A stretch of 64,000 nt of DNA from Halobaculum sp. XH14 (GTDB taxonomy: Archaea; Halobacteriota; Halobacteria; Halobacteriales; Haloferacaceae), in contig NZ_CP134949.1 in NCBI RefSeq assembly GCF_032116555.1, positions 992,001 to 1,056,000 on the forward strand. Direction: 5' to 3'. A program made the position numbers and the translations under genes. A model generated the notes under the pieces. The model worked only from the letters and a program-made list of their open reading frames with translations, was not told the origin of the DNA and ran no database searches. Positions 1 to 64,000 of this stretch are shown piece by piece (positions within the stretch are counted from its first letter, which is position 1; each line of letters begins with the position of its first letter).

Positions 1-404
1 TTTCCGAACCCGCCCGCAGCCTCGTGGTCGGCCGGGTTCGTCGGGCGTCGCCACCCGCAGGCCGCAAGCACCGAACGATTCCCAACACCGAACCCGGGCA
101 ACTCCGGGACGGGGAGCCGCGTCGCGTCGGGGTCGTGCTCGACGACGGCGTCCGGATCGGCCGTCGTCACGTCCCCGGCCTCCGCGACCGTCGAAACGAT
201 CGTCTTCGCGCGCTCGGGCGGACACCGCGCGTGGAAGCCGGTCCGGCCCCGGCGCGTGACCGAGAGGAGCGGCTCGACGGCGGGGACGCCGGTCGACCCG
301 ACCGCGAGGACCGTCGCGTCGGCGTCGGAACCCCGCAGTTCGGCTCCCTGAGCGGTCCCGGAGACCCGGACGACCGGGTCCCCCGCTGTCGATGTGAGTG
401 TCAT
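1..404 (-). CDS. 5' part of a NuoF-like iron-sulfur/flavoprotein (tentative)
   Basis: An open frame of 134 codons starts at an ATG (404..402) and runs off the left edge without a stop, so only the N-terminus is visible. The encoded segment contains TGFHARCPPER, VVEHDPDAT and LAACGW. As far as I recall, these resemble the N-terminal region of haloarchaeal proteins annotated as NADH-ubiquinone oxidoreductase chain F-like iron-sulfur binding proteins. The catalytic and cluster-binding parts would lie outside the window, so the function is an inference from general resemblance. A TATA-like stretch (TTTAACATA on the minus strand, about 438-446) lies roughly 35-40 nt upstream of the ATG, which supports this start. 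It is transcribed away from the next gene. Confidence 0.6.
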   Translation of the reverse strand, partial: MTLTSTAGDPVVRVSGTAQGAELRGSDADATVLAVGSTGVPAVEPLLSVTRRGRTGFHARCPPERAKTIVSTVAEAGDVTTADPDAVVEHDPDATRLPVPELPGFGVGNRSVLAACGWRRPTNPADHEAAGGFG

Positions 405-975
405 TTGCTACCGTCTCACGGGAAGTGGGCGCTTCAGTATGTTAAATCATCGGGGGTGGAATGAGCTTCAGTAATTACTCCGCGAGAAACGATCGTCGTT
501 CGCGGCCGGGAGCCCATCGGCTCACGAGTCAGTCGCGTCGAGCCCGTCCCACCCTATGACACGGATGCATTCCTCCTCCGGGACGCGCTCGTCGGCGGTT
601 CGATCGCGGGGGACGCCGGTGTGGTAGCCGGGTGCGGGAGTGGGAGCGGAAGCAGTCCGGCTACCGGTCCCGCGGCGGATGGGCCAGTGGCCGTCGCCGC
701 GGCACGCCCGCGTCCCCGCGCCGCCGTCGGGAAACTCCCGACGTCCCGCGAGCCGGACCGATATCGGACCCGGAGCGGTCGCGATACCGCCGGGCACACT
801 GGGGAACGCGCCCGGCGGCGCGGGTCGCCCCCGTGGGCGACTGCGTCGCGTATCCGGTTCGCGGCGTCTCGTGAGGGGGAACTGCGACACTTCACTGTAC
901 CGCCCACGTTCTCGAAACTGATTCTTTCCGGCGCCACGGGCCGGCTTTTTGCCACGCGCCGTGCTCGTTCCCGTC
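405..975. other. intergenic region between divergent genes
   Basis: These 571 bases separate two divergently transcribed genes. The left part holds a TATA-like element for the leftward gene and two direct copies of GCTTCAGTA (431-439 and 465-473). The open frames in 520-975 on both strands have no convincing protein features and look like GC-driven shadows. I see no RNA gene, repeat element or mobile element here. Confidence 0.5.
431..473. repeat. direct repeat GCTTCAGTA, possible operator
   Basis: The nonamer GCTTCAGTA occurs at 431-439 and again at 465-473, a spacing of 34 bp. Each copy is followed by an AT-rich stretch (TGTTAAAT and ATTACT). The first copy overlaps the presumed TATA region of the leftward gene, so a role in its regulation is possible. 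This rests only on position and sequence identity. Confidence 0.3.
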
Positions 976-2040
976 ATGTTCGAACGGCTGTTCACGAACG
1001 CGGCGGCCCGCGACTGGGATCAGTCCCCCTCCGGCACGGTCAGGGTCGCCGTCGTGGGGCTGGGCAACTACGCGCGCTCGGTCTCGCTGCCGGCGATGGC
1101 GGACGCGACGTACTGCGAACCGACGGTCGCCGTGAGCGGCAGCGCCCGGGCGCGAACGGCCGCCTCGGAGGAGTTCGGTCTCACCGCCCTCGACTACGAC
1201 GCCTACGAGGCCGGCGGGGCGGCCGGGGAGTACGACGCGGTGTACGTGGCGACGGCGAACCGGCTCCACCTCCCGCACGTCGAGACGGCCGCGGGCCTAG
1301 GCAAGGCCGTCCTCTGTGAGAAGCCGCTGGAGGCGACCGTCGAACGGACGGAGCGGCTCGTCACGGCCTGCGAGTCGGCGGACGTCCCGCTGATGACCGC
1401 CTACCGGATGCAGGCCGACCCGGTGATGCGTCGGCTTCGGGAGTTAGTCCGCGCCGGCGGCATCGGCGACCCCGTCCGCGCGTCGGGCGACTTCACGTTC
1501 CCGCTGCTCGCGGGCGGCGGCGACCCGGACCAGTGGCGGCTCGACGCCGACCTCGCTGGCGGGGGCGCGCTCTTCGACGTCGGCGTCTACCCCCTGAACA
1601 CGACGCGCTTCCTCCTCGATGCCGACCCGCTGGCCGCGTGGGGCCACGTCAGGTCCACGAGCCCGCCGTTCGCGGACGTGGACGAGCACGTGGAGTTCGG
1701 CGTCGACTTCGGCGACTGCGTCGGGAACTTCTCCGCGTCCTTCTCGGGTCACCCCTCGACGACCCTGCGGCTCCAGGGGAGCGAGGGGACCGTCGACGTG
1801 ACCGACGCTTTCGAGCCCGGAGTCGAGCGCACGGTCGCCGTCGAGACGGACGCCGGCCGGGCGACCGTCGAGGGCGTCGGCGCGGACGAGACGCGCGAGG
1901 AGTTCGACTACTTCGCACACGCGGTGCTGACGGGCGCGGCGATCGAACCCGACGGCGCGGACGGCCTGGCCGACGTGCGAACGATGGCGACGGTGCTGGA
2001 GTCGGCAGAGCGAGGTGCGCGTGTCCGGTTGTCCCAGTGA
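976..2040 (+). CDS. gfo6: Gfo/Idh/MocA oxidoreductase, D-xylose 1-dehydrogenase (Gfo6)-like
   Basis: This 354-aa protein resembles haloarchaeal Gfo6 D-xylose 1-dehydrogenase, the NADP-dependent enzyme that starts oxidative pentose breakdown. It has an N-terminal Rossmann fold with VGLGNYA (about residues 27-33), the family hallmark EKP at 115-117, and a C-terminal substrate domain with DVGVYPLNTTRF at about 201-212 (Asp201 and Tyr205 in the expected catalytic region). The ATG at 976 was chosen because MFERLFTNAAARDWDQ matches the usual Gfo6 start (a short motif containing RDW before the Rossmann strand); an upstream ATG-like start at 949 would add unrelated residues. No other pentose-pathway gene is next to it, so the substrate is inferred from family similarity. 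Glucose or another aldose is possible. Confidence 0.8.
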   Translation: MFERLFTNAAARDWDQSPSGTVRVAVVGLGNYARSVSLPAMADATYCEPTVAVSGSARARTAASEEFGLTALDYDAYEAGGAAGEYDAVYVATANRLHLPHVETAAGLGKAVLCEKPLEATVERTERLVTACESADVPLMTAYRMQADPVMRRLRELVRAGGIGDPVRASGDFTFPLLAGGGDPDQWRLDADLAGGGALFDVGVYPLNTTRFLLDADPLAAWGHVRSTSPPFADVDEHVEFGVDFGDCVGNFSASFSGHPSTTLRLQGSEGTVDVTDAFEPGVERTVAVETDAGRATVEGVGADETREEFDYFAHAVLTGAAIEPDGADGLADVRTMATVLESAERGARVRLSQ

Positions 2041-2335
2041 CCGTACGGGCGGGTGTCGGGGACAGCGACGGACCGACGACTCCGGGCGTCGAAAGGGAAG
2101 CAGGACGGTGGAGCGAAGGCGAAGGCGGGAGGTTGGGGCGAGGTTCGCGCCGCGACGGACCCCGACGTTCGCGGCGCAGCCGTGTGCGGTCAGCCACGGC
2201 GGTTGCGCGGTGGCGGCGTGTCGTTGTGTTGCCGAGTCACGACGAGAAAAGCGTCGTATCGTCGGCACTGGGTGCTACTGCGGTTTCACTGATAAACCCT
2301 CCGGGTCGGGAAGGAGTCGGTCGCGGGGAGCGAAC
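2041..2335. other. intergenic space between convergent genes
   Basis: The 295 bases between two gene 3' ends are GC-rich and contain no convincing coding frame on either strand. An AT-richer spot (TTTCACTGATAAACC, about 2283-2297) lies just before the end of the leftward gene. No strong hairpin or T-run was seen. Confidence 0.4.
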
Positions 2336-3148
2336 TCAGTAGTCGCGCCGGTCGCGGAGCGCGGGGAACTCCTCGCGGACGCGTCTCACCCGGTCGGGGT
2401 CGACCTCCGCGGTCACGAGCGCGGGCTCGTCCGCGGTGGAGGCCAGCGTCGTCCCCCACGGATCGTACACGGTCGAGCGGCCCAGCAGTTCCGCGTCGGG
2501 AGCCGAGCCAGCGCCGTTGATCGTCGCCACGTAGGCGAGGTTCTCGACGGCACGCGCCCGCGGGAGCGTCTCCCAGTGCTCGACGCGCGGGTACGGCCAG
2601 GCGCTCGGAACGAGCACGAGCGTCGCGCCGGCGTCCATCAGCGATCGAAACTGCTCGGGGAACCGGAGATCGTAGCAGGTGGTGACGCCGACGGAGAAGC
2701 CGAGCATGTCCACCACCGGCAGCGCCTCGCCGGGCGTGAGCAGTCGGGTCTCGGCCGACTCGTAGCCGAACAGGTGGTGTTTCCGGTAGATCGCCCGGCG
2801 CTCGCCGTCGGCGTCGAAGAGCACCGCGGTGTTGGCCAGCCCCTCCCTTGCGGGGACGTCGACGCCCGCCTCGGCGGAAGCGGCGAGGTCCTCGATGATG
2901 CTCCCGGCCAGGAGCGCCACCCCGTGGTCGGCGGCCGCGACCGACAGTTCCGAGAGCGTCGGCCCCGTGACCGACTCGGCCGCCCGGGAGTAGGCGTCGA
3001 ACGCGAAGTAGCCGACGTTCCACAGTTCCGGCAGGGCGACGAGGTCCGCGCCGCGCCCGGCGGCGTCCGCGACCGCGGCGAGCGCCCGGTCGCGGTTCCC
3101 GCCCACGTCGCCGTGCTCGACGCCGAGCTGGGTGAGTGCGAGCTTCAC
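2336..3148 (-). CDS. carbon-nitrogen hydrolase (nitrilase/omega-amidase family)
   Basis: This 270-aa protein has the nitrilase-superfamily triad: Glu41 in LPELWN, Lys123 in YRKHHLFGYE and Cys158 in TTCYDLRFPE. Length and motifs fit the omega-amidase/predicted amidohydrolase branch, which hydrolyses small amides such as 2-oxoglutaramate, but the substrate cannot be read from the sequence. The start codon is GTG (3148..3146) and overlaps the TGA stop of the upstream SRPBCC gene as GTGA, so the two are translationally coupled in one operon. Confidence 0.85.
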   Translation of the reverse strand: MKLALTQLGVEHGDVGGNRDRALAAVADAAGRGADLVALPELWNVGYFAFDAYSRAAESVTGPTLSELSVAAADHGVALLAGSIIEDLAASAEAGVDVPAREGLANTAVLFDADGERRAIYRKHHLFGYESAETRLLTPGEALPVVDMLGFSVGVTTCYDLRFPEQFRSLMDAGATLVLVPSAWPYPRVEHWETLPRARAVENLAYVATINGAGSAPDAELLGRSTVYDPWGTTLASTADEPALVTAEVDPDRVRRVREEFPALRDRRDY

Positions 3149-3573
3149 GACTCGGCCACCTCCGCACGCAGGGCCGCCTCCAGGCCCTCGAGTTCGGCCT
3201 CGAAGCGCCGCTCGAAGAACCGTTCGACGCCCGGCAGCTTCCCCTCGACGACGAACTCGTTGTCGAGGCGCGTCCCGCCGTCAGGGAGGGGTTCGACCGT
3301 GTGCTCGCCGGTGACCCGGAACGCCGCGGAGGTGCCGACGAACCGCACGTGGCGTGGCGGGTCGCGCTCGACCTCCTCGGTCTCGACGGCGATGGTCGAG
3401 CGGACGACCGGGATCGGCAGGCGAACGTGCCAGGTGGCGTCGCCGTCGCCGTGCAGTTCGTAGTCGTCGACGACGCTGATGGCACCGGCGCGCTTGGCCG
3501 GGTCGGCGATGAACGACCAGACCGCCTCGGGCGGCGCGGCGAACTCGAACGTCCGGCGGACGCGCACGGTCAT
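3145..3573 (-). CDS. SRPBCC family protein (CoxG/polyketide cyclase-like fold)
   Basis: The 142-aa product begins MTVRVRRTFEFAAPPEAVWSF, the usual start of a START/SRPBCC domain: a first beta strand, then the APPEAVW helix that closes a hydrophobic pocket. The C-terminal long helix (VERFFERRFEAELEGLE) is also typical. Such proteins bind small hydrophobic ligands; no ligand can be assigned. The ATG at 3573 was preferred because an upstream extension to 3783 is low-complexity shadow sequence. Its stop overlaps the GTG start of the nitrilase-like gene, indicating one operon. Confidence 0.8.
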   Translation of the reverse strand: MTVRVRRTFEFAAPPEAVWSFIADPAKRAGAISVVDDYELHGDGDATWHVRLPIPVVRSTIAVETEEVERDPPRHVRFVGTSAAFRVTGEHTVEPLPDGGTRLDNEFVVEGKLPGVERFFERRFEAELEGLEAALRAEVAES

Positions 3574-3737
3574 TCCTACCCGGTCCTTCGAGCGGGGAGC
3601 GAAAAAGGCGCGGGGTTGCAGCTCACGTTGGCGGACGTCGCTACCCGGAACGGGTACAGTCGCCGTGGAAGGATGCGGCTGCCGGGGATGGATACGGCCG
3701 AGTAGGGGAGCGGGGACGGGCGGCCGCGACCGGCCGG

Positions 3738-3962
3738 TCAGGCCAGTTCCACGCGCCAGGTCGTCGAGCGCGCCCGGCCCCACTTCTCGATGTCCATCTC
3801 CTCGGACTTCTCCGCGAGCTGTGGCAGCCGGGAGCCGACCTGCTTGGACGAGAGGCCGATGGCCTTGGCGATGTTCTTCGCCCGGAAGTACTCCTCGCCG
3901 CGCGAGACGCTGTCGCGGAGGTACGCGAGGATCCGTTTCTCCTCGGATGTGTAGTCCGTCAT
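3738..3962 (-). CDS. small winged-helix protein (DUF7123-like)
   Basis: A 74-aa protein, MTDYTSEEKRILAYLRDSV at its start, with a helix-turn-helix pattern (KNIAKAIGLSSKQVGSRLPQL, residues about 29-49) and a C-terminal strand segment (WGRARSTTWRVEL) compatible with a winged-helix wing. It resembles the haloarchaeal DUF7123 family. A DNA-binding or regulatory role is inferred from the fold only. It is the first gene upstream of the SRPBCC/nitrilase operon on the same strand but is separated from it by about 165 bp, so it probably has its own transcript. Confidence 0.8.
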   Translation of the reverse strand: MTDYTSEEKRILAYLRDSVSRGEEYFRAKNIAKAIGLSSKQVGSRLPQLAEKSEEMDIEKWGRARSTTWRVELA

Positions 3963-4086
3963 CGCTGCTCTTGCCCCCGCGTTGGGGGCGAGCGTGCTTA
4001 ACGCTTTACGGAGTCCGACTCGCGGGCGACACGGGACCGACCCGCGGACGGGTACGAGGTGGCCCTCGCCCGCGCCCGGGTTCGGC

Positions 4087-4269
4087 TCAGGCGTACACGT
4101 GGACGGCGGTCACGGCGAGACCGCCCGCGAGCATCGCCAGCGCGAACCCCCAGGCCATCACCTGCTGGGTTCCGCCCGCGACCATCAGGCCGGCGCCGAC
4201 CGTCACGAGCGCGCCGAAGACGAGCGCGAGCCCGGTCCCCATGTCGGAGGAGACGGATTCGGATGTCAT
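4087..4269 (-). CDS. small two-helix membrane protein
   Basis: The 60-aa product has two hydrophobic segments (about residues 12-31 and 36-58) separated by a short Gly/Gln turn, with a short acidic and Ser-rich N-terminus. It looks like one of the many short haloarchaeal membrane proteins of unknown function, possibly DUF7525-like. It ends in HVYA just before a TGA. No function can be assigned. It is the likely product because the frame is open, starts at ATG and has typical membrane composition. Confidence 0.7.
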   Translation of the reverse strand: MTSESVSSDMGTGLALVFGALVTVGAGLMVAGGTQQVMAWGFALAMLAGGLAVTAVHVYA

Positions 4270-4478
4270 GTCCGAGCGCTACGGGGGCGCGCACTTAGTT
4301 CGTCCGATCCCGGCGGAACGAGACGACGAACACGCCCGGACGCCGACGAAGCCGACTCCTCCCGTCGGTCCGTCCACGCACTTGCACGGCTCGGACCCAG
4401 TAGCACGGCTCGACCACACCGCACGTCCGCTGCGCGTCAGTTCGAAGATTTAACTCGGCCCCGCACCTGCCGACGGCC

Positions 4479-5648
4479 ATGAGCGACGCGCGTGGACTCG
4501 GGCCGACCGCCGCGACCGCGAAGGCGATCGCGGCCGTCCTGGTCGTGCTGGTCGGCTCCGTTGGGGGTGCGTTCGCGCTGGGGCTCGTCGGCGCGCCGTC
4601 GGTCGTCGGCGTCGAGAACCGGTTCGGCGCGGTGACCGAGTCCACCTCACAGATCGAGACGGAGCTGACGGTCCACAACCCGAACCCCGTCGGGGTCCAG
4701 CTCGGCGGAATGACGATCGACTACTCGGTGCGGATGAACGAGGTGCTGATGGCACAGGGGACGAAGGAGGGCGTCGCGGTCGAGACGGGCAACAGCACGC
4801 TCCCGTTCCGGACCGGCATGAACAACTCGCAGATTCCGGCCTGGTGGGTGAGCCACGTCTCGAACGACGAGCACACGACGCTCCGAGTCGACGCGAGCGT
4901 CCACTCCTCGCTGCTCGGGCGGACGTTCGGCGCACCGAAGGTGACCCGCGAGGTGAACACGAGCGTCATCTCGGCGTTCCGGACCGAGGAGGCCCGGCCC
5001 ATCGAGGCCGACGCAGCCGCGGTGACCAACCCCGTGATGGTCCTGAACCGGACGGAGGCATCGTGGGGGACCGTCGACGAGGAGACGACCGAGATCAGGA
5101 TGACCCTCCACCTCTACAACCCGAAGCCGTACCCGGTGACGCTCTCCTCGCTCGGGTACGACATCACGATGAACGACATCGGGGTGGGTGAGGGCGAGGC
5201 GGGCCGGACGACGACCATCCCGCCGGGCGAAACCGTTCCCGTGCGGGCGACGACCCACATCGACACCGGGACGCTCGACGAGTGGTGGGTGTCCCACCTC
5301 GAACGAAATCAGGTGACGGACCTCCGTATGGAGCTGTTCCTGACGTTCGACCTGTCGGCGGCGGGCGCGGGCGAACGGCGGATCGAACTCGACGAGTTCA
5401 ATCGGACCGTCGAGACGGACCTGTTCGGGACGAAGAACGCGAGCGACGGCTCGGGCGGCGCGGGTGAGGACGGTTCCGGCAGCAGCGGTGACGGCGACGA
5501 CGGGGGTGGTTCGGACGCGCCCGGAACCGAAACGTCGACCGGAACCGCGACGGCGACGCCGTCCGGCGGCGAATCGACGGCGACGGCGACGCCGACTGCA
5601 ACTCCGGGGGGCGGAACCTCGACGGCGACCGACGACGGCCTGCTGTAG
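4479..5648 (+). CDS. LEA type 2 protein with two WHy domains, membrane-anchored
   Basis: This 389-aa protein has one N-terminal transmembrane segment (about residues 13-36), then two consecutive LEA-2/WHy (water stress and hypersensitive response) domains at about 40-155 and 180-305. Each contains the N-P-N or N-P-K turn (VHNPNPVGVQL and LYNPKPYPVTL) and the IPAWW/LDEWW-VSHL signature. A tail from about 320 is rich in Gly, Asp, Ser and Thr. WHy proteins are associated with desiccation or osmotic stress; an external, membrane-tethered location is inferred from the topology. The TATA-like TTTAAC about 30 nt before the ATG supports the start and a leaderless transcript. Confidence 0.85.
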   Translation: MSDARGLGPTAATAKAIAAVLVVLVGSVGGAFALGLVGAPSVVGVENRFGAVTESTSQIETELTVHNPNPVGVQLGGMTIDYSVRMNEVLMAQGTKEGVAVETGNSTLPFRTGMNNSQIPAWWVSHVSNDEHTTLRVDASVHSSLLGRTFGAPKVTREVNTSVISAFRTEEARPIEADAAAVTNPVMVLNRTEASWGTVDEETTEIRMTLHLYNPKPYPVTLSSLGYDITMNDIGVGEGEAGRTTTIPPGETVPVRATTHIDTGTLDEWWVSHLERNQVTDLRMELFLTFDLSAAGAGERRIELDEFNRTVETDLFGTKNASDGSGGAGEDGSGSSGDGDDGGGSDAPGTETSTGTATATPSGGESTATATPTATPGGGTSTATDDGLL

Positions 5649-5730
5649 GGCGGCTCGGTCACCCCGGAGCCCCCGTCCCGCTATTTGCATCCGCCGACAG
5701 GGCTTTATCCCCGGCGGGGTCAGGGAGTGT

Positions 5731-6187
5731 ATGCGTCGGAGTATCACCGCTCCTGATCGAGTTCTCGGACGGTAACGTAGACGTCACCACCGACGGCGAC
5801 GCGATTCTGGTCGAGGTCGCTGGCCGCGCCTGCGAACTGAGTAGGGACGACGCCGCCGACCTCCAGGACGCCATCGCCGACGCGCTGACCGAGCGCCGGG
5901 AGTTCTTCCGAACGGCCGGCGAGTATCGCACGGACGGCAGCTACGTCGTCTCGCGGAAGGCGGCGGACTCGGCCGGCAACGCGAAGGTGTTCGCCTCCTT
6001 CGAGGAACTACGCCGGCTGTACGACCGCCTGCCCGACGAGTTCTCCGCCGAGGACGTCGGCCGGACCGGCATCACCGGCTCGCGCCGCCACATGCTGATC
6101 CGGCACTTCGCGGAGCACCCGGAGTTCGGCTGTTCCATCGCGCGGCGGAACCCGCTGACCGGCGAGAAGGACGTGGGTGAGGGGTAA
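5731..6187 (+). CDS. DUF7528-like protein, probably frameshifted near its start
   Basis: From about 5753 to the TAA at 6185-6187 there is a protein-like frame of about 145 codons (EFSDGNVDVTT, LTERREFFRTAG, GSYVVSRKAADSAG, GRTGITGSRRHM), matching the haloarchaeal DUF7528 family as I remember it. This frame has no ATG, GTG or TTG upstream. The best start is the ATG at 5731, placed 23-27 nt after a TATA-like TTTAT (5704-5708). That ATG is in another frame (MRRSITAPDRV) and reaches a stop at about 5775. Removing one base in CGCTCCTG (5749-5755) would join them. Either a real one-base insertion, a sequencing error, or a non-standard CTG start at 5753 is possible. Confidence 0.6.
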
Positions 6188-6263
6188 ACGCGCGTAACGA
6201 GTGAACGCGGTTGACGAGTGAACGAACGAACCCGGCGAGACGAACGAGACGGGTGGACCTGAC

Positions 6264-6354
6264 GGGGGCGAGCGGTAGCGAGCCCCCCGAGCGTGGGGCG
6301 CGGCCGGCGGCCGAGTCGTAAGACGAACGACGGCGAGAGCGAGCGCCGCCGGCC
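6264..6354. terminator. two stem-loops between convergent genes, possible bidirectional terminator
   Basis: Between the convergent DUF7528-like and PhoU-like genes lie a GGGGGC...GCCCCC stem (6264-6269 with 6282-6287) and a perfect 10-bp inverted repeat GGCCGGCGGC / GCCGCCGGCC (6302-6311 and 6345-6354) with a 33-nt loop. There is no long T-run, so termination is inferred from position and symmetry only. Confidence 0.4.
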
Positions 6355-6373
6355 AGCCGGGTCGAGTACCCGA

Positions 6374-7405
6374 CTACTCGATGCTGACGTGTTCGTTCTC
6401 CTCGTTCAGCGAGAGGTTCGCGGCGACCTCGGCGATGCGCATCGCGTACTGGGCGGTCTCCTGGAGGCTGACGAGCACCTCGCGCACCCGCAGGAGCTGC
6501 TCGTTGTCCATCTCCGGGAGGTCCGTGAGGATGTCCTGCTCGCGGTCCTTTAGTTCGCGGAACAGGTAGCGCACCTCGATGGTGAGCGAGTAGTCGCGCT
6601 GGACGACCGCCTCGACGGCCATCGCGGTGATGTCGTCGACCTGGTCGGTCACCTCGCGGATCTTCCGCATCGTCGAGGACTCCACGTCGAGCGTGTGGTC
6701 GTCGGCCTCCATGACGATCTCCGCGATGTCCTCGGCGTTGTCCGCGATGAGTTCGAGGTTCTTGGCCACCGAGCGGTAGCCGATGAGCGGGAAGCCAGAG
6801 TCGAGCCCGACGGCGCGCGCGAGGTTCGGGTTCTGGTAGGCGGTGAACGTGAGCCGGAGGAGTAGGACGAAGATCTTGTTCGCCTGCCGCTCGCGGTTGA
6901 GCGCCCGCTGGGCGAGGTCCGGGTTGCCGTGGGCCAGCGCCTTCACGGCCTCGCCGCGCATCGTCGAGCCCGTGTTCTCCAGGCGGCCGAGCAGGTTGTC
7001 GAGCGTGAAGTCCTCGGGGTCGACCGAGCACCGGATGGCGATGTTTTCGGGCGTCTCCTCGATGACGCCCAGCCCCATCAGCTGCGTCTCGGCCTTGTAG
7101 ACGGCGTTAATGTGGTCAGAGTCGAGCGCGCCCTCCTTCGTGGTGATGTTGATGACCCGCCGCCCGAGCACGTACTGGGCGAGGATGGCGCGTTCGAGCG
7201 CGTCCGCGTCGAGGTTGTCGGCGTGCAGCGTCGCCTCCGCGTCCTCGGTGCTCGCGGACTCGGGCAGGACCGTGAGCGTCCCCTTGCCGCCCATCCGCAG
7301 CGACACCTCGTCCCCCTTCTCGACGTTCTGTTCCTTCGCCCACTCGGCCGGCAGCGTCATCGCCAGCGTGGAGGGGCCCAGCCGCTGGACCTTGCGAGTT
7401 TCCAT
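6374..7405 (-). CDS. PhoU-domain phosphate uptake regulator with AbrB-like N-terminus
   Basis: The 343-aa protein begins METRKVQRLGPSTLAMTLP, an AbrB/SpoVT/MazE-type swapped-hairpin DNA-binding domain (residues about 1-48), followed by two PhoU-type helical repeats (about 115-215 and 220-325, with ARAVGLDSG and QTAQYAMRIAE-like heptads). This AbrB-PhoU fusion is common in haloarchaea and is thought to regulate phosphate uptake genes. No pst transporter gene lies nearby in this window. The ATG at 7405 was preferred over upstream starts since the AbrB domain begins there. A TATA-like CGTATAAT lies about 50 nt upstream on the coding strand. Confidence 0.88.
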   Translation of the reverse strand: METRKVQRLGPSTLAMTLPAEWAKEQNVEKGDEVSLRMGGKGTLTVLPESASTEDAEATLHADNLDADALERAILAQYVLGRRVINITTKEGALDSDHINAVYKAETQLMGLGVIEETPENIAIRCSVDPEDFTLDNLLGRLENTGSTMRGEAVKALAHGNPDLAQRALNRERQANKIFVLLLRLTFTAYQNPNLARAVGLDSGFPLIGYRSVAKNLELIADNAEDIAEIVMEADDHTLDVESSTMRKIREVTDQVDDITAMAVEAVVQRDYSLTIEVRYLFRELKDREQDILTDLPEMDNEQLLRVREVLVSLQETAQYAMRIAEVAANLSLNEENEHVSIE

Positions 7406-7536
7406 GTCGCTGGGATGCCCTTGTATGACCTTAACCTTGTCCCTACGTCCATTATACGCGTGGGTCCTTCCTAGGTGAGGACGACCCGAAATCGAGCGTC
7501 GGCGTCGGTGTGCTCCCCGGACGACGGTCGCCCGGC

Positions 7537-8601
7537 TCAGACGATCTTCAGCATCCGTCGCTCGAACCGGCCGACGCGGGCCTTCACCCAGCCCCGGAGC
7601 GCCTCGTCCAGTTCGGGGTCGTCGGTGTCGACCCGGAGGACGCGGAGGTCGTCCAGCTTGTCCCGGGACGCGACGATCTCCAGTTCGCAGCGGCGGATCA
7701 CTGCCGGCGACAGCTGCGGGTTGCCGCGGCCGAACACGAACCCCTGCCCGCCGATGGGCGTGACGACGATGACGTTGTCCTCGCCGAGCGCGTCGAGGAT
7801 CTCGGATTCGGTCGCGTCCGCGGCCACCACGCGCCCGTCCCGGTACACGTCGACGCCGATCGGCGAGCCCTCGAACGCCAGCTTCTCCTTTACCTCGCCG
7901 ACGGTCGAGCCCGGCCCGAGCACCCACGTCGTCTCGGGTCGGGCACGCACGTCGTCGGCGACGCCCTCCGCGAGCGACTCGACGCTTCCGCCGCCGAGCT
8001 GTTTCGACGACTGGAGACGCTCGGCGACGGGGACGAACGCGACGGCGCGGAGTTCGGGGTTCACTTCGCCCCCGCGGTAGTCGTCCTCGTCGACGTCCAT
8101 CACCTCCCGGCGTTCGCTCCGCTCGAACGTCGCCGCGACCGCGGCGGCGTCCTCGGGCGAGACGGCGAACACCGACGAGTACACCTTCACGCCCGCGGGG
8201 ACGCCGAGCATCGGAACGTCGCTGCCCTCCAGGGCCGCCGCGACGTCCGCCGCGGTGCCGTCGCCGCCGACGAAGAGGACGAGGTCGGCGTCGGCCCCGA
8301 GGAACGCCTCGACCGCGGCGCGCGTGTCGCCGGGGCCGGTCTCCGCGGCTCCGGGCTCGCCGAGCCGTTCCGGTTCGAACCCGACGTCGCGGGCCGTGGC
8401 GTCGCCCATCGGCTCGCCCCAGGTGAGCAGGTGCGCGTCGGGTGCACGCTCGTGGAGCGCGGCGAGGGCTCGTCGGGCGCGCTCGGGGGATCGCGGCTCG
8501 GCTCCGCGGGCCCGCGCCTCGGCGACCTTCCCGTCGGTCCCCTTGAGGCCGACGCGGCCGCCCATCCCCGCGATGGGGTTACAGAGGAACCCGATTCGCA
8601 T
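7537..8601 (-). CDS. ATP-NAD kinase-like protein (AcoX/NAD kinase family)
   Basis: This 354-aa protein starts MRIGFLCNPIAGMGGRVGLKG, typical of the AcoX-like branch of the NAD kinase/diacylglycerol kinase superfamily, and carries the nucleotide-binding GGDGT at residues 112-116. The C-terminal half holds a Gly-rich GPGSTVGEV and TPIGGQGFVFGRGNPQ, characteristic of these longer ATP-NAD kinase proteins. It probably phosphorylates NAD or a related small molecule in the cytoplasm; the real substrate of this branch is uncertain. It lies about 130 bp upstream of the phoU-like gene's start, on the same strand. Confidence 0.85.
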   Translation of the reverse strand: MRIGFLCNPIAGMGGRVGLKGTDGKVAEARARGAEPRSPERARRALAALHERAPDAHLLTWGEPMGDATARDVGFEPERLGEPGAAETGPGDTRAAVEAFLGADADLVLFVGGDGTAADVAAALEGSDVPMLGVPAGVKVYSSVFAVSPEDAAAVAATFERSERREVMDVDEDDYRGGEVNPELRAVAFVPVAERLQSSKQLGGGSVESLAEGVADDVRARPETTWVLGPGSTVGEVKEKLAFEGSPIGVDVYRDGRVVAADATESEILDALGEDNVIVVTPIGGQGFVFGRGNPQLSPAVIRRCELEIVASRDKLDDLRVLRVDTDDPELDEALRGWVKARVGRFERRMLKIV

Positions 8602-8671
8602 GGCTGTGGGGTCGCGCGGGCGGCGGAAAAACGGCGCGGTCAGTGGTCGACGTCGAACCCGGATCCCCGTC

Positions 8672-9112
8672 TCAGATACCCAGGCTGTAGGGCCACTGGA
8701 CCGAGGAGAGCGCGAGGAACACGAGCGCGCCGCCGAGGATGGTCATGTTCTTCAGGAAGTGGGTCATCTCGTCCTGGGTCTGTTCCTCGGGGACCGCCCA
8801 GAAGTCGTGGAAGACGAACGCGGCGGCGAGCGCGAACAGCACGATCGCGCCGGCCGCCCACGGGACGAGCGCGCCGGCGGCGATGCCGAGGCCGCCGAAC
8901 AGGAGCATCCCGCCCGAGAACAGCACGCCGAACCTGGGCGCGGGGAGTCCCTTCGCCTCGGCGTAGCCGGTCAACGCGTCGACGTTCTGGAAGTGGTTCA
9001 GGCCGTTGAACGCGAGTACCAGGCCGAACAGCAGCCGTCCGACGAGGAACGCCTCGGCTGCGCCGGGTCCATCGAACACGGTTCCGCCCTGCAGGATAAC
9101 GGTAGCGTCCAT
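8672..9112 (-). CDS. DoxX family membrane protein
   Basis: The 146-aa product has four hydrophobic segments (about residues 23-42, 63-82, 85-106 and 124-141) and the DoxX-type GRLLFGLVLAFNGLNHF start followed by YAEAKGLPAPRF. DoxX proteins are small quinone- or redox-related membrane proteins of mostly unknown role; in archaea DoxD/DoxX forms part of thiosulfate:quinone oxidoreductase, but short stand-alone versions like this one have no assigned function. It is upstream of the NAD kinase-like gene on the same strand with a 70-bp gap, so co-transcription is possible. Confidence 0.85.
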   Translation of the reverse strand: MDATVILQGGTVFDGPGAAEAFLVGRLLFGLVLAFNGLNHFQNVDALTGYAEAKGLPAPRFGVLFSGGMLLFGGLGIAAGALVPWAAGAIVLFALAAAFVFHDFWAVPEEQTQDEMTHFLKNMTILGGALVFLALSSVQWPYSLGI

Positions 9113-9466
9113 GTGCGAGTTCCCCTACCGCACCGCGCTACTTATCCGTTTGCTGACACGGCGGTCACCGGGTTACGGCGATGTCACCGCCCGGGATCGC
9201 CGGCTTCAGTGACGACAGGCAGAAACGACCAGTTCCGGGGTCGTGTCGCCGAAAACTACCGGCTCACTTTCCGGGTCGGATACATCTTCCGTGCTGTGGC
9301 GGAGTCTCGACGTTCGCGTGGTGTCTCGACGCCCGGATGCGGTCTCTCGACGCCCGGACGCGGAGTCGGCGTTCGACGCGGTGGCATCGTTCGGACGCGC
9401 TCGGCGACGGCCGCTCCAGCGGGTGGTACGCTTATTGCGGTCGGTGGGAAAGCCCGAACGAAGCGA
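9113..9466. other. intergenic region between divergent genes
   Basis: The 354 bases between the divergent DoxX and DICT genes contain a short tandem repeat (TCTCGACGCCCGGA twice, about 9324-9358) and, near the right end, the AT-rich CGCTTATTG (9430-9438), about 30-37 nt before the DICT gene start and a plausible TATA box. No convincing gene was seen. Confidence 0.4.
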
Positions 9467-10186
9467 ATGCCGCTCACCGACCTCATCGAGGACGCCGAAC
9501 GGGGCGAAAAGCGGATCACGGTGTTCGATCCGCCGACGGACGCCGTCGTCGCCGAACTCCGCGAGTACGTCGCCGACCAGCAGGTCCGCGTCGACGTCGC
9601 CGCGACCGACAGCGACCTCTCCGGGTACGCGGTCCTCTCGGACGAGCGCGGCGACGAGGTGCTCACGGCCGTCGACCTCCGACACCTCGGCGGCGACCCC
9701 GTGGGCGAACTCGGGGCCGAACGGACGCTCTCGCCGATCTTCGAGGAGTTGGCCGACACGACGTTCACCTCCTACGACGTCGGGCAGATGATCGCGGCCT
9801 CCCGCGAGATCGAGGACCGCGCGTGGCGGACCGGCGTGGGCGAACTCCACGCCGGGTTCCAGACCGGGACGGCGCTGAGCGCACAGACGGCCGCATACCG
9901 TGACCTGGCCGCCAAGGACCTCGACGTCCACGTCTACTGTACCCCGGACACGAACGCGCCGCACCTCGACGGGGTCACCGTCCACGCGGCGGACGTCCGC
10001 GAGATCCGGGAGTCGTGGTTCGTCGTCTTCGACGGCGGAGGGGAGGACGAACGGGCGTGCGCCCTGCTGGCCGAGGAACGGGGCGCCGGCGACGAGCGGG
10101 CGTTCTACGGCTTCTGGACGTACGATCCGGCGATCGTCGCCGACGCGCTGGAACACCTCTGGGAGCGGTATCACCTCGCCGCGTGA
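9467..10186 (+). CDS. DICT sensory domain protein
   Basis: A 239-aa protein resembling haloarchaeal stand-alone DICT domain proteins (sensor domain named from diguanylate cyclases and two-component systems). The DICT core with its conserved SYDVGQMIAASREIEDRAWR-like helix lies about residues 90-125, followed by YCTPDTNAPHLDGVTVH and the C-terminal FYGFWTYDPAIV. In haloarchaea such proteins often stand near bacterio-opsin-activator-type regulators; none is adjacent here. The ATG at 9467 gives MPLTDLIEDAERGEKRITVFDPP, and upstream frame extension is shadow. Its 3' end lies about 10 nt before a palindromic site in front of the COG1361/MMPL operon. Confidence 0.82.
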   Translation: MPLTDLIEDAERGEKRITVFDPPTDAVVAELREYVADQQVRVDVAATDSDLSGYAVLSDERGDEVLTAVDLRHLGGDPVGELGAERTLSPIFEELADTTFTSYDVGQMIAASREIEDRAWRTGVGELHAGFQTGTALSAQTAAYRDLAAKDLDVHVYCTPDTNAPHLDGVTVHAADVREIRESWFVVFDGGGEDERACALLAEERGAGDERAFYGFWTYDPAIVADALEHLWERYHLAA

Positions 10187-10194
10187 CTGGTTGT

Positions 10195-10210
10195 CTGAAC
10201 GTTCATTCAG
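10195..10210. promoter_or_regulatory. palindromic operator candidate TGAACGTTCA
   Basis: CTGAACGTTCATTCAG contains the perfect 10-bp palindrome TGAACGTTCA (10196-10205) and an outer CTGAA...TTCAG symmetry. Such sites resemble TetR/AcrR-type operators found in front of MMPL efflux genes. It lies about 60-75 nt before the COG1361 start codon. No TetR gene is visible nearby, so the regulator would be encoded elsewhere. Confidence 0.5.
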
Positions 10211-10225
10211 TTTCTGCTGGTTTGG

Positions 10226-10243
10226 CACGACTTATGAGTCGTG
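10226..10243. promoter_or_regulatory. dyad CACGACT-TATG-AGTCGTG over the promoter
   Basis: A perfect 7-bp inverted repeat (10226-10232 and 10237-10243) surrounds TATG, with the AT-rich centre 26-43 nt upstream of the ATG at 10269. Its position over the expected TATA region suggests a repressor-binding site; it could alternatively form a hairpin in RNA reading through from the DICT gene. Confidence 0.5.
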
Positions 10244-10268
10244 ACCGTCAATCGCCGACATCGAGTTC

Positions 10269-11789
10269 ATGTCCCGCCGCTCCATCGTCGTCTGTTTCGT
10301 CGTCCTGCTCGTGGCCGTGCCGATGGCCGTGAGCGCGGTCGACATCCGATTCGAAACGAGCGTCCCCGAACCGAACGTGCAGCCGGGGGCGTCCCAGGAA
10401 CTCACGTTTCAGCTGACCAACGACGCGTACAGGGCCGACGACCGGGCCGACACCGCACGCGAAGTCGAGGTGACGGTCCGTGGCGGCGACACGAACATCT
10501 CCGTGCAGTCGGGGGTTCGGTCGCTCGGAACCATGCGGGACGGCGTCCCGCAGACGGTGAGCGTCCAGATCCAGGTGCCCGCCGACATCCCCGCCGGCAC
10601 TCACGAACTGCCGGTGAGGGTGGAGTATCTCGACGCGGATGACGACCGCGAGACGAAGACCGTCACCGTCCCGGTCAGGGTCGAGGAGCGCGCACGGTTC
10701 GTCGTCGAGGACGTCGACACGACCGTGCCGGTCGGCGGCAGCGGCACCGTCACCGTCAACGTGACCAACGAGGGCGAGGAGGCGGCTTCGAACGCGGTGC
10801 TCGCCTTCCAGTCCGGGAACGCCGACGTGACGTTCTCCACCTCCGCGACCACCCGCCGGTTCGTCGGCGAGTGGGAACCGAACGAGACGAAATCCGTCGA
10901 GGTCGACGCCTCCGTCGCCAACTCCGCCGAGACGCGCGAGTACGCCGTCGATACCACCGTCGAGTACGAGGACACCGACGGCATCGCGGCCACCTCCCAA
11001 CCGCTCTCGTTCGGCCTGACGCCGCTGTCCGAGCAGACGTTCGGCGTCGAGGGCGTCGAGAGCACGCTCCGGGTCGGTGACGACGGGACGATGACCGGCA
11101 CGGTGACGAACACGGGCGAGCGCACCGCCCGGAACGTCGTCGTCATGCTGGAGACCTCGAACCCGAACGTCTCGCCGCTCGAAACCGAGGCCGCGGTCGG
11201 CGACCTCGAACCCGGGCAGTCCGCCGAGTTCGCCTTCGACGTCTCGGTGTCCGATTCGGCGGAAGCCGGCGCGCGACAGTTCGGCCTCACGATGCAGTAC
11301 CGTGACGACGAGGGAACCCAGCGCACGAGCGAGTCGACCGACGTCCGCGTCGAGGTCGGCGAGGAGCGCGACGAGTTCGGCGTCTCGCCGGTCGACGCCA
11401 GCTTCGAGGTCGGCTCGGGCGGCGAGCTCGTCCTCGAACTGACGAACAACCGGGAGACGGCGGTCTCGGACGTCTCGGCGAAGCTGTTCGCCGACGCGCC
11501 GCTCTCCTCTGCCGACGACGAGGCGTTCGTCCCCGAACTCGGCCCCGGCGAGACGGCGGAGGTCGTCTTTGACCTGAGCGTCGCCGGCTCGGCGACCGAC
11601 AAGACGTACCCGCTGAGCGTGGACTTCCAGTACGAGACGGCCGAGGGCGACACGCGAATCTCTGACGCCTACCAGGTCCCCGTCGAGGTCACCGAGCCCG
11701 AGGGCGGCGGGCTCCCGCTGCCGGTGCTTGGCGGCGTGGCGGCGCTCCTCGTCCTCCTCGGCGCCGGCGTCTACTACAGGCGTCGGTAA
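10269..11789 (+). CDS. exported COG1361-type S-layer/CARDB-like protein
   Basis: The 506-aa protein has a Sec-type signal peptide (about residues 1-23, ending AVSAVD), four to five repeated immunoglobulin-like or CARDB/NEW3-type segments with the turn G-T-V-T-N-x-G-E (for example VTVNVTNEGEE, MTGTVTNTGERTARNV and LVLELTNNRETAV), and a C-terminal transmembrane helix (about 480-502) followed by YYRRR. It is therefore a cell-surface protein anchored by its C-terminus. It is 3 nt from the MMPL transporter gene, and the pairing of COG1361 proteins with MMPL exporters is common in archaea, so it probably serves as an external partner of that transporter. Confidence 0.85.
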   Translation: MSRRSIVVCFVVLLVAVPMAVSAVDIRFETSVPEPNVQPGASQELTFQLTNDAYRADDRADTAREVEVTVRGGDTNISVQSGVRSLGTMRDGVPQTVSVQIQVPADIPAGTHELPVRVEYLDADDDRETKTVTVPVRVEERARFVVEDVDTTVPVGGSGTVTVNVTNEGEEAASNAVLAFQSGNADVTFSTSATTRRFVGEWEPNETKSVEVDASVANSAETREYAVDTTVEYEDTDGIAATSQPLSFGLTPLSEQTFGVEGVESTLRVGDDGTMTGTVTNTGERTARNVVVMLETSNPNVSPLETEAAVGDLEPGQSAEFAFDVSVSDSAEAGARQFGLTMQYRDDEGTQRTSESTDVRVEVGEERDEFGVSPVDASFEVGSGGELVLELTNNRETAVSDVSAKLFADAPLSSADDEAFVPELGPGETAEVVFDLSVAGSATDKTYPLSVDFQYETAEGDTRISDAYQVPVEVTEPEGGGLPLPVLGGVAALLVLLGAGVYYRRR

Positions 11790-11792
11790 CTG

Positions 11793-14330
11793 ATGGCGGG
11801 GTTGGATCACGAACGGCTTCTCGAGCGGGCGAGCGGGCTGGTCACCGACCGTCCCGGCCGGATCATCGTCGCGTTCCTGCTCGTGACGTCAGTGTTCGCG
11901 GTGGGACTGGGCAACGTCTCGACCGAGGCCGGCACCTCGCAGTTCGCCGCGGGCATCCCGGCCGAGGAGGCGCTCTCGGACGTCCAGCGCGAGTTCGGCC
12001 CCTCGTTCACGGCCGACACCGGCAGCACGCAGCTCATCCAGCGGAACCGGAACGTGCTCACGAAGCCGGCGATGCTTCGGATGTTGCGGACACAGGAACG
12101 GATACAGGAACGTGACGACCTGCGCGTCACCGGCGTCTCCAGTTCGGCGGCGGTCGTCGCACGGACCATCGATCCGTCCGCGACGACCACGGAGGCACAG
12201 ATCAGGGCCCTCGAGCGGTCGACGCCCGCCGAGGTCCGCGCCGCCGTCCGCGAGAACGCGGACAACCCCGCGTTCACCGGATCGGTCTCCTCGGACTTCA
12301 ACCGGGAGTCGGCGACCGCCTCCGCCACCATCGGCGTCGTGTCACACGAGCTCCCGAGCGGGCTCTCCTCGGGCGCTGCGGCCGGACAGGGTGGGACGAG
12401 CCCGCTGACGCCGATCCAGCAGCGGATCGAACGCGTCGTCGCCAGCGGCGGCGGCGACATCACCGTCTTCGGCGCGGGCATCCTCGCGGCGGAGTTCTCA
12501 CAGGTCATCGTCGACTCGCTGCTCATCGTCACCCCGGCGGCGGTCGTGTTCATCATCTTCTTCCTCGTCGTCGCCTACCGGGACCTGCTCGACCTGCTGC
12601 TCGGCACCGTGACGCTGCTGATGGCCGTCGTGTGGACGTTCGGGTTCCTCGGACTCGCGGGCATCCCGTTCAACCAGGTGATGATCGCGGTGCCGCCGCT
12701 GTTGCTGGCGGTCGGAATCGACTTCGGCATCCACGTCGTCAACCGGTACCGCGAGGACCGCAAGGACGCCGGCGTCGCCGGCGCGATGAGGGTGACGACG
12801 AGACAGCTGCTCGTCGCGTTCTTCATCGTCACCGGGACGACCGTCATCGGTTTCCTCTCGAACTTCGCCTCCGATCTCGGTCCGATCCAGGACTTCGGGC
12901 TCGTCGCGGCGGTCGGCATCCTGTTCACCTTCCTGCTGTTCGGGGTGTTCCTCCCCGCCGCGAAGGTGTGGATCGACCGCCGGCGCGACCGGATCCCGAT
13001 CCCGACGTACAGTCAGGAGCCGCTCGGGGCCGAGGGCTCCCGGCTCGGGTGGGCGCTCTCCGGCGGCGTCACTGTCGCGCGGAAGGCGCCGGTGTTCTTC
13101 CTTGCCGTCATGCTCGTCGGCTCGATCGCCGCCGGCGGCTACGCGACCGGCGTGGACACGTCGTTCACCCAGGAGGACTTCCTCCCGCCCGAGGAGACGC
13201 CGGCGTATCTCGATTCGCTCCCGGAACCGTTCGCCCCGGCCGACTACTCGGTCGTGGGGACGCTGAACTACCTCGAGGACAACTTCGAGACGACGAACGA
13301 CGGGCAGGTGACGGTGTATGTCGAGGGACGGTTGCAACGTGACACCTCCCTGGAGGAGATCCACAGGATGGGGAGCGACCCGCCGAACTCGTTCGTCAGC
13401 GAGGACCGACAGGCCGACTCCACCTCCATCGTGACGGTGATCCGGTCGCACGCCCGGGAGGACGAGGAGTTCAGCGAACTCGTCGCGCGAAACGACCGCG
13501 ACGGCGACGGCATCCCCGACGAGGATCTGGGCGAGGTGTACGACGCGCTGCTCGCCTCCTCGGCGGGCCCGGAGGCGGCCCAGTACCTCGCCGAGGACCG
13601 CCGGTCCGCCCGCGTCGTCTACACGACGAAGGCGAGCGCGTCACAGAGCGAGATTACGGCCGACGCCCGCGGGGTCGCCGATCGCTTCCGCGGCGACGCG
13701 ACCGCGACCGGCAACACGGTCGTGTTCCAGGCGGTCTCGGACCTGATCTTCCAGTCGGCGGTCCAGAGTCTGGCCATCGCGCTGGGGCTGACGGTCGTGT
13801 TCCTCCTCCTCATCTACCGGCTCTTCGAGGGGTTCGCGTCGCTGGGACTGGCCAACACCGTCCCCATCGTCATCGCGGTGGCGAGCGTCGCGGCCACGAT
13901 GCGGCTCGCCGGCATCTCGTTCAACGCCTTTACCGCCACGATTCTCTCGCTCACCATCGGGCTGGGCATCGACTACTCGGTCCACGTCACCCACCGGTTC
14001 ATCGACGAGCGTCGCGAGGCCGGGCTGTTCACCGCGCTCGACCGGACGGTCCGTGGCACCGGCGGCGCGCTGGCCGGCAGCATGATCACGACGACGACGG
14101 GAATCGGCGTGCTCGTGCTCGCCGTCCTCAGCATCCTCGGCCAGTTCGGCGTGCTGACGGCGCTGTCGATCCTCTACTCGTTCCTCGCGTCGCTGTTCGT
14201 CCTCCCCTCGACGCTGGTCGTCTGGGACCGCGCGCTCGGGTTCGATCCGGATCGCCCGATTCCGAAATCGTCCTCGGCGGGCGACGGCTCGCCGAGCGAG
14301 GAGTCCGCTGCTGCTTCCGCCGTGGACTGA
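11793..14330 (+). CDS. RND/MMPL family transporter
   Basis: This 845-aa protein has 12 predicted transmembrane segments in the RND arrangement: TM1 (about 24-44), a large external loop (45-245), TM2-6 (about 247-395), TM7 (about 425-450), a second large loop (about 455-650) and TM8-12 (about 655-815). Conserved inner-membrane motifs GIDFGIHVVNRYREDR and GIDYSVHVTHRFIDERR mark TM4 and TM10 ends in the two halves. MMPL proteins export lipids or hydrophobic compounds driven by ion gradients. The gene follows the COG1361 gene by 3 nt and is almost surely in the same operon. Substrate unknown. Confidence 0.9.
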   Translation: MAGLDHERLLERASGLVTDRPGRIIVAFLLVTSVFAVGLGNVSTEAGTSQFAAGIPAEEALSDVQREFGPSFTADTGSTQLIQRNRNVLTKPAMLRMLRTQERIQERDDLRVTGVSSSAAVVARTIDPSATTTEAQIRALERSTPAEVRAAVRENADNPAFTGSVSSDFNRESATASATIGVVSHELPSGLSSGAAAGQGGTSPLTPIQQRIERVVASGGGDITVFGAGILAAEFSQVIVDSLLIVTPAAVVFIIFFLVVAYRDLLDLLLGTVTLLMAVVWTFGFLGLAGIPFNQVMIAVPPLLLAVGIDFGIHVVNRYREDRKDAGVAGAMRVTTRQLLVAFFIVTGTTVIGFLSNFASDLGPIQDFGLVAAVGILFTFLLFGVFLPAAKVWIDRRRDRIPIPTYSQEPLGAEGSRLGWALSGGVTVARKAPVFFLAVMLVGSIAAGGYATGVDTSFTQEDFLPPEETPAYLDSLPEPFAPADYSVVGTLNYLEDNFETTNDGQVTVYVEGRLQRDTSLEEIHRMGSDPPNSFVSEDRQADSTSIVTVIRSHAREDEEFSELVARNDRDGDGIPDEDLGEVYDALLASSAGPEAAQYLAEDRRSARVVYTTKASASQSEITADARGVADRFRGDATATGNTVVFQAVSDLIFQSAVQSLAIALGLTVVFLLLIYRLFEGFASLGLANTVPIVIAVASVAATMRLAGISFNAFTATILSLTIGLGIDYSVHVTHRFIDERREAGLFTALDRTVRGTGGALAGSMITTTTGIGVLVLAVLSILGQFGVLTALSILYSFLASLFVLPSTLVVWDRALGFDPDRPIPKSSSAGDGSPSEESAAASAVD

Positions 14331-14409
14331 CTCCCCGTCCCGATACGACCATCCGTGTCGCACAGTCCGGCGATGGGTTTCGTGACCACGAACTCATCAG
14401 TGACGGGAC

Positions 14410-14709
14410 TCAGCGACGAATGTGGAACCCCGACTCTCCCTCGGGGTCGCCGTACTCCGCCTCGACGTCCTCCACGAACGCGGCGTCGCTCCCGGAGTGA
14501 CACCACTCGACCATCGTGGCCACGTCCGGACGCTCGCCCTCGAAGACGGCCTCGACCCGGCCGTCATCGAGGTTCCGGACCCAGCCGTCGACGCCCCGGT
14601 CGCGTGCGGCGTCCCGGGTGCTCGCCCGGTAGAAGACGCCCTGGACGGTTCCCGAGACGAACACGTGCGCGCGGGTGCGGTCGACGGAGTCGTCTGTCGC
14701 ATCGCTCAT
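14410..14709 (-). CDS. acylphosphatase
   Basis: The 99-aa protein has the acylphosphatase signature: VSGTVQGVFYRAST with catalytic Arg28, and GWVRNLDDGRVEAVFEG with catalytic Asn46. It hydrolyses acyl phosphates such as carbamoyl or 1,3-bisphosphoglyceryl phosphate in the cytoplasm. The ATG at 14709 gives a near-standard length; an in-frame ATG at 14736 would add nine residues and cannot be excluded. It is a single gene between the convergent MMPL gene and the divergent glmM. Confidence 0.93.
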   Translation of the reverse strand: MSDATDDSVDRTRAHVFVSGTVQGVFYRASTRDAARDRGVDGWVRNLDDGRVEAVFEGERPDVATMVEWCHSGSDAAFVEDVEAEYGDPEGESGFHIRR

Positions 14710-14960
14710 ACCAGTCGCTGTGTCGTCCGTCGGCAAAAGTCGGACGGCGACGGCGGTGGATGTGGGCTAGCAGGCGGCACGGGGAGGGTCCGAAGCGGTC
14801 TGCCGCACGTCCGCCTCGTCCACCGGGGCGACGCGGGAACCAACCGCTGGCCGCTTCGGATGCGTTCGTCAGGTCACGGGACGGCTGGCCGCGTCATCGT
14901 ACATGAACGCTCGGGGCCGATTCCGGGAGAGTCTTTTAGCGCCGCCGTCGAGCCACCCGT

Positions 14961-16442
14961 ATGGACCTGTTCGGTACCGCCGGAATCCGCGGAAGCGCCC
15001 GGGAGCGCGTCACGCCGGAACTGGCGCTGGACGTGGCACGCGCCGTCGGCGCTGCCGCGGTCGAGGCGGGCGACCGGGAGTTCGTGGTGGCCCGCGACGG
15101 CCGCGTGACGGGCCCGTCGCTCGCGGCGGCCGTCGAGGCCGGCCTCACCTCTGCGGGCGCGAACGTGACCCGGCTCGGCCAGCTACCGACGCCGGGGCTC
15201 GCGTTCGCCTCGCGCGGCCGGCGCGGCGTCATGCTCACCGCCTCGCACAACCCCCCGACCGACAACGGGATCAAGCTGTTCGCCGACGGCGTCGAGTACG
15301 CCGAGACGGCCGAGACTGACGTGGAACGCCGGGTCGAAGCCGGCGTCGCGCCGGCCCCGTGGGACGAGTGGGGCGACGTGTCGGCCGACGACACCCTGAC
15401 GGCCTATCGGAACGCGGTCGCGGCGTACGCCGCCGGGTTCGGGTCGGACCCGGCGGGCGTCCGCGTCGCGGTCGACTGCGGCAACGGGATGGCCTCGGTG
15501 GCGACGCCGCACGTCCTGCGGGCACTCGGCGCGGACGTGGTCACCCTGAACGCGAACGTCGACGGCCACTTCCCCGGGCGGGAGTCGAAGCCGACCGCCG
15601 AGTCGCTCGCGGACCTGCGCGCGTTCGTGGCCGACGGTGGAGCCGCCTTCGGCATCGGCCACGACGGCGACGCCGACCGCATCGTCGTCGTCGACGGCGA
15701 CGGGGCGGTCGTCCACGAGGACACCGTCCTCGCCATCCTCGCCGAGCGGTACGTCCGGGAGAGCGACGCGGCCGAGCCAGTCGTGGTGACGACGCCGAAC
15801 GCGTCGGGGCGCATCGACGAGCGCGTCCGCGAGGCTGACGGCCGCGTCGAGCGGGTCGCGCTGGGATACCTCCACGACGGAATCGCCGCCGCCCACGAGG
15901 ACGGTGACGAGGTCGTCTTCGCCGCCGAACCGTGGAAGCACATCCACACCGGGTTCGGCGGGTGGATCGACGGCGTCGCCAGCGCGGCAGTGTTGACCCG
16001 GCTGGTCGCCGAATCCGCGCGGGAGCGTGCGGACGCGACCGACGGAGCCGAATCGGCTGACGGAGCCGAAGCTGACGCGACCGACGGGGTCGAAACGACC
16101 GACGATGCGGACCGGTCCGCGACGGTCGACGGGCTCGCCGGCCTCCGGGAGCCCGTGACCGAGCGACCGTACCGGAAGGTGAGCGTCGACTGTCCGGACG
16201 GGGCAAAGCGGGCGGCGATGGACCGGCTGGGGACGACGCTCCCGGAGGCGTTCCCCGACGCATCGGTGTCGACCGAGTACGGCGTCCGGCTCACGTTCCC
16301 CGACGACGCGTGGACGCTCGTCCGGCCGAGCGGAACCGAGCCGTACGTCCGAGTGTACGCAGAGAGCGACGCGGTCGACGAGCTGGTCGAGGCGGTGGCC
16401 GGTCACGTCGAGTCGGCCGTGAAAGCCGTCAGCGAGCCGTAA
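14961..16442 (+). CDS. glmM: phosphoglucosamine mutase-like phosphohexomutase (GlmM)
   Basis: This 493-aa alpha-D-phosphohexomutase carries FGTAGIRG at its N-terminus, the phosphoserine loop TASHNP with Ser95, the Mg-binding loop DGDADR at 235-240 and the phosphate-binding loop RPSGTEPYVR from 455. The FGTAGIRG and MLTASHNP details fit the GlmM/archaeal phosphomannomutase branch, converting glucosamine-6-phosphate to glucosamine-1-phosphate, but a PMM/PGM role is possible. Two oddities: the sugar-specificity loop reads EPWKHIH (323-329) where EXSGH is usual, and an Ala/Asp/Thr-rich insertion with TDG-V/A-E repeats (about 353-390) sits before the last domain. It stands just before the nucleoside ABC importer but probably has a separate promoter. 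Confidence 0.85.
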   Translation: MDLFGTAGIRGSARERVTPELALDVARAVGAAAVEAGDREFVVARDGRVTGPSLAAAVEAGLTSAGANVTRLGQLPTPGLAFASRGRRGVMLTASHNPPTDNGIKLFADGVEYAETAETDVERRVEAGVAPAPWDEWGDVSADDTLTAYRNAVAAYAAGFGSDPAGVRVAVDCGNGMASVATPHVLRALGADVVTLNANVDGHFPGRESKPTAESLADLRAFVADGGAAFGIGHDGDADRIVVVDGDGAVVHEDTVLAILAERYVRESDAAEPVVVTTPNASGRIDERVREADGRVERVALGYLHDGIAAAHEDGDEVVFAAEPWKHIHTGFGGWIDGVASAAVLTRLVAESARERADATDGAESADGAEADATDGVETTDDADRSATVDGLAGLREPVTERPYRKVSVDCPDGAKRAAMDRLGTTLPEAFPDASVSTEYGVRLTFPDDAWTLVRPSGTEPYVRVYAESDAVDELVEAVAGHVESAVKAVSEP

Positions 16443-16457
16443 CGACCGGAGCGACGA

Positions 16458-16465
16458 TTTTAAAC
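16458..16465 (+). promoter_or_regulatory. TATA box for the BMP lipoprotein gene
   Basis: TTTTAAAC lies 24-31 nt upstream of the ATG at 16489, the spacing expected for a leaderless haloarchaeal transcript. It stands out in an otherwise GC-rich 46-bp spacer after glmM. Confidence 0.6.
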
Positions 16466-16488
16466 CGGACTACTACGGGTCTACGTGT

Positions 16489-17637
16489 ATGTCCCGAGAC
16501 ATAGACAGGCGTACGTTCGTGAAAGGAGCGAGTACCGCGGGAATCGTGGGACTCGCCGGCTGCGCCGGCGGTCCCGAGGACGGCGGCGGCGACGCGACGG
16601 ACACGCCGAGCGACGAGGAGACCCCGTCCGGCGAGGACACGGCGACTGACACCCCCAGCGGGGGGTCGGCCGAACTCAACGTCGGGATGGTGTACGCCAC
16701 CGGCGGCCTGGGCGACGGGTCGTTCAACGATCAGGCCCAGACCGGCATCCAGCAGGCCGCGGACGAACTCGGCGTCTCCTACGACGAGTCCCAGCCCGGC
16801 TCCGTCTCGGAGTTCGCGACCTACCAGCAGCAGTACGCCCAGTCCACGGACCCGGACTACGGGCTGGTCTCGTGTATCGGTTTCCTGCAGGCCGACGCGC
16901 TCTCGGAGACCGCCGCCGACTTCCCGGATCAGGACTTCATGATCGTCGACTCCGTCGTCGAGAGCGACAACGTCGCCTCCTACACGTTCGCCGAACACGA
17001 GGGGTCGTTCCTGGTCGGCCAGCTGGCCGGCCTGCTCACGACCTCCGAGTTCTCGGCCGGCGCGGGGTCGACCCAGCCCGACGAGACGAGCGTCGGCTTC
17101 GTCGGCGGCGTCGAGAGCAGCCTCATCCAGAAGTTCGAGGCCGGGTTCAGGGCCGGCGTCGCACACGCGAACTCCGAGGTCGACGTACAGACGACGTACG
17201 TGGGCGACTTCAACGACCCGAGCGGCGGGCAGGAGGCGGCGCTCGCGATGTACAACTCCGGCGCGGACATCGTCTACCACGCGGCGGGCAACACCGGCAC
17301 CGGCGTGTTCCAGGCGGCACAGGAGGCCGGCCGGTTCGCGCTCGGCGTGGACTCCGACCAGTCGATCACCCGCTCGAACTACGCCGACGTCATCCTCGCC
17401 TCGATGGTCAAGCGCGTCGACACGGCCGTCTTCAACGCCGCCGAGGCGAAGATCAACGGCGAGTTCGAGGGTGGTTCGATCAACGCGCTCGGGCTGGAAC
17501 AGGAGGGCGTCGCCATCGTCTACGGCGCCGAACTCGGCTCGGAGCTCTCCGCGGACGTCACGGACCCGGTTTCGGCCTCCCGGGAGGCGATCATCGACGG
17601 CGAGATCGAGGTCCCCCAGAGCCCGAGCGAACTGTAA
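16489..17637 (+). CDS. BMP family nucleoside-binding lipoprotein (ABC importer)
   Basis: The 382-aa protein has a Tat signal (RRTFVKGAS) followed by the lipobox LAGC with Cys25, so it is exported folded and lipid-anchored. A Thr/Asp/Gly/Ser-rich linker (about 30-62) precedes the BMP/PnrA-like periplasmic-binding domain, which starts at LNVGMVYATGGLGDGSFND and contains GFVGGVESSLIQKFEAGF and YHAAGNTGTGVF. This family binds purine nucleosides or related compounds. The genes for the ATPase and two permeases follow, so it is the substrate-binding part of a complete importer. A poly-T tract downstream suggests that a separate, abundant transcript is made for the binding protein. Confidence 0.92.
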   Translation: MSRDIDRRTFVKGASTAGIVGLAGCAGGPEDGGGDATDTPSDEETPSGEDTATDTPSGGSAELNVGMVYATGGLGDGSFNDQAQTGIQQAADELGVSYDESQPGSVSEFATYQQQYAQSTDPDYGLVSCIGFLQADALSETAADFPDQDFMIVDSVVESDNVASYTFAEHEGSFLVGQLAGLLTTSEFSAGAGSTQPDETSVGFVGGVESSLIQKFEAGFRAGVAHANSEVDVQTTYVGDFNDPSGGQEAALAMYNSGADIVYHAAGNTGTGVFQAAQEAGRFALGVDSDQSITRSNYADVILASMVKRVDTAVFNAAEAKINGEFEGGSINALGLEQEGVAIVYGAELGSELSADVTDPVSASREAIIDGEIEVPQSPSEL

Positions 17638-17670
17638 CGACGACCGACGGGACCGGCTCGACCCGTTCGC

Positions 17671-17690
17671 GGAACCGCCTCGTTTTTGGG
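17671..17690 (+). terminator. poly-T terminator after the BMP gene
   Basis: GGAACCGCCTCGTTTTTGGG contains a run of five T (17683-17687) about 46 nt after the BMP stop codon. Archaeal termination needs mainly a T-tract, and the next gene has its own TATA box, so a transcript end here is plausible. Confidence 0.45.
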
Positions 17691-17780
17691 ACCGCCCGAA
17701 CTGAACTGGCGGCTCTCCCCGCGCCCAGACCCGCCAGTATCGCTTTTCACCCGCGCGCCGCGTCCGAACAGAAACGGGCC

Positions 17781-17787
17781 GTTTATG
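17781..17787 (+). promoter_or_regulatory. TATA box for the ABC ATPase operon
   Basis: GTTTATG lies 26-32 nt upstream of the ATG at 17813, consistent with a leaderless transcript for the three-gene ATPase/permease operon, separate from the BMP gene. Confidence 0.5.
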
Positions 17788-17812
17788 CCGCCACCGTCAA
17801 AAGCGGGTACGA

Positions 17813-19459
17813 ATGACTGAGGCCGTCCGCCTCGACGGAATCACGAAACGCTTCCCCGGCGTTGTCGCCAACGACGACGTGACGCTCTCCGTCGAACAGG
17901 GGACGGTACACGCCCTGCTCGGCGAGAACGGCGCCGGGAAGACGACGCTGATGAACGTCCTCTACGGGCTCTACGAGCCGACGGCCGGCGACGTGTACGT
18001 CGACGGCGAGGGGCTCGAACTCGACGAGGACGGCGAGTACGTCGCCGCCCCCAGACGGTTCGACTCGCCCCGTGACGCCATCGACGCCGGCGTCGGCATG
18101 ATCCACCAGCACTTCATGCTGGTCGACCCGATGACGGTCGCCGAGAACATCACGCTCGGCAACGAGCCGCGAAAGTGGGGCGGGCTCGCCATCGACCGCG
18201 AGGCTGCACGGGAGTCGGTCATCGACCTCTCCGAGCGCTACGGCTTCGACGTCGAACCCGACGCGACGGTCGCGGACGTGAGCGTCGGCGTCCAGCAGCG
18301 CGTCGAGATTCTCAAGGCACTGTACCGCGGCGCGGACGTGCTCATCCTCGACGAGCCGACCGCGGTGCTCACGCCACAGGAGGTCGAGGACCTGTTCGAG
18401 GTGCTCGCGGAGCTGACCGACCAGGGGAAGACGGTCATCTTCATCACCCACAAGCTGGGCGAGGCGCTGGAGGCCGCCGACGAGGTGACGGTGCTCCGCG
18501 ACGGGAAGAACGTCGGCAGCGTCCGGACCGACGAGACCTCCCGGGAGGAACTGGCCGAACTGATGGTCGGCCGCGAGGTCGTCCTCGAGACCGAGTCGTC
18601 CCCGGCCGACCCCGGCGGCCCGGTGCTCGACGTGGACGGCGTCTCCGCCACCGACGACCGCGGCGTGACCGCCGTGGACGACGTCTCGCTCACGGTCCGC
18701 GAGGGCGAGGTGTTCGGCATCGCGGGCGTGGACGGCAACGGCCAGTCGGAGCTCGTCGACGTCGTCACCGGCCTGCGCGACCCCGAGGCGGGCTCGGTCG
18801 CGCTCGACGGCCGGGACGTGACCGACGCCTCGCGCCGGGAGCGGACCCGTGCCGGCATGGCGTACATCCCCGAGGACCGCCAGGAGCGCGGGCTCGTCAT
18901 GGAGTTCGATCTGACCGAGAACGGCGTGCTCGGCTCCCAGCACGACGCGCCGTTCGCCAGCGGCGGCCGCCTCGACTGGGACCGGGCCGGCGAGCACGCC
19001 GAGGACGTCATCGGCGAGTACGACGTGCGGCCGCCCGACTCGTCCGCGACGGCCAAGTCGCTCTCGGGGGGCAACCAGCAGAAGTTCATCGTCGGCCGGG
19101 AGTTCGCCCGCGAGCCGACGTGTCTCGTCGCCTCACACCCGACACGCGGCGTCGACATCGGCTCGACGGAGTTCATCCACGACCGGCTCATCGAGCTGCG
19201 GGACGACGGGCGCGGCGTGTTGCTCGTCTCCTCGAAGCTCGACGAGGTTCGTCGGCTCTCGGACCGGCTCGCGGTGATGTACCGCGGCCGGGTCGTCGCC
19301 GTCGTCGACCCCGACGAGGTGACCGAGGAACAGCTCGGCCTGCTGATGGCCGGCGAGGAGCCCGAGGACGTGCCGTACGCCTCCGAGACGGCCGCCGCGG
19401 CCGCGGAGGCCGACGGGTCGGGTCGGACCGCGGACTCCGTGGGGGGCGACCATGAGTGA
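17813..19459 (+). CDS. ABC transporter ATP-binding protein, nucleoside type (tandem ATPase)
   Basis: A 548-aa protein with two fused ABC ATPase domains, as in the sugar/nucleoside importers RbsA and YufO. The first has Walker A GENGAGKTT (37-45), a Q-loop region HQHFMLVDPMTVAEN, and Walker B VLILDEPTAVLTP. The second starts at about 265, has the degenerate P-loop GVDGNGQSEL, the signature LSGGNQQK and a Walker B variant ASHPTRGVDIGS lacking the usual acidic pair, as is normal in this family. It energises the importer formed by the next two permeases. Its 3' end overlaps the first permease gene by 8 nt. Confidence 0.93.
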   Translation: MTEAVRLDGITKRFPGVVANDDVTLSVEQGTVHALLGENGAGKTTLMNVLYGLYEPTAGDVYVDGEGLELDEDGEYVAAPRRFDSPRDAIDAGVGMIHQHFMLVDPMTVAENITLGNEPRKWGGLAIDREAARESVIDLSERYGFDVEPDATVADVSVGVQQRVEILKALYRGADVLILDEPTAVLTPQEVEDLFEVLAELTDQGKTVIFITHKLGEALEAADEVTVLRDGKNVGSVRTDETSREELAELMVGREVVLETESSPADPGGPVLDVDGVSATDDRGVTAVDDVSLTVREGEVFGIAGVDGNGQSELVDVVTGLRDPEAGSVALDGRDVTDASRRERTRAGMAYIPEDRQERGLVMEFDLTENGVLGSQHDAPFASGGRLDWDRAGEHAEDVIGEYDVRPPDSSATAKSLSGGNQQKFIVGREFAREPTCLVASHPTRGVDIGSTEFIHDRLIELRDDGRGVLLVSSKLDEVRRLSDRLAVMYRGRVVAVVDPDEVTEEQLGLLMAGEEPEDVPYASETAAAAAEADGSGRTADSVGGDHE

Positions 19460-20768
19460 GGACGGCGGCTCGGACGCGTCCGGCGGCGGGTCCGAGTCGG
19501 GGCTGCGGGCGCGGGCGGTGGCGATAACCAGGCGGCTCACGCACGCTTCGGCGACCGAGCGGCTGCTCATCTCCGGGTCGGCGCTGCTGCTCTCCATCGT
19601 CATCGGCTTCTTCCTCATCCTCGCCGCGGGGCGGATGACCGCCTGCCAGTCGGCGGCGTACTCGGTCGCTGGCGTCGGCTTCTGTTATGACCCGTTCGTG
19701 GTGTACGACCGGCTGTTCCTCGGCGCGTTCGGCGACGTACTCACCGACCCGCTGAACGGCCAGTTCGCCACGACGCTCGCCGAGACGACGGTGCTCCTGT
19801 TCACTGGCCTCGCGGTCGCGGTGGCGTTCAAGGCCGGCATCTTCAACATCGGCGGCCAGGGACAGCTCGTCGTCGGCGCGCTGGCGACCGCGCTGTCGGT
19901 GCTGTACGCCTCCTCGCTCGTCTCGGGCGTGCTCGGCACGCTCGTGCTCGTCCCGTTCGGCCTCGTGGTCGGCGCGCTCGCGGGCGGGCTGTTCGGCGCC
20001 ATCCCGGGCGCGCTGAAGGCGTACGCGGACGCGAACGAGGTGATCACGACGATCATGCTCAACTTCGTCGCCACCTCGGTCGCGCTCTACCTCGTGCAGA
20101 ACCACTTCAAGGACCCCGACAGCTTCGCCACCCAGACGGTCGCGCTGCCCGACTACGCGGTGTTCCCGCACGTCGTCTTCCCGGCGCGTGCGAACGTCTC
20201 GCTGCTCGCGTTCGCGTTCGCGCTGGTGCTCGCGGTCGCCATGGCGTACCTGCTCGCCCGGACGGCGTTCGGCTACGACCTCCGGACGAGCGGACTCCAG
20301 CCGGAGGCTGCCGAGTACGGCGGCGTCGACGCGCCCCGAACCATCGTCGCCAGCATGGCGCTCTCGGGCGCGCTCGCGGGCATCGGCGGCGCGGTGTACG
20401 TGCTGATGATCCTCGGCAACTTCCAGGTCGGCGTCCCGGACTACGGCTTCGACGGCATCACCGTCTCCATTCTCGCGGGCAACAACCCGCTCGGGGTCGG
20501 AGCCGCGGCGCTGCTGTTCGGCGTGCTCAAGTCGGGCAGCATCGTCGTCGACGTCGGAACCGACGTGCCGCCACAGCTCGTGGGCGTGTTGCGCGGGCTC
20601 ATCGTCCTGTTCGTCGCGATGCCGGAGTTCTTCCGGATGGCCGGCCAGTACGCCGGCCTGGATCGCCCCGAGGGCGAGACGGTCGCGACCGACGGCGGCC
20701 GCGTCGTCGACGGCGCTGTCGAGACCGGGGACGACGCCGCGTCGGACTCGGGAGGTGAGCGGCGATGA
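19452..20768 (+). CDS. ABC transporter permease, nucleoside type (first subunit)
   Basis: The 438-aa integral membrane protein has about ten hydrophobic segments and belongs to the branched-chain amino acid/sugar/nucleoside permease family (YufP/NupP-like). Typical elements are FKAGIFNIGGQGQLVVGALA and GALKAYADANEVITTIMLNFVA, where the EVITTIMLN motif contacts the ATPase. It starts inside the ATPase gene and its TGA overlaps the next permease start as ATGA, so all three are translationally coupled. A hydrophilic acidic tail of about 40 residues ends the protein. Confidence 0.92.
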   Translation: MSEDGGSDASGGGSESGLRARAVAITRRLTHASATERLLISGSALLLSIVIGFFLILAAGRMTACQSAAYSVAGVGFCYDPFVVYDRLFLGAFGDVLTDPLNGQFATTLAETTVLLFTGLAVAVAFKAGIFNIGGQGQLVVGALATALSVLYASSLVSGVLGTLVLVPFGLVVGALAGGLFGAIPGALKAYADANEVITTIMLNFVATSVALYLVQNHFKDPDSFATQTVALPDYAVFPHVVFPARANVSLLAFAFALVLAVAMAYLLARTAFGYDLRTSGLQPEAAEYGGVDAPRTIVASMALSGALAGIGGAVYVLMILGNFQVGVPDYGFDGITVSILAGNNPLGVGAAALLFGVLKSGSIVVDVGTDVPPQLVGVLRGLIVLFVAMPEFFRMAGQYAGLDRPEGETVATDGGRVVDGAVETGDDAASDSGGERR

Positions 20769-21901
20769 GCGGGAACGAGTCGGGGACGGCGACCGTGCTC
20801 CGTGACTGGGTCGCAGGCCTGGGAATCCGGTTCGCCATCGGGCTCGCGGCGCTGGCCGCGTTCGCGCTCGTGGTCGTCGCGGGGGTGCTCCTGCCGGGGA
20901 CGACGCTCGGTCGCTTCGTGGACGTGCTGTTCGCCAACACGACGATGTCGGCGGCGCTCCGGCTCTCGGTGCCGATCGCGTTCGCGGCGCTCGGTGGCAT
21001 CTTCGCCGAGAAGTCCGGCGTCATCAACATCGGGCTCGAGGGGCTGCTCATCATCTCGGCGTTCGCCGGCGTGTACGCCACCGACATCACGGGGAGCGTC
21101 TGGCTCGGGCTCGGCGGCGGCATCGTCGCCTCCGCGCTGCTCGCGCTGCTGTTCGCGGTCGTCTGCATCGAGTTCCGGGCCGACCAGATCATCGCCGGGC
21201 TCGCGGTGTGGCTCATCGCGCTGGGGCTCGCGCCGTTCCTCTCGCAGGTCGTCTACGGCAGCACGAACACGGATAGCGTCGCCACGTTCCGGAGCCTGCC
21301 GCGCATCCTCGCCGAGAGCGGGGTCCCGGTGCTCTCGACCTCGTTCGTCGACTTCCTCGCTTGGGGCGCGGGCCTCCCCGTCGTGGGCGCGCTGTTCGAC
21401 GCCTCGCCGATGGTGTATCTCATGTTCGTCGCGGTCGCGGCCTCGTGGTGGGCGCTGAACCGGACGACGTTCGGCCGCCACGTCCGCGCGTCGGGCGAGA
21501 ACCCGAAGGCGCTCGACACGGCGGGCGTGAACGTCTCGCTCGTCCGGTATAAGGCGGTCGTGCTCTCGGGCGTGCTCGCGGGCATCGGCGGGGCGGCGCT
21601 CGCGCTCTCGCTCGGGCAGTTCACCGGCAACGGGCCGACGATGGTGAACGGCAAGGGGTTCATCGCCATCGTGGCGTTCCTGTTCGGCAACTACAACCCG
21701 GTCGGCGCGCTGCTCTCGACGATGCTGTTCGCCGGCCTCGACGCGCTCCAGCTCACCCTGCAGGCGCGGGACATCTTCGCCGTCCCCGCCGAACTGGTGC
21801 GGACGGTGCCGTACGTGACCGTCATCGTCGTGCTCGCGCTGTTCGGCCGGACGCGCATCCCCGAGGCCGCCGGCGACCACTACGAGTCCGGCGAGGAGTA
21901 G
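20765..21901 (+). CDS. ABC transporter permease, nucleoside type (second subunit)
   Basis: A 378-aa permease of the YufQ/NupQ-like branch with about nine to ten transmembrane segments. It shows the family motifs FAEKSGVINIGLEGLLI and FRADQIIAGLAVWLIALGL (ATPase-contact loop). It completes the importer with the preceding permease and tandem ATPase. The coding sequence starts within the last codons of the preceding gene (ATGA). No downstream gene of nucleoside metabolism follows; the next gene is 330 bp away and unrelated. Confidence 0.92.
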   Translation: MSGNESGTATVLRDWVAGLGIRFAIGLAALAAFALVVVAGVLLPGTTLGRFVDVLFANTTMSAALRLSVPIAFAALGGIFAEKSGVINIGLEGLLIISAFAGVYATDITGSVWLGLGGGIVASALLALLFAVVCIEFRADQIIAGLAVWLIALGLAPFLSQVVYGSTNTDSVATFRSLPRILAESGVPVLSTSFVDFLAWGAGLPVVGALFDASPMVYLMFVAVAASWWALNRTTFGRHVRASGENPKALDTAGVNVSLVRYKAVVLSGVLAGIGGAALALSLGQFTGNGPTMVNGKGFIAIVAFLFGNYNPVGALLSTMLFAGLDALQLTLQARDIFAVPAELVRTVPYVTVIVVLALFGRTRIPEAAGDHYESGEE

Positions 21902-22232
21902 CCGCGGAACCGCATTTCGTCTCACCTTCTCCGACGGACGAACGCCGTTAGGTCGCTTTCGACGGCCTGCCGATTTCCCGGCGACGCGTCCGAAATCGCA
22001 CCTGCGACGCGCAATCCCGACTACCGACGGCGATACCGCGGTAGTCCGACCGCGGCGACCCCCGAAGCCCGCAGAGCGACGCTCGGCCGACTTCCGGCGG
22101 GTGGGACTGAAAGGGGCCGCGGGGGCTTTCGCGGTCTGTACCACGATGGTCCCGGATGCGACCCAACCAAACCGGCATCGGCGGCGTTCAGGGAATAAAG
22201 AGTAAAGGCGCGCCGCGAGGGAGTTCCGCCCA
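21902..22232. other. intergenic region carrying a structured repeat element
   Basis: The 331 bases after the second permease contain one copy of a repeat also found at 32659-32740 (listed separately), and near the right end GGGAATAAAGAGTAAAGG (22191-22208), a probable promoter for the geranylgeranyl reductase gene. No convincing coding frame was seen. Confidence 0.6.
22019..22123 (+). repeat. interspersed repeat, copy A (hairpin plus conserved 41-bp block)
   Basis: It begins with an inverted repeat GACTACCG...CGGTAGTC (22019-22026 and 22039-22046). After 35 nt comes a block CTCGGCCGACTTCC.GCGGGTGG...AAGGGGCCGCGG (22082-22122) that matches copy B at 32659-32699 on the opposite strand at about 37 of 41 positions. 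Both copies share the order hairpin, spacer, conserved block. Its role is unknown. Confidence 0.65.
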
Positions 22233-23603
22233 ATGACCACCTACGAGCCCGACGTCGCTGTCGTCGGCGCGGGTACCGCGGGCTGTTATGCGGCCGCGAC
22301 GGCGGCGGAGGCCGGCCTCGACATCGTCGTCGTCGAGCGGAAGGACGAGGAGGAGGCGGGCCACATCGCCTGCGGCGACGCGCTCAAGGGCGCGGACGCG
22401 TTCCCGGAGGCGATCCCGAAGGAAACCATCGAACCGGCGTTCACGAACACGGGCGTCACGCACGGTCGGTTCGAGATCCCGAGCGAGGACACGATCCTCG
22501 AGATCCCCGTGCCGGGCGAACTCGCGGTGCTGGACCGCTGGGAGTACGGGCGTCGCATCATCCGGGGGGCCGCGGAGACGGGCGTCGAGTTCCACTACGA
22601 CACCGTCGTCCAGGACGTGGTCCAGGACGACGCGGGGCGCGTCGAGGGCGTCCGCGGGAAACGGAAGGGCGAGCCGGTCGAGTACGACGCGGAGGTCGTC
22701 ATCGACGCAGCGGGGTCGCTGTCGATCCTCCAGGACAAGGCCGACCTCTCGGGGGCGACGTTCGACACGAACGTCTCCTTCTCGCAGTTCTGCTCGGCCT
22801 ACCGCGAGGTCGTCGAGGTCCAAGAGCCCGTCGAGTGGACCGACGCGTTGGTGTTCAAGCCCACCACGACGGCCGCGGGCTACGTCTGGTACTTCCCGCG
22901 GACGAGCACCGAGATCAACGCCGGCCTCGGCTTCCAGATGACCGAGGAGCCGATGAAGCTCGTCGAGGACCTGAAGGCGGACCTCCGCAACCGCGCGGAG
23001 TTCGCGGGCGCGACCGTGAAGGACAAGCTCGGCGCGGCGCTCCCGACCCGCCGGCCGTACGACTCGGCGGTCGCGCCGGGCTTCGTCGCCGTCGGCGACG
23101 CGGCGGGCCACGTCAACCCGACCACCGGCGGCGGCATCGCGGGCGCGGCTTACGCCGGGAAGTACGCCGCCGAGCAGGCCGTGAAAGCCATCTCGGACGG
23201 CGACACCTCAGAGGAGGCGCTCTGGCACTACAACGAGCGCGTGATGGACCACTTCGGCGGCCGCTACGCCGGTCTGGACGTGTACAACATCCTCGCCACC
23301 GCGGTGGACGTGGACGACCTGATGGGCCTGCTCGCCTCACTGCCGGGCGAGAAGCTCGCCGAGGCGCTCTACTCGGGCAAGACGTCGATGGGCTGGCGAC
23401 TGAAGCTCCGGACGGCCATCGACAGCTTCGGCCACTGGCGACAGATCAGGGAGTTCTACGAGGTGAAGGGCTACGCCGAGGACCTCATCGAGCACTACGA
23501 CCGGTACCCGACCAAGCCGGCGGCGCTCGCGGGCTGGCAGGACCAGCGCGACGACCTGATGGAGGACGTGTACGCGGCGACGGGCGCGGATCCGAAGTAC
23601 TAG
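22233..23603 (+). CDS. geranylgeranyl reductase (digeranylgeranylglycerophospholipid reductase-like)
   Basis: The 456-aa flavoprotein begins with a Rossmann FAD site VVGAGTAGCYAA (residues 10-21), has the GG-reductase hallmark ACGDALKG, a central AAGYVWYFP segment near 210, and the second FAD motif VGDAAGHVNPTTGGGI. Members saturate the geranylgeranyl chains of archaeal membrane lipids, or of menaquinone side chains, using reduced ferredoxin or NADPH. Either product is possible here since menaquinone genes lie elsewhere in the window. The stop codon is followed after 3 nt by a conserved terminator-like repeat. Confidence 0.88.
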   Translation: MTTYEPDVAVVGAGTAGCYAAATAAEAGLDIVVVERKDEEEAGHIACGDALKGADAFPEAIPKETIEPAFTNTGVTHGRFEIPSEDTILEIPVPGELAVLDRWEYGRRIIRGAAETGVEFHYDTVVQDVVQDDAGRVEGVRGKRKGEPVEYDAEVVIDAAGSLSILQDKADLSGATFDTNVSFSQFCSAYREVVEVQEPVEWTDALVFKPTTTAAGYVWYFPRTSTEINAGLGFQMTEEPMKLVEDLKADLRNRAEFAGATVKDKLGAALPTRRPYDSAVAPGFVAVGDAAGHVNPTTGGGIAGAAYAGKYAAEQAVKAISDGDTSEEALWHYNERVMDHFGGRYAGLDVYNILATAVDVDDLMGLLASLPGEKLAEALYSGKTSMGWRLKLRTAIDSFGHWRQIREFYEVKGYAEDLIEHYDRYPTKPAALAGWQDQRDDLMEDVYAATGADPKY

Positions 23604-23606
23604 ACC

Positions 23607-23637
23607 ACGAACCTCTTTTGACGGGGGTCCTCCTCGC
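23607..23637 (+). repeat. terminator-like repeat, copy 1 (short form)
   Basis: ACGAACCTCTTTT followed by GACGGGGGTCCTCCTC starts 3 nt after the geranylgeranyl reductase stop. It matches copies directly after tfb (30543) and near the menB stop (42409). The T-run fits archaeal termination. A short GGCC-TGC-GGCC hairpin follows. The second module present in the other two copies is missing. Confidence 0.6.
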
Positions 23638-23831
23638 TCGGTCGGCCTGCGGCCTCCCGTGCTCGTGGTACTGACGCTAATGGTTACCGCAACCGGCTGT
23701 CCGGGTCTCGTCTCTCGGGGGATTTCGTCTTCAGCTACCCCGGTTGGAACCTCACGGAGTACGAATTGATTCCGAGGGCGGACCGATCCCAATGGGAACA
23801 CGCCTTCAGGTTCTGGAACGAACAGGTCGGT

Positions 23832-24020
23832 ATGGAGTCACGACGGAGCCTCTACGCGGCCGGGTTCGTGGGCCCCTCGATATCGTACATCTTCAACGTC
23901 CTGGCGTTCACCGGGCAGTTCGACGTGGGCCAGTGGGCCGTGTTCGCGGCGCTGTTCCTCGCCGTGTTCTTCGGCTTCGAGAAGTTCATGGAGTGGGCCG
24001 AGACGCTCGAACCCGCCTGA
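23832..24020 (+). CDS. small membrane protein
   Basis: A 62-aa protein, MESRRSLYAAGFVGPSISYI at its start, with two hydrophobic segments (about 8-28 and 34-52) and an acidic end (EKFMEWAETLEPA). The in-frame ATG at 23766 would add 22 residues with no membrane character (WEHAFRFWNEQVG), and I cannot exclude that longer form. Function unknown. It ends one nucleotide before the convergent amidohydrolase gene. Confidence 0.65.
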   Translation: MESRRSLYAAGFVGPSISYIFNVLAFTGQFDVGQWAVFAALFLAVFFGFEKFMEWAETLEPA

Positions 24021-24021
24021 C

Positions 24022-25305
24022 TCAGGGTCGCCGCTTCGCCGCTTCCAGCACCGCCTTCGAGAGCACCTCGACGCCGATGTCGAGCGACTCCTCGTCCACG
24101 TCGAACGTGCTCGTGTGGTGGCCGCCGGGGTGGTCCGTGCCGATGCCGACGTACGTGGCGTAGCCGCCGTTGTTCTGGACCGCCTGCATGAGGAACGTCG
24201 CGTCCTCGCTGCCGCCGAGTTCGTCGCGGACGGGCACCGACTCCACGCCGGACACGCCGTCGGCGACGTCGGCGACGACGTCGACGAGTTCCTGGTCCGA
24301 GGTGGCCGAGGGTGCACGCCCCAGGCGCTCGGTCTCGACCTCGACCTCGTGCATGTCGGCCGCGGACCGGAGGACAGTCTCGGCCTTCCCGTCCATGAAC
24401 TCCATGAGGTCGGTCGTCTCGCCGCGCACCTCGCCCTCGATGAACGACTCCTCCGGGATGATGTTCGTCGCCGTCCCGCCGCCGACGAGGCCGGCGTTCA
24501 CCCGCGTCGCGCCGTCGTGGTGGCGCGGGATGGCGTAGAGGTTCTGGATGGCCGCCGCCATCGCCTGCACCGAGTTCTTCCCCTCCTCCGGGTGGCCGCC
24601 CGCGTGGGCCGGTTCGCCCGAGAACTCCGCGCGGAAGTGCGAGACCGCGAGGAAGCCGTCGACGCCCGCGACGACCTCGCCGGTCGGGTGGTCGAGGCCG
24701 ACGTGGGCGGCGATGAGATACTCCACGTCCGCGATCAGTTCCGAGTTCGCCATCGGCTCGCCGCCGACGATCTGCTCCTCGCCCGGCTGGAAGAACACCT
24801 TCAGCGTGCCCTCGAAGTCGGAGTCGAGCACCTCGTCGATGGCTCCCAGACCGAACGTCGCGTGGGCGTCGTGACCGCAGGCGTGCATCCAGCCCTCGTT
24901 CTCCGAGCGGAACGGCTCCGCCGCGTCGGCGGGCGCGTGGTCGGCGTCGGCCTCCTGGATGGGGAGCGCGTCGATGTCGACCCGGAGGCCGACGACGGGC
25001 CCCTCGCCGCGGCGGACCACCGCGACCGCGCCGGTGTAGCCGCCCTCCAGTTCCGCGAGGATTTCCTCGCGCGCGCCGGCCGCCTTCGCGCGCTCGAACC
25101 ACTCACCGAGTTCGTCGTCGTCGGGGACGTTCATCCGCTCGGAGCCGAGGATCTCCGGGCCGTAGTGGATCTCGTCCACGTCGCGTTTCTCCAGTTCCTC
25201 GACGATCCGGGCGGTCGTGTAGAACTCGCACCACGCCGGCTCGGGGTGGCGGTGGAGGTCACGTCGGAACGAGACGAGCTCGTCGTGTTCGACTGCGAGG
25301 CTCAT
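24022..25305 (-). CDS. M20 family amidohydrolase (AbgB/N-acyl amino acid hydrolase type)
   Basis: This 427-aa protein belongs to the M20D metallopeptidases. Visible metal-site features are the Asp-containing VVGLRVDIDALPI, MHACGHDAHAT with His141, Cys143 and His145, and FFQPGEE with Glu176 and Glu177. The NIIP motif and HHTSTFDVDE near the C-terminus are typical. Relatives cleave N-acyl amino acids, p-aminobenzoyl-glutamate or auxin conjugates; the substrate here is unknown. The ATG at 25305 was chosen over 25341 because family members start near MSLAVEHDELVSFRRDLH. Its end is 1 nt from the convergent small membrane protein gene. Confidence 0.9.
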   Translation of the reverse strand: MSLAVEHDELVSFRRDLHRHPEPAWCEFYTTARIVEELEKRDVDEIHYGPEILGSERMNVPDDDELGEWFERAKAAGAREEILAELEGGYTGAVAVVRRGEGPVVGLRVDIDALPIQEADADHAPADAAEPFRSENEGWMHACGHDAHATFGLGAIDEVLDSDFEGTLKVFFQPGEEQIVGGEPMANSELIADVEYLIAAHVGLDHPTGEVVAGVDGFLAVSHFRAEFSGEPAHAGGHPEEGKNSVQAMAAAIQNLYAIPRHHDGATRVNAGLVGGGTATNIIPEESFIEGEVRGETTDLMEFMDGKAETVLRSAADMHEVEVETERLGRAPSATSDQELVDVVADVADGVSGVESVPVRDELGGSEDATFLMQAVQNNGGYATYVGIGTDHPGGHHTSTFDVDEESLDIGVEVLSKAVLEAAKRRP

Positions 25306-25428
25306 GATCGCCGTTTCGTGGGAGAGGGGATAAATGGCCACCTCGCGGCGACGTGGACCGTCGGCGCGGGTTCAGTCGGCCGGGCGCCACTCGGCCGCTG
25401 GCGGTCGCTCCGGGCTTCTCGTTCGGAG

Positions 25429-25470
25429 GTTCTCATCGGGGGTCCTCATCCGGGGCTCCTCATTCGGGGG
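25429..25470. repeat. three imperfect 14-bp tandem repeats
   Basis: GTTCTCATCGGGGG, TCCTCATCCGGGGC and TCCTCATTCGGGGG occupy 25429-25442, 25443-25456 and 25457-25470. The last unit covers the stop codon of the universal stress protein gene. Probably a slippage-derived minisatellite. Confidence 0.6.
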
Positions 25471-25912
25471 CGCTCCCCTCCTCGTCTTCGCGCAGTCTGA
25501 CCGTCAGTACGGGCTGGTTGGCCGAGCGGACGACGCGTTCGCTGACGCTCCCGAGCAGGTAGCGGTCGATGCCCGTGCGGCCGTGCGTCCCCATCGTGAT
25601 GAGGTCGATGCCCTCCCGGTCGGCGTACTCGAGGATGGAGCGGAACGGCGTCCCGGAGACGACGGACTCGACGACTGGGACGTCGGCGTCGGTTCCCGAC
25701 GCGGCGATGCGATCCACGGCGTCCTCGCCCTCCCGCCCGAGCGCCTCGGAGACGATCTGGCTGCCGGCGTCCAGCGATGAGTAGGCCGTCGAGTCGACGA
25801 CGTACAGCGCGTGGAGCGTGGCGTCGAACCGGTCCGCGAGCGTCACCGCGTGCTCGATGGCGGCGTCCGCGGCTCGACTCCCGTCGGTCGGCACGAGGAT
25901 GTCCTCGTACAT
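25460..25912 (-). CDS. universal stress protein (UspA family)
   Basis: The 150-aa protein begins MYEDILVPTDGS and has the ATP-binding motif MGTHGRTGIDRYLLGSVSERV near residues 107-127 followed by PVLTV, the full G-2x-G-9x-G-S/T pattern. It is a standard single-domain Usp of the ATP-binding type, cytoplasmic and generally stress-related. Its last codons lie in a tandem repeat (25429-25470), so the C-terminal end (EDEEGSAPE) may be variable between strains. A second Usp gene of the same type lies at 59915-60352. Confidence 0.92.
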   Translation of the reverse strand: MYEDILVPTDGSRAADAAIEHAVTLADRFDATLHALYVVDSTAYSSLDAGSQIVSEALGREGEDAVDRIAASGTDADVPVVESVVSGTPFRSILEYADREGIDLITMGTHGRTGIDRYLLGSVSERVVRSANQPVLTVRLREDEEGSAPE

Positions 25913-25963
25913 GTGGGAACTGTTCGCACGGGCGGGACCTAAAGCCGACGGGCGATCAGGGAG

Positions 25964-26281
25964 TCAGTTCGAGTCCGACCCGGCGGACGGGTCCTGCTCG
26001 GGCGCGGTTTCGGCCCCGTCGGCCTCCCTGATGGCGTCCTCACACCGTCGGAGCCCCTCGTAGCGGTCGTCCTCCGACTCGACGGCGACGCTTTCGGCGA
26101 CCTCCCACGCGCCGCCGAGGAAGCGGAGCCCCTTCACCCAGTCGTCGGTGGCGAGCAGCAGCCCCTCGGTCGGCCCGGACTCCTCCAGGGCGATGGCGAG
26201 CCTGACCGGGTCGGCCCTGTTCAGCTTCGCCACTTCGGCTTCCGAGAGCGGGCGGCCGGGGAGCGCGGCGACGAGTGACAT
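25964..26281 (-). CDS. conserved haloarchaeal protein of unknown function
   Basis: A 105-aa acidic soluble protein starting MSLVAALPGRPLSEAEVAKLN, with LLATDDWVKGLRFLGGAWEVAE in the middle and a Ser/Asp/Glu-rich tail. I do not recognise a fold or catalytic motif. Composition, the ATG start and typical haloarchaeal codon use support a real gene. It is followed after about 50 bp by the universal stress protein gene on the same strand and may be co-transcribed with it. Confidence 0.65.
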   Translation of the reverse strand: MSLVAALPGRPLSEAEVAKLNRADPVRLAIALEESGPTEGLLLATDDWVKGLRFLGGAWEVAESVAVESEDDRYEGLRRCEDAIREADGAETAPEQDPSAGSDSN

Positions 26282-26545
26282 GGCGTCTCGTGTGTCGACT
26301 CGGGGGCGTCCGGAAAGAGGATGTCGAAGCGACCGGACGAGCCACGGTCACGACCCGTTCGGTTCTCCGAGCGGACACGACTGACCGAGTCGAACTCGAA
26401 GTGGGGCTACCTCGAGCAGGAGGACAGAGTGACTCCTCGGAGGACTCGTCCCGTCGCGGACGCGGCTCCGGCGGCCCCGACCGGCGACCGTCGGCGGCAG
26501 TTCCCCGACCGGGACGGTGAAGTGCCGTGGGTCCCCAGCCCATCC

Positions 26546-28210
26546 ATGGACTCCGTGGCGCTGGCGATGCGGGCGGCCGTCGTCCTCGCCGCGCTCGTCG
26601 CGTCCGTCGGCGTCGCCCTGCTCGAACGGAAACGCGGGGGAGACGCGCCGGGGCTCGGGACGCTCCTCCGGCGGCGGTTCGTCCTCGGCGTTCCCTGGGG
26701 GACGCTGACGACGGCCGCGCTCGTGCTGGCCGTCTACCTCTTCGTGCAGGGGGGCTTTGGTCACTGGTACTCGCCCGTCGTGTTGCCGTTCCGCGCGTGG
26801 TCGTATCTCGCCCCGCTTGGCGTGCTGTTTGCCGGCCTCTCCCACGTCGGCCCCGGACATCTGCTGGGCAACCTGATGGGGACGCTCGTGCTCGCGCCGC
26901 TCGCGGAGTACGCGTTCGGGCACTACGCCGCCGGGCGCGGCGAGTCGACGTTCGGGTCGCCCCGCCGGAACCCGTACGTCAGAGCGTTCCTGGTCTTCCC
27001 CGCCATCGCGGTGCTGCTCGCGCTGGTCTCGGCCGCCTTCTCGCTCGGCGCGGTCATCGGCTTCTCGGGCGTCGTGTTCTCCTTTGCGGGCGTCGCGCTG
27101 CTGTACTACCCGCTGGCGACCGTGATCGCGCTCTCGGCGACGAGCGCGCTGAACCTCGCGTACCAGTCGCTCCGGCAGCCGATCGTCGTCGCGTCGAGCA
27201 GGCCGGCGTACGTCTCGCCGGGCTGGGCGGACGTCGCGATCCAGGGCCACGCGCTCGGCCTGCTGGCGGGCGTCCTGCTCGCCGCGACGCTCGCTTCGCG
27301 CCGCGGCGACGACCTCCCCAGACCGCGGCGGCTGCTGGTGGGCGCGCTGCTGGTCGGGGTCGCACAGTCGCTCTGGGCGGTGTACTGGTACCGCGGGGCC
27401 GAGACGTTCGTGCTCTACCGGGCGGTCGGGCTCGCGCTCGTGCTGCTGTTCGCCGTGCTGCTCGCGGCGCTCACGGTCGGGGAGTGGGAGCCGGTCACGC
27501 TCCGCCCCGCACGGACCTTCGTCCGGACGCTGACCGCCCAGAACGCCGCGGTGCTGTGTCTGGTCGTCGTCACCGCGGCGCTCGCGGGACCGGCGGTGCC
27601 GGTGAACCTCACGACCGTCGGCGACGAGCCGCTCCCGGGCGAGCCCGTCGAGGTTCGCGGCTACAGCGTGACGTACGCCGAGAACGTCGAGAACGGGATG
27701 GTGTCGGTCGTCGACGTCGAGGCGTTCGGCGAGACGACGAGCGTGAACACGTCGGGCGTCGTCGTTCGCAACCCCGACAGGGGGATCTGGATGACGGAGA
27801 CCACGAAGGGGCGGCTGGCGTTCTCGGGCCGGTCGCGCGTGGTGCTGGGCGGGCTCGGCTGGCGGGAGACGGTCGTCGCGGATCGTGAGGGCTACACCGC
27901 GGTCGGCGGCGGCACCGCCTATCGGGTGACGCTCGAACACGACGGGCGGGAGCGGGTCGCCTACACCTCCCCCCCGGCCACGGCGGAACCGTACATCGCG
28001 GGCCGGAACGTCTCCGTCCTGGTGAACGAGTCGTCGTTCTCGCTCGCGGTCAAACGGGACGAGGAGATCGCTCACGCGCCGATCCCCGGCGAGAACGAGA
28101 CGGTGACCGCGGCCGGGCTCTCGTTCGTCAGGGACGGCAACGCGGTGTTCGCGCTCACGGCGGACAACGCGACGAGGGTGCGGGTGGCGAGCAGGGAGAC
28201 GTACAATTAG
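26546..28210 (+). CDS. rhomboid family intramembrane protease with external C-terminal domain
   Basis: A 554-aa membrane protein. Rhomboid features are HVGPGHLLGN (His100, His105, Asn109), the catalytic GFSG with Ser174, and GHALGLLAG with His235, giving the Ser-His dyad within the membrane. Several extra transmembrane segments follow (up to about 355). The last 190 or so residues (from about 357) form a beta-rich, probably external domain with many NxT/NxS sites (VNLTTVG, VNTSG, NVSVLVNESSF). The start at 26546 was chosen because upstream in-frame sequence to 26321 is Arg/Pro-rich and lacks protein character. Substrates unknown. Confidence 0.85.
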   Translation: MDSVALAMRAAVVLAALVASVGVALLERKRGGDAPGLGTLLRRRFVLGVPWGTLTTAALVLAVYLFVQGGFGHWYSPVVLPFRAWSYLAPLGVLFAGLSHVGPGHLLGNLMGTLVLAPLAEYAFGHYAAGRGESTFGSPRRNPYVRAFLVFPAIAVLLALVSAAFSLGAVIGFSGVVFSFAGVALLYYPLATVIALSATSALNLAYQSLRQPIVVASSRPAYVSPGWADVAIQGHALGLLAGVLLAATLASRRGDDLPRPRRLLVGALLVGVAQSLWAVYWYRGAETFVLYRAVGLALVLLFAVLLAALTVGEWEPVTLRPARTFVRTLTAQNAAVLCLVVVTAALAGPAVPVNLTTVGDEPLPGEPVEVRGYSVTYAENVENGMVSVVDVEAFGETTSVNTSGVVVRNPDRGIWMTETTKGRLAFSGRSRVVLGGLGWRETVVADREGYTAVGGGTAYRVTLEHDGRERVAYTSPPATAEPYIAGRNVSVLVNESSFSLAVKRDEEIAHAPIPGENETVTAAGLSFVRDGNAVFALTADNATRVRVASRETYN

Positions 28211-28248
28211 GCGCTGGTAATCGCGGGAGGGAAGCGATCTCCGGGCGA

Positions 28249-28881
28249 CTACCCCCACTCGATCCGGAACGCCTCGGCGTCCAGATCGCGGCGCTCCTCG
28301 TCGTGGTGGTCGAACTGGTGGTCGAGTTCGAACGTCGCCCGGAAGGCGTCGGTGACCTCGCCGCCGGCGTCGGAGGCGAACGACTCGACGAACTCGCGGC
28401 TGCCGGCGTTGTGCAGCGAGTAGGAGACGTCAGCGAACGACGAGACCGCGTCGAGGAACCGCCTGTCGGCGTGTTCGTTGCCCGACTGTGCGCCGAACGG
28501 CGGGTTCATGAGGACGGTCACCGGGCCGGCAGTCGAGGGATCGAGGCGAAGCGGCGCGCGGGTGGCGTCGGCGTGGATCCAGTCGACGGTCGTCCGGGCG
28601 CCGACCCGGCGCTCGTTGTCGCGGGCGACCGCGAGCGCGTCCCGGTCGAGTTCGACGCCGACGACGCGGGCCGCGCCGCGCAGGGCCGCGCCGAGCGCCA
28701 ACATGCCGGTTCCGGCGCCGAGATCGACCACCGTCCGTCCGGCGACGTCGCCCCGGAGGTCCGCGAGGTGGACGACGTGGGCCGCGAGGTCCGGCGGCGT
28801 GGGGTACTGTTCGAGCGCGGCCGTCGGGTCGGTGAACCCGGCGACGACCGCGAGCCGTCCTTCGAGCGCCCGCTTACTCAC
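28249..28881 (-). CDS. METTL5-like N6-adenine RNA methyltransferase
   Basis: The 210-aa protein has the SAM-binding VVDLGAGTGMLALGAA (51-66) and the catalytic motif NPPFG (126-130), with EQYPTPPDLAAHVVH near the start. This is the pattern of METTL5, which in eukaryotes methylates an adenosine of 18S rRNA; archaeal homologues probably modify 16S rRNA or another nucleic acid. The start is GTG (28881..28879) and overlaps the end of the upstream gene by 8 nt, so the two form an operon driven from near 29300. Confidence 0.9.
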   Translation of the reverse strand: MSKRALEGRLAVVAGFTDPTAALEQYPTPPDLAAHVVHLADLRGDVAGRTVVDLGAGTGMLALGAALRGAARVVGVELDRDALAVARDNERRVGARTTVDWIHADATRAPLRLDPSTAGPVTVLMNPPFGAQSGNEHADRRFLDAVSSFADVSYSLHNAGSREFVESFASDAGGEVTDAFRATFELDHQFDHHDEERRDLDAEAFRIEWG

Positions 28882-29278
28882 GGTCGAGGCTGACGGGCCC
28901 CTCCACCGTGAGCGTGACGCCTTCGCGTTCTGCCCGCTCGGCGAGCGCGGCGAGCGCGGGTTCGACCTTCGACGGCTCGGCGACGTCGTCGGCGACGACC
29001 GTCAGGCGGCTCGCGCCGAGGAACGACGCCGCGCGGACGAACCCGCGGAGCCGGTTCGCCTCCGACTGCGTCTCGATGGAACAGTCCGCCGAGAAACAGG
29101 CCGACACCCGGAGGCCGGCGGGGAGATACCCTTCCTCGGCCAGGTCCGCCTTCAGGTCGTGCAGGTACTCGGGCCCCGTCGAATCCAGGGATTCGCCCGA
29201 CAGCGTCACCGGTTCGACGTCCGCAGGCTCGCTCGAGGCCACCGCCCGTTCCACGCTCGCCTTCGCGCTCGTGCTCAT
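28874..29278 (-). CDS. conserved haloarchaeal protein upstream of METTL5
   Basis: A 134-aa protein, MSTSAKASVERAVASSEPAD at its start. It contains LRVSACFSADCSIETQSEANRLR with two cysteines five residues apart, then SRLTVVADDVAEPSKVEPAL and a beta-type end (VTLTVEGPVSLDRE). I do not recognise the family; the layout of alternating strands and helices suggests a small alpha/beta protein. The ATG at 29278 is preferred because a promoter-like dyad lies 24-39 nt upstream and the frame beyond it is shadow. Overlap with the methyltransferase gene suggests a joint role in RNA or translation, which is an inference. Confidence 0.75.
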   Translation of the reverse strand: MSTSAKASVERAVASSEPADVEPVTLSGESLDSTGPEYLHDLKADLAEEGYLPAGLRVSACFSADCSIETQSEANRLRGFVRAASFLGASRLTVVADDVAEPSKVEPALAALAERAEREGVTLTVEGPVSLDRE

Positions 29279-29301
29279 GGTACCCGGATAGACGCCGATA
29301 A

Positions 29302-29317
29302 TACAAAACACTTTGTA
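29302..29317 (-). promoter_or_regulatory. dyad TACAAA-ACAC-TTTGTA in the leftward promoter
   Basis: A perfect 6-bp inverted repeat with a 4-nt centre lies 24-39 nt upstream of the ATG at 29278, in the place of the TATA box/BRE. It may be a regulator site overlapping the promoter, or the AT-rich promoter itself. Confidence 0.45.
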
Positions 29318-29554
29318 AATGCTCGATAGTAATGCCGGCGCGCTGAACGCGACGCGTTGCCTCCACCGAAACCCTCCTGGGGGTTGCGAGCGGATCACGC
29401 GCGAGGGCGACTCACACCAAAACTGTGGACAGACGACATGTCGAGGCGAAAAACCGGTGATATGACTATCGGTTCCCTCCTCGGGTGAAACGCGCGTCAA
29501 ACCGGTCCTGTCGGGCCCCCCGGCGAGAATCGGGTTCCCAATCGCCGCCAAAGG

Positions 29555-29562
29555 TTTTTATA
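29555..29562 (+). promoter_or_regulatory. TATA box of tfb
   Basis: TTTTTATA lies 24-31 nt before the ATG at 29586, the spacing of leaderless haloarchaeal transcripts. The sequence AAGG just upstream may be part of the BRE. Confidence 0.65.
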
Positions 29563-29585
29563 CTGTCGTCACCACAAGCCTTATA

Positions 29586-30542
29586 ATGGAAGGTCCGAGT
29601 CGACAGCGCCAGCGAGAAGCGGGTGAGTCGGAGCAGCAGTCGGACGAGAGCGTCTCCTGTCCGGAGTGTGAGTCGGAGGACGTGATCATGGAGGCCGACC
29701 AGGGTGAGCTCGTCTGCAACGACTGCGGACTCGTGCTCGACGAGCGCCAGATCGACCGCGGGCCGGAGTGGCGCGCGTTCAACCACTCCGAGCGGCAGTC
29801 GAAGTCCCGCGTCGGCGCGCCGGTCACGGAGACGATGCACGACAAGGGGCTGACGACGACGATCGACTGGAAGGACAAGGACGCGTACGGCCGGTCCCTC
29901 TCCTCGGAGAAGCGCTCCCAGATGCACCGGCTGCGCAAGTGGCAAGAGCGGATCCGCACGAAGGACGCGGGCGAGCGGAACCTGCAGTTCGCGCTCTCGG
30001 AGATCGACCGGATGGCCTCCGCGCTCGGCGTTCCCCGGAGCGTCCGGGAGGTCGCGTCGGTCATCTACCGGCGCGCGCTGAAGGAGGACCTCATCCGCGG
30101 CCGCTCCATCGAGGGCGTCGCCACGGCCGCGCTCTATGCGGCCTGCCGGCAGGAGGGCATCCCGCGCTCGCTCGACGAGGTCGCGGAGGTCTCGCGCGTC
30201 GAGCAGAAGGAGATCGGCCGAACCTATCGCTACATTTCCCAGGAGCTCGGCCTCGAACTGAAACCGGTCGACCCAAAGCAGTTCGTCCCGCGCTTCGCCT
30301 CCGCGCTCGGCCTCTCGGAGGAGACGCAGGCGAAGGCGACCGAGATCATCGACGTCTCCGCCGAGCAGGGACTGCTCTCGGGCAAGTCCCCGACCGGCTT
30401 CGCCGCGGCGGCCATCTACGCCGCCTCCCTGCTCTGCAACGAGAAGAAGACCCAGCGCGAGGTCGCCGACGTCGCCCAGGTGACCGAGGTCACCATCCGC
30501 AACCGCTACCAGGAGCAGATCGAGGCGATGGGCTTCCGGTAG
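29586..30542 (+). CDS. tfb: transcription initiation factor IIB (TFB)
   Basis: The 318-aa protein has an N-terminal zinc ribbon CPEC...CNDC with Cys25, Cys28, Cys44 and Cys47, a B-finger region with the conserved GPEWRAF, and two cyclin-like repeats (about 125-205 and 219-299) with [21 protein letters not shown] and [21 protein letters not shown], the helix-turn-helix that reads the BRE. TFB recruits RNA polymerase to TBP-bound promoters. Haloarchaea carry several paralogues; which one this is cannot be told from the sequence alone. A conserved T-run/stem-loop repeat begins immediately after the stop. Confidence 0.97.
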
Positions 30543-30730
30543 ACGAACCTCTTTTTCGGGGGTCCTCCTCTCGCGGGCCGGCGGAGCCGGTCCGCGTTCG
30601 TCGAACCTCCGAAATCCGTTCATGCCGTGGGATTCCTTCGAAATTCCACTGCTGACGGGAAATCGAAGATTTCCCGTTCATGCCAAAACGCCGCGACCCA
30701 CGTCGGCGCGGCTCCGCCGCGCCTCCCTCG
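30543..30730 (+). repeat. terminator-like composite repeat, copy 2 (between tfb and agl23-like)
   Basis: ACGAACCTCTTTTTCGGGGG starts at the tfb stop, followed by stem-loop 1 (GGGCCGGC-GGA-GCCGGTCC, about 30574-30592). After an inserted stretch that includes a perfect GGGAAATC-GAA-GATTTCCC hairpin (30657-30675) come CCCGTTCATGCCAAAACGCCGC (30673-30694) and stem-loop 2, GGCGCGGC-TCC-GCCGCGCC (30705-30723). Read on the minus strand, stem-loop 2 is followed by TTTT, like a terminator for the opposing gene. CCGTTCATGCC also occurs a second time at about 30617. Confidence 0.65.
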
Positions 30731-30739
30731 CTCGCGGTA

Positions 30740-32398
30740 CTACTGCTGAACGAACACGACGACGTCCCGGTTCCAGAGCCCGAGCCGCAGTTCGAACTGC
30801 TCGTACTCGCCGTCGAGCCGTTCGGTCACCGCGGCCCGGTGGGTCGGTTTCGTGACGATGACGGGCGGGTCGTCGCCGGTGAGCAGGGACGGCGAGCGGA
30901 CGCTCCGCGTCTCGGCGTCGATGCGCTCGAAGTACCACTGGAGCGGGAGCCGCGCCCCCCAGGCCGCCTGATCTGCGGCAGCCACGGGCGGGTCCCGGTA
31001 CTCGTCCAGCGTGGCGAACTCCGACCCGACGTACACGACGTCCGCGCCGTCGGTGTGCCCGTCCATGGCGGCTGCGGCGGCCGCGAGCATCGCGTCGGGG
31101 TCGTCGACCGGCTGGCCGTACTGCGCGTACGCCGAGCCTGGCCCGGCCGGCCCGTAGGCGGCCGCGGCCATCGACCCGGCACCGCCCGCGACGAGGGCGA
31201 CGACCAGCAGCGCGGTGACGGCCCGCGCGGGCGCGGCCCGATCCGTACGCGTCCACAGGAACCGCCCGCCCGCGGCGAGTGCAACCGCGCCGGGGAGCGC
31301 GAGCCAGGGGAGGAGGTGGACGGCCGTCCACGGTTCGGCGTTCATCGCGGCGAGTCCGAACACCAGCACGCCGAACCCCGCGACGTACGCGCCGAAGTTG
31401 ACGACGGCCCGCGAGCCCCGTCGATACCGCTCGCGCAGGAAGCCGAGCAGCCCGAGGACGACCAGCAGCCACGACGTCGCCAGCGCGGTTCGGACGTAGC
31501 CGGTGATCGCCGGGATGAACTCCCTGCCGCCGGCGTAGCCCCGGTCGAGCCGGGGCGCGACCCGCACGCCGGCGAACTGCTCGGCGGCACCCGCGAACGC
31601 GGCGGCGACGACGTCGGGGAACGTGGCGGGGTTGAACAGTCCCGTGCCCATCCCGCCCGCGCGCGGCGCGAAGAAGAACAGCGTCACGCCGAGGAAGACG
31701 AACAGTGCGCGGGCCAGCGGCGTGGCGCGCTCGCGGAACCACTCGCGTCCCTCGTCGAGTCGGGCGACGGCGGCCCGGGGCGCGCCGCGGACGCGCGCCT
31801 CGTCGAGCACCAGCAGGCCGCCGAGGAGCCAGAGGAACGGGTAGGCGACGGCGAAGCCGGAGGACGCGAGCGCGAGCGCGGCGGCGGCTGCGGCGAGGTA
31901 GAGCCCCCAGCGCGCCCCGGTCTGCCGGTAGCGCACGATGCCGCCGACCGCGACGAACCCGAACGCGGCGGCGGGGACGTCGCCACGCAGGAACCGCGAG
32001 TAGTACAGCAGGAGCGGCTCGACCGCCAGGATGCCGGCCAGCGCGACCGTCTCGTCGTCGCGGAGCGCCCCGCGGAACAGCAGCGCGGCGAGCGGGAGCA
32101 GGCCGCCGACGAGCGCGACGACGGCCCGCGCGCTGGCGTCGCTCGCGCCGACCAGCGCGAACACCTGCCGGTTGACGACGTAGAGGAACGGGCCGCCCGC
32201 GGTCGGTCGGTACGAGTACGCGCCGGATTCGAGATAGCGCAGCGTCCAGTAGCCCACCCGACCCTCGTCCCAGTGGAACGGGCGGTCGCCGAGCGAGACG
32301 ACCCGGGCGACGAGCGCGAGGAGGGCGATGCCCGCGACCGCGAGCGCGACGCGGTCGGGGCGGCGTCGGGACCCCTGACGGTCCCCCGTGTCGGACAT
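30740..32398 (-). CDS. Agl23-like flippase-associated membrane protein (glycosyltransferase 39-like)
   Basis: A 552-aa integral membrane protein with about 12-13 hydrophobic segments. The first external loop carries the motif GDRPFHWDEGRVGYWTLRYL, whose DE pair is typical of GT39/PMT-like and GT-C type enzymes, and matches the haloarchaeal family named flippase activity-associated protein Agl23. These proteins are linked to N-glycosylation or dolichol-linked sugar transfer. The C-terminal 120 residues form an external domain (DADAM..., VVYVGSEFATLDEYR). The ATG at 32398 starts MSDTGDRQGSRRRPDRVAL, and longer upstream frames lack protein character. Confidence 0.8.
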   Translation of the reverse strand: MSDTGDRQGSRRRPDRVALAVAGIALLALVARVVSLGDRPFHWDEGRVGYWTLRYLESGAYSYRPTAGGPFLYVVNRQVFALVGASDASARAVVALVGGLLPLAALLFRGALRDDETVALAGILAVEPLLLYYSRFLRGDVPAAAFGFVAVGGIVRYRQTGARWGLYLAAAAAALALASSGFAVAYPFLWLLGGLLVLDEARVRGAPRAAVARLDEGREWFRERATPLARALFVFLGVTLFFFAPRAGGMGTGLFNPATFPDVVAAAFAGAAEQFAGVRVAPRLDRGYAGGREFIPAITGYVRTALATSWLLVVLGLLGFLRERYRRGSRAVVNFGAYVAGFGVLVFGLAAMNAEPWTAVHLLPWLALPGAVALAAGGRFLWTRTDRAAPARAVTALLVVALVAGGAGSMAAAAYGPAGPGSAYAQYGQPVDDPDAMLAAAAAAMDGHTDGADVVYVGSEFATLDEYRDPPVAAADQAAWGARLPLQWYFERIDAETRSVRSPSLLTGDDPPVIVTKPTHRAAVTERLDGEYEQFELRLGLWNRDVVVFVQQ

Positions 32399-33031
32399 AC
32401 CCGCCCGTGTCCCCGCCTCGGTAGTATGTCTTCGGGTTCTTCTCCGTATGCTTGGTTCGCCGTATCGAGACCGACAGGTGTCTGGTGGTGAAAACCTCGA
32501 AAGCCCCAGCACGCGCCGGAATCGTCGGATCGGTCGTTCCGTCCGTTCGGAACGCTTCGGAAGCCCCCGCGGCTCTCGGCTCCGCGACCGCCGCTGCGCT
32601 CCTCGTCGTTCGCTTCGCTCGCTCCTGTGGTGCTTGTGGGGTCGGGGTCCCCCGAGAGCCGCGGCCCCTTCCATTTCCACCCGCGGGAAGTCGGCCGAGT
32701 GCAGCAGGCCTGACTACCGCTCGCGCCGCTGCGGGTAGTCCGCCGAGACGTTCGCCCGGCGGGCCGGCGAGTGCGTCGGCAGCAGCGGTGCGGTCAGCGC
32801 GTACTGGCGGTCGGCGCGCGTGGCTTGCGAGCGGTCTCGGCCGCGAGCATCGGCGCGCGCGAGGGGTGAGAAGCGCAGCGAGCCTGCGAGCGAGCATCGC
32901 AAGCGGCTGGGGAGGGCGAGGCTGCAATCACCGCCAGCAGTAGTGGTCTGCCCGGTTGAAGAGCCGGCAGAGATAGCGATGGTGAACCAATAAGCTCACG
33001 AAAACACCCAACAACCGACTCACTCCCACCC
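32399..33031. other. non-coding region with repeat copy B
   Basis: These 633 bases between the menF 3' end and the Agl23-like start hold copy B of the hairpin repeat (32659-32740). The rest (for example 32461-32640 and 32741-33031) has open frames rich in Arg, Ser and Ala on both strands with no recognisable domains. It looks like degenerate repeat-derived or non-coding DNA. Confidence 0.5.
32659..32740 (-). repeat. interspersed repeat, copy B
   Basis: Read on the minus strand, a hairpin GACTACC...GGTAGTC (32740-32734 and 32718-32712) precedes the block CTCGGCCGACTTCCCGCGGGTGG and AAGGGGCCGCGG (32699-32659), matching copy A at 22019-22123. Between hairpin and block are 12 nt here versus 35 nt in copy A. 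Confidence 0.65.
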
Positions 33032-34378
33032 TCACCGTTCCAGTTCGTCCATGATCGGCCGCACCTTCGGCTGCAACTCGTCCCACTCGGCCTCGGGGTC
33101 GCTGTCGGCGACGATGCCGTTGCCGGCGAACAGCGTCGCCCCGGTCCCGCCCGCGACGCCCGACCGGATGCCGACCGCGAATTCGCCGTCGCCGTCGCCG
33201 TCGAACCAGCCGACCGGCGAGGCGTACCAGCCGCGATCGAACGACTCGGTCTCGCGGATGGTCGCCAGCGCCTCCGAGAGCGGCAGCCCGCCCATCGCGG
33301 GGGTCGGGTGGAGCGCCTCGACGAGGGTGAGGACGTGCTCGTCCTCGTCGAGGGTCGCCTCGATGGGCGTGTGGAGGTGCTGGATGTTGGTGAGTTTCCT
33401 GACGCCGCGCTCGCCCTCCCGGACCGTGCCGAACGCGTCGAGTTGCTCGGCGACCGTGTCGGCGACCAGTTCCTGCTCGTGCCTGATCTTCTCGCTTTCG
33501 AGCAGCGAGCGTGCGTGCTCGGCGTCCGCCTCCGGCGTCTCCCCGCGCGGCATCGATCCGGCGAGCGCCTCCGTCCGGACCGCACGGCCGTCGAGTTCGA
33601 CGAGCCGTTCCGGCGGCGGGCCGAAGAACGCGTCGCCGTCGGTCGGCTGGACGAGGAAGCGGTAGCACTCGGGGTACGTCCGCCGGAGCCGTTCGAGCAC
33701 GCTCGGGATGTCGATCTCGTCGGAGAGTTCCACGTCCAGCGCCGTGGCGAGCACGACCTTCAACAGCCCGCCGCCGCGGATGCGCTCGATCACGTCCTCG
33801 ACCTGCTCGGTCCACTCGGCCTTCGGCGTGCGCCAGGCGGTGTCCGCGACGCCCGGTTTCCGACCGCTCGGGCGCATCATCGGCAGCGATTCGAGCGCCG
33901 CCTCGGCCTCGTCCAGCGCCGCCGAAACCGAGGTGGGCGTCGCGTCGGCGTCGTATCGAGTGACGGTCAGCCACGTCCCGGCGTCGGTTCGGGTGAGCTG
34001 GACCGCCGGGAGGACGAACGAGGCGGCGGGGAAGCCGCGCCAGGTGTCGGCCGGCTCGTGGTCCGCGTCGAACGAGAGTCCGCCGAGCATCCGCGGCCGA
34101 GTTTCGGGCGGGCCCTCGTGGTCCGCGTCCGCGAAGACGGTCGCGGCGTGGGTGCGGAGCGTGGCGAACCTGTCCTCACCCGACGCGGCGACGCGAACGG
34201 CCGCGCCGCCGCCGACGAGTTCCAGCCCGCCCGGCGAGGCCCAGTGGACCCGCGGCGTCTCCCGGGCCGCGAGGAACGCGCGAAAGGAGACGTCCGCGAC
34301 CTCGCGACTCCGGCTGACGAGCCCGGCGTCGGGAGCGGGGCGGGCCGACGCCGGCGCCTCGCGCTCGGGAGGGTTCAT
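33032..34378 (-). CDS. menF: isochorismate synthase (MenF)
   Basis: The 448-aa protein is a chorismate-utilising enzyme: the C-terminal half contains the family signature from KVVLATALDVELSD through PRGETPEADAEHARSLLESEKIRHEQELV, HTPIEATLDE, LHPTPAMGGLP and GWFDGDGDGEFAVGIRSG. The pattern fits isochorismate synthase, which converts chorismate to isochorismate, the first step toward menaquinone; menD, menB, menA and menC lie downstream in the window. The ATG at 34378 starts MNPPEREAPASARPAP; about 30 residues precede the first conserved segment. It is transcribed opposite to menD. Confidence 0.9.
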   Translation of the reverse strand: MNPPEREAPASARPAPDAGLVSRSREVADVSFRAFLAARETPRVHWASPGGLELVGGGAAVRVAASGEDRFATLRTHAATVFADADHEGPPETRPRMLGGLSFDADHEPADTWRGFPAASFVLPAVQLTRTDAGTWLTVTRYDADATPTSVSAALDEAEAALESLPMMRPSGRKPGVADTAWRTPKAEWTEQVEDVIERIRGGGLLKVVLATALDVELSDEIDIPSVLERLRRTYPECYRFLVQPTDGDAFFGPPPERLVELDGRAVRTEALAGSMPRGETPEADAEHARSLLESEKIRHEQELVADTVAEQLDAFGTVREGERGVRKLTNIQHLHTPIEATLDEDEHVLTLVEALHPTPAMGGLPLSEALATIRETESFDRGWYASPVGWFDGDGDGEFAVGIRSGVAGGTGATLFAGNGIVADSDPEAEWDELQPKVRPIMDELER

Positions 34379-34491
34379 CGACGGGGATTCGACGGGCTGA
34401 CTTTTGACCTCTCTGGTTGGTGGCCGCCGAGTCCCGATCGTCACCCGCGTGTCGCCGGTCGGATCACGGACGGTACGCTATCTCGGCACGC

Positions 34492-34839
34492 TCATCGGCT
34501 ATCGGCGCCGACGTACGCCCCGATCTCGCTCGCGATTCGGTCGACCGTCGTGTCCCGGAGTTGTCCGACGCCGGCGTCGAAGTTCGCTCCCTTCAGCGAC
34601 ATCACGTACCACGGTGAAACGTAGCTATCGCGGAGCGTTCCGCCCCGTGTCCAATCGGTGTCCGCGAGTGGCAGCGCCTGGGGTCGGGAAACGGTCGTGA
34701 GTGCGACGACGATGTACTCTTCCCCGTGATACGGGTGGTATTCGTCACTGAGAATCACGAACGGCCGACCGGCGTCGGGGTCGTCCTTGTAGGGTGCGGG
34801 ATGCCAGACGACGTCGCCCCGCTCGAATCCGGCGGTCAT
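34492..34839 (-). CDS. PemK/MazF-like toxin
   Basis: A 115-aa protein with the MazF/PemK fold pattern: start FERGDVVWHPAPYKDDPDAGRPFVIL (GDVV, then R-P-F/V-V/I-L), LTTVSRPQALPL and the terminal DTTVDRIASEIGAYVG. MazF toxins are RNA interferases that cut mRNA. The ATG lies within the last codons of the upstream HTH gene (ATGA overlap), so the two form an operon, and the upstream HTH protein is the natural antitoxin candidate. MazF in the usual pairs works with an AbrB-type antitoxin; here the partner is a winged-helix protein, a less usual combination. Cleavage activity is inferred from family membership. Confidence 0.8.
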   Translation of the reverse strand: MTAGFERGDVVWHPAPYKDDPDAGRPFVILSDEYHPYHGEEYIVVALTTVSRPQALPLADTDWTRGGTLRDSYVSPWYVMSLKGANFDAGVGQLRDTTVDRIASEIGAYVGADSR

Positions 34840-35201
34840 TCACGCTCGTCACGTGGATCGACCGCGTGCTCGCTCCATTCGTCCCAGCTTTCGGTTCCGT
34901 AGCGTTCGTCGACGGATTTGAGACTGTCGAGCATGCCGACGTACGTCCCGACGCGGTCGTCCTCACCGATCGCCCAGTACGGTTCGCTGTGTCGAACGAG
35001 GTCGCGCTCCTTCAGCCGCTGGAGCGTCGGCCCGACGCTTCCCTTCGGAACGTCGGTCGCCTCCCGGATTTCCTTCGGAGTAAATCCCTGTTCGGGGTGA
35101 TCCGCGAGGAACGCGAGGATGCGATGACCGTTCGAGCCGTCGCGCAGCGCCGGATCGAACTCGTGATTCCGGTCGTCGTACTCGTCGAACCGAACGGGCA
35201 T
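34836..35201 (-). CDS. winged-helix transcription regulator, presumed antitoxin
   Basis: A 121-aa protein with a MarR-like winged helix at about residues 28-72 (ILAFLADHPEQGFTPKEIREATDVPKGSVGPTLQRLKERDLV) and an acidic C-terminus (TESWDEWSEHAVDPRDERE) that could bind a toxin. It overlaps the MazF-like gene by 4 nt and is upstream, as antitoxins normally are. AGGTATT occurs twice in its promoter (35222-35228 and 35241-35247), one copy over the TATA region, so autoregulation is likely. The antitoxin role is an inference from the operon. Confidence 0.75.
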   Translation of the reverse strand: MPVRFDEYDDRNHEFDPALRDGSNGHRILAFLADHPEQGFTPKEIREATDVPKGSVGPTLQRLKERDLVRHSEPYWAIGEDDRVGTYVGMLDSLKSVDERYGTESWDEWSEHAVDPRDERE

Positions 35202-35221
35202 ACGTATCCATCAGTACTGCC

Positions 35222-35247
35222 AGGTATTAGATGTATCGAGAGGTATT
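35222..35247 (-). promoter_or_regulatory. direct repeat AGGTATT at the HTH-MazF promoter
   Basis: Two AGGTATT copies, 19 bp apart start to start, lie 21-46 nt upstream of the ATG at 35201. The proximal copy covers the TATA-like CTAATACC on the coding strand, an arrangement that suits an autoregulated operator. Confidence 0.5.
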
Positions 35248-35335
35248 CCCCCTTGTCCGTCGCCACTCCATCACCGACTGGGCGTGAAGCAATCGGTGGG
35301 AACCGAACTGACGGCTCGTCGTTCCCCCGCTCCGC

Positions 35336-35929
35336 CTAGCTGTACCGCTCCTCGGCCCACGGGTTCGCCGTGACCGAGTAGCCGCGCTTCTCCCAGTAGC
35401 CGCGCTCGGGTTCGGTGAGGAACTCGACGCCGGTCACCCACTTGGCCCCCTTGTAGGCGTACTTGTGCGGGGTGACGACCCGGAGCGGCCCGCCGTGGTC
35501 CGCCGGCAGCGGTTCCCCGTCGTACTCGTGGACGAACATGACCTCCTCGCGGCTGCAGTCCGAGAGCGCGAGGTCCGTCGTGTAGCCGTCGAGCGCGTGG
35601 AACATCACGTGTACGGCGTCGTCCTCGACGCCGGCCAGGTCGGCCAGGTGGGGGAACGTGACGCCGGTGAACTCGCAGTCGAACTTCGACCAGCCCGTGA
35701 CACAGTGGAAGTCCTGTCGCTGGGTGACCGAGTCGAGCTCGGCAAACTCCTCGTGGGAGAACGAGAGCGGCTCCTCGACGGCCCCCCACACCTCGAACTT
35801 CCACGTCTCGGGGTTCCAGTCGGGCGTGCCCGACTTCGAGAGCACCGGGAACCGCTCGGTCTTCCGCTGGCCCGGCGGGAGCCGCTCCCCGTCGAACTCC
35901 TCGTGAAGGCCGGTGACGTCCGTCGTCAT
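35336..35929 (-). CDS. sulfite oxidase/YedY-like molybdopterin oxidoreductase
   Basis: A 197-aa oxidoreductase of the sulfite oxidase fold. The molybdenum-ligand cysteine is Cys76 in DFHCVTGWSKFDCEFTGV, followed by HGGPLRVVTPHKYAYKGAKWV, which binds the pterin cofactor. The short length and the absence of a dimerisation domain or signal peptide fit the small YedY/MsrP-like cytoplasmic forms common in haloarchaea. The substrate is unknown; candidates are sulfite or oxidised methionine. It is a single gene, oriented opposite to the RHH gene that follows. Confidence 0.88.
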   Translation of the reverse strand: MTTDVTGLHEEFDGERLPPGQRKTERFPVLSKSGTPDWNPETWKFEVWGAVEEPLSFSHEEFAELDSVTQRQDFHCVTGWSKFDCEFTGVTFPHLADLAGVEDDAVHVMFHALDGYTTDLALSDCSREEVMFVHEYDGEPLPADHGGPLRVVTPHKYAYKGAKWVTGVEFLTEPERGYWEKRGYSVTANPWAEERYS

Positions 35930-36129
35930 CGTCGGAGATGTCCGCTCGTCCTACCTGAGGCTGTCGGATCGGGACGGTGGGCTGCCGGCACCGGAACGGT
36001 GGGCTGCCGGATCCGGGAACGTTCGCTGTCGAATCCGGAACGTCGATCGGCGCAACGCCAAGGACGATTGGCCGCGAGAAAAGGGACCCCCGTAGGTTTT
36101 AAATGCGGCGTCGGTTTAGCATCGCGTAG

Positions 36130-36345
36130 ATGCCCAAAGTCGAAATCACCATCCCGGAGCATTTGGAGATGCAGATCGCCCAGATGGTCGAACAGGGGGA
36201 GTTCGTCAATCGGGAGGAGGCGATCGAGGAGCTCATCTCGACCGGGATGAAGGCATACAAGACGAGCGGTCCCCAGGACGAGGACGCCGAGCCCGGGTTC
36301 GAGGACGACGGGATGATGGGCCACGAGGACGAGTACGTCTTCTGA
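36130..36345 (+). CDS. CopG/ribbon-helix-helix-like DNA-binding protein (DUF7120-like)
   Basis: The 71-aa protein starts MPKVEITIPEHLEMQIAQMV, a beta strand plus helix, then GEFVNREEAIEELISTGMK, the second helix of a ribbon-helix-helix fold. An acidic tail ends in EDEYVF. Such haloarchaeal proteins are likely homodimeric DNA-binding regulators. The TATA-like TTTTAAAT about 27-34 nt upstream supports a leaderless start. Confidence 0.8.
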   Translation: MPKVEITIPEHLEMQIAQMVEQGEFVNREEAIEELISTGMKAYKTSGPQDEDAEPGFEDDGMMGHEDEYVF

Positions 36346-36423
36346 CCCCGCGAACCGTGCGCTGAACGCTGTGGTACCGTCTGCCGGACAATCCTTAAAT
36401 CGGTTTGCCGCATAGGCGCGCCC

Positions 36424-36702
36424 ATGCACAAGGACGAGCTCCTCGAACTCCACGAGCAGATGGTGACGATCATGGAGCACTTCAGCGAACGCGAGGACGT
36501 CGACGAGTCGGTGTTCGAGCCGTACCACCAGCTCAGCGTCGACCCCTCCCACGTCCACAAGTCCAAGAGCGAACACACCCACGCCGTGTTCGTGCTCGGC
36601 AACGCGCTCGCCTCCTCGCTCTCGGAGGACGAGTTCTCGAACGCCGGCCGCGTCGGCAAGCGGATGGAGGAGCTCGCCGACGACGCCGAGTCCAAGCTGT
36701 AA
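36424..36702 (+). CDS. UPF0058 family protein
   Basis: A 92-aa protein starting MHKDELLELHEQMVTIMEHF, a well-known haloarchaeal and euryarchaeal UPF0058 sequence, with HVHKSKSEHTHAVFVLG and LSEDEFSNAGRVGKRMEEL. The fold is predicted to be helical; the function is unknown. The next gene begins with a GTG 2 nt after its TAA, so the two probably share a transcript. Confidence 0.85.
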   Translation: MHKDELLELHEQMVTIMEHFSEREDVDESVFEPYHQLSVDPSHVHKSKSEHTHAVFVLGNALASSLSEDEFSNAGRVGKRMEELADDAESKL

Positions 36703-36704
36703 CG

Positions 36705-37055
36705 GTGTCGACCCGGTCGGCGGCCCGTCGACGCGTCGCCCGCGCCCGCCGGTTCGCGGAACTGCTGGACTCGTCCGTTCGCGTTCCCGGCCTCGGCGTC
36801 AGGGTCGGTCTCGACCCGCTGCTGGGACTCCTCCCCGTCGCGGGCGACGCCGTCGCTGCCTGTTGCTCGCTGCTCATCGTCGCCGAGGCCTACCGGCTCG
36901 GCGCCGACCGCCGGACGCTCGCGCGGATGCTGGCCCACGTCGCCATCGACGCCTCCGTCGGGAGCGTCCCCGTCGTCGGCGACCTGTTCGACGCGGCCTG
37001 GAAGGCGAACGAGCGGAACGCCGACCTGCTGGCGGACGCCGCGCTCGAGGACTGA
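36705..37055 (+). CDS. DUF4112 family membrane protein
   Basis: A 116-aa protein starting at GTG (36705), with VRVGLDPLLGLLPVAGDAVAA and VGSVPVVGDLFDAAWKANERN, the two G-D/P-V-V/A-GD hairpins characteristic of DUF4112. The hydrophobic stretch LLGLLPVAGDAVAACCSLLIVAEAYRLG (about 40-67) suggests membrane association. Start choice: the GTG gives STRSAARRRVARARRFAELLD, matching family N-termini. Function unknown. It is 2 nt behind the UPF0058 gene. Confidence 0.8.
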   Translation: MSTRSAARRRVARARRFAELLDSSVRVPGLGVRVGLDPLLGLLPVAGDAVAACCSLLIVAEAYRLGADRRTLARMLAHVAIDASVGSVPVVGDLFDAAWKANERNADLLADAALED

Positions 37056-37103
37056 GCCGCTGACACACGCCGTTCCTCTCCCGACGTGCGATTCCGATCG
37101 AGG

Positions 37104-37283
37104 TCACGCGCCGCGCAGCACCGTCCATCCCACCGCGACGACGACGAATCCGACGCCGAGCACGAACGGGACCGTTCCCGTCGGGCCGCCGAACTCCCAG
37201 CCGAACGCCACGGAGCCGACGACGGCCATCGCCGCGGCGACGACGCCGACGAACTGGAGGGGCCGTGAACCGGACCGCTTCAT
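37104..37283 (-). CDS. small two-helix membrane protein (59 aa)
   Basis: An open frame from ATG at 37283 to TGA at 37106..37104 gives MKRSGSRPLQFVGVVAAAMA at its start, a first hydrophobic helix (about 9-27), a Gly/Pro turn, and a second helix (FVLGVGFVVVAVGWTVL, about 40-56) ending LRGA. The basic N-terminus and the two helices are typical of short haloarchaeal membrane proteins. It sits between convergent and divergent neighbours in what would otherwise be an empty 330-bp gap. Function unknown. Confidence 0.65.
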   Translation of the reverse strand: MKRSGSRPLQFVGVVAAAMAVVGSVAFGWEFGGPTGTVPFVLGVGFVVVAVGWTVLRGA

Positions 37284-37385
37284 GGGCGAACGCGGGGCCG
37301 ACGCGACAAAAACGCTGGCGTCGCCCCGCCGGTTCGCGCGGTCGGTTTCGCCGCCCTATTTCACCCTGCCCCCCAATTCGTCCCC

Positions 37386-39155
37386 ATGACCGCAGGAGCG
37401 CCAAACCGGAACGCGCTGTGGGCTCGCGCGCTCGTGGACGAACTGCACGAGGCCGGGGTCCGCGCCGTCTGTCTCTGTCCCGGCTCCCGCTCGACGCCGC
37501 TGACCGTCGCGTTCAGCGAGCATTCCGAGATACGGGCGTTCTCGCACCTCGACGAGCGCTCGGCCGGCTTCTTCGCGCTGGGCCGCGGGCGCCGAACCGG
37601 CGAGGTGACGCCCGTCGTCTCCACCTCCGGCACCGCGGCGGCGAACTTCCACCCCGCGGTCGTCGAGGCCCACCAGTCACGGGTGCCGCTGCTGGTCCTG
37701 ACGGCCGACCGACCGCCCGAACTCCGCGACTCGGGCGCGAACCAGACCATCGATCAGGAGAAGCTGTACGGCGACGCCGTCCGCTGGTACGGCGACGTCG
37801 CGGAGCCGGAGGCGACGCCGCGAAAGCTCCGCTCGCTCCGGACCACGGCCGCCCGCGCCGTGGCGAAGGCGGAGGGGACCCCCGCCGGACCGGTCCACCT
37901 GAACCTCCCGTTCGACAAGCCGCTCGAACCCGTTCCCGTCGAGGGCGACGTGCCCGAGGACCTCCCCGAACTCGCCGCACGCGGCCGGGACGGCGCGTTC
38001 GTCTCCACGACCGAAGGCCACCCGGTCCCCGACGAGACGGAGGTCAGATCCGTCGCCAGCGCGCTGGAGGCCGGACGCGGCCTCCTCGTCGCCGGCCCCG
38101 CCGACGCGCCGGGCCCGGATCCGGAGGCGATCACGGCGCTCGCACACGCGACCGGCTTCCCGGTGCTGGCCGACCCGCTTTCCGGGCTCCGGTTCGGCTC
38201 CGCGACGCGGGTCGCGCCCGTGCTGGGGGGCTACGACGGTTTCCTCGCCGGCGACGGCACGGCCGACTGGCCGGACCCGGAGGTCGTCCTGCGCTTCGGC
38301 GCCTCGCCCACCTCCAAGCCGCTTCGAACCTACCTGGCCGACACGGACGCGAGACAGCTCGTCGTCGACCCCGCCGCGGGCTGGCGGGAGGCGGAGTTCA
38401 CCGCCACGGACCTCGTCGTCGCCGACCCCTCCCGGCTCGCCGCGACGGTCGCGCGACACGTCTCCGGGCCGTCCTCGGCCGACTGGCGGGACCGCTGGGA
38501 GGCCGCCGAAGCGGCACACTGGGGGGCGGTCGAGGAGGCGGCGGCCGACGAGTTCTTCGAGGGGCGAGTGCTCGCGGACGTCGCCGAACTCGCGCCCGAG
38601 CCGGCGACCGTGTTCGTCTCGAACTCGATGCCGGTCCGGGACGCCGACCGCTTCGCGCGGCCCCGTGCGAAGGGGCTGACGATGCTCGGCAACCGGGGCG
38701 CGTCGGGCATCGACGGCGTCGTCTCGACGGCGCTCGGGGCCGGATCAGCGACGACCGACGACCTGACGCTCGTGGTCGGCGACCTGGCGTACTACCACGA
38801 CATGAACGGCCTGCTCGCGCTGGCCCGCTGTGACGTCGACGCCACGGTCGTCTGTGTCAACAACGACGGCGGCGGCATCTTCCACATGCTCCCCATCGAG
38901 GGGTACGAGCCGCCGTTCACGGAGCAGTTCAGGACGCCCCACGGCCTCGACTTCTCCCACACCGAGGGGCTGTACGACCTCGCGTTCGAGCGCGTCGAGG
39001 GCGAGGACCGGAAGGGGTTCCGCGACGCCTACGCCGACGCCGTCTCCAGCGAGGGGACCCAAGTGATCGAGGTGACGAGCGACGCCGAGGCGAGCCATCG
39101 GGTTCGCGAGCGGCTGGCCGACGAGGTCACGGAGCGGGTCGCCGGGCTCGAGTAG
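37386..39155 (+). CDS. menD: SEPHCHC synthase (MenD)
   Basis: The 589-aa thiamine-diphosphate enzyme has AVCLCPGSRSTPL (about 27-39), SHLDERSAGFFALG, QTIDQEKLYG, and in the C-terminal domain GNRGASGIDGVVSTALG with the following GDLAYYHDMNGLL and VCVNNDGGGIFHML, the ThDP/metal-binding region. It joins isochorismate and 2-oxoglutarate, the step after MenF in menaquinone synthesis. Its start at ATG 37386 gives MTAGAPNRNALWARALVDEL, standard for MenD. It is divergently separated from menF by several unrelated genes. Confidence 0.95.
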   Translation: MTAGAPNRNALWARALVDELHEAGVRAVCLCPGSRSTPLTVAFSEHSEIRAFSHLDERSAGFFALGRGRRTGEVTPVVSTSGTAAANFHPAVVEAHQSRVPLLVLTADRPPELRDSGANQTIDQEKLYGDAVRWYGDVAEPEATPRKLRSLRTTAARAVAKAEGTPAGPVHLNLPFDKPLEPVPVEGDVPEDLPELAARGRDGAFVSTTEGHPVPDETEVRSVASALEAGRGLLVAGPADAPGPDPEAITALAHATGFPVLADPLSGLRFGSATRVAPVLGGYDGFLAGDGTADWPDPEVVLRFGASPTSKPLRTYLADTDARQLVVDPAAGWREAEFTATDLVVADPSRLAATVARHVSGPSSADWRDRWEAAEAAHWGAVEEAAADEFFEGRVLADVAELAPEPATVFVSNSMPVRDADRFARPRAKGLTMLGNRGASGIDGVVSTALGAGSATTDDLTLVVGDLAYYHDMNGLLALARCDVDATVVCVNNDGGGIFHMLPIEGYEPPFTEQFRTPHGLDFSHTEGLYDLAFERVEGEDRKGFRDAYADAVSSEGTQVIEVTSDAEASHRVRERLADEVTERVAGLE

Positions 39156-39186
39156 GCGGTGCCGACGCGGTCCGTCGCGAGCGGCG

Positions 39187-39849
39187 TCACTGACCCCCGA
39201 CCGGAACGGCGCCCCGTCCCGCGACGCGGACCGTCTTCCCAAACAGGCCGGGCCGGGAGGCCTGGACCGTGAACGAGCAGTGCAACCGGTCGGGGAGGCC
39301 GTTGGCTCCGGGATCGAACACGGCCGGAACCTCGATCGTCCCCCGCGTTTCGACGTCCCGGAGTTCGACGGTCGTTCGACGAACGAGGCCCTGAACGTCG
39401 TAGTACGCGGAAAACTCCTCCCACTGACCCGGCGGCTCGACGCGCACGTGGTGGTTGATGCGGCCGTCGTACGTTTCCGGCGGCCGGACGCGGAACCGGA
39501 ACCAGTCCGGGTGATACCCCTCGTACGGCTCGGCCGAGGCGATCCCCCCGATGGTCGAGTTGAACGTGAGATTCACCGCCGTCGGGCGGCCGTCACGCCG
39601 AACGATCCGGTCGACCTCGACCGACGCGTACCCGATCCCCTCCGTTTCCCCCTCCCGCGGCGGGTACTGCCAGAGGACGCGCGGGTCCTCGTCCCGTTCG
39701 ACCGACGTCTCGACGTCGAGACGCGTCGGACCCGTGCCGGGCAGCCGGCCGTTACAGCCCGCGAGGCCGCCGGCGACCGCCGTCCCGATTCCGGCGAGAA
39801 GACGTCTTCGAGCGGTGCGGTCGTCGCTACGCGGGAACCTGGAGGGCAT
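39187..39849 (-). CDS. Tat-exported lipoprotein of unknown function
   Basis: A 220-aa protein with a twin-arginine signal (RTARRRLLAGIG) and the lipobox GLAGC with Cys32. The mature part is beta-rich (WFRFRVRPPETYDGRINHHVRV, VELRDVETRGTIEVPAVF) with no recognised family. It is probably anchored outside the membrane. The ATG at 39849 was chosen because the signal peptide begins there. The promoter would lie in 39850-40004, shared with the neighbour on the same strand. Confidence 0.7.
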   Translation of the reverse strand: MPSRFPRSDDRTARRRLLAGIGTAVAGGLAGCNGRLPGTGPTRLDVETSVERDEDPRVLWQYPPREGETEGIGYASVEVDRIVRRDGRPTAVNLTFNSTIGGIASAEPYEGYHPDWFRFRVRPPETYDGRINHHVRVEPPGQWEEFSAYYDVQGLVRRTTVELRDVETRGTIEVPAVFDPGANGLPDRLHCSFTVQASRPGLFGKTVRVAGRGAVPVGGQ

Positions 39850-40004
39850 CGACGGTGGGACGCTCCCGATGCATCGACAAATACCCTGGGATACCACCGA
39901 CGTGGCGTCGTTCGGATCGCCGCTCGGACCGCTTCGACGAACATGAGCCCCATCGAACCGTGGATTCCGGCTCGTCACTCCGTGGAACTCGAATCTCCCG
40001 ACCG

Positions 40005-41333
40005 CTAGAACGGCACCATCGCCAACTCCCCGTCGACGGTCGCCAGAATCGCCCCGTCGTCGCCCGCGGCGGGCGTCGGCGGGTACTCCCCCGGAAGGCT
40101 CGCGCGCCACAGTTCCGAGCCGTCGCCCGCGGAGTGTGCGAACACCGTCCGCGCCTGCCCGTCGGCCGAGACGACCGCGTCGCCGCCGCGGGCGCGTGGG
40201 ATCGCCAGGTCGGTCGCGTCGGCGGTCCACAGCCCCGCCCCGGTCTCGCGGCTCAGTTTGACGACGCTCGAATCCGCGTTCGTGTAGAGCGCGTCCGGAT
40301 CGAACGGAACGCCCGTCAGCAGGCCGCCGCCGTCGAACGACCATCGCCGGGGCCCGGTCGGGCCGTAGCGTGCGACGGTTTCGCCGCCGACGTAGAGATC
40401 GCCGCGGTAGCGGAGCGAGGAGACGACCGTCCCGCTCAGCGACCAGTCCATCGCGCCGGTTTCGGCGAACAGCGCGTGCATCGTCGGCTCGTCGCCCTCG
40501 TAGCGATCGACCCCCACGAAGGCGCGGCCGCCGCCGACCGCGGTCGCGCTGATTCGGTCGTCCCCGTCCGGGGCGAACTGGAAGCGCCGCTCCCCGGTCG
40601 CCACGTCGAAGCAGTCGACGCCGCCGTACAGTTCGACGGCGACGAAGTCGTCGCCGACGCTCCCACCCATCGCGTCCGCCGTCTCCGCGCGCCAGCGCTC
40701 CCGCCCGTCGGCGAGGTTCACCGCGATGGCGGCGTGCCCGCCCGAGTCGACGGGGCCGATGGCGTCGTCGCTCGTGCCGAGCACGACCGCCTCGTCGCCG
40801 AAGCCGACGACCGTGTGGAACCCGCCGGTGCCGGACTCGTACGTCCAGCGCTCCTCGCCCGCGGGCGTCAGCGCGTGGAGGACGTGGTCGTGCGCGCCGG
40901 TGCCGACGCTGATGCCGACGAGCGCGTACAGGACGCCGTCGTGGCGGACGAGTTCGGCGGCCGGCCGGCCGTAGTCACCTTCGGGCGAGACGGGGGACTC
41001 GAACGTCCACGCAGTCTCGCCGGTGGCGGCGTCGACGCCGTACACGGTTGTGCCGACGACGACGGCGACGTGTCCGTCCGCGTACACCGGGTCGGTCACG
41101 AGCCCGTCGCCGAGCGACGCCGTCCACGTCGGCGACGCGCCCTCGACGTCTATCCGCGAGTCTCCGGGCGTCTCGCTCGGGGTGCCGTCGGTCGGGCCGC
41201 CGCCGTCGGGCGTCGAGCCGTCCGGGGTGTCCGACTGGGTCGCGGTCGGCGTTCGGCCGCCGCGGTCGGTACAGCCGGCGAGGCCGAGGAGGCCGGCACC
41301 GGCGAGTCGGAGGGTGGTTCTGCGGGAAACCAT
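40005..41333 (-). CDS. Tat-exported PQQ-binding-like beta-propeller lipoprotein
   Basis: A 442-aa protein with a Tat signal (SRRTTLRLAGAG) and lipobox GLAGC with Cys21, then a Thr/Pro/Asp/Gly-rich linker (to about 60) and repeated PQQ-like blades of about 40 residues (for example VYGVDAATGETAWTF, LHALTPAGEERWTYE, CFDVATGERRFQF and LSRETGAGLWTAD). Such repeats form a beta-propeller; a true dehydrogenase activity is not implied as no catalytic residues or metal site were seen. It stands upstream of and divergent from menB. Confidence 0.82.
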   Translation of the reverse strand: MVSRRTTLRLAGAGLLGLAGCTDRGGRTPTATQSDTPDGSTPDGGGPTDGTPSETPGDSRIDVEGASPTWTASLGDGLVTDPVYADGHVAVVVGTTVYGVDAATGETAWTFESPVSPEGDYGRPAAELVRHDGVLYALVGISVGTGAHDHVLHALTPAGEERWTYESGTGGFHTVVGFGDEAVVLGTSDDAIGPVDSGGHAAIAVNLADGRERWRAETADAMGGSVGDDFVAVELYGGVDCFDVATGERRFQFAPDGDDRISATAVGGGRAFVGVDRYEGDEPTMHALFAETGAMDWSLSGTVVSSLRYRGDLYVGGETVARYGPTGPRRWSFDGGGLLTGVPFDPDALYTNADSSVVKLSRETGAGLWTADATDLAIPRARGGDAVVSADGQARTVFAHSAGDGSELWRASLPGEYPPTPAAGDDGAILATVDGELAMVPF

Positions 41334-41468
41334 GCCCGAACCGTTACGAGACGGCGGTATGGGTCTTGTGGGGTTCGACCGGCGGCGGGGCGGAGGTGCA
41401 GCCTCGCGGGTGGCCACGGGGGAGGCGAGGCGGACACCTATTTGTGCGCGCCGACCGCGCTCTCGGGT

Positions 41469-42395
41469 ATGTCCGACTCAGTCTCGGAGACCTTCGACCC
41501 CGACCGCTGGGACCCGGTCGAGGGCAGCGACGAGTTCGACGACGTCACCTACCACCGCGCGGTCGACTCGCCGACCGTCCGCATCGCGTTCGACCGGCCG
41601 GAGGTCAGAAACTCGTTCCGCCCCGGAACGGTCGACGAACTGTACGCCGCGCTCGATCACGCCCGCAAGCAGGCCGACGTCGGCTGCGTCCTCCTCACGG
41701 GAAACGGCCCGTCGGAGAACGACGGCGGCTGGGCGTTCTGTGCCGGCGGCGACCAGTCGGTCCGTGGCGAGTCGGGCTACGAGTACCGCGAGGGCGACGA
41801 GGCGGACGATTCGGACGACCCGCTCGTCAGGGAGGCCAAGGCCGGCCGCCTGCACGTCCTCGAGGTCCAGCGGCTGATCAGGTTCATGCCCAAGCCGGTC
41901 GTCGCGGTCGTGCCGGGCTGGGCGGTCGGCGGCGGCCACTCGCTGCACGTCGTCTGTGACCTCACGCTCGCCAGCGAGGAGCACGCGAAGTTCCTCCAGA
42001 CCGACCCCGACGTGGCCTCCTTCGACGGCGGCTTCGGCTCGGCGTACCTCGCCAAGCAGGTCGGCCAGAAGAAGGCCCGCGAGGTGTTCTTCCGCGGGAA
42101 GACGTACTCGGCCGAGGAGGCGGTCGACATGGGGATGGCGAACGAGGCGATTCCCCACGAGGACCTCGAATCCGTCGCGCTGGAGTGGGCGGACGAGATG
42201 ACGAGCAAGTCGCCGACGGCGATGCGGATGCTGAAGTTCGCGTTCAACATGACCGACGACGGCCTCGTGGGCCAGCAGGTGTTCGCGGGCGAGGCGACGC
42301 GGCTCGCGTACATGACGCCCGAGGCGCAGGAGGGCCGGGACGCGTTCCTCGAGGGGCGCGAGCAGGACTTCTCGGGGTATCCCTGGCACTACTAA
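41469..42395 (+). CDS. menB: 1,4-dihydroxy-2-naphthoyl-CoA synthase (MenB)
   Basis: A 308-aa crotonase-fold enzyme. Diagnostic MenB features are AFCAGGDQSVRGESGYEY, VVPGWAVGGGHSLHVVCDLTLAS and LQTDPDVASFDGGFGSAYLAKQVGQKKAREVFF, plus the C-terminal GREQDFSGYPWHY. It closes the second ring by converting O-succinylbenzoyl-CoA to DHNA-CoA. The ATG at 41469 is followed by a short acidic N-terminus. A conserved terminator-like repeat begins about 14 nt after the stop codon. Confidence 0.96.
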   Translation: MSDSVSETFDPDRWDPVEGSDEFDDVTYHRAVDSPTVRIAFDRPEVRNSFRPGTVDELYAALDHARKQADVGCVLLTGNGPSENDGGWAFCAGGDQSVRGESGYEYREGDEADDSDDPLVREAKAGRLHVLEVQRLIRFMPKPVVAVVPGWAVGGGHSLHVVCDLTLASEEHAKFLQTDPDVASFDGGFGSAYLAKQVGQKKAREVFFRGKTYSAEEAVDMGMANEAIPHEDLESVALEWADEMTSKSPTAMRMLKFAFNMTDDGLVGQQVFAGEATRLAYMTPEAQEGRDAFLEGREQDFSGYPWHY

Positions 42396-42408
42396 GGAAC
42401 CTTTTCCT

Positions 42409-42556
42409 ACGAACCTCTTTTTCGGGGGGCATGTCCTCGCGCGTCGGCGAAGCCGACGCGCTGCGGCCAGACCCCCGAAAAACCCGTTCATGCCAAAAAC
42501 GCCGCTCGCTCGGTCGGCGTGGCTTCGCCACGCCTCTCTCCCTCACGGTGGGTGAC
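42409..42556 (+). repeat. terminator-like composite repeat, copy 3 (between menB and MFS)
   Basis: ACGAACCTCTTTTTCGGGGGG at 42409, then stem-loop 1 GCGCGTCGGC-GAA-GCCGACGCGC (10 bp, about 42437-42459), CCCGTTCATGCCAAAAACGCCGC (42483-42505) and stem-loop 2 GGCGTGGC-TTC-GCCACGCC (42516-42534). Stem-loop 2 differs from copy 2 by a paired change (T-A here versus C-G there) that keeps base pairing. Confidence 0.65.
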
Positions 42557-42607
42557 CTCGTGCGCCCGCCTCCGCACAGCACCGCAACCGCATCCGCTCC
42601 GCCTCCG

Positions 42608-42663
42608 CACCGCAACCACCACCGCATCGCCACAGCACCGCAACCACCACCGCATCGCCACAG
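42608..42663. repeat. 28-bp perfect tandem repeat, two units
   Basis: CACCGCAACCACCACCGCAT followed by CGCCACAG occurs at 42608-42635 and again at 42636-42663, with a partial third start. It lies just past the end of the MFS gene (stop at 42679). Simple tandem duplication is the likely origin. Confidence 0.6.
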
Positions 42664-42678
42664 CACCGCATGTCGCCG

Positions 42679-43959
42679 TTACGCGGCCGTGGCCTCCGCG
42701 GTATCGGGATCGAACCTGCTCACTAGGACGCCGACCATGGCGACACAGAGGACCGCGACCGCGCCGATGGCGAGGAACGTCGTCCGGAGCCCCTGCCACT
42801 CGATGAGCGCGCCGAACACGGGCGCGGCGAGGGTGTTGCCGATCATGATGCCGACCGTGATGACCGCGAAGTTCCGCCCCACGTTGCCCCGCGCCGAGAG
42901 CGCGTCCGCGAGTTTGTCCCGCGCGGGCATCGCCAGGCTCCCGGCGCTCCCGGCGAGGACCGCGAAGACCGCCGCGGCCAGCGGCGGGATCACCATCGAC
43001 CCGAGCGCGAACACGAACGCCGTGACCAGGAGGTAGCTCCCGACGAGGATGGGAGCCGGCCTGAACCGGTCGGTGAGGTCGCCGCCCAGCAGCACGAACC
43101 CGGCGCCGACGACGAACGACGCCGAGAGCGCGAGGTTCGCCGTCCCCGACCCCAGCCCGTAGCCGTCGGTCAGCAGCACGACGACGTACGTCGTCACGCC
43201 CCACATCACCGTCGAGGCGACGAGCGCGAACGCCCCGAGGCCGACGATGCCTGGCGAGGCGAGCATCGAGTCGACCCCCCTGCGGACCCGTTCGACGGGT
43301 GAGCGCACGGTCGCGTCGCCCGCTGCGTCGCCGGCGTCCCGGTGCGGTCGTCGGACCGACGCCGGGACGAACAGGCGGATGGCGAGGACACAGAGCAGCC
43401 CCAGCACGAGGCCGCCGCCGCCGATGAGCGCGAACGCGTCGCGCCAGGTCAATCCCGGGAGCGCGATCACCGCGGTGATGAGCACCGGCGGTGCCGCGAA
43501 CCCGAGGTTGCCCGCGAAGCCGTGGATGCTGAACGCCCGGGCGCGGCTCGATTCCGGCGTCGCGTCCGCCAGCAGCGGGAAGTGCGAGGGGTGGTGGCCG
43601 GCGACGCCGAGGCCGATGAGCGCCTGGCCCGCGACGACCCACTCGAACGTCGGGGCGCCGGCGATGACGAGGACGCCGAGCGAGCCGAGGCCGAGACAGA
43701 GTCCCAGCGCGAGCGTCCGGTCCCGCGTGTCCGCGAGGTGGCCGTACGGGAGCTGGAAGGCGGTGTTGACGAACGCCTGCACGCCGAGCGCGAGGCCGAG
43801 TTGCGCCAGGGTCACGTCGAAGTCGGCTGCGAGGACGCCGAGGATGGGCGGGAACAGCACGAGGTACATGTGGTTCACGACGTGCGAGCCGCTGACGAGG
43901 CCGACGACGAGCGCCGTCTCGCGGGGCACCCTCCCGACGGCGCGACTGAACGGGGACAC
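42679..43959 (-). CDS. MFS transporter
   Basis: A 426-aa integral membrane protein with 12 hydrophobic segments of the major facilitator type. It has HVVNHMYLVLFPPILGVLAADF at the start, the TM2-3 loop LPYGHLADTRDRTLALG (G-x-L-A-D-R-x-x-R pattern) and a central hydrophilic loop RRPHRDAGDAAGD between the two six-helix halves. The substrate cannot be assigned. The GTG at 43959 is the best start (VSPFSRAVGRVPRETALVVGL, then TM1); longer frames overlap the menA promoter region. It is divergent from menA and convergent with menB. Confidence 0.82.
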   Translation of the reverse strand: MSPFSRAVGRVPRETALVVGLVSGSHVVNHMYLVLFPPILGVLAADFDVTLAQLGLALGVQAFVNTAFQLPYGHLADTRDRTLALGLCLGLGSLGVLVIAGAPTFEWVVAGQALIGLGVAGHHPSHFPLLADATPESSRARAFSIHGFAGNLGFAAPPVLITAVIALPGLTWRDAFALIGGGGLVLGLLCVLAIRLFVPASVRRPHRDAGDAAGDATVRSPVERVRRGVDSMLASPGIVGLGAFALVASTVMWGVTTYVVVLLTDGYGLGSGTANLALSASFVVGAGFVLLGGDLTDRFRPAPILVGSYLLVTAFVFALGSMVIPPLAAAVFAVLAGSAGSLAMPARDKLADALSARGNVGRNFAVITVGIMIGNTLAAPVFGALIEWQGLRTTFLAIGAVAVLCVAMVGVLVSRFDPDTAEATAA

Positions 43960-44089
43960 TGGTTGCTCGAACGTCGGCGAGCGCGGGCGAGAAACTACCG
44001 GTGGCGGCGACGGCTGCACCCGCTGGCGAGCGCCCCCGGGCCCGGACAGAACCCGAACTTTCACCGTCCCGGCACGCCGACCACAGGCA

Positions 44090-45031
44090 ATGAACACATC
44101 GACCCGGGACGTCTCCGCGCGGCGGGCGTGGCTCATGGCCGCGCGCCCGCAGACGTTGCCCATCGCGCTCTCGCCGGTCCTCGTCGGCACCGGCCTCGCG
44201 CTCGACGCCGGCGTGTTCGCGCCGCTCCCGGCGGCCGTCGCGCTGGTCGGCGCGCTGTTGATCCAGATCGGGACGAACTTCGCCAACGACTACTACGACG
44301 CCGTCCAGGGCGCCGACACCGAGGAGCGCGAGGGGTTCACCCGCGCGACCGCCGGCGGCCTCATCGACCCGGCCGCGGTCAAGCGCGCGATGTGGCTCAC
44401 GTTCGCGGCCGCGATCCTCGTCGGCACGTACCTCGTCTCCGTCGGCGGCCTGCCCATCGTCGTCGTGGGCCTGCTGTCGGTCGCCGCGGGCGTCGCCTAC
44501 ACCGGGGGCCCGTACCCGCTCGGCTACCACGGCCTCGGCGACCTCTTCGTCTTCGTCTTCTTCGGCCTCGTCGCGGTCACGGGCACCTACTACGTCCAGG
44601 CCGCCGCCGAACTCGGCGTCGACGTCCTCACGCTCGTCCCCCGGCCCGAACTCGTCCCGCTCGCAGCCGTCGTCGCCTCGCTCCCCGTCGCCGCCCTGGC
44701 CACCGACGTCCTCGTCGTGAACAACGTCCGCGACAGGGAGGAGGACGAGACGACGGGCAAGCGTACGCTCGCGGTCCGGTTCGGCTACGGCCCCTCGCGC
44801 GTCCAGTTCCTGCTCCTGCTCGGGATGGCGTACACTATCCCGGTCGTCTTCGCGGTCACGACCGGGAGCCTCGCCACGCTGCTCCCCCTCCTGACCCTGC
44901 CGTACGCCGCGCTCCTCACGCGAACGATGCTCACGGAGACGTCGGGGGAGGCGCTGAACCCGGCGCTCGAACGGAACGGCAAACTGCTCGCCGCGTTCTC
45001 CGCGCTGTTCGGGCTCGGGCTGGCGATCTGA
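44090..45031 (+). CDS. menA: 1,4-dihydroxy-2-naphthoate polyprenyltransferase (MenA)
   Basis: A 313-aa UbiA-type prenyltransferase with about nine transmembrane segments. The first Asp-rich prenyl-diphosphate motif is NDYYDAVQGADTEER (66-80), and the second is VNNVRDREEDETTGKRTL near 200-220. It attaches the isoprenoid tail to DHNA in the membrane. The menC gene starts 1 nt after the stop codon, so the two are an operon. Confidence 0.93.
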   Translation: MNTSTRDVSARRAWLMAARPQTLPIALSPVLVGTGLALDAGVFAPLPAAVALVGALLIQIGTNFANDYYDAVQGADTEEREGFTRATAGGLIDPAAVKRAMWLTFAAAILVGTYLVSVGGLPIVVVGLLSVAAGVAYTGGPYPLGYHGLGDLFVFVFFGLVAVTGTYYVQAAAELGVDVLTLVPRPELVPLAAVVASLPVAALATDVLVVNNVRDREEDETTGKRTLAVRFGYGPSRVQFLLLLGMAYTIPVVFAVTTGSLATLLPLLTLPYAALLTRTMLTETSGEALNPALERNGKLLAAFSALFGLGLAI

Positions 45032-45032
45032 G

Positions 45033-46139
45033 ATGCCGGCGTTCGACGCACGGCTCCGCGAATTCTCGCTCCCGCTGCGGTCGCCGCTGGGCACCGCGAC
45101 CGGCGAGCTAGCCACGCGAGACGTCACGATCCTCACGCTAGCGGCCGAGACGGCGGACGGCGACCCCGTTCGCGGCGTCGGCGAGGCCGCTCCGCTCCCG
45201 CCCTGGACCGAGGACGGCGAGACGTGTCGGGCCGCGCTCTCGGACGTCCAGGAAACGCTCCGAGGGGGCGGGGACGTCCCGCTCGAGGCCCACCCGCTCG
45301 ACGACCGCCTGATCGAGGACCTCCCGCCGGCCGCCCGCCACGCGGTCACGCTCGCCACCGCCGACGCCGAGGCACGAGTCGAGGGCGTTCCGCTGGCGTC
45401 GGAACTGGCGGAACGGGCCGCGATCGACGCCGACCCGGCCGAAACGGTTCCCGCCAACGCCACCGTCGGCGACGGGTCGGTCGCGGAGACGGTCTCGGCG
45501 GCGACGTCGGCCGTCGAGGCCGGCTTCGACTGTCTCAAGTGCAAGGTCGGCGCCCGTGACCTCGACGCCGACCTCGACCGCCTGCGGGCCGTCCGGGCGG
45601 CCGTCGGCGACGACGCGTCGCTCAGGGCGGACGCCAACGGCGCATGGTCCCTGGCGGCGGCCGAACGCGCGATGGACGCGCTCGCCGACCTGGGTTTCGA
45701 GTACGTCGAACAGCCGGTCCCGGCGGACGCGCACGAGGACCTGGCCGCCCTCCGGGGACGGGGGGTCGACCTCGCGCTGGACGAGTCGGTGAACGCGGCC
45801 GGGGAGTGGCCCCGACCGATCCCCGAGTACGCGGACGTGGCCGTCCTGAAGCCGATGGCCCAGGGCGGGCCGGGGGCGACGGCGGCGCTCGCCCGGCACC
45901 TCGACTCGCAGGGCGTTGCTCCGGTCGTCACCACGACCATCGACGCCGCCGTCGCCCGGACCGCCGCGGTCCACGTCGCCGCCGCGGTGCCGGGCGGCGG
46001 CGAGCGCACCCACGGGCTCGCCACCGCCGACCTGCTCGCCGAGGACGTCGCGCACGACCCGGTTCCGGTGGAGGACGGTCGGATTCGGGTCCCCGCTGGG
46101 CCGGGGCTCGCGGGCGACGCCTTCGACGAACTGCGCTGA
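45033..46139 (+). CDS. menC: o-succinylbenzoate synthase (MenC)
   Basis: A 368-aa enolase-superfamily protein with the muconate-lactonising barrel: Lys169 and Lys171 in CLKCKVG, metal ligands Asp200, Glu226 and Asp250 (RADANG, EQPVP, DESVN) and Lys273 in VLKPMA. MenC dehydrates SHCHC to o-succinylbenzoate. Its position directly behind menA and within the men cluster supports MenC over other superfamily members such as dipeptide epimerase. Confidence 0.92.
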   Translation: MPAFDARLREFSLPLRSPLGTATGELATRDVTILTLAAETADGDPVRGVGEAAPLPPWTEDGETCRAALSDVQETLRGGGDVPLEAHPLDDRLIEDLPPAARHAVTLATADAEARVEGVPLASELAERAAIDADPAETVPANATVGDGSVAETVSAATSAVEAGFDCLKCKVGARDLDADLDRLRAVRAAVGDDASLRADANGAWSLAAAERAMDALADLGFEYVEQPVPADAHEDLAALRGRGVDLALDESVNAAGEWPRPIPEYADVAVLKPMAQGGPGATAALARHLDSQGVAPVVTTTIDAAVARTAAVHVAAAVPGGGERTHGLATADLLAEDVAHDPVPVEDGRIRVPAGPGLAGDAFDELR

Positions 46140-46192
46140 TCGACGACTCCTGGCGCGTCGGCGCTATCGGTCCGCCGTGCGGATCACTACCC

Positions 46193-46657
46193 CTAGACGA
46201 CCTCGATGACGCCCTTCATCCCGACGTTCCGGTGTGGCGAACAGAAGTACTTCGAGACGCCGGCCTCGACGAACTCGCGTTCCCACGTCGCGTCGCCCGC
46301 CCGGTAGTACGGGCTCTCGTAGTCGTCGTTTTCGGCCACGACGTTGTGCTGGCTGCCCCTGCCCGTCCACTCCCAGACGACGGTCGTGTCGGTCGAGACG
46401 CGGACTGCGGCGGGGGAGAACGCGAACCCGTCGCCCGCACCGACCTCGACGGCGACCTCGGACTGGCCGGTGCGGTCGGCCGCCTCGCCCTCGAAGCCGC
46501 CGGTGTTCGCGAGCCAGCCGCCGTACGGTCCCTCGTCGCCCTCGGCTCCGGAACTGCTCGAACAGCCGGCGAGCGCGGCGCTCCCGGCCACGCCCGTCGC
46601 TCCCAGCGCCCGGAGGAAACTGCGCCGTGTCGTCGGTTCCGCTTCGGGGGTACCCAT
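46193..46657 (-). CDS. halocyanin-like blue copper protein, Tat lipoprotein
   Basis: A 154-aa cupredoxin with a Tat signal (TRRSFLRALGATG) and lipobox LAGC with Cys32. The copper site is His104 (GSQHNVV), Cys139, His142 and Met147 (YFCSPHRNVGMKG), a type 1 site. Halocyanins carry electrons at the outer face of the haloarchaeal membrane, probably between menaquinol-dependent complexes and oxidases, which fits the menaquinone gene neighbourhood. The ATG at 46657 gives MGTPEAEPTTRRSFLRA. Confidence 0.9.
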   Translation of the reverse strand: MGTPEAEPTTRRSFLRALGATGVAGSAALAGCSSSSGAEGDEGPYGGWLANTGGFEGEAADRTGQSEVAVEVGAGDGFAFSPAAVRVSTDTTVVWEWTGRGSQHNVVAENDDYESPYYRAGDATWEREFVEAGVSKYFCSPHRNVGMKGVIEVV

Positions 46658-46851
46658 CGGGCTCGCGTAGGAGGGGAGGGGGTTTCACTCCGCCGGATCG
46701 GAGCCGAGCGTCATGACGTCGGATCCGGGGTCACGCCGGGCGGACTGGGCGGTCGCAACCGGTCGGCGGCGCGGTCGCAATCGGCCGACGGTACGTCCGA
46801 TTCGCGTGCGGGAAAGACTTTAGCGGAAACCCCCCGTTGCGATAATCTGTC

Positions 46852-48408
46852 ATGGTCAATCTTGTCAATAACGTCGCCGCGGCCGCCGAGGAGCACGGCG
46901 ACGGGACGGCGGTCAGCTTCCGAGGACAGGACGTTCCCTACCGGGAACTGTGGGGCCAGATCGGCGCGTTCGCGTCCGGGCTGGCCGAGGCCGGCGTCGA
47001 ACCCGGCAACCGGGTCGGGCTCTACCTCCCGAACCTGCCCCAGTTCGTGATCGGCTTCCACGGGACGCTCCGGGCGGGCGGGGTCGTCGTGCCGATGAAC
47101 CCGCAGTACAAGGCCCGCGAGATCGAACACCTGCTCTCGGACTCGGAGGCAGACGTCGTCGTCGCGCTCGCGGACCTCGCGCCGTTCGTCGAGGAGGTCC
47201 GCGAGGAGACCGGCGTCGAGCACCTCGTCACGGTCGGCGGGGAGACCGAGGGCGGGGTCACGTTCGACGAGTTCTGCGGGTCGCCCGCGTTCGAGACGGT
47301 CGGGCGGGCGGACGACGACGTCGCCTGCCAGCCGTACACCTCGGGGACGACCGGCCAGCCGAAGGGCGTCCTGCTCACCCACGAGAACCTGCGGTCGAAC
47401 GCCGAGATGTCACAGACGCTCCCGGCGGGCGGGCTCCGGCCGGACGACAAGCTGCTCGGGGTGCTCCCGCTGTTCCACATCTACGGCATGACCGTCGTGA
47501 TGAACGCGACGCTGTTCGCCGGCGGCGCGTACTACCCGCTCCCCTCGTGGGACGCCCAGGAGTCGCTGGACCTCATCGAGTCCGCCGAGCTGACGATGAT
47601 GCACGGCGTGCCGGCGATGTACAACGACGTCATCAACCAGCCGGACGTCGAGGACCGGCACCTCTCCTCGCTCCGGATGTGCGGCGTCGGCGGCGCGGGC
47701 ATCCCGATCGAGGTGCTCCGACGCTTCGAGGAGCTGTTCGACGTGAAGGTGTACGAGGGGTACGGGCTCACCGAGACGAGCCCGGTCACACACTTCAACA
47801 GCCCCGACGAGGGGCGCCGGGTCGGCTCCATCGGCCGGACGCTGCCCGGCGTCGACTCCCGGATCGTCACGCCCGAGTTCGAGGACGTCCCCCCCGTCGC
47901 GGAGGGGCCCGTGGACGAGGACGAGGTCGACCTGGACGAGATCACGGGCGAGGTCGTCGTCGCCGGCCCGAACGTCATGAAGGGGTACCACGACCGGCCG
48001 GAGGCGAACGAGGCGGTGTTCACCCACGCCGACGGGAAGCGCTGGTTCCACACCGGCGACGTCGGCTACCACGACGAGGACGGCTTCTTCTACGTCGTCG
48101 ACCGGGAGAAGCACATGATCAACACCGCGGGCTACAACGTCTACCCGCGCGAGGTCGAGGAGCTGCTGTTCGAACACGAGGCGGTCGCCGACGTCGCCGT
48201 CGTGGGGATTCCGGACGACCGGCGCGGCGAGACGGTGAAGGCGTTCGTCGTCACGACGCCCGACGCGGACGTCACCGCCGACGAGCTCCGGCAGTTCTGT
48301 CTCGACAACCTCGCCGAGTACAAGCACCCGCGTGAGGTGGAGTTCGTCGAGGAACTCCCGCGGACCACGACCGGGAAGGTCCAGAAGTTCGAGCTCCGGG
48401 GCGAATGA
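46852..48408 (+). CDS. acyl-CoA synthetase (AMP-forming), possible MenE
   Basis: The 518-aa adenylate-forming ligase has YTSGTTGQPKG (162-172), VYEGYGLTETSP, a TGDVGYHDEDGFF segment and the C-terminal catalytic PRTTTGKVQK. It activates a carboxylic acid with ATP and CoA. The position after menC suggests O-succinylbenzoate-CoA ligase (MenE), but the sequence looks like medium/long-chain fatty acid ligases, and it overlaps an enoyl-CoA hydratase gene by 4 nt, which suggests fatty-acid oxidation. I cannot decide between the two. Confidence 0.85.
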   Translation: MVNLVNNVAAAAEEHGDGTAVSFRGQDVPYRELWGQIGAFASGLAEAGVEPGNRVGLYLPNLPQFVIGFHGTLRAGGVVVPMNPQYKAREIEHLLSDSEADVVVALADLAPFVEEVREETGVEHLVTVGGETEGGVTFDEFCGSPAFETVGRADDDVACQPYTSGTTGQPKGVLLTHENLRSNAEMSQTLPAGGLRPDDKLLGVLPLFHIYGMTVVMNATLFAGGAYYPLPSWDAQESLDLIESAELTMMHGVPAMYNDVINQPDVEDRHLSSLRMCGVGGAGIPIEVLRRFEELFDVKVYEGYGLTETSPVTHFNSPDEGRRVGSIGRTLPGVDSRIVTPEFEDVPPVAEGPVDEDEVDLDEITGEVVVAGPNVMKGYHDRPEANEAVFTHADGKRWFHTGDVGYHDEDGFFYVVDREKHMINTAGYNVYPREVEELLFEHEAVADVAVVGIPDDRRGETVKAFVVTTPDADVTADELRQFCLDNLAEYKHPREVEFVEELPRTTTGKVQKFELRGE

Positions 48409-49307
48409 GCGACGAGAGCGACCCCGCCGACCCGGTTCGGACCGACGGCGGCGACGGCGCGGGCGACCCGGGCGACGCCACGGGCACCGGTGCGAGCGAT
48501 GCGGGTGCGACCGGCACCGACGCCGTCCGCCTCGAAACCGACGACGAGACGGGCATCGCGCGCGTCGTCCTCGCGGACCCCGACCGCCGAAACGCGCTCT
48601 CGGTCGAGGTGACCCACGGGATCATGGCCGCGCTCGAGGAGCTGGAGGGCGGCGACGCCCGCTGTGTCGTCATCGAGGGCGAAGGGCCGGCGTTCTCGGC
48701 CGGCGGCGACGTCGCTGCGATGCTGGAGCGCCACGAGGGCGATGAGCCGCTGGACGACGCGGTCCGACACATCGTTCAGGACACGGGCCGCTGCATCGAG
48801 CGCGTCCACGACTGCGAGTTCCCGACGGTCGCGAAGGTGGACGGCCCGGCGTTCGGCGCGGGCGGCAACCTCGCCATCGCGTGCGACGTGCAGGTGATGC
48901 ACGAGGGCGCGAGGATCGGGTTCGGGTTCAGGAACGTCGGTCTCGCGGTCGACTCCGGAACGTCGTACCTGCTGCCGAAGCTCGTGGGCGCGAACGTCGC
49001 GAAGGAACTCGTGTTCACGGGCGAACTGCTCGACGCCGAGCGCGCGGCGGAACTCGGCGTCGTCAACCACGTCCACCCGGACGGCGAGTTCGAGGAGCGC
49101 GCGGAGGCGCTCGTCGCGGAGCTCGCCTCGGGCCCCACGGTCGCGCTGCGGACCTCGAAGCGCCTCCTGAACGCGGAGTTCGCGTCGCTGGCCGAGGCGG
49201 TCGAGCACGAGGCCGGCGCACAGTCCGCGGTGTTCGCCTCGCGCGATCACGCCGAGGGCATCGAGGCGTTCCGCGAGAAGCGCGACCCCGAGTTCGAGGG
49301 GACGTAG
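48405..49307 (+). CDS. enoyl-CoA hydratase/isomerase family protein
   Basis: A 300-aa crotonase-fold protein. After an unusually long acidic and Thr/Gly/Ala-rich N-terminal segment (about 40 residues, GDGAGDPGDATGTG), the enzyme starts at VRLETDDETGIARVVLADPDRRNALS and contains FSAGGDVAAML with the oxyanion-hole pattern, GPAFGAGGNLAIACDV and FRNVGLAVDSGTSYLLP. It probably hydrates enoyl-CoA or isomerises its double bond. It is translationally coupled to the ligase (ATGA), so both act on the same CoA thioester pathway. Confidence 0.88.
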   Translation: MSDESDPADPVRTDGGDGAGDPGDATGTGASDAGATGTDAVRLETDDETGIARVVLADPDRRNALSVEVTHGIMAALEELEGGDARCVVIEGEGPAFSAGGDVAAMLERHEGDEPLDDAVRHIVQDTGRCIERVHDCEFPTVAKVDGPAFGAGGNLAIACDVQVMHEGARIGFGFRNVGLAVDSGTSYLLPKLVGANVAKELVFTGELLDAERAAELGVVNHVHPDGEFEERAEALVAELASGPTVALRTSKRLLNAEFASLAEAVEHEAGAQSAVFASRDHAEGIEAFREKRDPEFEGT

Positions 49308-49427
49308 GTAGCCGTTCGGACCGGGCGTCGACGCCCCGTCTGGACCGAGCCGAGCGCGCTCTCGCCGCTCGGACGGTTTCGGCACGACCCTTCGAGGGTT
49401 TCAGGCGTCCCAGCCACTGAAGCCTGT

Positions 49428-49450
49428 ATTTACCGGGATGTGCGGTAAAT
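49428..49450. promoter_or_regulatory. dyad ATTTACCG-GGATGTG-CGGTAAAT
   Basis: A perfect 8-bp inverted repeat with a 7-nt centre lies 78-100 nt upstream of the ATG at 49528, the first gene of the 49.5-51.6 kb unit. Upstream of an AT-rich TATA candidate (ATTAAATAAA, 49481-49490), it is placed like an activator or regulator site. It could also be a stem-loop in a transcript from the left. Confidence 0.45.
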
Positions 49451-49527
49451 TAGCATCAACCGCCTGGAAGGACCATTACCATTAAATAAACACGTCCCCG
49501 ACTTCGCGTATACTTTCCCCGGAGACC

Positions 49528-50661
49528 ATGTCAGAGGACGAAGCGTCGGCCGACCCCGAGCTAGACATCGACACGTTCGAGGAGTGGCTGACACGCGTCG
49601 CGGACTCGCGTGACTCCTCCGAGGGCGCGGTGCTGGATCGGATGATGTCCTCCTACTGGGTCCTGGACGAGCTCGAGGAGCTCCTCGAAAGCCGCGCGAC
49701 GGGCGCCGACCTCGACGTGGGTTCGGCTCCGGACCGTTCCTCGGCCGAGGAGGTGGCGTCCTCCGGCGACCCCGCGGACGTTCCCCTCGACGAGCTTCGG
49801 GAGACGGTCGAATCGGTCCTGTCCGAGGCCGACCTGCCGACGGCCGACCCGTCATCGTCGCCCGAGGGCGGCGAGCGGGACGCGGACGTGACCCGCCGGA
49901 TGGACACGCTCGGGCGCGAACTCGCGTCGCTCACGTGGGAGGTCGACCGCCTGGCGGACCGGCAGGACGAGCAGGCCGAGTCGCTGGCCGCCACGAGAGA
50001 GCGACTCTCGGAGGCGGCCGCGAGGATGGAAGAGGAGCAGGAAGCATCCGTCGCCGCGGTCGAGTCGGCCGTTCGATCGCTCACCGAGCGCGTCGAGGCC
50101 GTCGAGGACGAACAGCGGGAGGTCCGTGGAAACCTCACCGAGGACCTCACGCACGTCGAGGAGGTGCTCCGTTACCTGGTCGAGCGGACGAACGAGTTCG
50201 ACGACCGGCTGGAGCGCCTGGATCGGAAGCTCGAACGCGAACTCGACGTAATCCGGGAAGGCCAGACCGGCCAGCAGGAACTCGCCGACCTCATGCGGAG
50301 CGCGGCCGAACACGGGATCGACGGGGCGACGTGTGCGGACTGTGACGGCCGCGTCGAACTCGGCCTGCTCGTCGAACCGCGGTGTCCCCACTGCTCGTCG
50401 CCGATCGTCGACGTGACGCCGAAGACGGGCTGGTTCGGCTCCGCGACGCTGGAGACGGCCGCCGGCCCGGCCGGACCGGACCGATCCGGGCACTCGACCC
50501 GGCGAGTGCGGGGACGACGGGACGACGACGGTGAACTGACCCCGCCCGACGTCGACCTCGACGGAACGGACTCGACGCGGGAGGACGCTCCCGACGGAGG
50601 GAACGGCACCGGTAATTCGGACGCGAGTGACCCGTCGCCGTCCGAAACGACCGATGAGTGA
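49528..50661 (+). CDS. coiled-coil protein with C-terminal zinc ribbon
   Basis: A 377-aa protein, MSEDEASADPELDIDTFEEW at its start. An N-terminal acidic helical part (to about 110) is followed by a long coiled coil (about 125-265: MDTLGRELASLTWEVDRLAD and later heptads), then a zinc ribbon CADC...CPHC near 272-290 and a disordered tail (Gly, Asp, Thr, Ser). I do not recognise the family. It is the first gene of a probable unit with the following DUF7504-like gene; it may be a scaffold or signalling partner in the surface-system cluster. Confidence 0.75.
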   Translation: MSEDEASADPELDIDTFEEWLTRVADSRDSSEGAVLDRMMSSYWVLDELEELLESRATGADLDVGSAPDRSSAEEVASSGDPADVPLDELRETVESVLSEADLPTADPSSSPEGGERDADVTRRMDTLGRELASLTWEVDRLADRQDEQAESLAATRERLSEAAARMEEEQEASVAAVESAVRSLTERVEAVEDEQREVRGNLTEDLTHVEEVLRYLVERTNEFDDRLERLDRKLERELDVIREGQTGQQELADLMRSAAEHGIDGATCADCDGRVELGLLVEPRCPHCSSPIVDVTPKTGWFGSATLETAAGPAGPDRSGHSTRRVRGRRDDDGELTPPDVDLDGTDSTREDAPDGGNGTGNSDASDPSPSETTDE

Positions 50662-50810
50662 GACGTCCCCGTCCGCAATGTGTAGCTCCGCCGCGGGGCG
50701 GTTCGTTCCCCCCACGAGCGTCGCCGGGCCGGGTCGGGCCGGTACGGACTCCCCCCGACCCGGACGGGACGGACGCGGATCGACGTCGAACCGGTCAGGA
50801 GGCTCCTCCC

Positions 50811-51629
50811 ATGTCAGGTGACGACTCCACGGACGGTGTGGGCAGCGAGGACGAGACGAGGGCCTCGCTCGCGGAGCTTGCCGACTCAGTCTCGAACCGG
50901 TCCCGGAAGGAGTCCTCGCCTGTACCCAGTTTGAACCTGAGCGACTCCGGGACGGCGGCCGGGGACTCGTTCGAGTGGGTCCAGTCCGGGGACGACCGCA
51001 CCTCGCCGCCGACCGACCCGACGACCGACGTCGGCGACGAGTCGAACGTGCTGGTGCTCGGTCCGCTCACGGGAGCCGATCACGACCGGCACTGTACGAA
51101 CCTGCTCAGTAGCGGCACCACGACCCCCGAGAACGTCCTCTTCGTGACGCTGACCCGCACCGCGACCGAACGCTGGAACACGTGGCGGCGATACACGGAC
51201 GAACAGCCGGCCAACCTGTGCGTGCTCAGCGTGGGCGAACGGACCCGGGGCGCGACGCGCTCGTCGGTCACCACGGCGAACGCCGGGTCGGGGACGATCC
51301 GGACGGAGACGCTCTCGGACGCCTCGGATCTCACCAGGCTCGGGATCAAGATCAACAAACTGCTCAAGGAGTGGAGTGACAGCCCGGGGCAGTCGAGGCT
51401 CTGTCTCCACTCGCTGACGGAGCTGCTCCAGTACACGGACCCCCAGCGGCTGTTCCGGTTCGTCCACGTCCTCCAGGGGCGCGTCGACTCGCTGGACGCG
51501 ACCGCCCACTATCACCTCTACCCGGACGCACACGACGACCAGACCGTCGCGGTGTTCAGGACGCTGTTCGACACCGTGGCACGCGTGACCGAGGGGGGCG
51601 AGCTTGTCGTCGAGTCGGGTTCCGACTGA
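50811..51629 (+). CDS. DUF7504-like protein with degenerate P-loop (KaiC/RecA-like)
   Basis: A 272-aa protein. After an acidic, disordered N-terminus (to about 80) comes a RecA/KaiC-like core: VLVLGPLTGADHDRHCTNLL takes the place of a Walker A loop but lacks the GKS/T, and LCLHSLTELLQYTDPQRLFRFVHVLQGRV is the region around the Walker B and following helix. A fold without ATP binding would be a pseudo-ATPase. The ATG at 50811 is preceded by the SD-like GGAGG (about 10 nt upstream). It is co-directional with the coiled-coil gene, separated by about 150 bp. Confidence 0.75.
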   Translation: MSGDDSTDGVGSEDETRASLAELADSVSNRSRKESSPVPSLNLSDSGTAAGDSFEWVQSGDDRTSPPTDPTTDVGDESNVLVLGPLTGADHDRHCTNLLSSGTTTPENVLFVTLTRTATERWNTWRRYTDEQPANLCVLSVGERTRGATRSSVTTANAGSGTIRTETLSDASDLTRLGIKINKLLKEWSDSPGQSRLCLHSLTELLQYTDPQRLFRFVHVLQGRVDSLDATAHYHLYPDAHDDQTVAVFRTLFDTVARVTEGGELVVESGSD

Positions 51630-51689
51630 GATGGAGAGCCCGCGCCGCCGTCCGGACCTTTGCCCATCGAGGAGTCCGAGGACCGCCGG

Positions 51690-52265
51690 TCAGTCGTCCG
51701 TCCGCAGCTCCGGCGGCGGACCGTCGTCGCCGATCCGCATCTGCCGGCTGTAGTAGAGCTGGACGAACGCGGACACGCCGAAGGAGACCAGCACGACGCC
51801 GCCCCACGCGAGGTCCGGGAGCGCGTCGAACGGTCTGACCTCGTACCACGCGAGCCCGAGCAGGACGGCGTTCGCCAGGGTGAGTCCGGCGTAGAAGATG
51901 CTCCACGGGATGCTCTCCTTCGGGACGACCTCCAGATAGAGGTCCACGCCGCTCATCGAGTCGCTCAGCTCGACGGTTCCGGCCTCCGAATCGTACTCGA
52001 CGAGCCCCTGTTTGTCCATCGTCGACAGATGGGACTGGTAAAGCGAGATGTACACCCGCTTTCGCTCCTGGGAGGTGAGCGCCTCGATCGACTTCCCGTT
52101 CTCCCAGGCGGCCACCTGTTCGGCGAGTTCCTGGACCGAGACGGGTTCGTTCCGCTGTTTCAGGTGGTGCAGGGCGTACCGACGCCTGGTGTCCGAGAGC
52201 GCGCTGTACAGCGCGGTTTCCGCGAGTGGTTCCTGGCGCGTGGAGTCAGGTTGATCGAGGGACAT
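51690..52265 (-). CDS. HTH regulator with two transmembrane helices (DUF7344-like)
   Basis: A 191-aa protein. An ArsR-like winged helix covers about residues 15-85 (ALYSALSDTRRRYALHHLKQ, SVQELAEQVAAWENGKS, SLYQSHLSTMDKQGLVEYD). Two hydrophobic helices follow at about 125-140 and 148-168 (SIFYAGLTLANAVLLGLAWY and WGGVVLVSFGVSAFVQLYY), so it is a membrane-bound DNA-binding protein of the DUF7344 type. It is divergent from the DUF1102 gene at 52536, with a near-perfect palindrome between them, so it probably controls that gene. Confidence 0.8.
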   Translation of the reverse strand: MSLDQPDSTRQEPLAETALYSALSDTRRRYALHHLKQRNEPVSVQELAEQVAAWENGKSIEALTSQERKRVYISLYQSHLSTMDKQGLVEYDSEAGTVELSDSMSGVDLYLEVVPKESIPWSIFYAGLTLANAVLLGLAWYEVRPFDALPDLAWGGVVLVSFGVSAFVQLYYSRQMRIGDDGPPPELRTDD

Positions 52266-52397
52266 TGCAGACGTCGAAGAGGTTTCGTGCCCGCGAGTCG
52301 GTCGTATCGTGCCGTAAAGGTTGCCGTTCGTACGTGTTCGACGGACGTGGACCGATCGCGACCGAACCGAATCGAGTGGCTTAACGACCCGTTTAAC

Positions 52398-52420
52398 CCG
52401 GTTTAGGAGGTCCTAACCGG
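52398..52420. promoter_or_regulatory. near-perfect dyad between the HTH regulator and DUF1102 gene
   Basis: CCGGTTTAGGA-GG-TCCTAACCGG (52398-52408 and 52411-52420) is palindromic except for one extra T in the left arm. It lies upstream of a TATA-like TCTTACAAAG (52433-52442), between two divergent genes, a good place for the HTH regulator to bind. Confidence 0.55.
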
Positions 52421-52478
52421 AAAGTAGGGAGGTCTTACAAAGGGGGTGGGTGGTGTACGGCTGAGTAAGCCTCGCCGT

Positions 52479-52498
52479 GCCAGCACGGACGTGCTGGC
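52479..52498 (+). promoter_or_regulatory. stem-loop in the DUF1102 leader
   Basis: GCCAGCAC-GGAC-GTGCTGGC is a perfect 8-bp stem with a 4-nt loop, located 38-57 nt before the start codon. With the SD-like GGAG (52521-52524) it indicates a structured, ribosome-binding-site-bearing 5' leader, unlike the leaderless genes elsewhere in the window. Confidence 0.5.
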
Positions 52499-52535
52499 GT
52501 GTGTGGGCGATAACCAACAAGGAGATCACGATACA

Positions 52536-53042
52536 ATGAGACCCAAAGGAAAACTGTTCGCGCTGCTCGCGGTGTTCGCTGCAATCGGCCTCGTCACCGC
52601 GTCGGGCGCGTTTACGACGGTGAGTGCGGAACGGACTGCCACGGTGAACGTTGCTGGCGACTCGAGCGCGTTGCTCCAGTTACAAGGTAACAGCACGTAC
52701 GCAACCACTGACGGTGGGCAGAACGGTGGAGAGCTGACGCTTAATTTCGACACGGATGCAGGCGCATCGGGCCTAAACCAGAACGCCACGACCGAGGTAA
52801 ACCATGTGTTCAACATCACGAACCAGGGGAGCCAGAACGTCATTATCGACATCGGAGTGCAGAACGACTCCGATGCGGATTCGTTCGCCTTCTTTGATGG
52901 GAACGACGATAGCAGCATCAATGGCACAGAGCTTGGACCAGGTGACTCTGTCAGTGTTGGGATGGAAATAATCACTGACGGGGACGGAAACGACTTCAAC
53001 GTGGACTTTACCATCGTCGCCGACGCTGAGGAGACAGCCTAA
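52536..53042 (+). CDS. exported DUF1102-like protein (major-subunit candidate)
   Basis: A 168-aa protein with a signal peptide (MRPKGKLFALLAVFAAIGLV, then GAFTTVSAERTATVNVAGD) and a beta-rich mature part with several NxT/S sites (NSTYATTD, NATTEVNHVF, NITNQGSQN, NGTELGPG). The block F-T-x-V-x-x-x-R-x-x-x-V-x-V-A-G-D-x-x-A-L-L-x-L is shared with the gene at 55378-56685. DUF1102 proteins resemble TasA/camelysin-type fibre subunits in layout; that role is inferred. Its codon use is less GC-rich than its neighbours. Good SD (GGAG) 12-15 nt upstream of the ATG. Confidence 0.8.
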   Translation: MRPKGKLFALLAVFAAIGLVTASGAFTTVSAERTATVNVAGDSSALLQLQGNSTYATTDGGQNGGELTLNFDTDAGASGLNQNATTEVNHVFNITNQGSQNVIIDIGVQNDSDADSFAFFDGNDDSSINGTELGPGDSVSVGMEIITDGDGNDFNVDFTIVADAEETA

Positions 53043-53152
53043 ACTACCTCCTTCGGCCGTAGATTGCGCGGGTAGTAGCTCGAGTTCAGACAGAAACGGC
53101 CCCAGCTCGACCTTCTCGTCCGTCGACGAGCAACTGGTCCAAAACGCACGAA

Positions 53153-55273
53153 ATGAAACTCCACAGCTTCAACGCCGCGGTCCTCGCCCTCGTCCTCGTG
53201 GGACTCGTCGTCCCGACCGGGGCCGCCGTGAGCGGCGCGCTCGCCGTGGACGACCTCTGGGCCGAGAACGACGTGGTTCTCACCCCGTCGGACGGGCCGA
53301 ACGGCGAGTACGCGACCGTCGGCGAGGACGGCAACCTCTCGATCGACCTCCGGGACCCCGGCGTCAACGACGGCGGCGAGACCGTCATCGCGGACGTCGT
53401 CCGGATCGAGAATCGGGGTGAGACGGCACAGCGCGTCTGGCTCACCCACGAGGGCTCCCCGGCGGTCACGCTGGTCGACAGTTCGACCGGCGAGCCCATC
53501 GCGGGCGCGGATCACAACGTGACGCTGGTGGAGGGTGCCGCGGTCGCCGTCGGCATCCGCATCGACACCCGCGGCGAGGACACCGCCGCCGGAGACCTGC
53601 TTCTCGATTCGATCACGCTTCACGCGGCCGCCGCCGATCCGACGGAGCCGCCCGAGAACGGTTCGGACGGCGGTTCGGGAGGCGGTGGTGACGGGGATTC
53701 CGGCGCCGCGCCGGCAACGCCCGTGCCGACCGAACAGCCCACCGAAGCGCCGCCACTCGACCAGGCCAACGATTCGGACGTCGAGGTCGAGTTCGAGGAG
53801 GGGTCCCCGGACCGCAACGTCACCGTTCGGGCGATGGACCCGGACACGCTCGACGGGAACACGACCGATCCGGACCCGCGCCCACAGGCGGTCATCTCGC
53901 CGGACGACTCGGCGGGCGGCTCAGCCGGCGGTGACGGAACGGACGGTCGGACGCGCCGGATCGACAACGTCACCGTCGACGCCGTAACCACCGCGGGGGA
54001 GCCGATCACGCTCACCGGGACGCGCTCGACCGTCGATACGGTTGCCGACGTCGACTCGGACCGCCGGATCGTGAAGGTCGTGGACATCACGGCACCCCCG
54101 GGCCGGGAGAATCAGCCGGCGACCGTCCGCATGCGTGTCGCCCGTGACAAGCTCGAAGGAACGCCGCCCGAGGCCGCACGCATCGGTCACCGCACCGACA
54201 GCGGGTGGCAGCTCCTCGGGACCCGCGTGGTTTCGACGGCGGACGGCTCCGTCGTGCTGGAGGCCAGAACCGACGGCTTCAGCCCGTTCGCCGTGTTCCG
54301 GAGCCCGGGGGTCACATACGAGTGGCGGCTCCCGAACGGCACGGCCGTCTCGAAGGAGCAGCTCCGGTCGACGTTCGACGAGCCGGGCTTCTACAACGTC
54401 TCGCTCACCGTGCGGGACGCGAACGGGGACCAGGACACCACGAACTACCGGATCCTCGCCAACGACCGGCCCACCGTCACGCTCGATTCGCCCGCGAACG
54501 TCTCGGTCGGCGAGCCCGTTCCGCTCCGCGCGAACGTCTCGAACCGGTACGGGAACCACACCGTCACGTGGCACCTCCCGAACGGAACCGAGCGGACGGG
54601 CGAGGCCCTGAACTACACGTTCACCGGGGTCGAACGGACCGTGCGTGTGACGGTCCAGGACGAGTTCGGCGCGAACAGCACGACCGAGGAGACGTTCCTC
54701 GTCGGCGCGCCGGGTGCCGGCGGCGGGGGCGGACAACTCGCCGTCGTCGGCGAGAGCTTCCCGGTCGGGACGTGGCTCGCGCTCTTCGGGATCGTCGCCG
54801 GGCTGCTCGGAACCGTCTACTGGGCCAGTTCGGTCGACCTCCGGTGGGTGCTGGCGCTTCTGGGCCGCCGTTCCGGGGACGACGGTCCACGCGTTACGGC
54901 GTTCGAGAACCCCTCCTGGAACCGCCGGCTGGGACTGTTCGAGGTCGGCCACCTCCGCGTCGAGGATCCGACCGGCGATCTGGACCGGATCGACCTCGCG
55001 CTGTGTGACGGTGACGGGAACGAACTGGCCAGAAAGCGGATCGAGCCGGCACGCCCGGACGTGTACAGCGCGTCGCCCGAGCGGATCCCGGGCGTCGGGC
55101 TGTCCGCCGACGGTCCCGGCGACCTCGGGCGGGACTACTCGGTGAGCGTCCGCGCGGTGGATGCGGCCGACAACGTCGCCACGTTCAGCGGTTCCACGTT
55201 CCGAGTCGACCGGCGGGCGCCGGTTGCGACCGACGGCGGCGAGCCCGTCGACGCACGCGAGGAGTTCCGGTAA
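53153..55273 (+). CDS. large membrane-anchored surface protein with DUF1102-like, PGF-pre-PGF and PKD-like domains
   Basis: A 706-aa protein: signal peptide (about 1-28), a DUF1102-like region (about 29-160, GALAVDDLWAENDVVLTP and LSIDLRDPGVNDGGETVIADVVRI), a Gly/Asp/Pro/Thr-rich linker (about 160-215), a PGF-pre-PGF-like domain (about 215-385, ending DGFSPFAVF), two PKD-like domains (about 388-525, FDEPGFYNVSLTVRDANGDQD), one transmembrane helix (about 540-563), then a beta domain of about 120 residues. It is likely the anchor or adhesin partner of the small DUF1102 protein, which ends 110 nt before it. Confidence 0.78.
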   Translation: MKLHSFNAAVLALVLVGLVVPTGAAVSGALAVDDLWAENDVVLTPSDGPNGEYATVGEDGNLSIDLRDPGVNDGGETVIADVVRIENRGETAQRVWLTHEGSPAVTLVDSSTGEPIAGADHNVTLVEGAAVAVGIRIDTRGEDTAAGDLLLDSITLHAAAADPTEPPENGSDGGSGGGGDGDSGAAPATPVPTEQPTEAPPLDQANDSDVEVEFEEGSPDRNVTVRAMDPDTLDGNTTDPDPRPQAVISPDDSAGGSAGGDGTDGRTRRIDNVTVDAVTTAGEPITLTGTRSTVDTVADVDSDRRIVKVVDITAPPGRENQPATVRMRVARDKLEGTPPEAARIGHRTDSGWQLLGTRVVSTADGSVVLEARTDGFSPFAVFRSPGVTYEWRLPNGTAVSKEQLRSTFDEPGFYNVSLTVRDANGDQDTTNYRILANDRPTVTLDSPANVSVGEPVPLRANVSNRYGNHTVTWHLPNGTERTGEALNYTFTGVERTVRVTVQDEFGANSTTEETFLVGAPGAGGGGGQLAVVGESFPVGTWLALFGIVAGLLGTVYWASSVDLRWVLALLGRRSGDDGPRVTAFENPSWNRRLGLFEVGHLRVEDPTGDLDRIDLALCDGDGNELARKRIEPARPDVYSASPERIPGVGLSADGPGDLGRDYSVSVRAVDAADNVATFSGSTFRVDRRAPVATDGGEPVDAREEFR

Positions 55274-55377
55274 CGACCCTCTCGTACCGGGCCGCCTGCC
55301 CGGCGAACCCGGCGTAACTGGTACCCTGACGAACGGGGTCGGATACGTGCGGACGGGGCTGAAAAACCGGGACGTCT

Positions 55378-56685
55378 TCAGTCGTCGTCGTCTTCGTCCT
55401 CATCGTCGTCACCATCCTCATCGTCTTCGTCGTCGTCTTCGTCATCGCCATCGTCGTCTTCCTCCTCGTCTTCACTGTCGTGGTCGTCGTCGCCATCGTC
55501 TCCGTCGTCACCATCCTCGCCCGCTCCTCCCTCTTCGTCATCGCCGTCGCCGCCGTCGTCCTCCTCGTCACCCTCGCCCGCGACGACGGTCTTCGTGTCC
55601 GAATCCACCACGAGGCCGTCGTCGTCGACGACCTCCACGATGACGGTATACGTGTCGCCCTCCGTCCCGCCCCGCGTGTAGGTCGCCGTCCCGGTCGGCG
55701 CGCTGGTGACCGTCTTCGTCTCGGTCGCCCAGTGCTTGTCCGGGTCCGTGTGCTCGAACGTGATCCTGACCGACTGGTACTCCGCCAGGTCCGCGACCTC
55801 GTACTCGACGGTGAACTCCGTGTTGTCGTTCTCGGTGGCGTCCGAGACGGTGAACCACTCCAGGGTCGGACTCGTCGGCCTGCTCAGATCGTCGTTCCCT
55901 GCCGGGTCCTCGCCGTCGGCAACGTCCTCGATCGTCTCGGTCAGGACCAGTTCGTCCGACGCGTCGAACACCTCGATGACGACGTCGTACGGGGTTCCCT
56001 CAGTCCCGCCGTGCCAGTACGTGAGCACCCCCGCCGACTCCGTGCTCGACCGAGACTCGGTCGCCCACGATTTCGATCCCGCGACGAACTCGACCTCGAT
56101 GGAGCCGAACGACTCGACGCCCTCGACCCGGTAGGAGAGCTCGTACTCGGCGTTCGTGTCCCGCGTGAGGTCCTCGAGGACCCGCCTGAGGACGCCCACC
56201 GAGTCCACGTCGACCCGTCGCGTCTGCGTGATCGAGAGGACTCCCCCGTTCGTCGCGTCGATGGTGAACGGGAGCGCGTCGACCCCGGTCGGCCCGTTCG
56301 CCGCGAGGTCGACCTCGAAGGAGGCCGACTCGCCGGGCGCGAGGACGACCGACTGCGGGCTGAGCGACCCCTGCGACGGGTCGTCCAGCGACACCGACAC
56401 GTCGAGGTCGACGTTCGCGTTGTTCGTCGCCGTCACGAGCCGCGTGGGGCCCGAGCCGCTCTCGACGGACGGCACGACGTCGAGCCCCAGGAGCGCGTCC
56501 TCGTCGGACGCGACGCCGACGTCCGCCCCTCGATTCGACGTGACCTGCGAGAACGCCCGCGTGTTCGTCGCCAGGCCCGCTGCGCCGAACAGGACCATGC
56601 CCGCGCCCATCAGCTTTCGGCGGGAGTAGCCACTGCGGCCACCGTCGCGCCCCCGTGATGGTCGGTTCCGGTCCCGTCGGCCCAT
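55378..56685 (-). CDS. exported DUF1102-like protein with acidic C-terminal tail
   Basis: A 435-aa protein with a signal (SRRKLMGAGMVLFGAAGLA) and then FSQVTSNRGADVGVASDEDALLGL, matching the start of the protein at 52536. Two similar beta domains follow (about 160-265 and 275-375, both with W-A-T-E-S/T-R/K and Y-W/T-H/R-GGTEG), then a tail of about 60 residues that is almost only Asp, Glu and Gly. The tail DNA is a GTC/CTC/ATC triplet-rich stretch prone to slippage. It is oriented opposite to the two upstream DUF1102-like genes. Confidence 0.75.
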   Translation of the reverse strand: MGRRDRNRPSRGRDGGRSGYSRRKLMGAGMVLFGAAGLATNTRAFSQVTSNRGADVGVASDEDALLGLDVVPSVESGSGPTRLVTATNNANVDLDVSVSLDDPSQGSLSPQSVVLAPGESASFEVDLAANGPTGVDALPFTIDATNGGVLSITQTRRVDVDSVGVLRRVLEDLTRDTNAEYELSYRVEGVESFGSIEVEFVAGSKSWATESRSSTESAGVLTYWHGGTEGTPYDVVIEVFDASDELVLTETIEDVADGEDPAGNDDLSRPTSPTLEWFTVSDATENDNTEFTVEYEVADLAEYQSVRITFEHTDPDKHWATETKTVTSAPTGTATYTRGGTEGDTYTVIVEVVDDDGLVVDSDTKTVVAGEGDEEDDGGDGDDEEGGAGEDGDDGDDGDDDHDSEDEEEDDDGDDEDDDEDDEDGDDDEDEDDDD

Positions 56686-57029
56686 GGCAGTAAGACATCA
56701 CTACTCGGTCTCACGGGAACTTAAACAGTGTGCCATCCGTTCGTTGCCGCGAGCGGCCGCGACGCCGCCGACCGTCTCACGGACGAGCCTCCCGGGAACG
56801 GGTTCCGCGGGGAAGCCACCCCGGCCCGGACGGCGACCGGCGTCGAAATTGTTTTGTCTCCGAGAGGTAAGGGACGGGTACGTCGAACCGATGGGCACGT
56901 CTGCAACCAGCCTGAACCCGGTGCTCGCGGGTCAGTCCCTGCCGGCAACTCCGCGGCCGGCCGGTCCTCGACCGGGTCGGGCCGGTCGGTCGAACTGCCG
57001 GACGGACGGAGAGCGACCGTTCCACCCCG
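56686..57029. other. intergenic region between divergent DUF1102-like and DUF5305 genes
   Basis: These 344 bases separate divergent genes. The left end (AACTTAAACAG, about 56720) may be a promoter for the leftward gene, and AAATTGTTTTG (56850-56860) is the only other AT-rich spot. No gene or repeat was seen. Confidence 0.5.
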
Positions 57030-58052
57030 ATGTCGAGTAGCGAGCGCGTCGACCGGTACCTGCACCAGTACGGGACGGCCGTCGTCGTCGTCCTGCTGCT
57101 GGCCGGGCTCGCCGGACTGGGGGGTGCCGCCGTGGAGTACACCGACTCGTCGACCGAGCAGGTCTCCGAGGAGGTCGACCGGCAGCAGTACGCGACGAGC
57201 GGCCGGACGAGCGCGGTCGTCACCGGGAACACGACGCTGTACGAGGCGAACGAACGGCTCGTGGACATGCCGGCGTACTTCTTCGCCGCGTCGCCGAACC
57301 TCACCGTCGCCGTCGAGACGAGCGTGCCGGCCGACCGGGAGGTGGAGGTCACCCAGCGACTGACGCTCAGGACGCGGGCGGCCAGGGAGGGACAGCAGTT
57401 CTGGGAGTCGCGGCGGCTCCTCGGTGCCGACTCCGTGACGGTGTCGGACGGTTCGCTCCGGACGAACGCCACGGTGAACATGTCGGCGGTCCGCGCGGCG
57501 CTCAACGAGAAACGGGCCGCCATCGGCACCGTCGGCACGCTGGACACGCGGCTGGTGGTGAACGTCACGTACGAATCGGACCTGTACTCCGGGTCGCTCA
57601 CCGCGGAGGCGCCGGTCGTCCTGACCGACCGCGCCTACTGGCTCGGGTCGGACCTCTCCGCGTCCCAGCCCCACAGCAGGACCGTGACCCGACAGGTCAC
57701 CGAACCGCCCAACCTGCCGCTCGCCGGGGGGCTCGCGGCCGCCGGCCTGGTGGCGCTGGTGCTGGCCGGGGCAGTCTGGAACCGGTCACAGTCGATCGAC
57801 GAAAGCGCGCTCGGGACGACGGTCGCCCGAGCGCGGTTCGAGGAGTGGATCTCCGACGGCGAGATCCCGACGAAAACCGGGAAGGAGTACACCCGGACCG
57901 ACTCGCTCGAGGACCTCGTCGACATCGGCATCGACTCCGGCAAGCGGGTCATCTACGACGACGAACTCGACGCCTACGCCGTCATCGAGGGCGACGTCGT
58001 CCACTACTACACGACGGGTGACGAGGACATCACCGACTGGTTCGACGTGTGA
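57030..58052 (+). CDS. DUF5305 membrane protein
   Basis: A 340-aa protein with an N-terminal transmembrane helix (about 16-35), an external beta-rich domain (about 40-225) with SPNLTVAVETSVPAD, TLRTRAA and VTVSDGSLRTNATVNMSAVR, and a second helix (about 231-251) followed by a cytoplasmic C-terminal domain of about 85 residues (RARFEEWISDGEIPT, LVDIGIDSGKRVIYDDE, VVHYYTTG). This is the DUF5305 layout. It lies between the DUF1102-like gene and a signal peptidase gene, a co-occurrence I recall in haloarchaea. Confidence 0.82.
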   Translation: MSSSERVDRYLHQYGTAVVVVLLLAGLAGLGGAAVEYTDSSTEQVSEEVDRQQYATSGRTSAVVTGNTTLYEANERLVDMPAYFFAASPNLTVAVETSVPADREVEVTQRLTLRTRAAREGQQFWESRRLLGADSVTVSDGSLRTNATVNMSAVRAALNEKRAAIGTVGTLDTRLVVNVTYESDLYSGSLTAEAPVVLTDRAYWLGSDLSASQPHSRTVTRQVTEPPNLPLAGGLAAAGLVALVLAGAVWNRSQSIDESALGTTVARARFEEWISDGEIPTKTGKEYTRTDSLEDLVDIGIDSGKRVIYDDELDAYAVIEGDVVHYYTTGDEDITDWFDV

Positions 58053-58130
58053 GTTCGGCGCGGTTTCGCCTGCTCGAACGGCAGTACCGACTGGGGATGT
58101 TTTCCCCGATCCGGCCGTCCCGGGGGCCGC

Positions 58131-59288
58131 TTACCGGAGCTTTCGCCGGAGCCAATCGAGCGCCGACACGTCCCGCGACCCCGCGTCCAGCCTGATCGGC
58201 CCCCAGCCCACGAGTGCGGCCGCGAGCGCGACGAACCCGACGGCGACGAGCGCGTCGATCACGACGATCGGGGCCCAGGGGTGGAGCCGGTACAGGGTCT
58301 CGATCGTCGACGTCGGCAGCACCGCGAGATACCGGTGTTCGTGGAAGGAGCGCCGGTAGTACCCCGTCTCCGGCGGCGCCTGCAGCGTGACCGTGGCGTT
58401 CGCCCGGCTGTTGGCGGCGATCGACATGCTCTCGGGCGAGACGCTGATCCCCTCGCTCGTCGGCTCGAAGAACACGACGACCGGGACGATGCCGTTGCTC
58501 GGGACGGTGTAGGTGAGGTTCTCCGACTCGCCGGCCGGGATCACTCCCTGCCGCCCTGAGTCGCTCTGGGAGCTCACCACGTCGAACTGCTGCTGGCCGC
58601 CGGGGACGACCATGCTCGCGGTGATGACGGTGACGAGGACGACCGCGAGCACGAGGATGACCGCACGTGCGTCGACGGACCCCGTCTTGCGCCGTCCGTT
58701 GCTCCGGCGTCGCTGGGTCCGCGGGGAGCCGAACAGCTCCGTGAGGACGTACGCGACCGTGCCGATCGCGAACAGGAGATAGGAGAGCCCCTGGGTGCCG
58801 AGCACCGCACGCGTCCCGAGCAGGATCGCGAGCTGCTGCTGGAACCCGGTGAGCACGTCGTTGACGCCGGTGACGAGCGTGCCCAGCCCCGGCAGGACGA
58901 CCACCTCGCCGCCGACCTGGAGCGCCTTGGCGACCACCTGGTCCTCGCCGACGGGCGGCTCGACGCCGTCCTGGTCGGTGACCGGGTTCGCGTCGCCCCT
59001 GGTGACGTAGCCGGCGTCCGTCTCGCCCACCACGCGGTGGGTCGTGAGACCACCCCCGTGCAGCTCCTGTGCCTCGAACACGATGACGTTGCCGGGCTCG
59101 ACCGGGCCGGCGATCGCCATCGGGACGGCGACGAACCCGTCGCCCGGATCCATGGTCGGGGCCATGCTCCCGGTCTCGACGTAGCCGAGCAGGACCGGCT
59201 GGCCGAGGACCTGCCCGAGAAACAGCGACAGGACGACCAGTGCCACGCACGCGGTGAGGACGTAGCCGACCAGTGAGCGCAGGTTCAT
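58131..59288 (-). CDS. signal peptidase I (SipW/Sec11-like) with extra external domain
   Basis: A 385-aa protein. The S26 peptidase domain follows an N-terminal transmembrane helix (about 5-27), with catalytic Ser41 in ETGSMAPTMDPGD and His84 in TTHRVVGE; a His in place of the bacterial Lys is typical of the archaeal/ER/SipW type. TRGDANPVTD follows. Beyond about 150 come two further helices (about 152-180 and 209-230), an external beta domain (about 231-330, with a pattern resembling the Ig-like domains of exported proteins) and another helix (about 340-365). The extension is unusual in simple Sec11/SipW enzymes. Its gene neighbours suggest a substrate among the DUF1102 proteins. Confidence 0.85.
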   Translation of the reverse strand: MNLRSLVGYVLTACVALVVLSLFLGQVLGQPVLLGYVETGSMAPTMDPGDGFVAVPMAIAGPVEPGNVIVFEAQELHGGGLTTHRVVGETDAGYVTRGDANPVTDQDGVEPPVGEDQVVAKALQVGGEVVVLPGLGTLVTGVNDVLTGFQQQLAILLGTRAVLGTQGLSYLLFAIGTVAYVLTELFGSPRTQRRRSNGRRKTGSVDARAVILVLAVVLVTVITASMVVPGGQQQFDVVSSQSDSGRQGVIPAGESENLTYTVPSNGIVPVVVFFEPTSEGISVSPESMSIAANSRANATVTLQAPPETGYYRRSFHEHRYLAVLPTSTIETLYRLHPWAPIVVIDALVAVGFVALAAALVGWGPIRLDAGSRDVSALDWLRRKLR

Positions 59289-59493
59289 GTGTCTCCTCCT
59301 GTTGGGCCGGAGTTCGCCCCGAGCAGCCCGCCTCCGCCGCTCGGTGGAGTCGTGCCGGGAACGGCGCGGACTGGCCGAGTGATGTCACCAGCACGCAACG
59401 GACGGGCCAGGTTATGGCTGTCGGTACTCGACGGGGGCGGGTGCAGGCGACCGACCGCACGTGGACGTGGCGGCCCTCCGTGGCGCCGGCGGC

Positions 59494-59835
59494 TCACGTC
59501 GACGCGACGAACAGGATCCAGGTGTTCCAGACGGTGACCAGAACGCCGAGGGTCGCCAGCCCGAGCGGGACGCCGACGCGGTGTGGACGGGGCGTCAGCC
59601 GCCAGAGCCCCACACAGAGCGCGACGGTGAGTCCTTTGAGGACGACCAGCGGCACGTAGCCGTGGGTGAGGACGTACGCCGCGACCGGTCCGACCTCGAC
59701 GACCTGGTCCAGGCTGAGGCCGATCGTCGTCGTCACGAGGTCGCCACAGACGAAAAACAGCACCGCGCCGAGCCAGAGGTAGGCGCTCCTCGCGGTGAAG
59801 TACCGTATCGTCTCCTCGCCGAACGCTCGTGACAT
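59494..59835 (-). CDS. small four-helix membrane protein (DUF5658-like)
   Basis: A 113-aa protein with four hydrophobic segments and a GDLVTTTIGLSL segment in the second part, resembling the haloarchaeal DUF5658 family. The ATG at 59835 is supported by the TATA-like CATATTTAC on the coding strand about 30-40 nt upstream; the longer frame to 59889 covers this promoter. It lies upstream of the signal peptidase gene on the same strand, about 200 bp away. Function unknown. Confidence 0.7.
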   Translation of the reverse strand: MSRAFGEETIRYFTARSAYLWLGAVLFFVCGDLVTTTIGLSLDQVVEVGPVAAYVLTHGYVPLVVLKGLTVALCVGLWRLTPRPHRVGVPLGLATLGVLVTVWNTWILFVAST

Positions 59836-59914
59836 CCGTAGTGACCGTACGTCGACCGAGCGGAGCGTAAATATGTCGGTCACGTACACAGTGTCGCCGG
59901 CTTAAACTATCCGT

Positions 59915-60352
59915 TCAGGCGACGTCGCTTCCCCGCTCGACCGGCACCGTGAGCACCTGCACGGGCGCGGCACGAACCACGCGCTCGGTCGTGCTCCCGA
60001 GGTTGACTAGCCTGTCGAGGCCCGTCCGGCCGTGGGTGGCCATCACGACGAGGTCCGCGTCGTACGCGTCGATCGCCGCGACGATCTCGGCGTGCGGGAC
60101 GCCCCAGCGGACGTGCTTTTCGACGCTGAGGCCCCGCTCGGCGGCCGCCCCGCCGACGTCGTCCAGCGCCGCCTCGGCCCGCCGTTCCGCGTCCTCGACG
60201 ACGTGGTCGTACTCCCGGGTGACGTGCCGCTCGTCCACGACGAACAGCGCGTGAACCGTCGCGTCGTGCTCCTCGGCGAGCCGCAGGCCCGCGTCGACGC
60301 CACGCCGCGCGCCGTCGCTCCCGTCCGTCGGCAGGAGGATGTTCGCGTACAT
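59915..60352 (-). CDS. universal stress protein (UspA family)
   Basis: A 145-aa protein beginning MYANILLPTDGSDGARRGVD and carrying MATHGRTGLDRLVNLGSTTERVV, the ATP-binding G-2x-G-9x-G-S/T pattern, and QVLTV. It is the second ATP-type Usp in the window (the first is at 25460-25912), both of the single-domain kind and with the same general layout. General stress role, substrate unknown. Confidence 0.92.
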   Translation of the reverse strand: MYANILLPTDGSDGARRGVDAGLRLAEEHDATVHALFVVDERHVTREYDHVVEDAERRAEAALDDVGGAAAERGLSVEKHVRWGVPHAEIVAAIDAYDADLVVMATHGRTGLDRLVNLGSTTERVVRAAPVQVLTVPVERGSDVA

Positions 60353-60706
60353 GGGGGCGCATCTCGGGTGGAGGAGATAAATGGGGGTGCCGGCGGTCAG
60401 GTGCGGCAGCGGCCGGAACGTGCAGGCTCAGTCGGCACGGGATGGAATCGACCATGACGGTCGGTCGACGGCCGGTGAGGACGGCGATCAGAAGTGGCCG
60501 GTCGAGTTCCCGAGCACCTCGTGACAGCGCTCACGACACTCGATGCCGGACGATTCTGGGCACTTGTTGCCGGACGATTCCGGGCCGAGAGACAGCACCT
60601 CGCGCCGGTCGTGGCGACACGCCATGTGGGGGAGAGGTGGCTGGAGTATCCTTGGTAGGAAGATGTTTCCGACCGGTTCCGGCGACTCGACCGGGGGAGT
60701 CCGCCG
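60353..60706. other. intergenic region with a possible small ORF
   Basis: Between the NUDIX and Usp genes these 354 bases contain a direct repeat TGCCGGACGATTC (twice, about 60543-60555 and 60569-60581) that lies inside a possible 45-codon ORF on the minus strand (listed separately). No other gene-like feature was seen. Confidence 0.5.
60488..60625 (-). CDS. possible 45-aa Cys/His-containing microprotein
   Basis: ATG at 60625 to TGA at 60490..60488 gives 45 residues with four Cys (C3, C22, C30 and C34) and several His, starting MACRHDRREV and repeating PESSG-NKC and PESSG-IEC. The spacing CRERCHEV and CPESSG recalls small zinc-binding proteins, which are common in haloarchaea. Against it: high GC content makes random frames likely, and the repeat creates the similarity. 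Coding status is uncertain. Confidence 0.35.
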   Translation of the reverse strand: MACRHDRREVLSLGPESSGNKCPESSGIECRERCHEVLGNSTGHF

Positions 60707-61138
60707 TCACCGGAGTTCCACCGACGCGGGGGCCGCCCGGACCGCGTCGTCGGTCGCTCGCTCCACCGCACACGCCCCCGCGGCGCCCAGCCGATCGGCC
60801 GCGGTCGCCGCGTCGTCCCACGCGTACTCGACGTGTTCGCCGCTCAGCGACACCGTCCGCACCTCCGTGGTGCAGGGGTAGTAGACGCCGAAGCGGCCGC
60901 GGTCGTCGTCGTTCCGCCAGGCGGTCGCGTGCACCGGCGGCCCGACGTCGACCGTCAGGCCGGTCTCCTCGGCGATCTCGCGTTCGAGTCCGGGGACCGC
61001 ATCCTCGTCGTGGTCGAGGCGACCGCCGGGCAGTTCCCACTCGCCGTCGCTCGCCCGGCGGACGACGAGCACGTCTCCCCCGCCGTCGCGGATGATCCCC
61101 CGGAGGCTGATCGTCGCCCGGAGCGGTCTGTCCGTCAT
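60707..61138 (-). CDS. NUDIX hydrolase
   Basis: A 143-aa protein with the full Nudix box GGRLDHDEDAVPGLEREIAEETGL at about residues 40-63 (the pattern G-5x-E-7x-REU-x-EE-x-GU). It would hydrolyse a nucleoside diphosphate linked to another moiety, such as an oxidised nucleotide or ADP-ribose; the substrate cannot be told. The ATG at 61138 was chosen over the frame start at 61195, whose extra residues lack protein character. Confidence 0.9.
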   Translation of the reverse strand: MTDRPLRATISLRGIIRDGGGDVLVVRRASDGEWELPGGRLDHDEDAVPGLEREIAEETGLTVDVGPPVHATAWRNDDDRGRFGVYYPCTTEVRTVSLSGEHVEYAWDDAATAADRLGAAGACAVERATDDAVRAAPASVELR

Positions 61139-61254
61139 GGAGGCTCGTGGGGCGGTGTCCGGTAAGTTAGTCGGCCGATACCGGCGTCCGTGCACCCGCG
61201 TCCGGCCTCCCCCGATGACAAGAATTTAAGCGTCGTCCGACGACGGTTCAGCCG

Positions 61255-61596
61255 ATGACCGAGTACACCGTCGAGTTCGTCGGCACGGGCGAGACGCTCG
61301 AGATGTCCGACAAGGAGACCATCCTCGGCGCGTGCATCGACGCCGGCATCGCCCAGGAGTACTCCTGCCGGGTCGGCATGTGTCTGGCCTGCTCGGCCGA
61401 GATCGTCGAGGGCGAGGTCGCCCAGGCCGCCGCGGTCGCCCGGGGGCTCACCGAGGCCGAGGCCGAGGAGTACGCGCTCACCTGCATGGCCCGGCCCCAG
61501 TCGGACCTGAAACTGGATCGGGGCGAGTACCCGCCCAGCATCGAGGACGACGCCGCGAACCTGGACGGGGCCGACGGCGCCGCCGCGGACGACTGA
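61255..61596 (+). CDS. 2Fe-2S ferredoxin
   Basis: A 113-aa plant-type ferredoxin with the cluster cysteines Cys38, Cys43, Cys46 and Cys77 (SCRVGMCLAC...TCMARPQ) in the C-4x-C-2x-C pattern. Electron carrier in the cytoplasm. The C-terminus is acidic (about 25 residues), as in haloarchaeal ferredoxins. Start at ATG 61255, with the TATA-like ATTTAAGC about 25-30 nt upstream. Confidence 0.93.
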   Translation: MTEYTVEFVGTGETLEMSDKETILGACIDAGIAQEYSCRVGMCLACSAEIVEGEVAQAAAVARGLTEAEAEEYALTCMARPQSDLKLDRGEYPPSIEDDAANLDGADGAAADD

Positions 61597-61682
61597 ACGT
61601 TCCCCTGGTTCCGTGATGTCCGACTATTCGAGGTTGCCGTCGCTGAACTCGCCGTCAGGTAGGTCTCCGTATGGTTAGTGCG

Positions 61683-61865
61683 CTACTGAAACACCCAGTA
61701 GATGATACCGAGGATAGAGACGGCAAGGAGGAGGAGAAATCCTTCGACGAGAAGGACACCGGCACCCCTGGTAGTTTGGAGAATGGACCAAAACTGTGCC
61801 CCGAGGAGAACGATCAGGAGCCAGATGATGATATTGAGTCGAAAAACCACGTCGTCCCGTACCAT
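61683..61865 (-). CDS. small low-GC membrane protein
   Basis: A 60-aa protein, MVRDDVVFRLNIIIWLLIVL at its start, with two hydrophobic helices (about 8-25 and 37-58) around LQTTRGAG. The coding region is clearly poorer in GC than its neighbours, and the codons are unusual for this organism, a sign of horizontal transfer or of a fast-evolving small protein. The ATG at 61865 was chosen because a TATA-like TTTTAC lies 22-27 nt upstream on the coding strand. A longer start at 61901 would cover it. Function unknown. Confidence 0.65.
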   Translation of the reverse strand: MVRDDVVFRLNIIIWLLIVLLGAQFWSILQTTRGAGVLLVEGFLLLLAVSILGIIYWVFQ

Positions 61866-62028
61866 TGTACTATTGTTCGACGTAATGAAGTAAAAGCTCA
61901 TCGATAGGGCCCCTGTACGTGGCGAACTACCTCACCTGTTTCTCTCGATCAAAGTACCCTGTCGACTGTGTGAACGAGACTGTTGAGCACGGCCGCTTTC
62001 TGCGGTTTCAACGGACCGACTTCCACCC

Positions 62029-62826
62029 CTACCGATTCGCTTCCATCCACTCGACCCCGAAGTCGACGAGCGGCCGCTGGTCCACGAGCGTCGCGGTCGC
62101 CTCGCCGACGCTCCCGCGCTCCATCCCGTATTCCCGTTCGTAGGCCGCCTCGATCTCCCGGAAGTCGTCAGGGCCGGCGACGGTCTCGAACGTCACCCAG
62201 CGCCGCTCGCCGTCCACGAGCATCGGGCCGCCGTCGGACTGGAACGACTTGTCGTACTCGGCGCGACGCTCGGCGAGGTGGAGCGACGTGTTGGCCTCGA
62301 CGCCCAGCCGGAGGACGGAGGCGTCCAGATCGTACAGGCGGGCGAGCGGCGACGTCTCGCCGAACGGCGGGTCGACGGCGTGGTCGGCGACGACGGCCTC
62401 GGCCCCCTCTCCCCACGCCGCAAACGAGGAGGTCGGGTGGCGGCTCCGGACGACCTCCGGATGGTCGCGGAAGCACTCGGCGACCGCGCCCATCATCCTG
62501 GTGGGGGTGAGTTCCGGGCGGTACGGCGGCATCGTCTCCCTGATCTCCGCGATCCAGTCGTCGGGAACCGGGGGGTTCTCCCAGTTCGACGGGTCCGAGA
62601 GCTGGGTGGAGTGGGTCGGCATGGCGAGCGTGCCGACGGGGGTGACGACGTCCAGCAGGGCGTCGACGACGGCTGGCGCGCCGCCGGGTACCCACCCGAG
62701 CGAGGAGAGCGAGGCGTGGACGAGCACGGCGTCGCCGGCGTCGACGCCCAGCGCGCGGAGGTCCCCGGCGATCCGGTCGGCGGTGACCGGCGCGTCGCTT
62801 CGGTCGATCGCGTCCGCTTCGGTCAT
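62029..62826 (-). CDS. AAC(3)-family N-acetyltransferase
   Basis: A 265-aa protein of the aminoglycoside 3-N-acetyltransferase family: VLVHASLSSLGWVPGG, LAMPTHSTQLSDPSNW and a C-terminal LVDQRPLVDFGVEW. Family members transfer acetyl from acetyl-CoA to amines. Haloarchaea resist aminoglycosides naturally, so another amine such as a sugar or cell-surface component is the likelier substrate. The ATG at 62826 is followed by a short acidic leader (MTEADAIDRSDAPV). Confidence 0.85.
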   Translation of the reverse strand: MTEADAIDRSDAPVTADRIAGDLRALGVDAGDAVLVHASLSSLGWVPGGAPAVVDALLDVVTPVGTLAMPTHSTQLSDPSNWENPPVPDDWIAEIRETMPPYRPELTPTRMMGAVAECFRDHPEVVRSRHPTSSFAAWGEGAEAVVADHAVDPPFGETSPLARLYDLDASVLRLGVEANTSLHLAERRAEYDKSFQSDGGPMLVDGERRWVTFETVAGPDDFREIEAAYEREYGMERGSVGEATATLVDQRPLVDFGVEWMEANR

Positions 62827-62867
62827 GGGTCGCCCGACGCCATCGGCCGTGAAAACGGCCCCGTTTC

Positions 62868-64000
62868 CTAGCTCACCGCGCAGTTGTTCGGGCCGAGCTC
62901 CGCCTCGAAGGCGTCGTCGTCGTCCATCGACTCACGGCCGAGGTTCGTCGCGATGATCCGCTCGTAGTTCGAGGGTCGCGGCGGGAGGTCCGAGGCGACC
63001 CGCTCCACGAACGCCGCGCGGTCGAGTTCCAGCACGTCCATGTCGCGGAGGTCGCCCAGCGGTGCGGCGTAGCTCCCGTCGACGGCGTCGGCGTGATCTG
63101 CGTAGTGGCCCGGCGCGACGAGGGTCCCGTCGGGCAGCGTGAGCAGGCGCTCGTGGAGCGTGTCGTACCCGCGCTCGGCGTACTCGCGGGCGGCCCCGTC
63201 GCCCCGTTCGAGGTCCGGGCGGCCGACGCTCCGGAGGAACAGCGCGTCGCCGGTGAACAGCACGTCCGCGCCCTCGTCGCCGTCCCGCAGCCGGAACGCC
63301 GTGAGTTCGCTCGTGTGACCCGGCGCGTGGATCGCCTCGAGGGCCACGTCGCCCACTTGAAGCTCCTCGCCGTCCTCGACGAACTCCGCGTCGAAGGCGA
63401 GCCCGCGGTCAGACGCTCCCGCGGGGAGGACCACCTCGCCGTGGGCGCGGTCGCCGAGTTCGCGGACGCCGCTCACGTGGTCGGCGTGGACGTGTGTGTC
63501 GAGCGCGTACCGGAGTTCGGCGTTCCACTGCGGGAGGTCGTGCTCGTACCGCTCCGCGAACGCCCGCAGCGGGTCGACGATCGCCGCCTCCCCGTCGGAG
63601 GCGACGAGGTACGCGAGACAGCCCGACGATGGGCGCTGGTACTGGACGACGGTCGCCTCGCCGGCGTCGAGTTCCACGGCGAGGGCCGTCCGCGCCCAGT
63701 CGGTCATCCCGCCGGCGAGGTTGACGGCGTCGAGCCCCGATTCGCGTAGCATTTCGGCGACCTCCGCGCTCGCCTTTCCGCGGGGGCAGACGACGACGAT
63801 GGACCCGGAGAGTTCGGCCAGTTCGTCGGGAATCAGATCGGCGGGATTCCCGCGCGCGTTCGCGGCGATGAACTTCGCGTGGGGGACGAGCGCGTCGGTG
63901 ACGGTCCGCCCCTCGACGTGCCACGTTTCGTACTCGTCGCGGTTCCGCACGTCGAGGACTGCCACCCGTTCGCCGGCGCGAAGCCGCTGAGCCAGCGCTT
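62868..64000 (-). CDS. rhodanese-metallo-beta-lactamase fusion (partial, 5' end beyond window)
   Basis: The frame is open to the right edge: before the GTG at 63965 it reads LAQRLRAGER, so the real start lies outside. It holds a rhodanese domain (AVLDVRNRDEYETWHVEG and VVVCPRGKASAEVAEMLRE, with Cys in CPRGKAS) followed by a metallo-beta-lactamase fold with DTHVHADHVSG and APGHTSE and FTGDALFLRSVGRPDL. This is the persulfide dioxygenase-like (ETHE1/CstB-type) arrangement, which oxidises persulfides to sulfite and is used in sulfide detoxification. The N-terminal part of the rhodanese domain is missing here. Confidence 0.85.
   Translation of the reverse strand, partial: ALAQRLRAGERVAVLDVRNRDEYETWHVEGRTVTDALVPHAKFIAANARGNPADLIPDELAELSGSIVVVCPRGKASAEVAEMLRESGLDAVNLAGGMTDWARTALAVELDAGEATVVQYQRPSSGCLAYLVASDGEAAIVDPLRAFAERYEHDLPQWNAELRYALDTHVHADHVSGVRELGDRAHGEVVLPAGASDRGLAFDAEFVEDGEELQVGDVALEAIHAPGHTSELTAFRLRDGDEGADVLFTGDALFLRSVGRPDLERGDGAAREYAERGYDTLHERLLTLPDGTLVAPGHYADHADAVDGSYAAPLGDLRDMDVLELDRAAFVERVASDLPPRPSNYERIIATNLGRESMDDDDAFEAELGPNNCAVS

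Follow-up and report, generated by a model that had tools for sequence, protein, structure and literature searches.

In Halobaculum sp. XH14 a compact set of genes is most likely responsible for a thin surface pilus, whose small subunits interlock through beta-strands and are freed by a signal peptidase of their own, and we are largely confident that this cluster, lying within the 64,000-nucleotide stretch of DNA analysed here (the window), is a locus for a donor-strand pilus of the Tafi type. Since pili of this type had been solved and given their name in 2025-26, the original prediction of a fibre system, which is supported by homology to the solved Tafi pilus and by strong co-occurrence of the genes, was right in its idea and not new; the window adds a distinct variant.

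The gene cluster

All nine genes of the cluster were confirmed by codon bias and independent re-calling (Table 1), the first of them beginning at 49528 and not at 49428, where the cluster had originally been placed. Most show haloarchaeal codon bias (GC3 of 0.85-0.95), the value for the pilin gene at 52536 being 0.67, and since they lie on both strands they do not form a single operon. Scans with Pfam and NCBIfam gave firm names to several of the proteins and agreed with much of what had been read from the letters, namely a membrane-bound HTH protein with a C-terminal membrane segment (DUF7344, 6e-30), a DUF5305 membrane protein (1e-47), a DUF7504 protein (1e-40) that lacks a P-loop, having no Walker A motif, and a SipW/Sec11-like peptidase (TIGR02228, 52.9 bits, above the cut-off of 51.85) with an added external domain at about residues 232-335.

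The claim of three exported, mutually related proteins held. The Pfam DUF1102 model touches only the 52536 protein (21.8 bits, slightly below its cut-off of 22.2) and matches neither 53153 nor 55378. However, an independent pilin profile made from 60 small pilins, with 53153 and 55378 both left out, reaches exactly three places in the organism's own genome, 52536 (6e-43), 53153 (5e-14) and 55378 (1e-8), so the kinship of the three proteins stands. This profile was used in place of an early iterative clustering, which had lumped TafE-, PKD- and TafC-type proteins and may have drifted via shared PKD domains. The genome carries one SipW of this kind, one DUF5305 and three pilin-family genes, all of them inside the cluster.

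Table 1. Features of the cluster (positions within the window) and tRNA-like leaders at other loci
Feature	Position	Strand	Remarks
Coiled-coil protein with Cys4 (zinc-ribbon-like) motif	49528..50661	+	accessory
DUF7504 protein	50811..51629	+	no Walker A motif; start codon uncertain, frame open from 50658
DUF7344 winged-helix protein	51690..52265	-	C-terminal membrane segment
Inverted repeat GCCAGCACG-GA-CGTGCTGGC	52479..52498		perfect 9-bp, in pilin leader; strong hairpin, z -3.2
Small pilin, 168 aa	52536..53042	+	Sec-type signal; G24-A25-F26...R33 at cleavage/donor-strand region
Pilin-fold domain protein	53153..55273	+	domain 53279-53644 without donor motif; PGF-pre-PGF-like region; PKD domains; membrane segment at residues 535-556
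TafC-like exported subunit	55378..56685	-	Tat-like signal; donor-like RAFSQVTSNR; two similar repeats; acidic tail
DUF5305	57030..58052	+	membrane helix, beta-rich outside domain, membrane helix, cytoplasmic domain
Dedicated SipW/Sec11-type signal peptidase	58131..59288	-	S41, H84, D99, D105; extra outside domain, about residues 232-335
DUF5658 small membrane protein, three-span	59494..59889	-	adjoins SipW
tRNA-like element	L094:6015, L058:15625, L138:8011, L104:5133, L146:5964 and about 20 more in type I loci		none in window
Leader ahead of TasA/camelysin-type genes or 5S rRNA	L192, L193, L194, L195, L199, L200, L201, L204, L209, L211, L220, L221, L232, L237, L238

In the peptidase the residues S41, H84, D99 and D105 are invariant, there is a match to SEC11A (2.7e-5), and the outside domain sits between the third and fourth of four membrane-like segments. 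The model of DUF5305 is confident (pLDDT 93), and a fold search showed its outside domain to be a generic beta-sandwich, with only generic Ig-like matches, such as to transglutaminase and arrestin-type domains (best Z 8.8), so that the fold suggests no mechanism; from its linkage, DUF5305 is likely an assembly or anchoring platform. The DUF7344 gene is divergent from the pilin gene, an arrangement common to most relatives, and its product, one of 21 DUF7344 domains in the genome, is likely the regulator. The predicted coiled-coil/zinc-ribbon gene is present, and its family is near-ubiquitous in haloarchaea; we therefore dropped it as a core part, though a long copy recurs at the type II loci defined below. 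The DUF7504 gene, which we also regard as accessory, recurs together with it. Membership of DUF5658 in the pilus system is uncertain; its gene adjoins SipW in Halopenitus loci too.

The small pilin and its solved relatives

The 52536 protein, which had been singled out as the most likely structural subunit, is homologous to the solved "Pilin" of PDB entry 9P0A (1.4e-6 with the single sequence, 1e-34 with a 60-sequence family profile) and is likely the main fibre subunit. In the structure library 9P0A is entered as the Natrinema sp. J7-2 Tafi pilus, with a release date of 2025-07-23. The structural comparison that had been proposed as a check was carried out on this small protein and indicated a donor-strand pilin fold: its AlphaFold model (pLDDT 78) matched 9P0A with Z 9.3 (rmsd 3.1, 118 aligned residues, 28% identity), the AbpA bundling pilin 7UEG with Z 8.2 and FimA with Z of about 7. 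As a ciliary Ig-like domain scored level with 9P0A (Z 9.4), the fold by itself is not decisive, and it is the homology in sequence that decides. TasA was absent from the matches listed, among which was the TasA-like 7UEG. The AbpA bundling pili of Pyrobaculum calidifontis are described as TasA-like and donor-strand (PMC9674648), and they have the beta-sandwich pilin fold in common with the window pilin, but the 52536 family profile detected no sequence homology to 7UEG.

Within the pilin alignment G24, A25, F26 and R33 are invariant, and the pattern GAFx6R occurs in 194/324 family ORFs as against 3/631 other proteins from the same loci. Of the 215 residues in the 9P0A entry, 188 are present in the structure, and our alignment extends as far as residue 215; if nothing else is missing, its mature chain would begin at this invariant GAF motif. 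A Tat-like RRx[FLVIM] signal is found in 241/324 pilin-family ORFs; unlike this majority, and unlike the pilin of the 9P0A system, the window pilin (52536-52610) has a Sec-type PKGKL signal, as do some type II pilins. The hairpin ahead of 52536 was dropped as a candidate conserved element, as the leaders of relatives do not have it in the same place.

The gene for 9P0A could be located, the 169 readable residues being 100% identical to the product of G091:C49:118023-118529. Its neighbours are a SipW homologue at a distance of about 1.6 kb and DUF5305 at 3.2 kb; in this locus (L167) the strand that bears the pilin also has DUF5305, SipW and an anchored subunit, with DUF7344 on the opposite strand. 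The Natrinema sp. J7-2 system and the window share in one locus a homologous pilin with a GAF...R N-terminus, SipW, DUF5305, an anchored subunit and DUF7344. They differ in that DUF5305 and SipW are convergent in the window, not co-directional, in that the window DUF5305 belongs to a separate clade, and in the addition of the coiled-coil/DUF7504 pair. Gene content like that of the window, including DUF7344, DUF5305 and SipW, is also seen at the taf locus curated in NCBIfam (TafA, TafC, TafE and TafF; NF052520-NF052523), where the order is SipW, TafF, TafE / TafA, DUF7344, TafC, DUF5305 (L066); going by this order, the TafB and TafD that the series lacks would be DUF7344 and DUF5305. Against the fimbrial families of NCBIfam release 20 (2026), 52536 matched TafE and 55378 matched TafC, no window protein exceeding the curated Taf cut-offs (TafE 53.2/155, TafC 37.6/410 and TafA 20.5/190 bits). 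A search of a limited literature collection found no archaeal paper on Tafi pili or 9P0A; the "Tafi" of the Salmonella literature, which stands for thin aggregative fimbriae, has nothing to do with this name.

TasA/camelysin fibres, named originally as a similar system, give way to the Tafi pilus as the closest relative. In Bacillus, SipW is an ER-type Ser-His peptidase that serves TasA specifically, and Phe occupies P2' of the TasA cleavage site (PMC10269814); the haloarchaeal GAF site is comparable. The window and the Bacillus TasA-SipW-TapA fibres both combine a dedicated ER-type Ser-His peptidase with a secreted fibre subunit bearing Phe at the cleavage region (PMC10269814); unlike the Bacillus system, the window has no TapA and has DUF5305, DUF7344 and an anchored subunit. 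The dedicated SipW-type peptidase, the beta-sandwich subunits, the presence of the TasA-like archaeal pilin 7UEG among the fold matches, and partners with an acidic tail or PKD domains would also fit a surface coat or a loosely organised secreted matrix, after the model proposed for the TasA/camelysin-type biofilm matrix, in place of an ordered pilus. We regard such a matrix as quite improbable, given that the closest solved relative is a pilus, that the TasA/camelysin profiles PF12389 and TIGR04088 gave no match up to an E-value of 1 for any window protein, and that the anchored donor-less subunit described below fits a pilus base.

Co-occurrence across haloarchaea

When checked across genomes, as had been proposed, the genes co-occur far beyond chance. 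SipW was found in 113/145 genomes of the class. Among the 141 haloarchaeal genomes common to the SipW, TafA-profile and DUF5305 searches, SipW is present in 110, every one of which (110/110) also has DUF5305, a gene that occurs alone in four; matches to the TafA profile fall in 100/110 genomes with SipW vs 0/31 without it. Given that the genomes are related to one another, we do not take the p-values literally. Synteny is also evident: in 99 of the 113 SipW loci DUF5305 lies less than 1 kb away from SipW, in 100 there is a pilin-family gene within 5 kb, and 94 include DUF7344. The location of the genes on both strands, and the widespread occurrence of the coiled-coil and DUF7344 families, could be taken as signs of a chance neighbourhood of unrelated surface genes, to which we assign a close to negligible probability: linkage of SipW, DUF5305, pilin and DUF7344 is kept in about a hundred loci, which refutes this reading for those genes, and DUF5658 may be a chance neighbour. 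The Tafi-type pilus offers a likely function for DUF1102-like proteins, for DUF5305 and for a subset of DUF7344, families that sit in most haloarchaeal genomes.

The cluster is patchy, as two other Halobaculum genomes have only distant SipW homologues. On the third contig of a same-genus genome (L174, G311:C3:71130, and L181, G311:C3:71706), a distant pilin-like gene adjoins that of a short SipW-like peptidase (39% identical); this pair is another, smaller system.

Subunit classes, locus types and tRNA-like leaders

The two larger pilin-family proteins of the window match the pilin profile in different ways. In 53153 the match begins only at profile position 49; the simplest reading is that this protein is a membrane-anchored base subunit, likely offering a groove and no donor strand. 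In 55378 the match is confined to the donor-bearing part (positions 3-72), and the acidic tail (55378-55620) is extreme even for a haloarchaeon, the last 80 residues of the protein being 66% Asp/Glu; we consider this protein a candidate for a tip or otherwise special subunit. Across the family, 334 ORFs sorted with a relaxed version of the donor motif comprise 229 with the motif only, 53 with a C-terminal membrane segment only, 49 with neither and 3 with both. This near-exclusion of donor and anchor suggests a system of secreted pilins and one anchored, donor-less base subunit, here 53153. The converse polarity, with 55378 cell-proximal and 53153 a separate surface protein that has borrowed a pilin domain, could draw on the limited profile match of 55378 and on the PKD domains of 53153, which are typical for surface proteins. 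It is unlikely, since subunits like 53153 (membrane segment, no donor motif) occur in 53 loci, 47 of which also have donor-bearing pilins, and both TafF of the curated taf locus and the subunit adjoining the 9P0A pilin are built in this way.

With 53153 as the base, we infer the following course of assembly for the window. The 52536 and 55378 proteins would be exported by way of their Sec-type and Tat-like signals, respectively. Cleavage at their (G/R)AF motif would fall to the dedicated SipW-type peptidase, and the N-terminal strand released from one pilin would then enter the groove of the next, so that the filament could grow without chaperone, usher or ATPase. Held in the membrane with its groove domain, 53153 would likely accept the first pilin, DUF5305, which almost always adjoins the peptidase, would likely serve as the platform, and DUF7344 would likely act as regulator. 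The donor/anchor rule is a direct, testable model of how a pilus might start at the membrane without these three kinds of helper.

We designated as type II those loci in which DUF5305 and SipW are tightly convergent or which include the coiled-coil gene, and all others as type I. In the DUF5305 tree the type II loci lie all on one side of a branch (16/16 rows, support 100, branch length 1.5), a side made up of the window, Halobaculum saliterrae, Halobellus, Halopenitus, Natronomonas aquatica, Haloquadratum walsbyi J07HQW1 and a Haloarculaceae MAG. The window shows that Tafi pili, solved only recently, have a second architecture. A single genome may carry two different type II loci, as with L036 and L053 (G125) and with L085 and L156 (Halobellus captivus ZY21).

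At type I loci we observed a tRNA-like element, roughly AACCCAC-(8-58 nt)-CGGCGG-TTCRAYT-CCGCCG-GTGGGTT, ahead of pilin-family genes (24/26 copies, 17 loci). It consists of an acceptor-like stem and a T-arm with a TTCRAYT loop, located 4-42 nt upstream of the start codons, and the elements at pilin genes gave neither a complete tRNA nor an Rfam family match. Pairing in the T-stem reaches 98%, three of its pairs vary on both sides, and the structure as a whole shows modest covariation. A covariance model built solely from pilin-gene leaders has matches in 89/137 genomes, none of them in the window or the rest of its genome; the best score in the window was 12 bits, and a leader there was dropped as a candidate. 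Other t-element candidates of Haloferax were reportedly not cleaved in vitro in a study of 2012.

Among 40 strong matches inspected, 6 stood before pilin genes, 13-14 before TasA/camelysin-type genes and 11 before 5S rRNA genes, the rest being unclear. The leader is also found upstream of such Tat-exported TasA/camelysin-type genes in genomes without a pilus locus, and of four of the proteins encoded behind it that were checked, TIGR04088 was passed by 4/4 and PF12389 by 2/4. The 11 matches at 5S rRNA genes (identified with Rfam) are directly upstream, with a one-nucleotide gap, and correspond to the known t-element, which is cut by tRNase Z in Haloferax volcanii (PMC4326828); the leaders of the fibre genes may be processed likewise. 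As a single, tentative proposal whose chances we put at somewhat below even, we speculate that the window represents a second haloarchaeal lineage of donor-strand pili, marked by its separate DUF5305 clade, convergent peptidase and platform genes and coiled-coil/DUF7504 module, that a two-class rule of secreted donor-bearing pilins and anchored donor-less bases, the latter setting the polarity of the filament, holds throughout the family, and that, outside the window, fibre mRNAs are cut by RNase P and tRNase Z at the tRNA-like leaders. The leader connects two fibre families, and with it t-elements would become candidate signals for mRNA processing.
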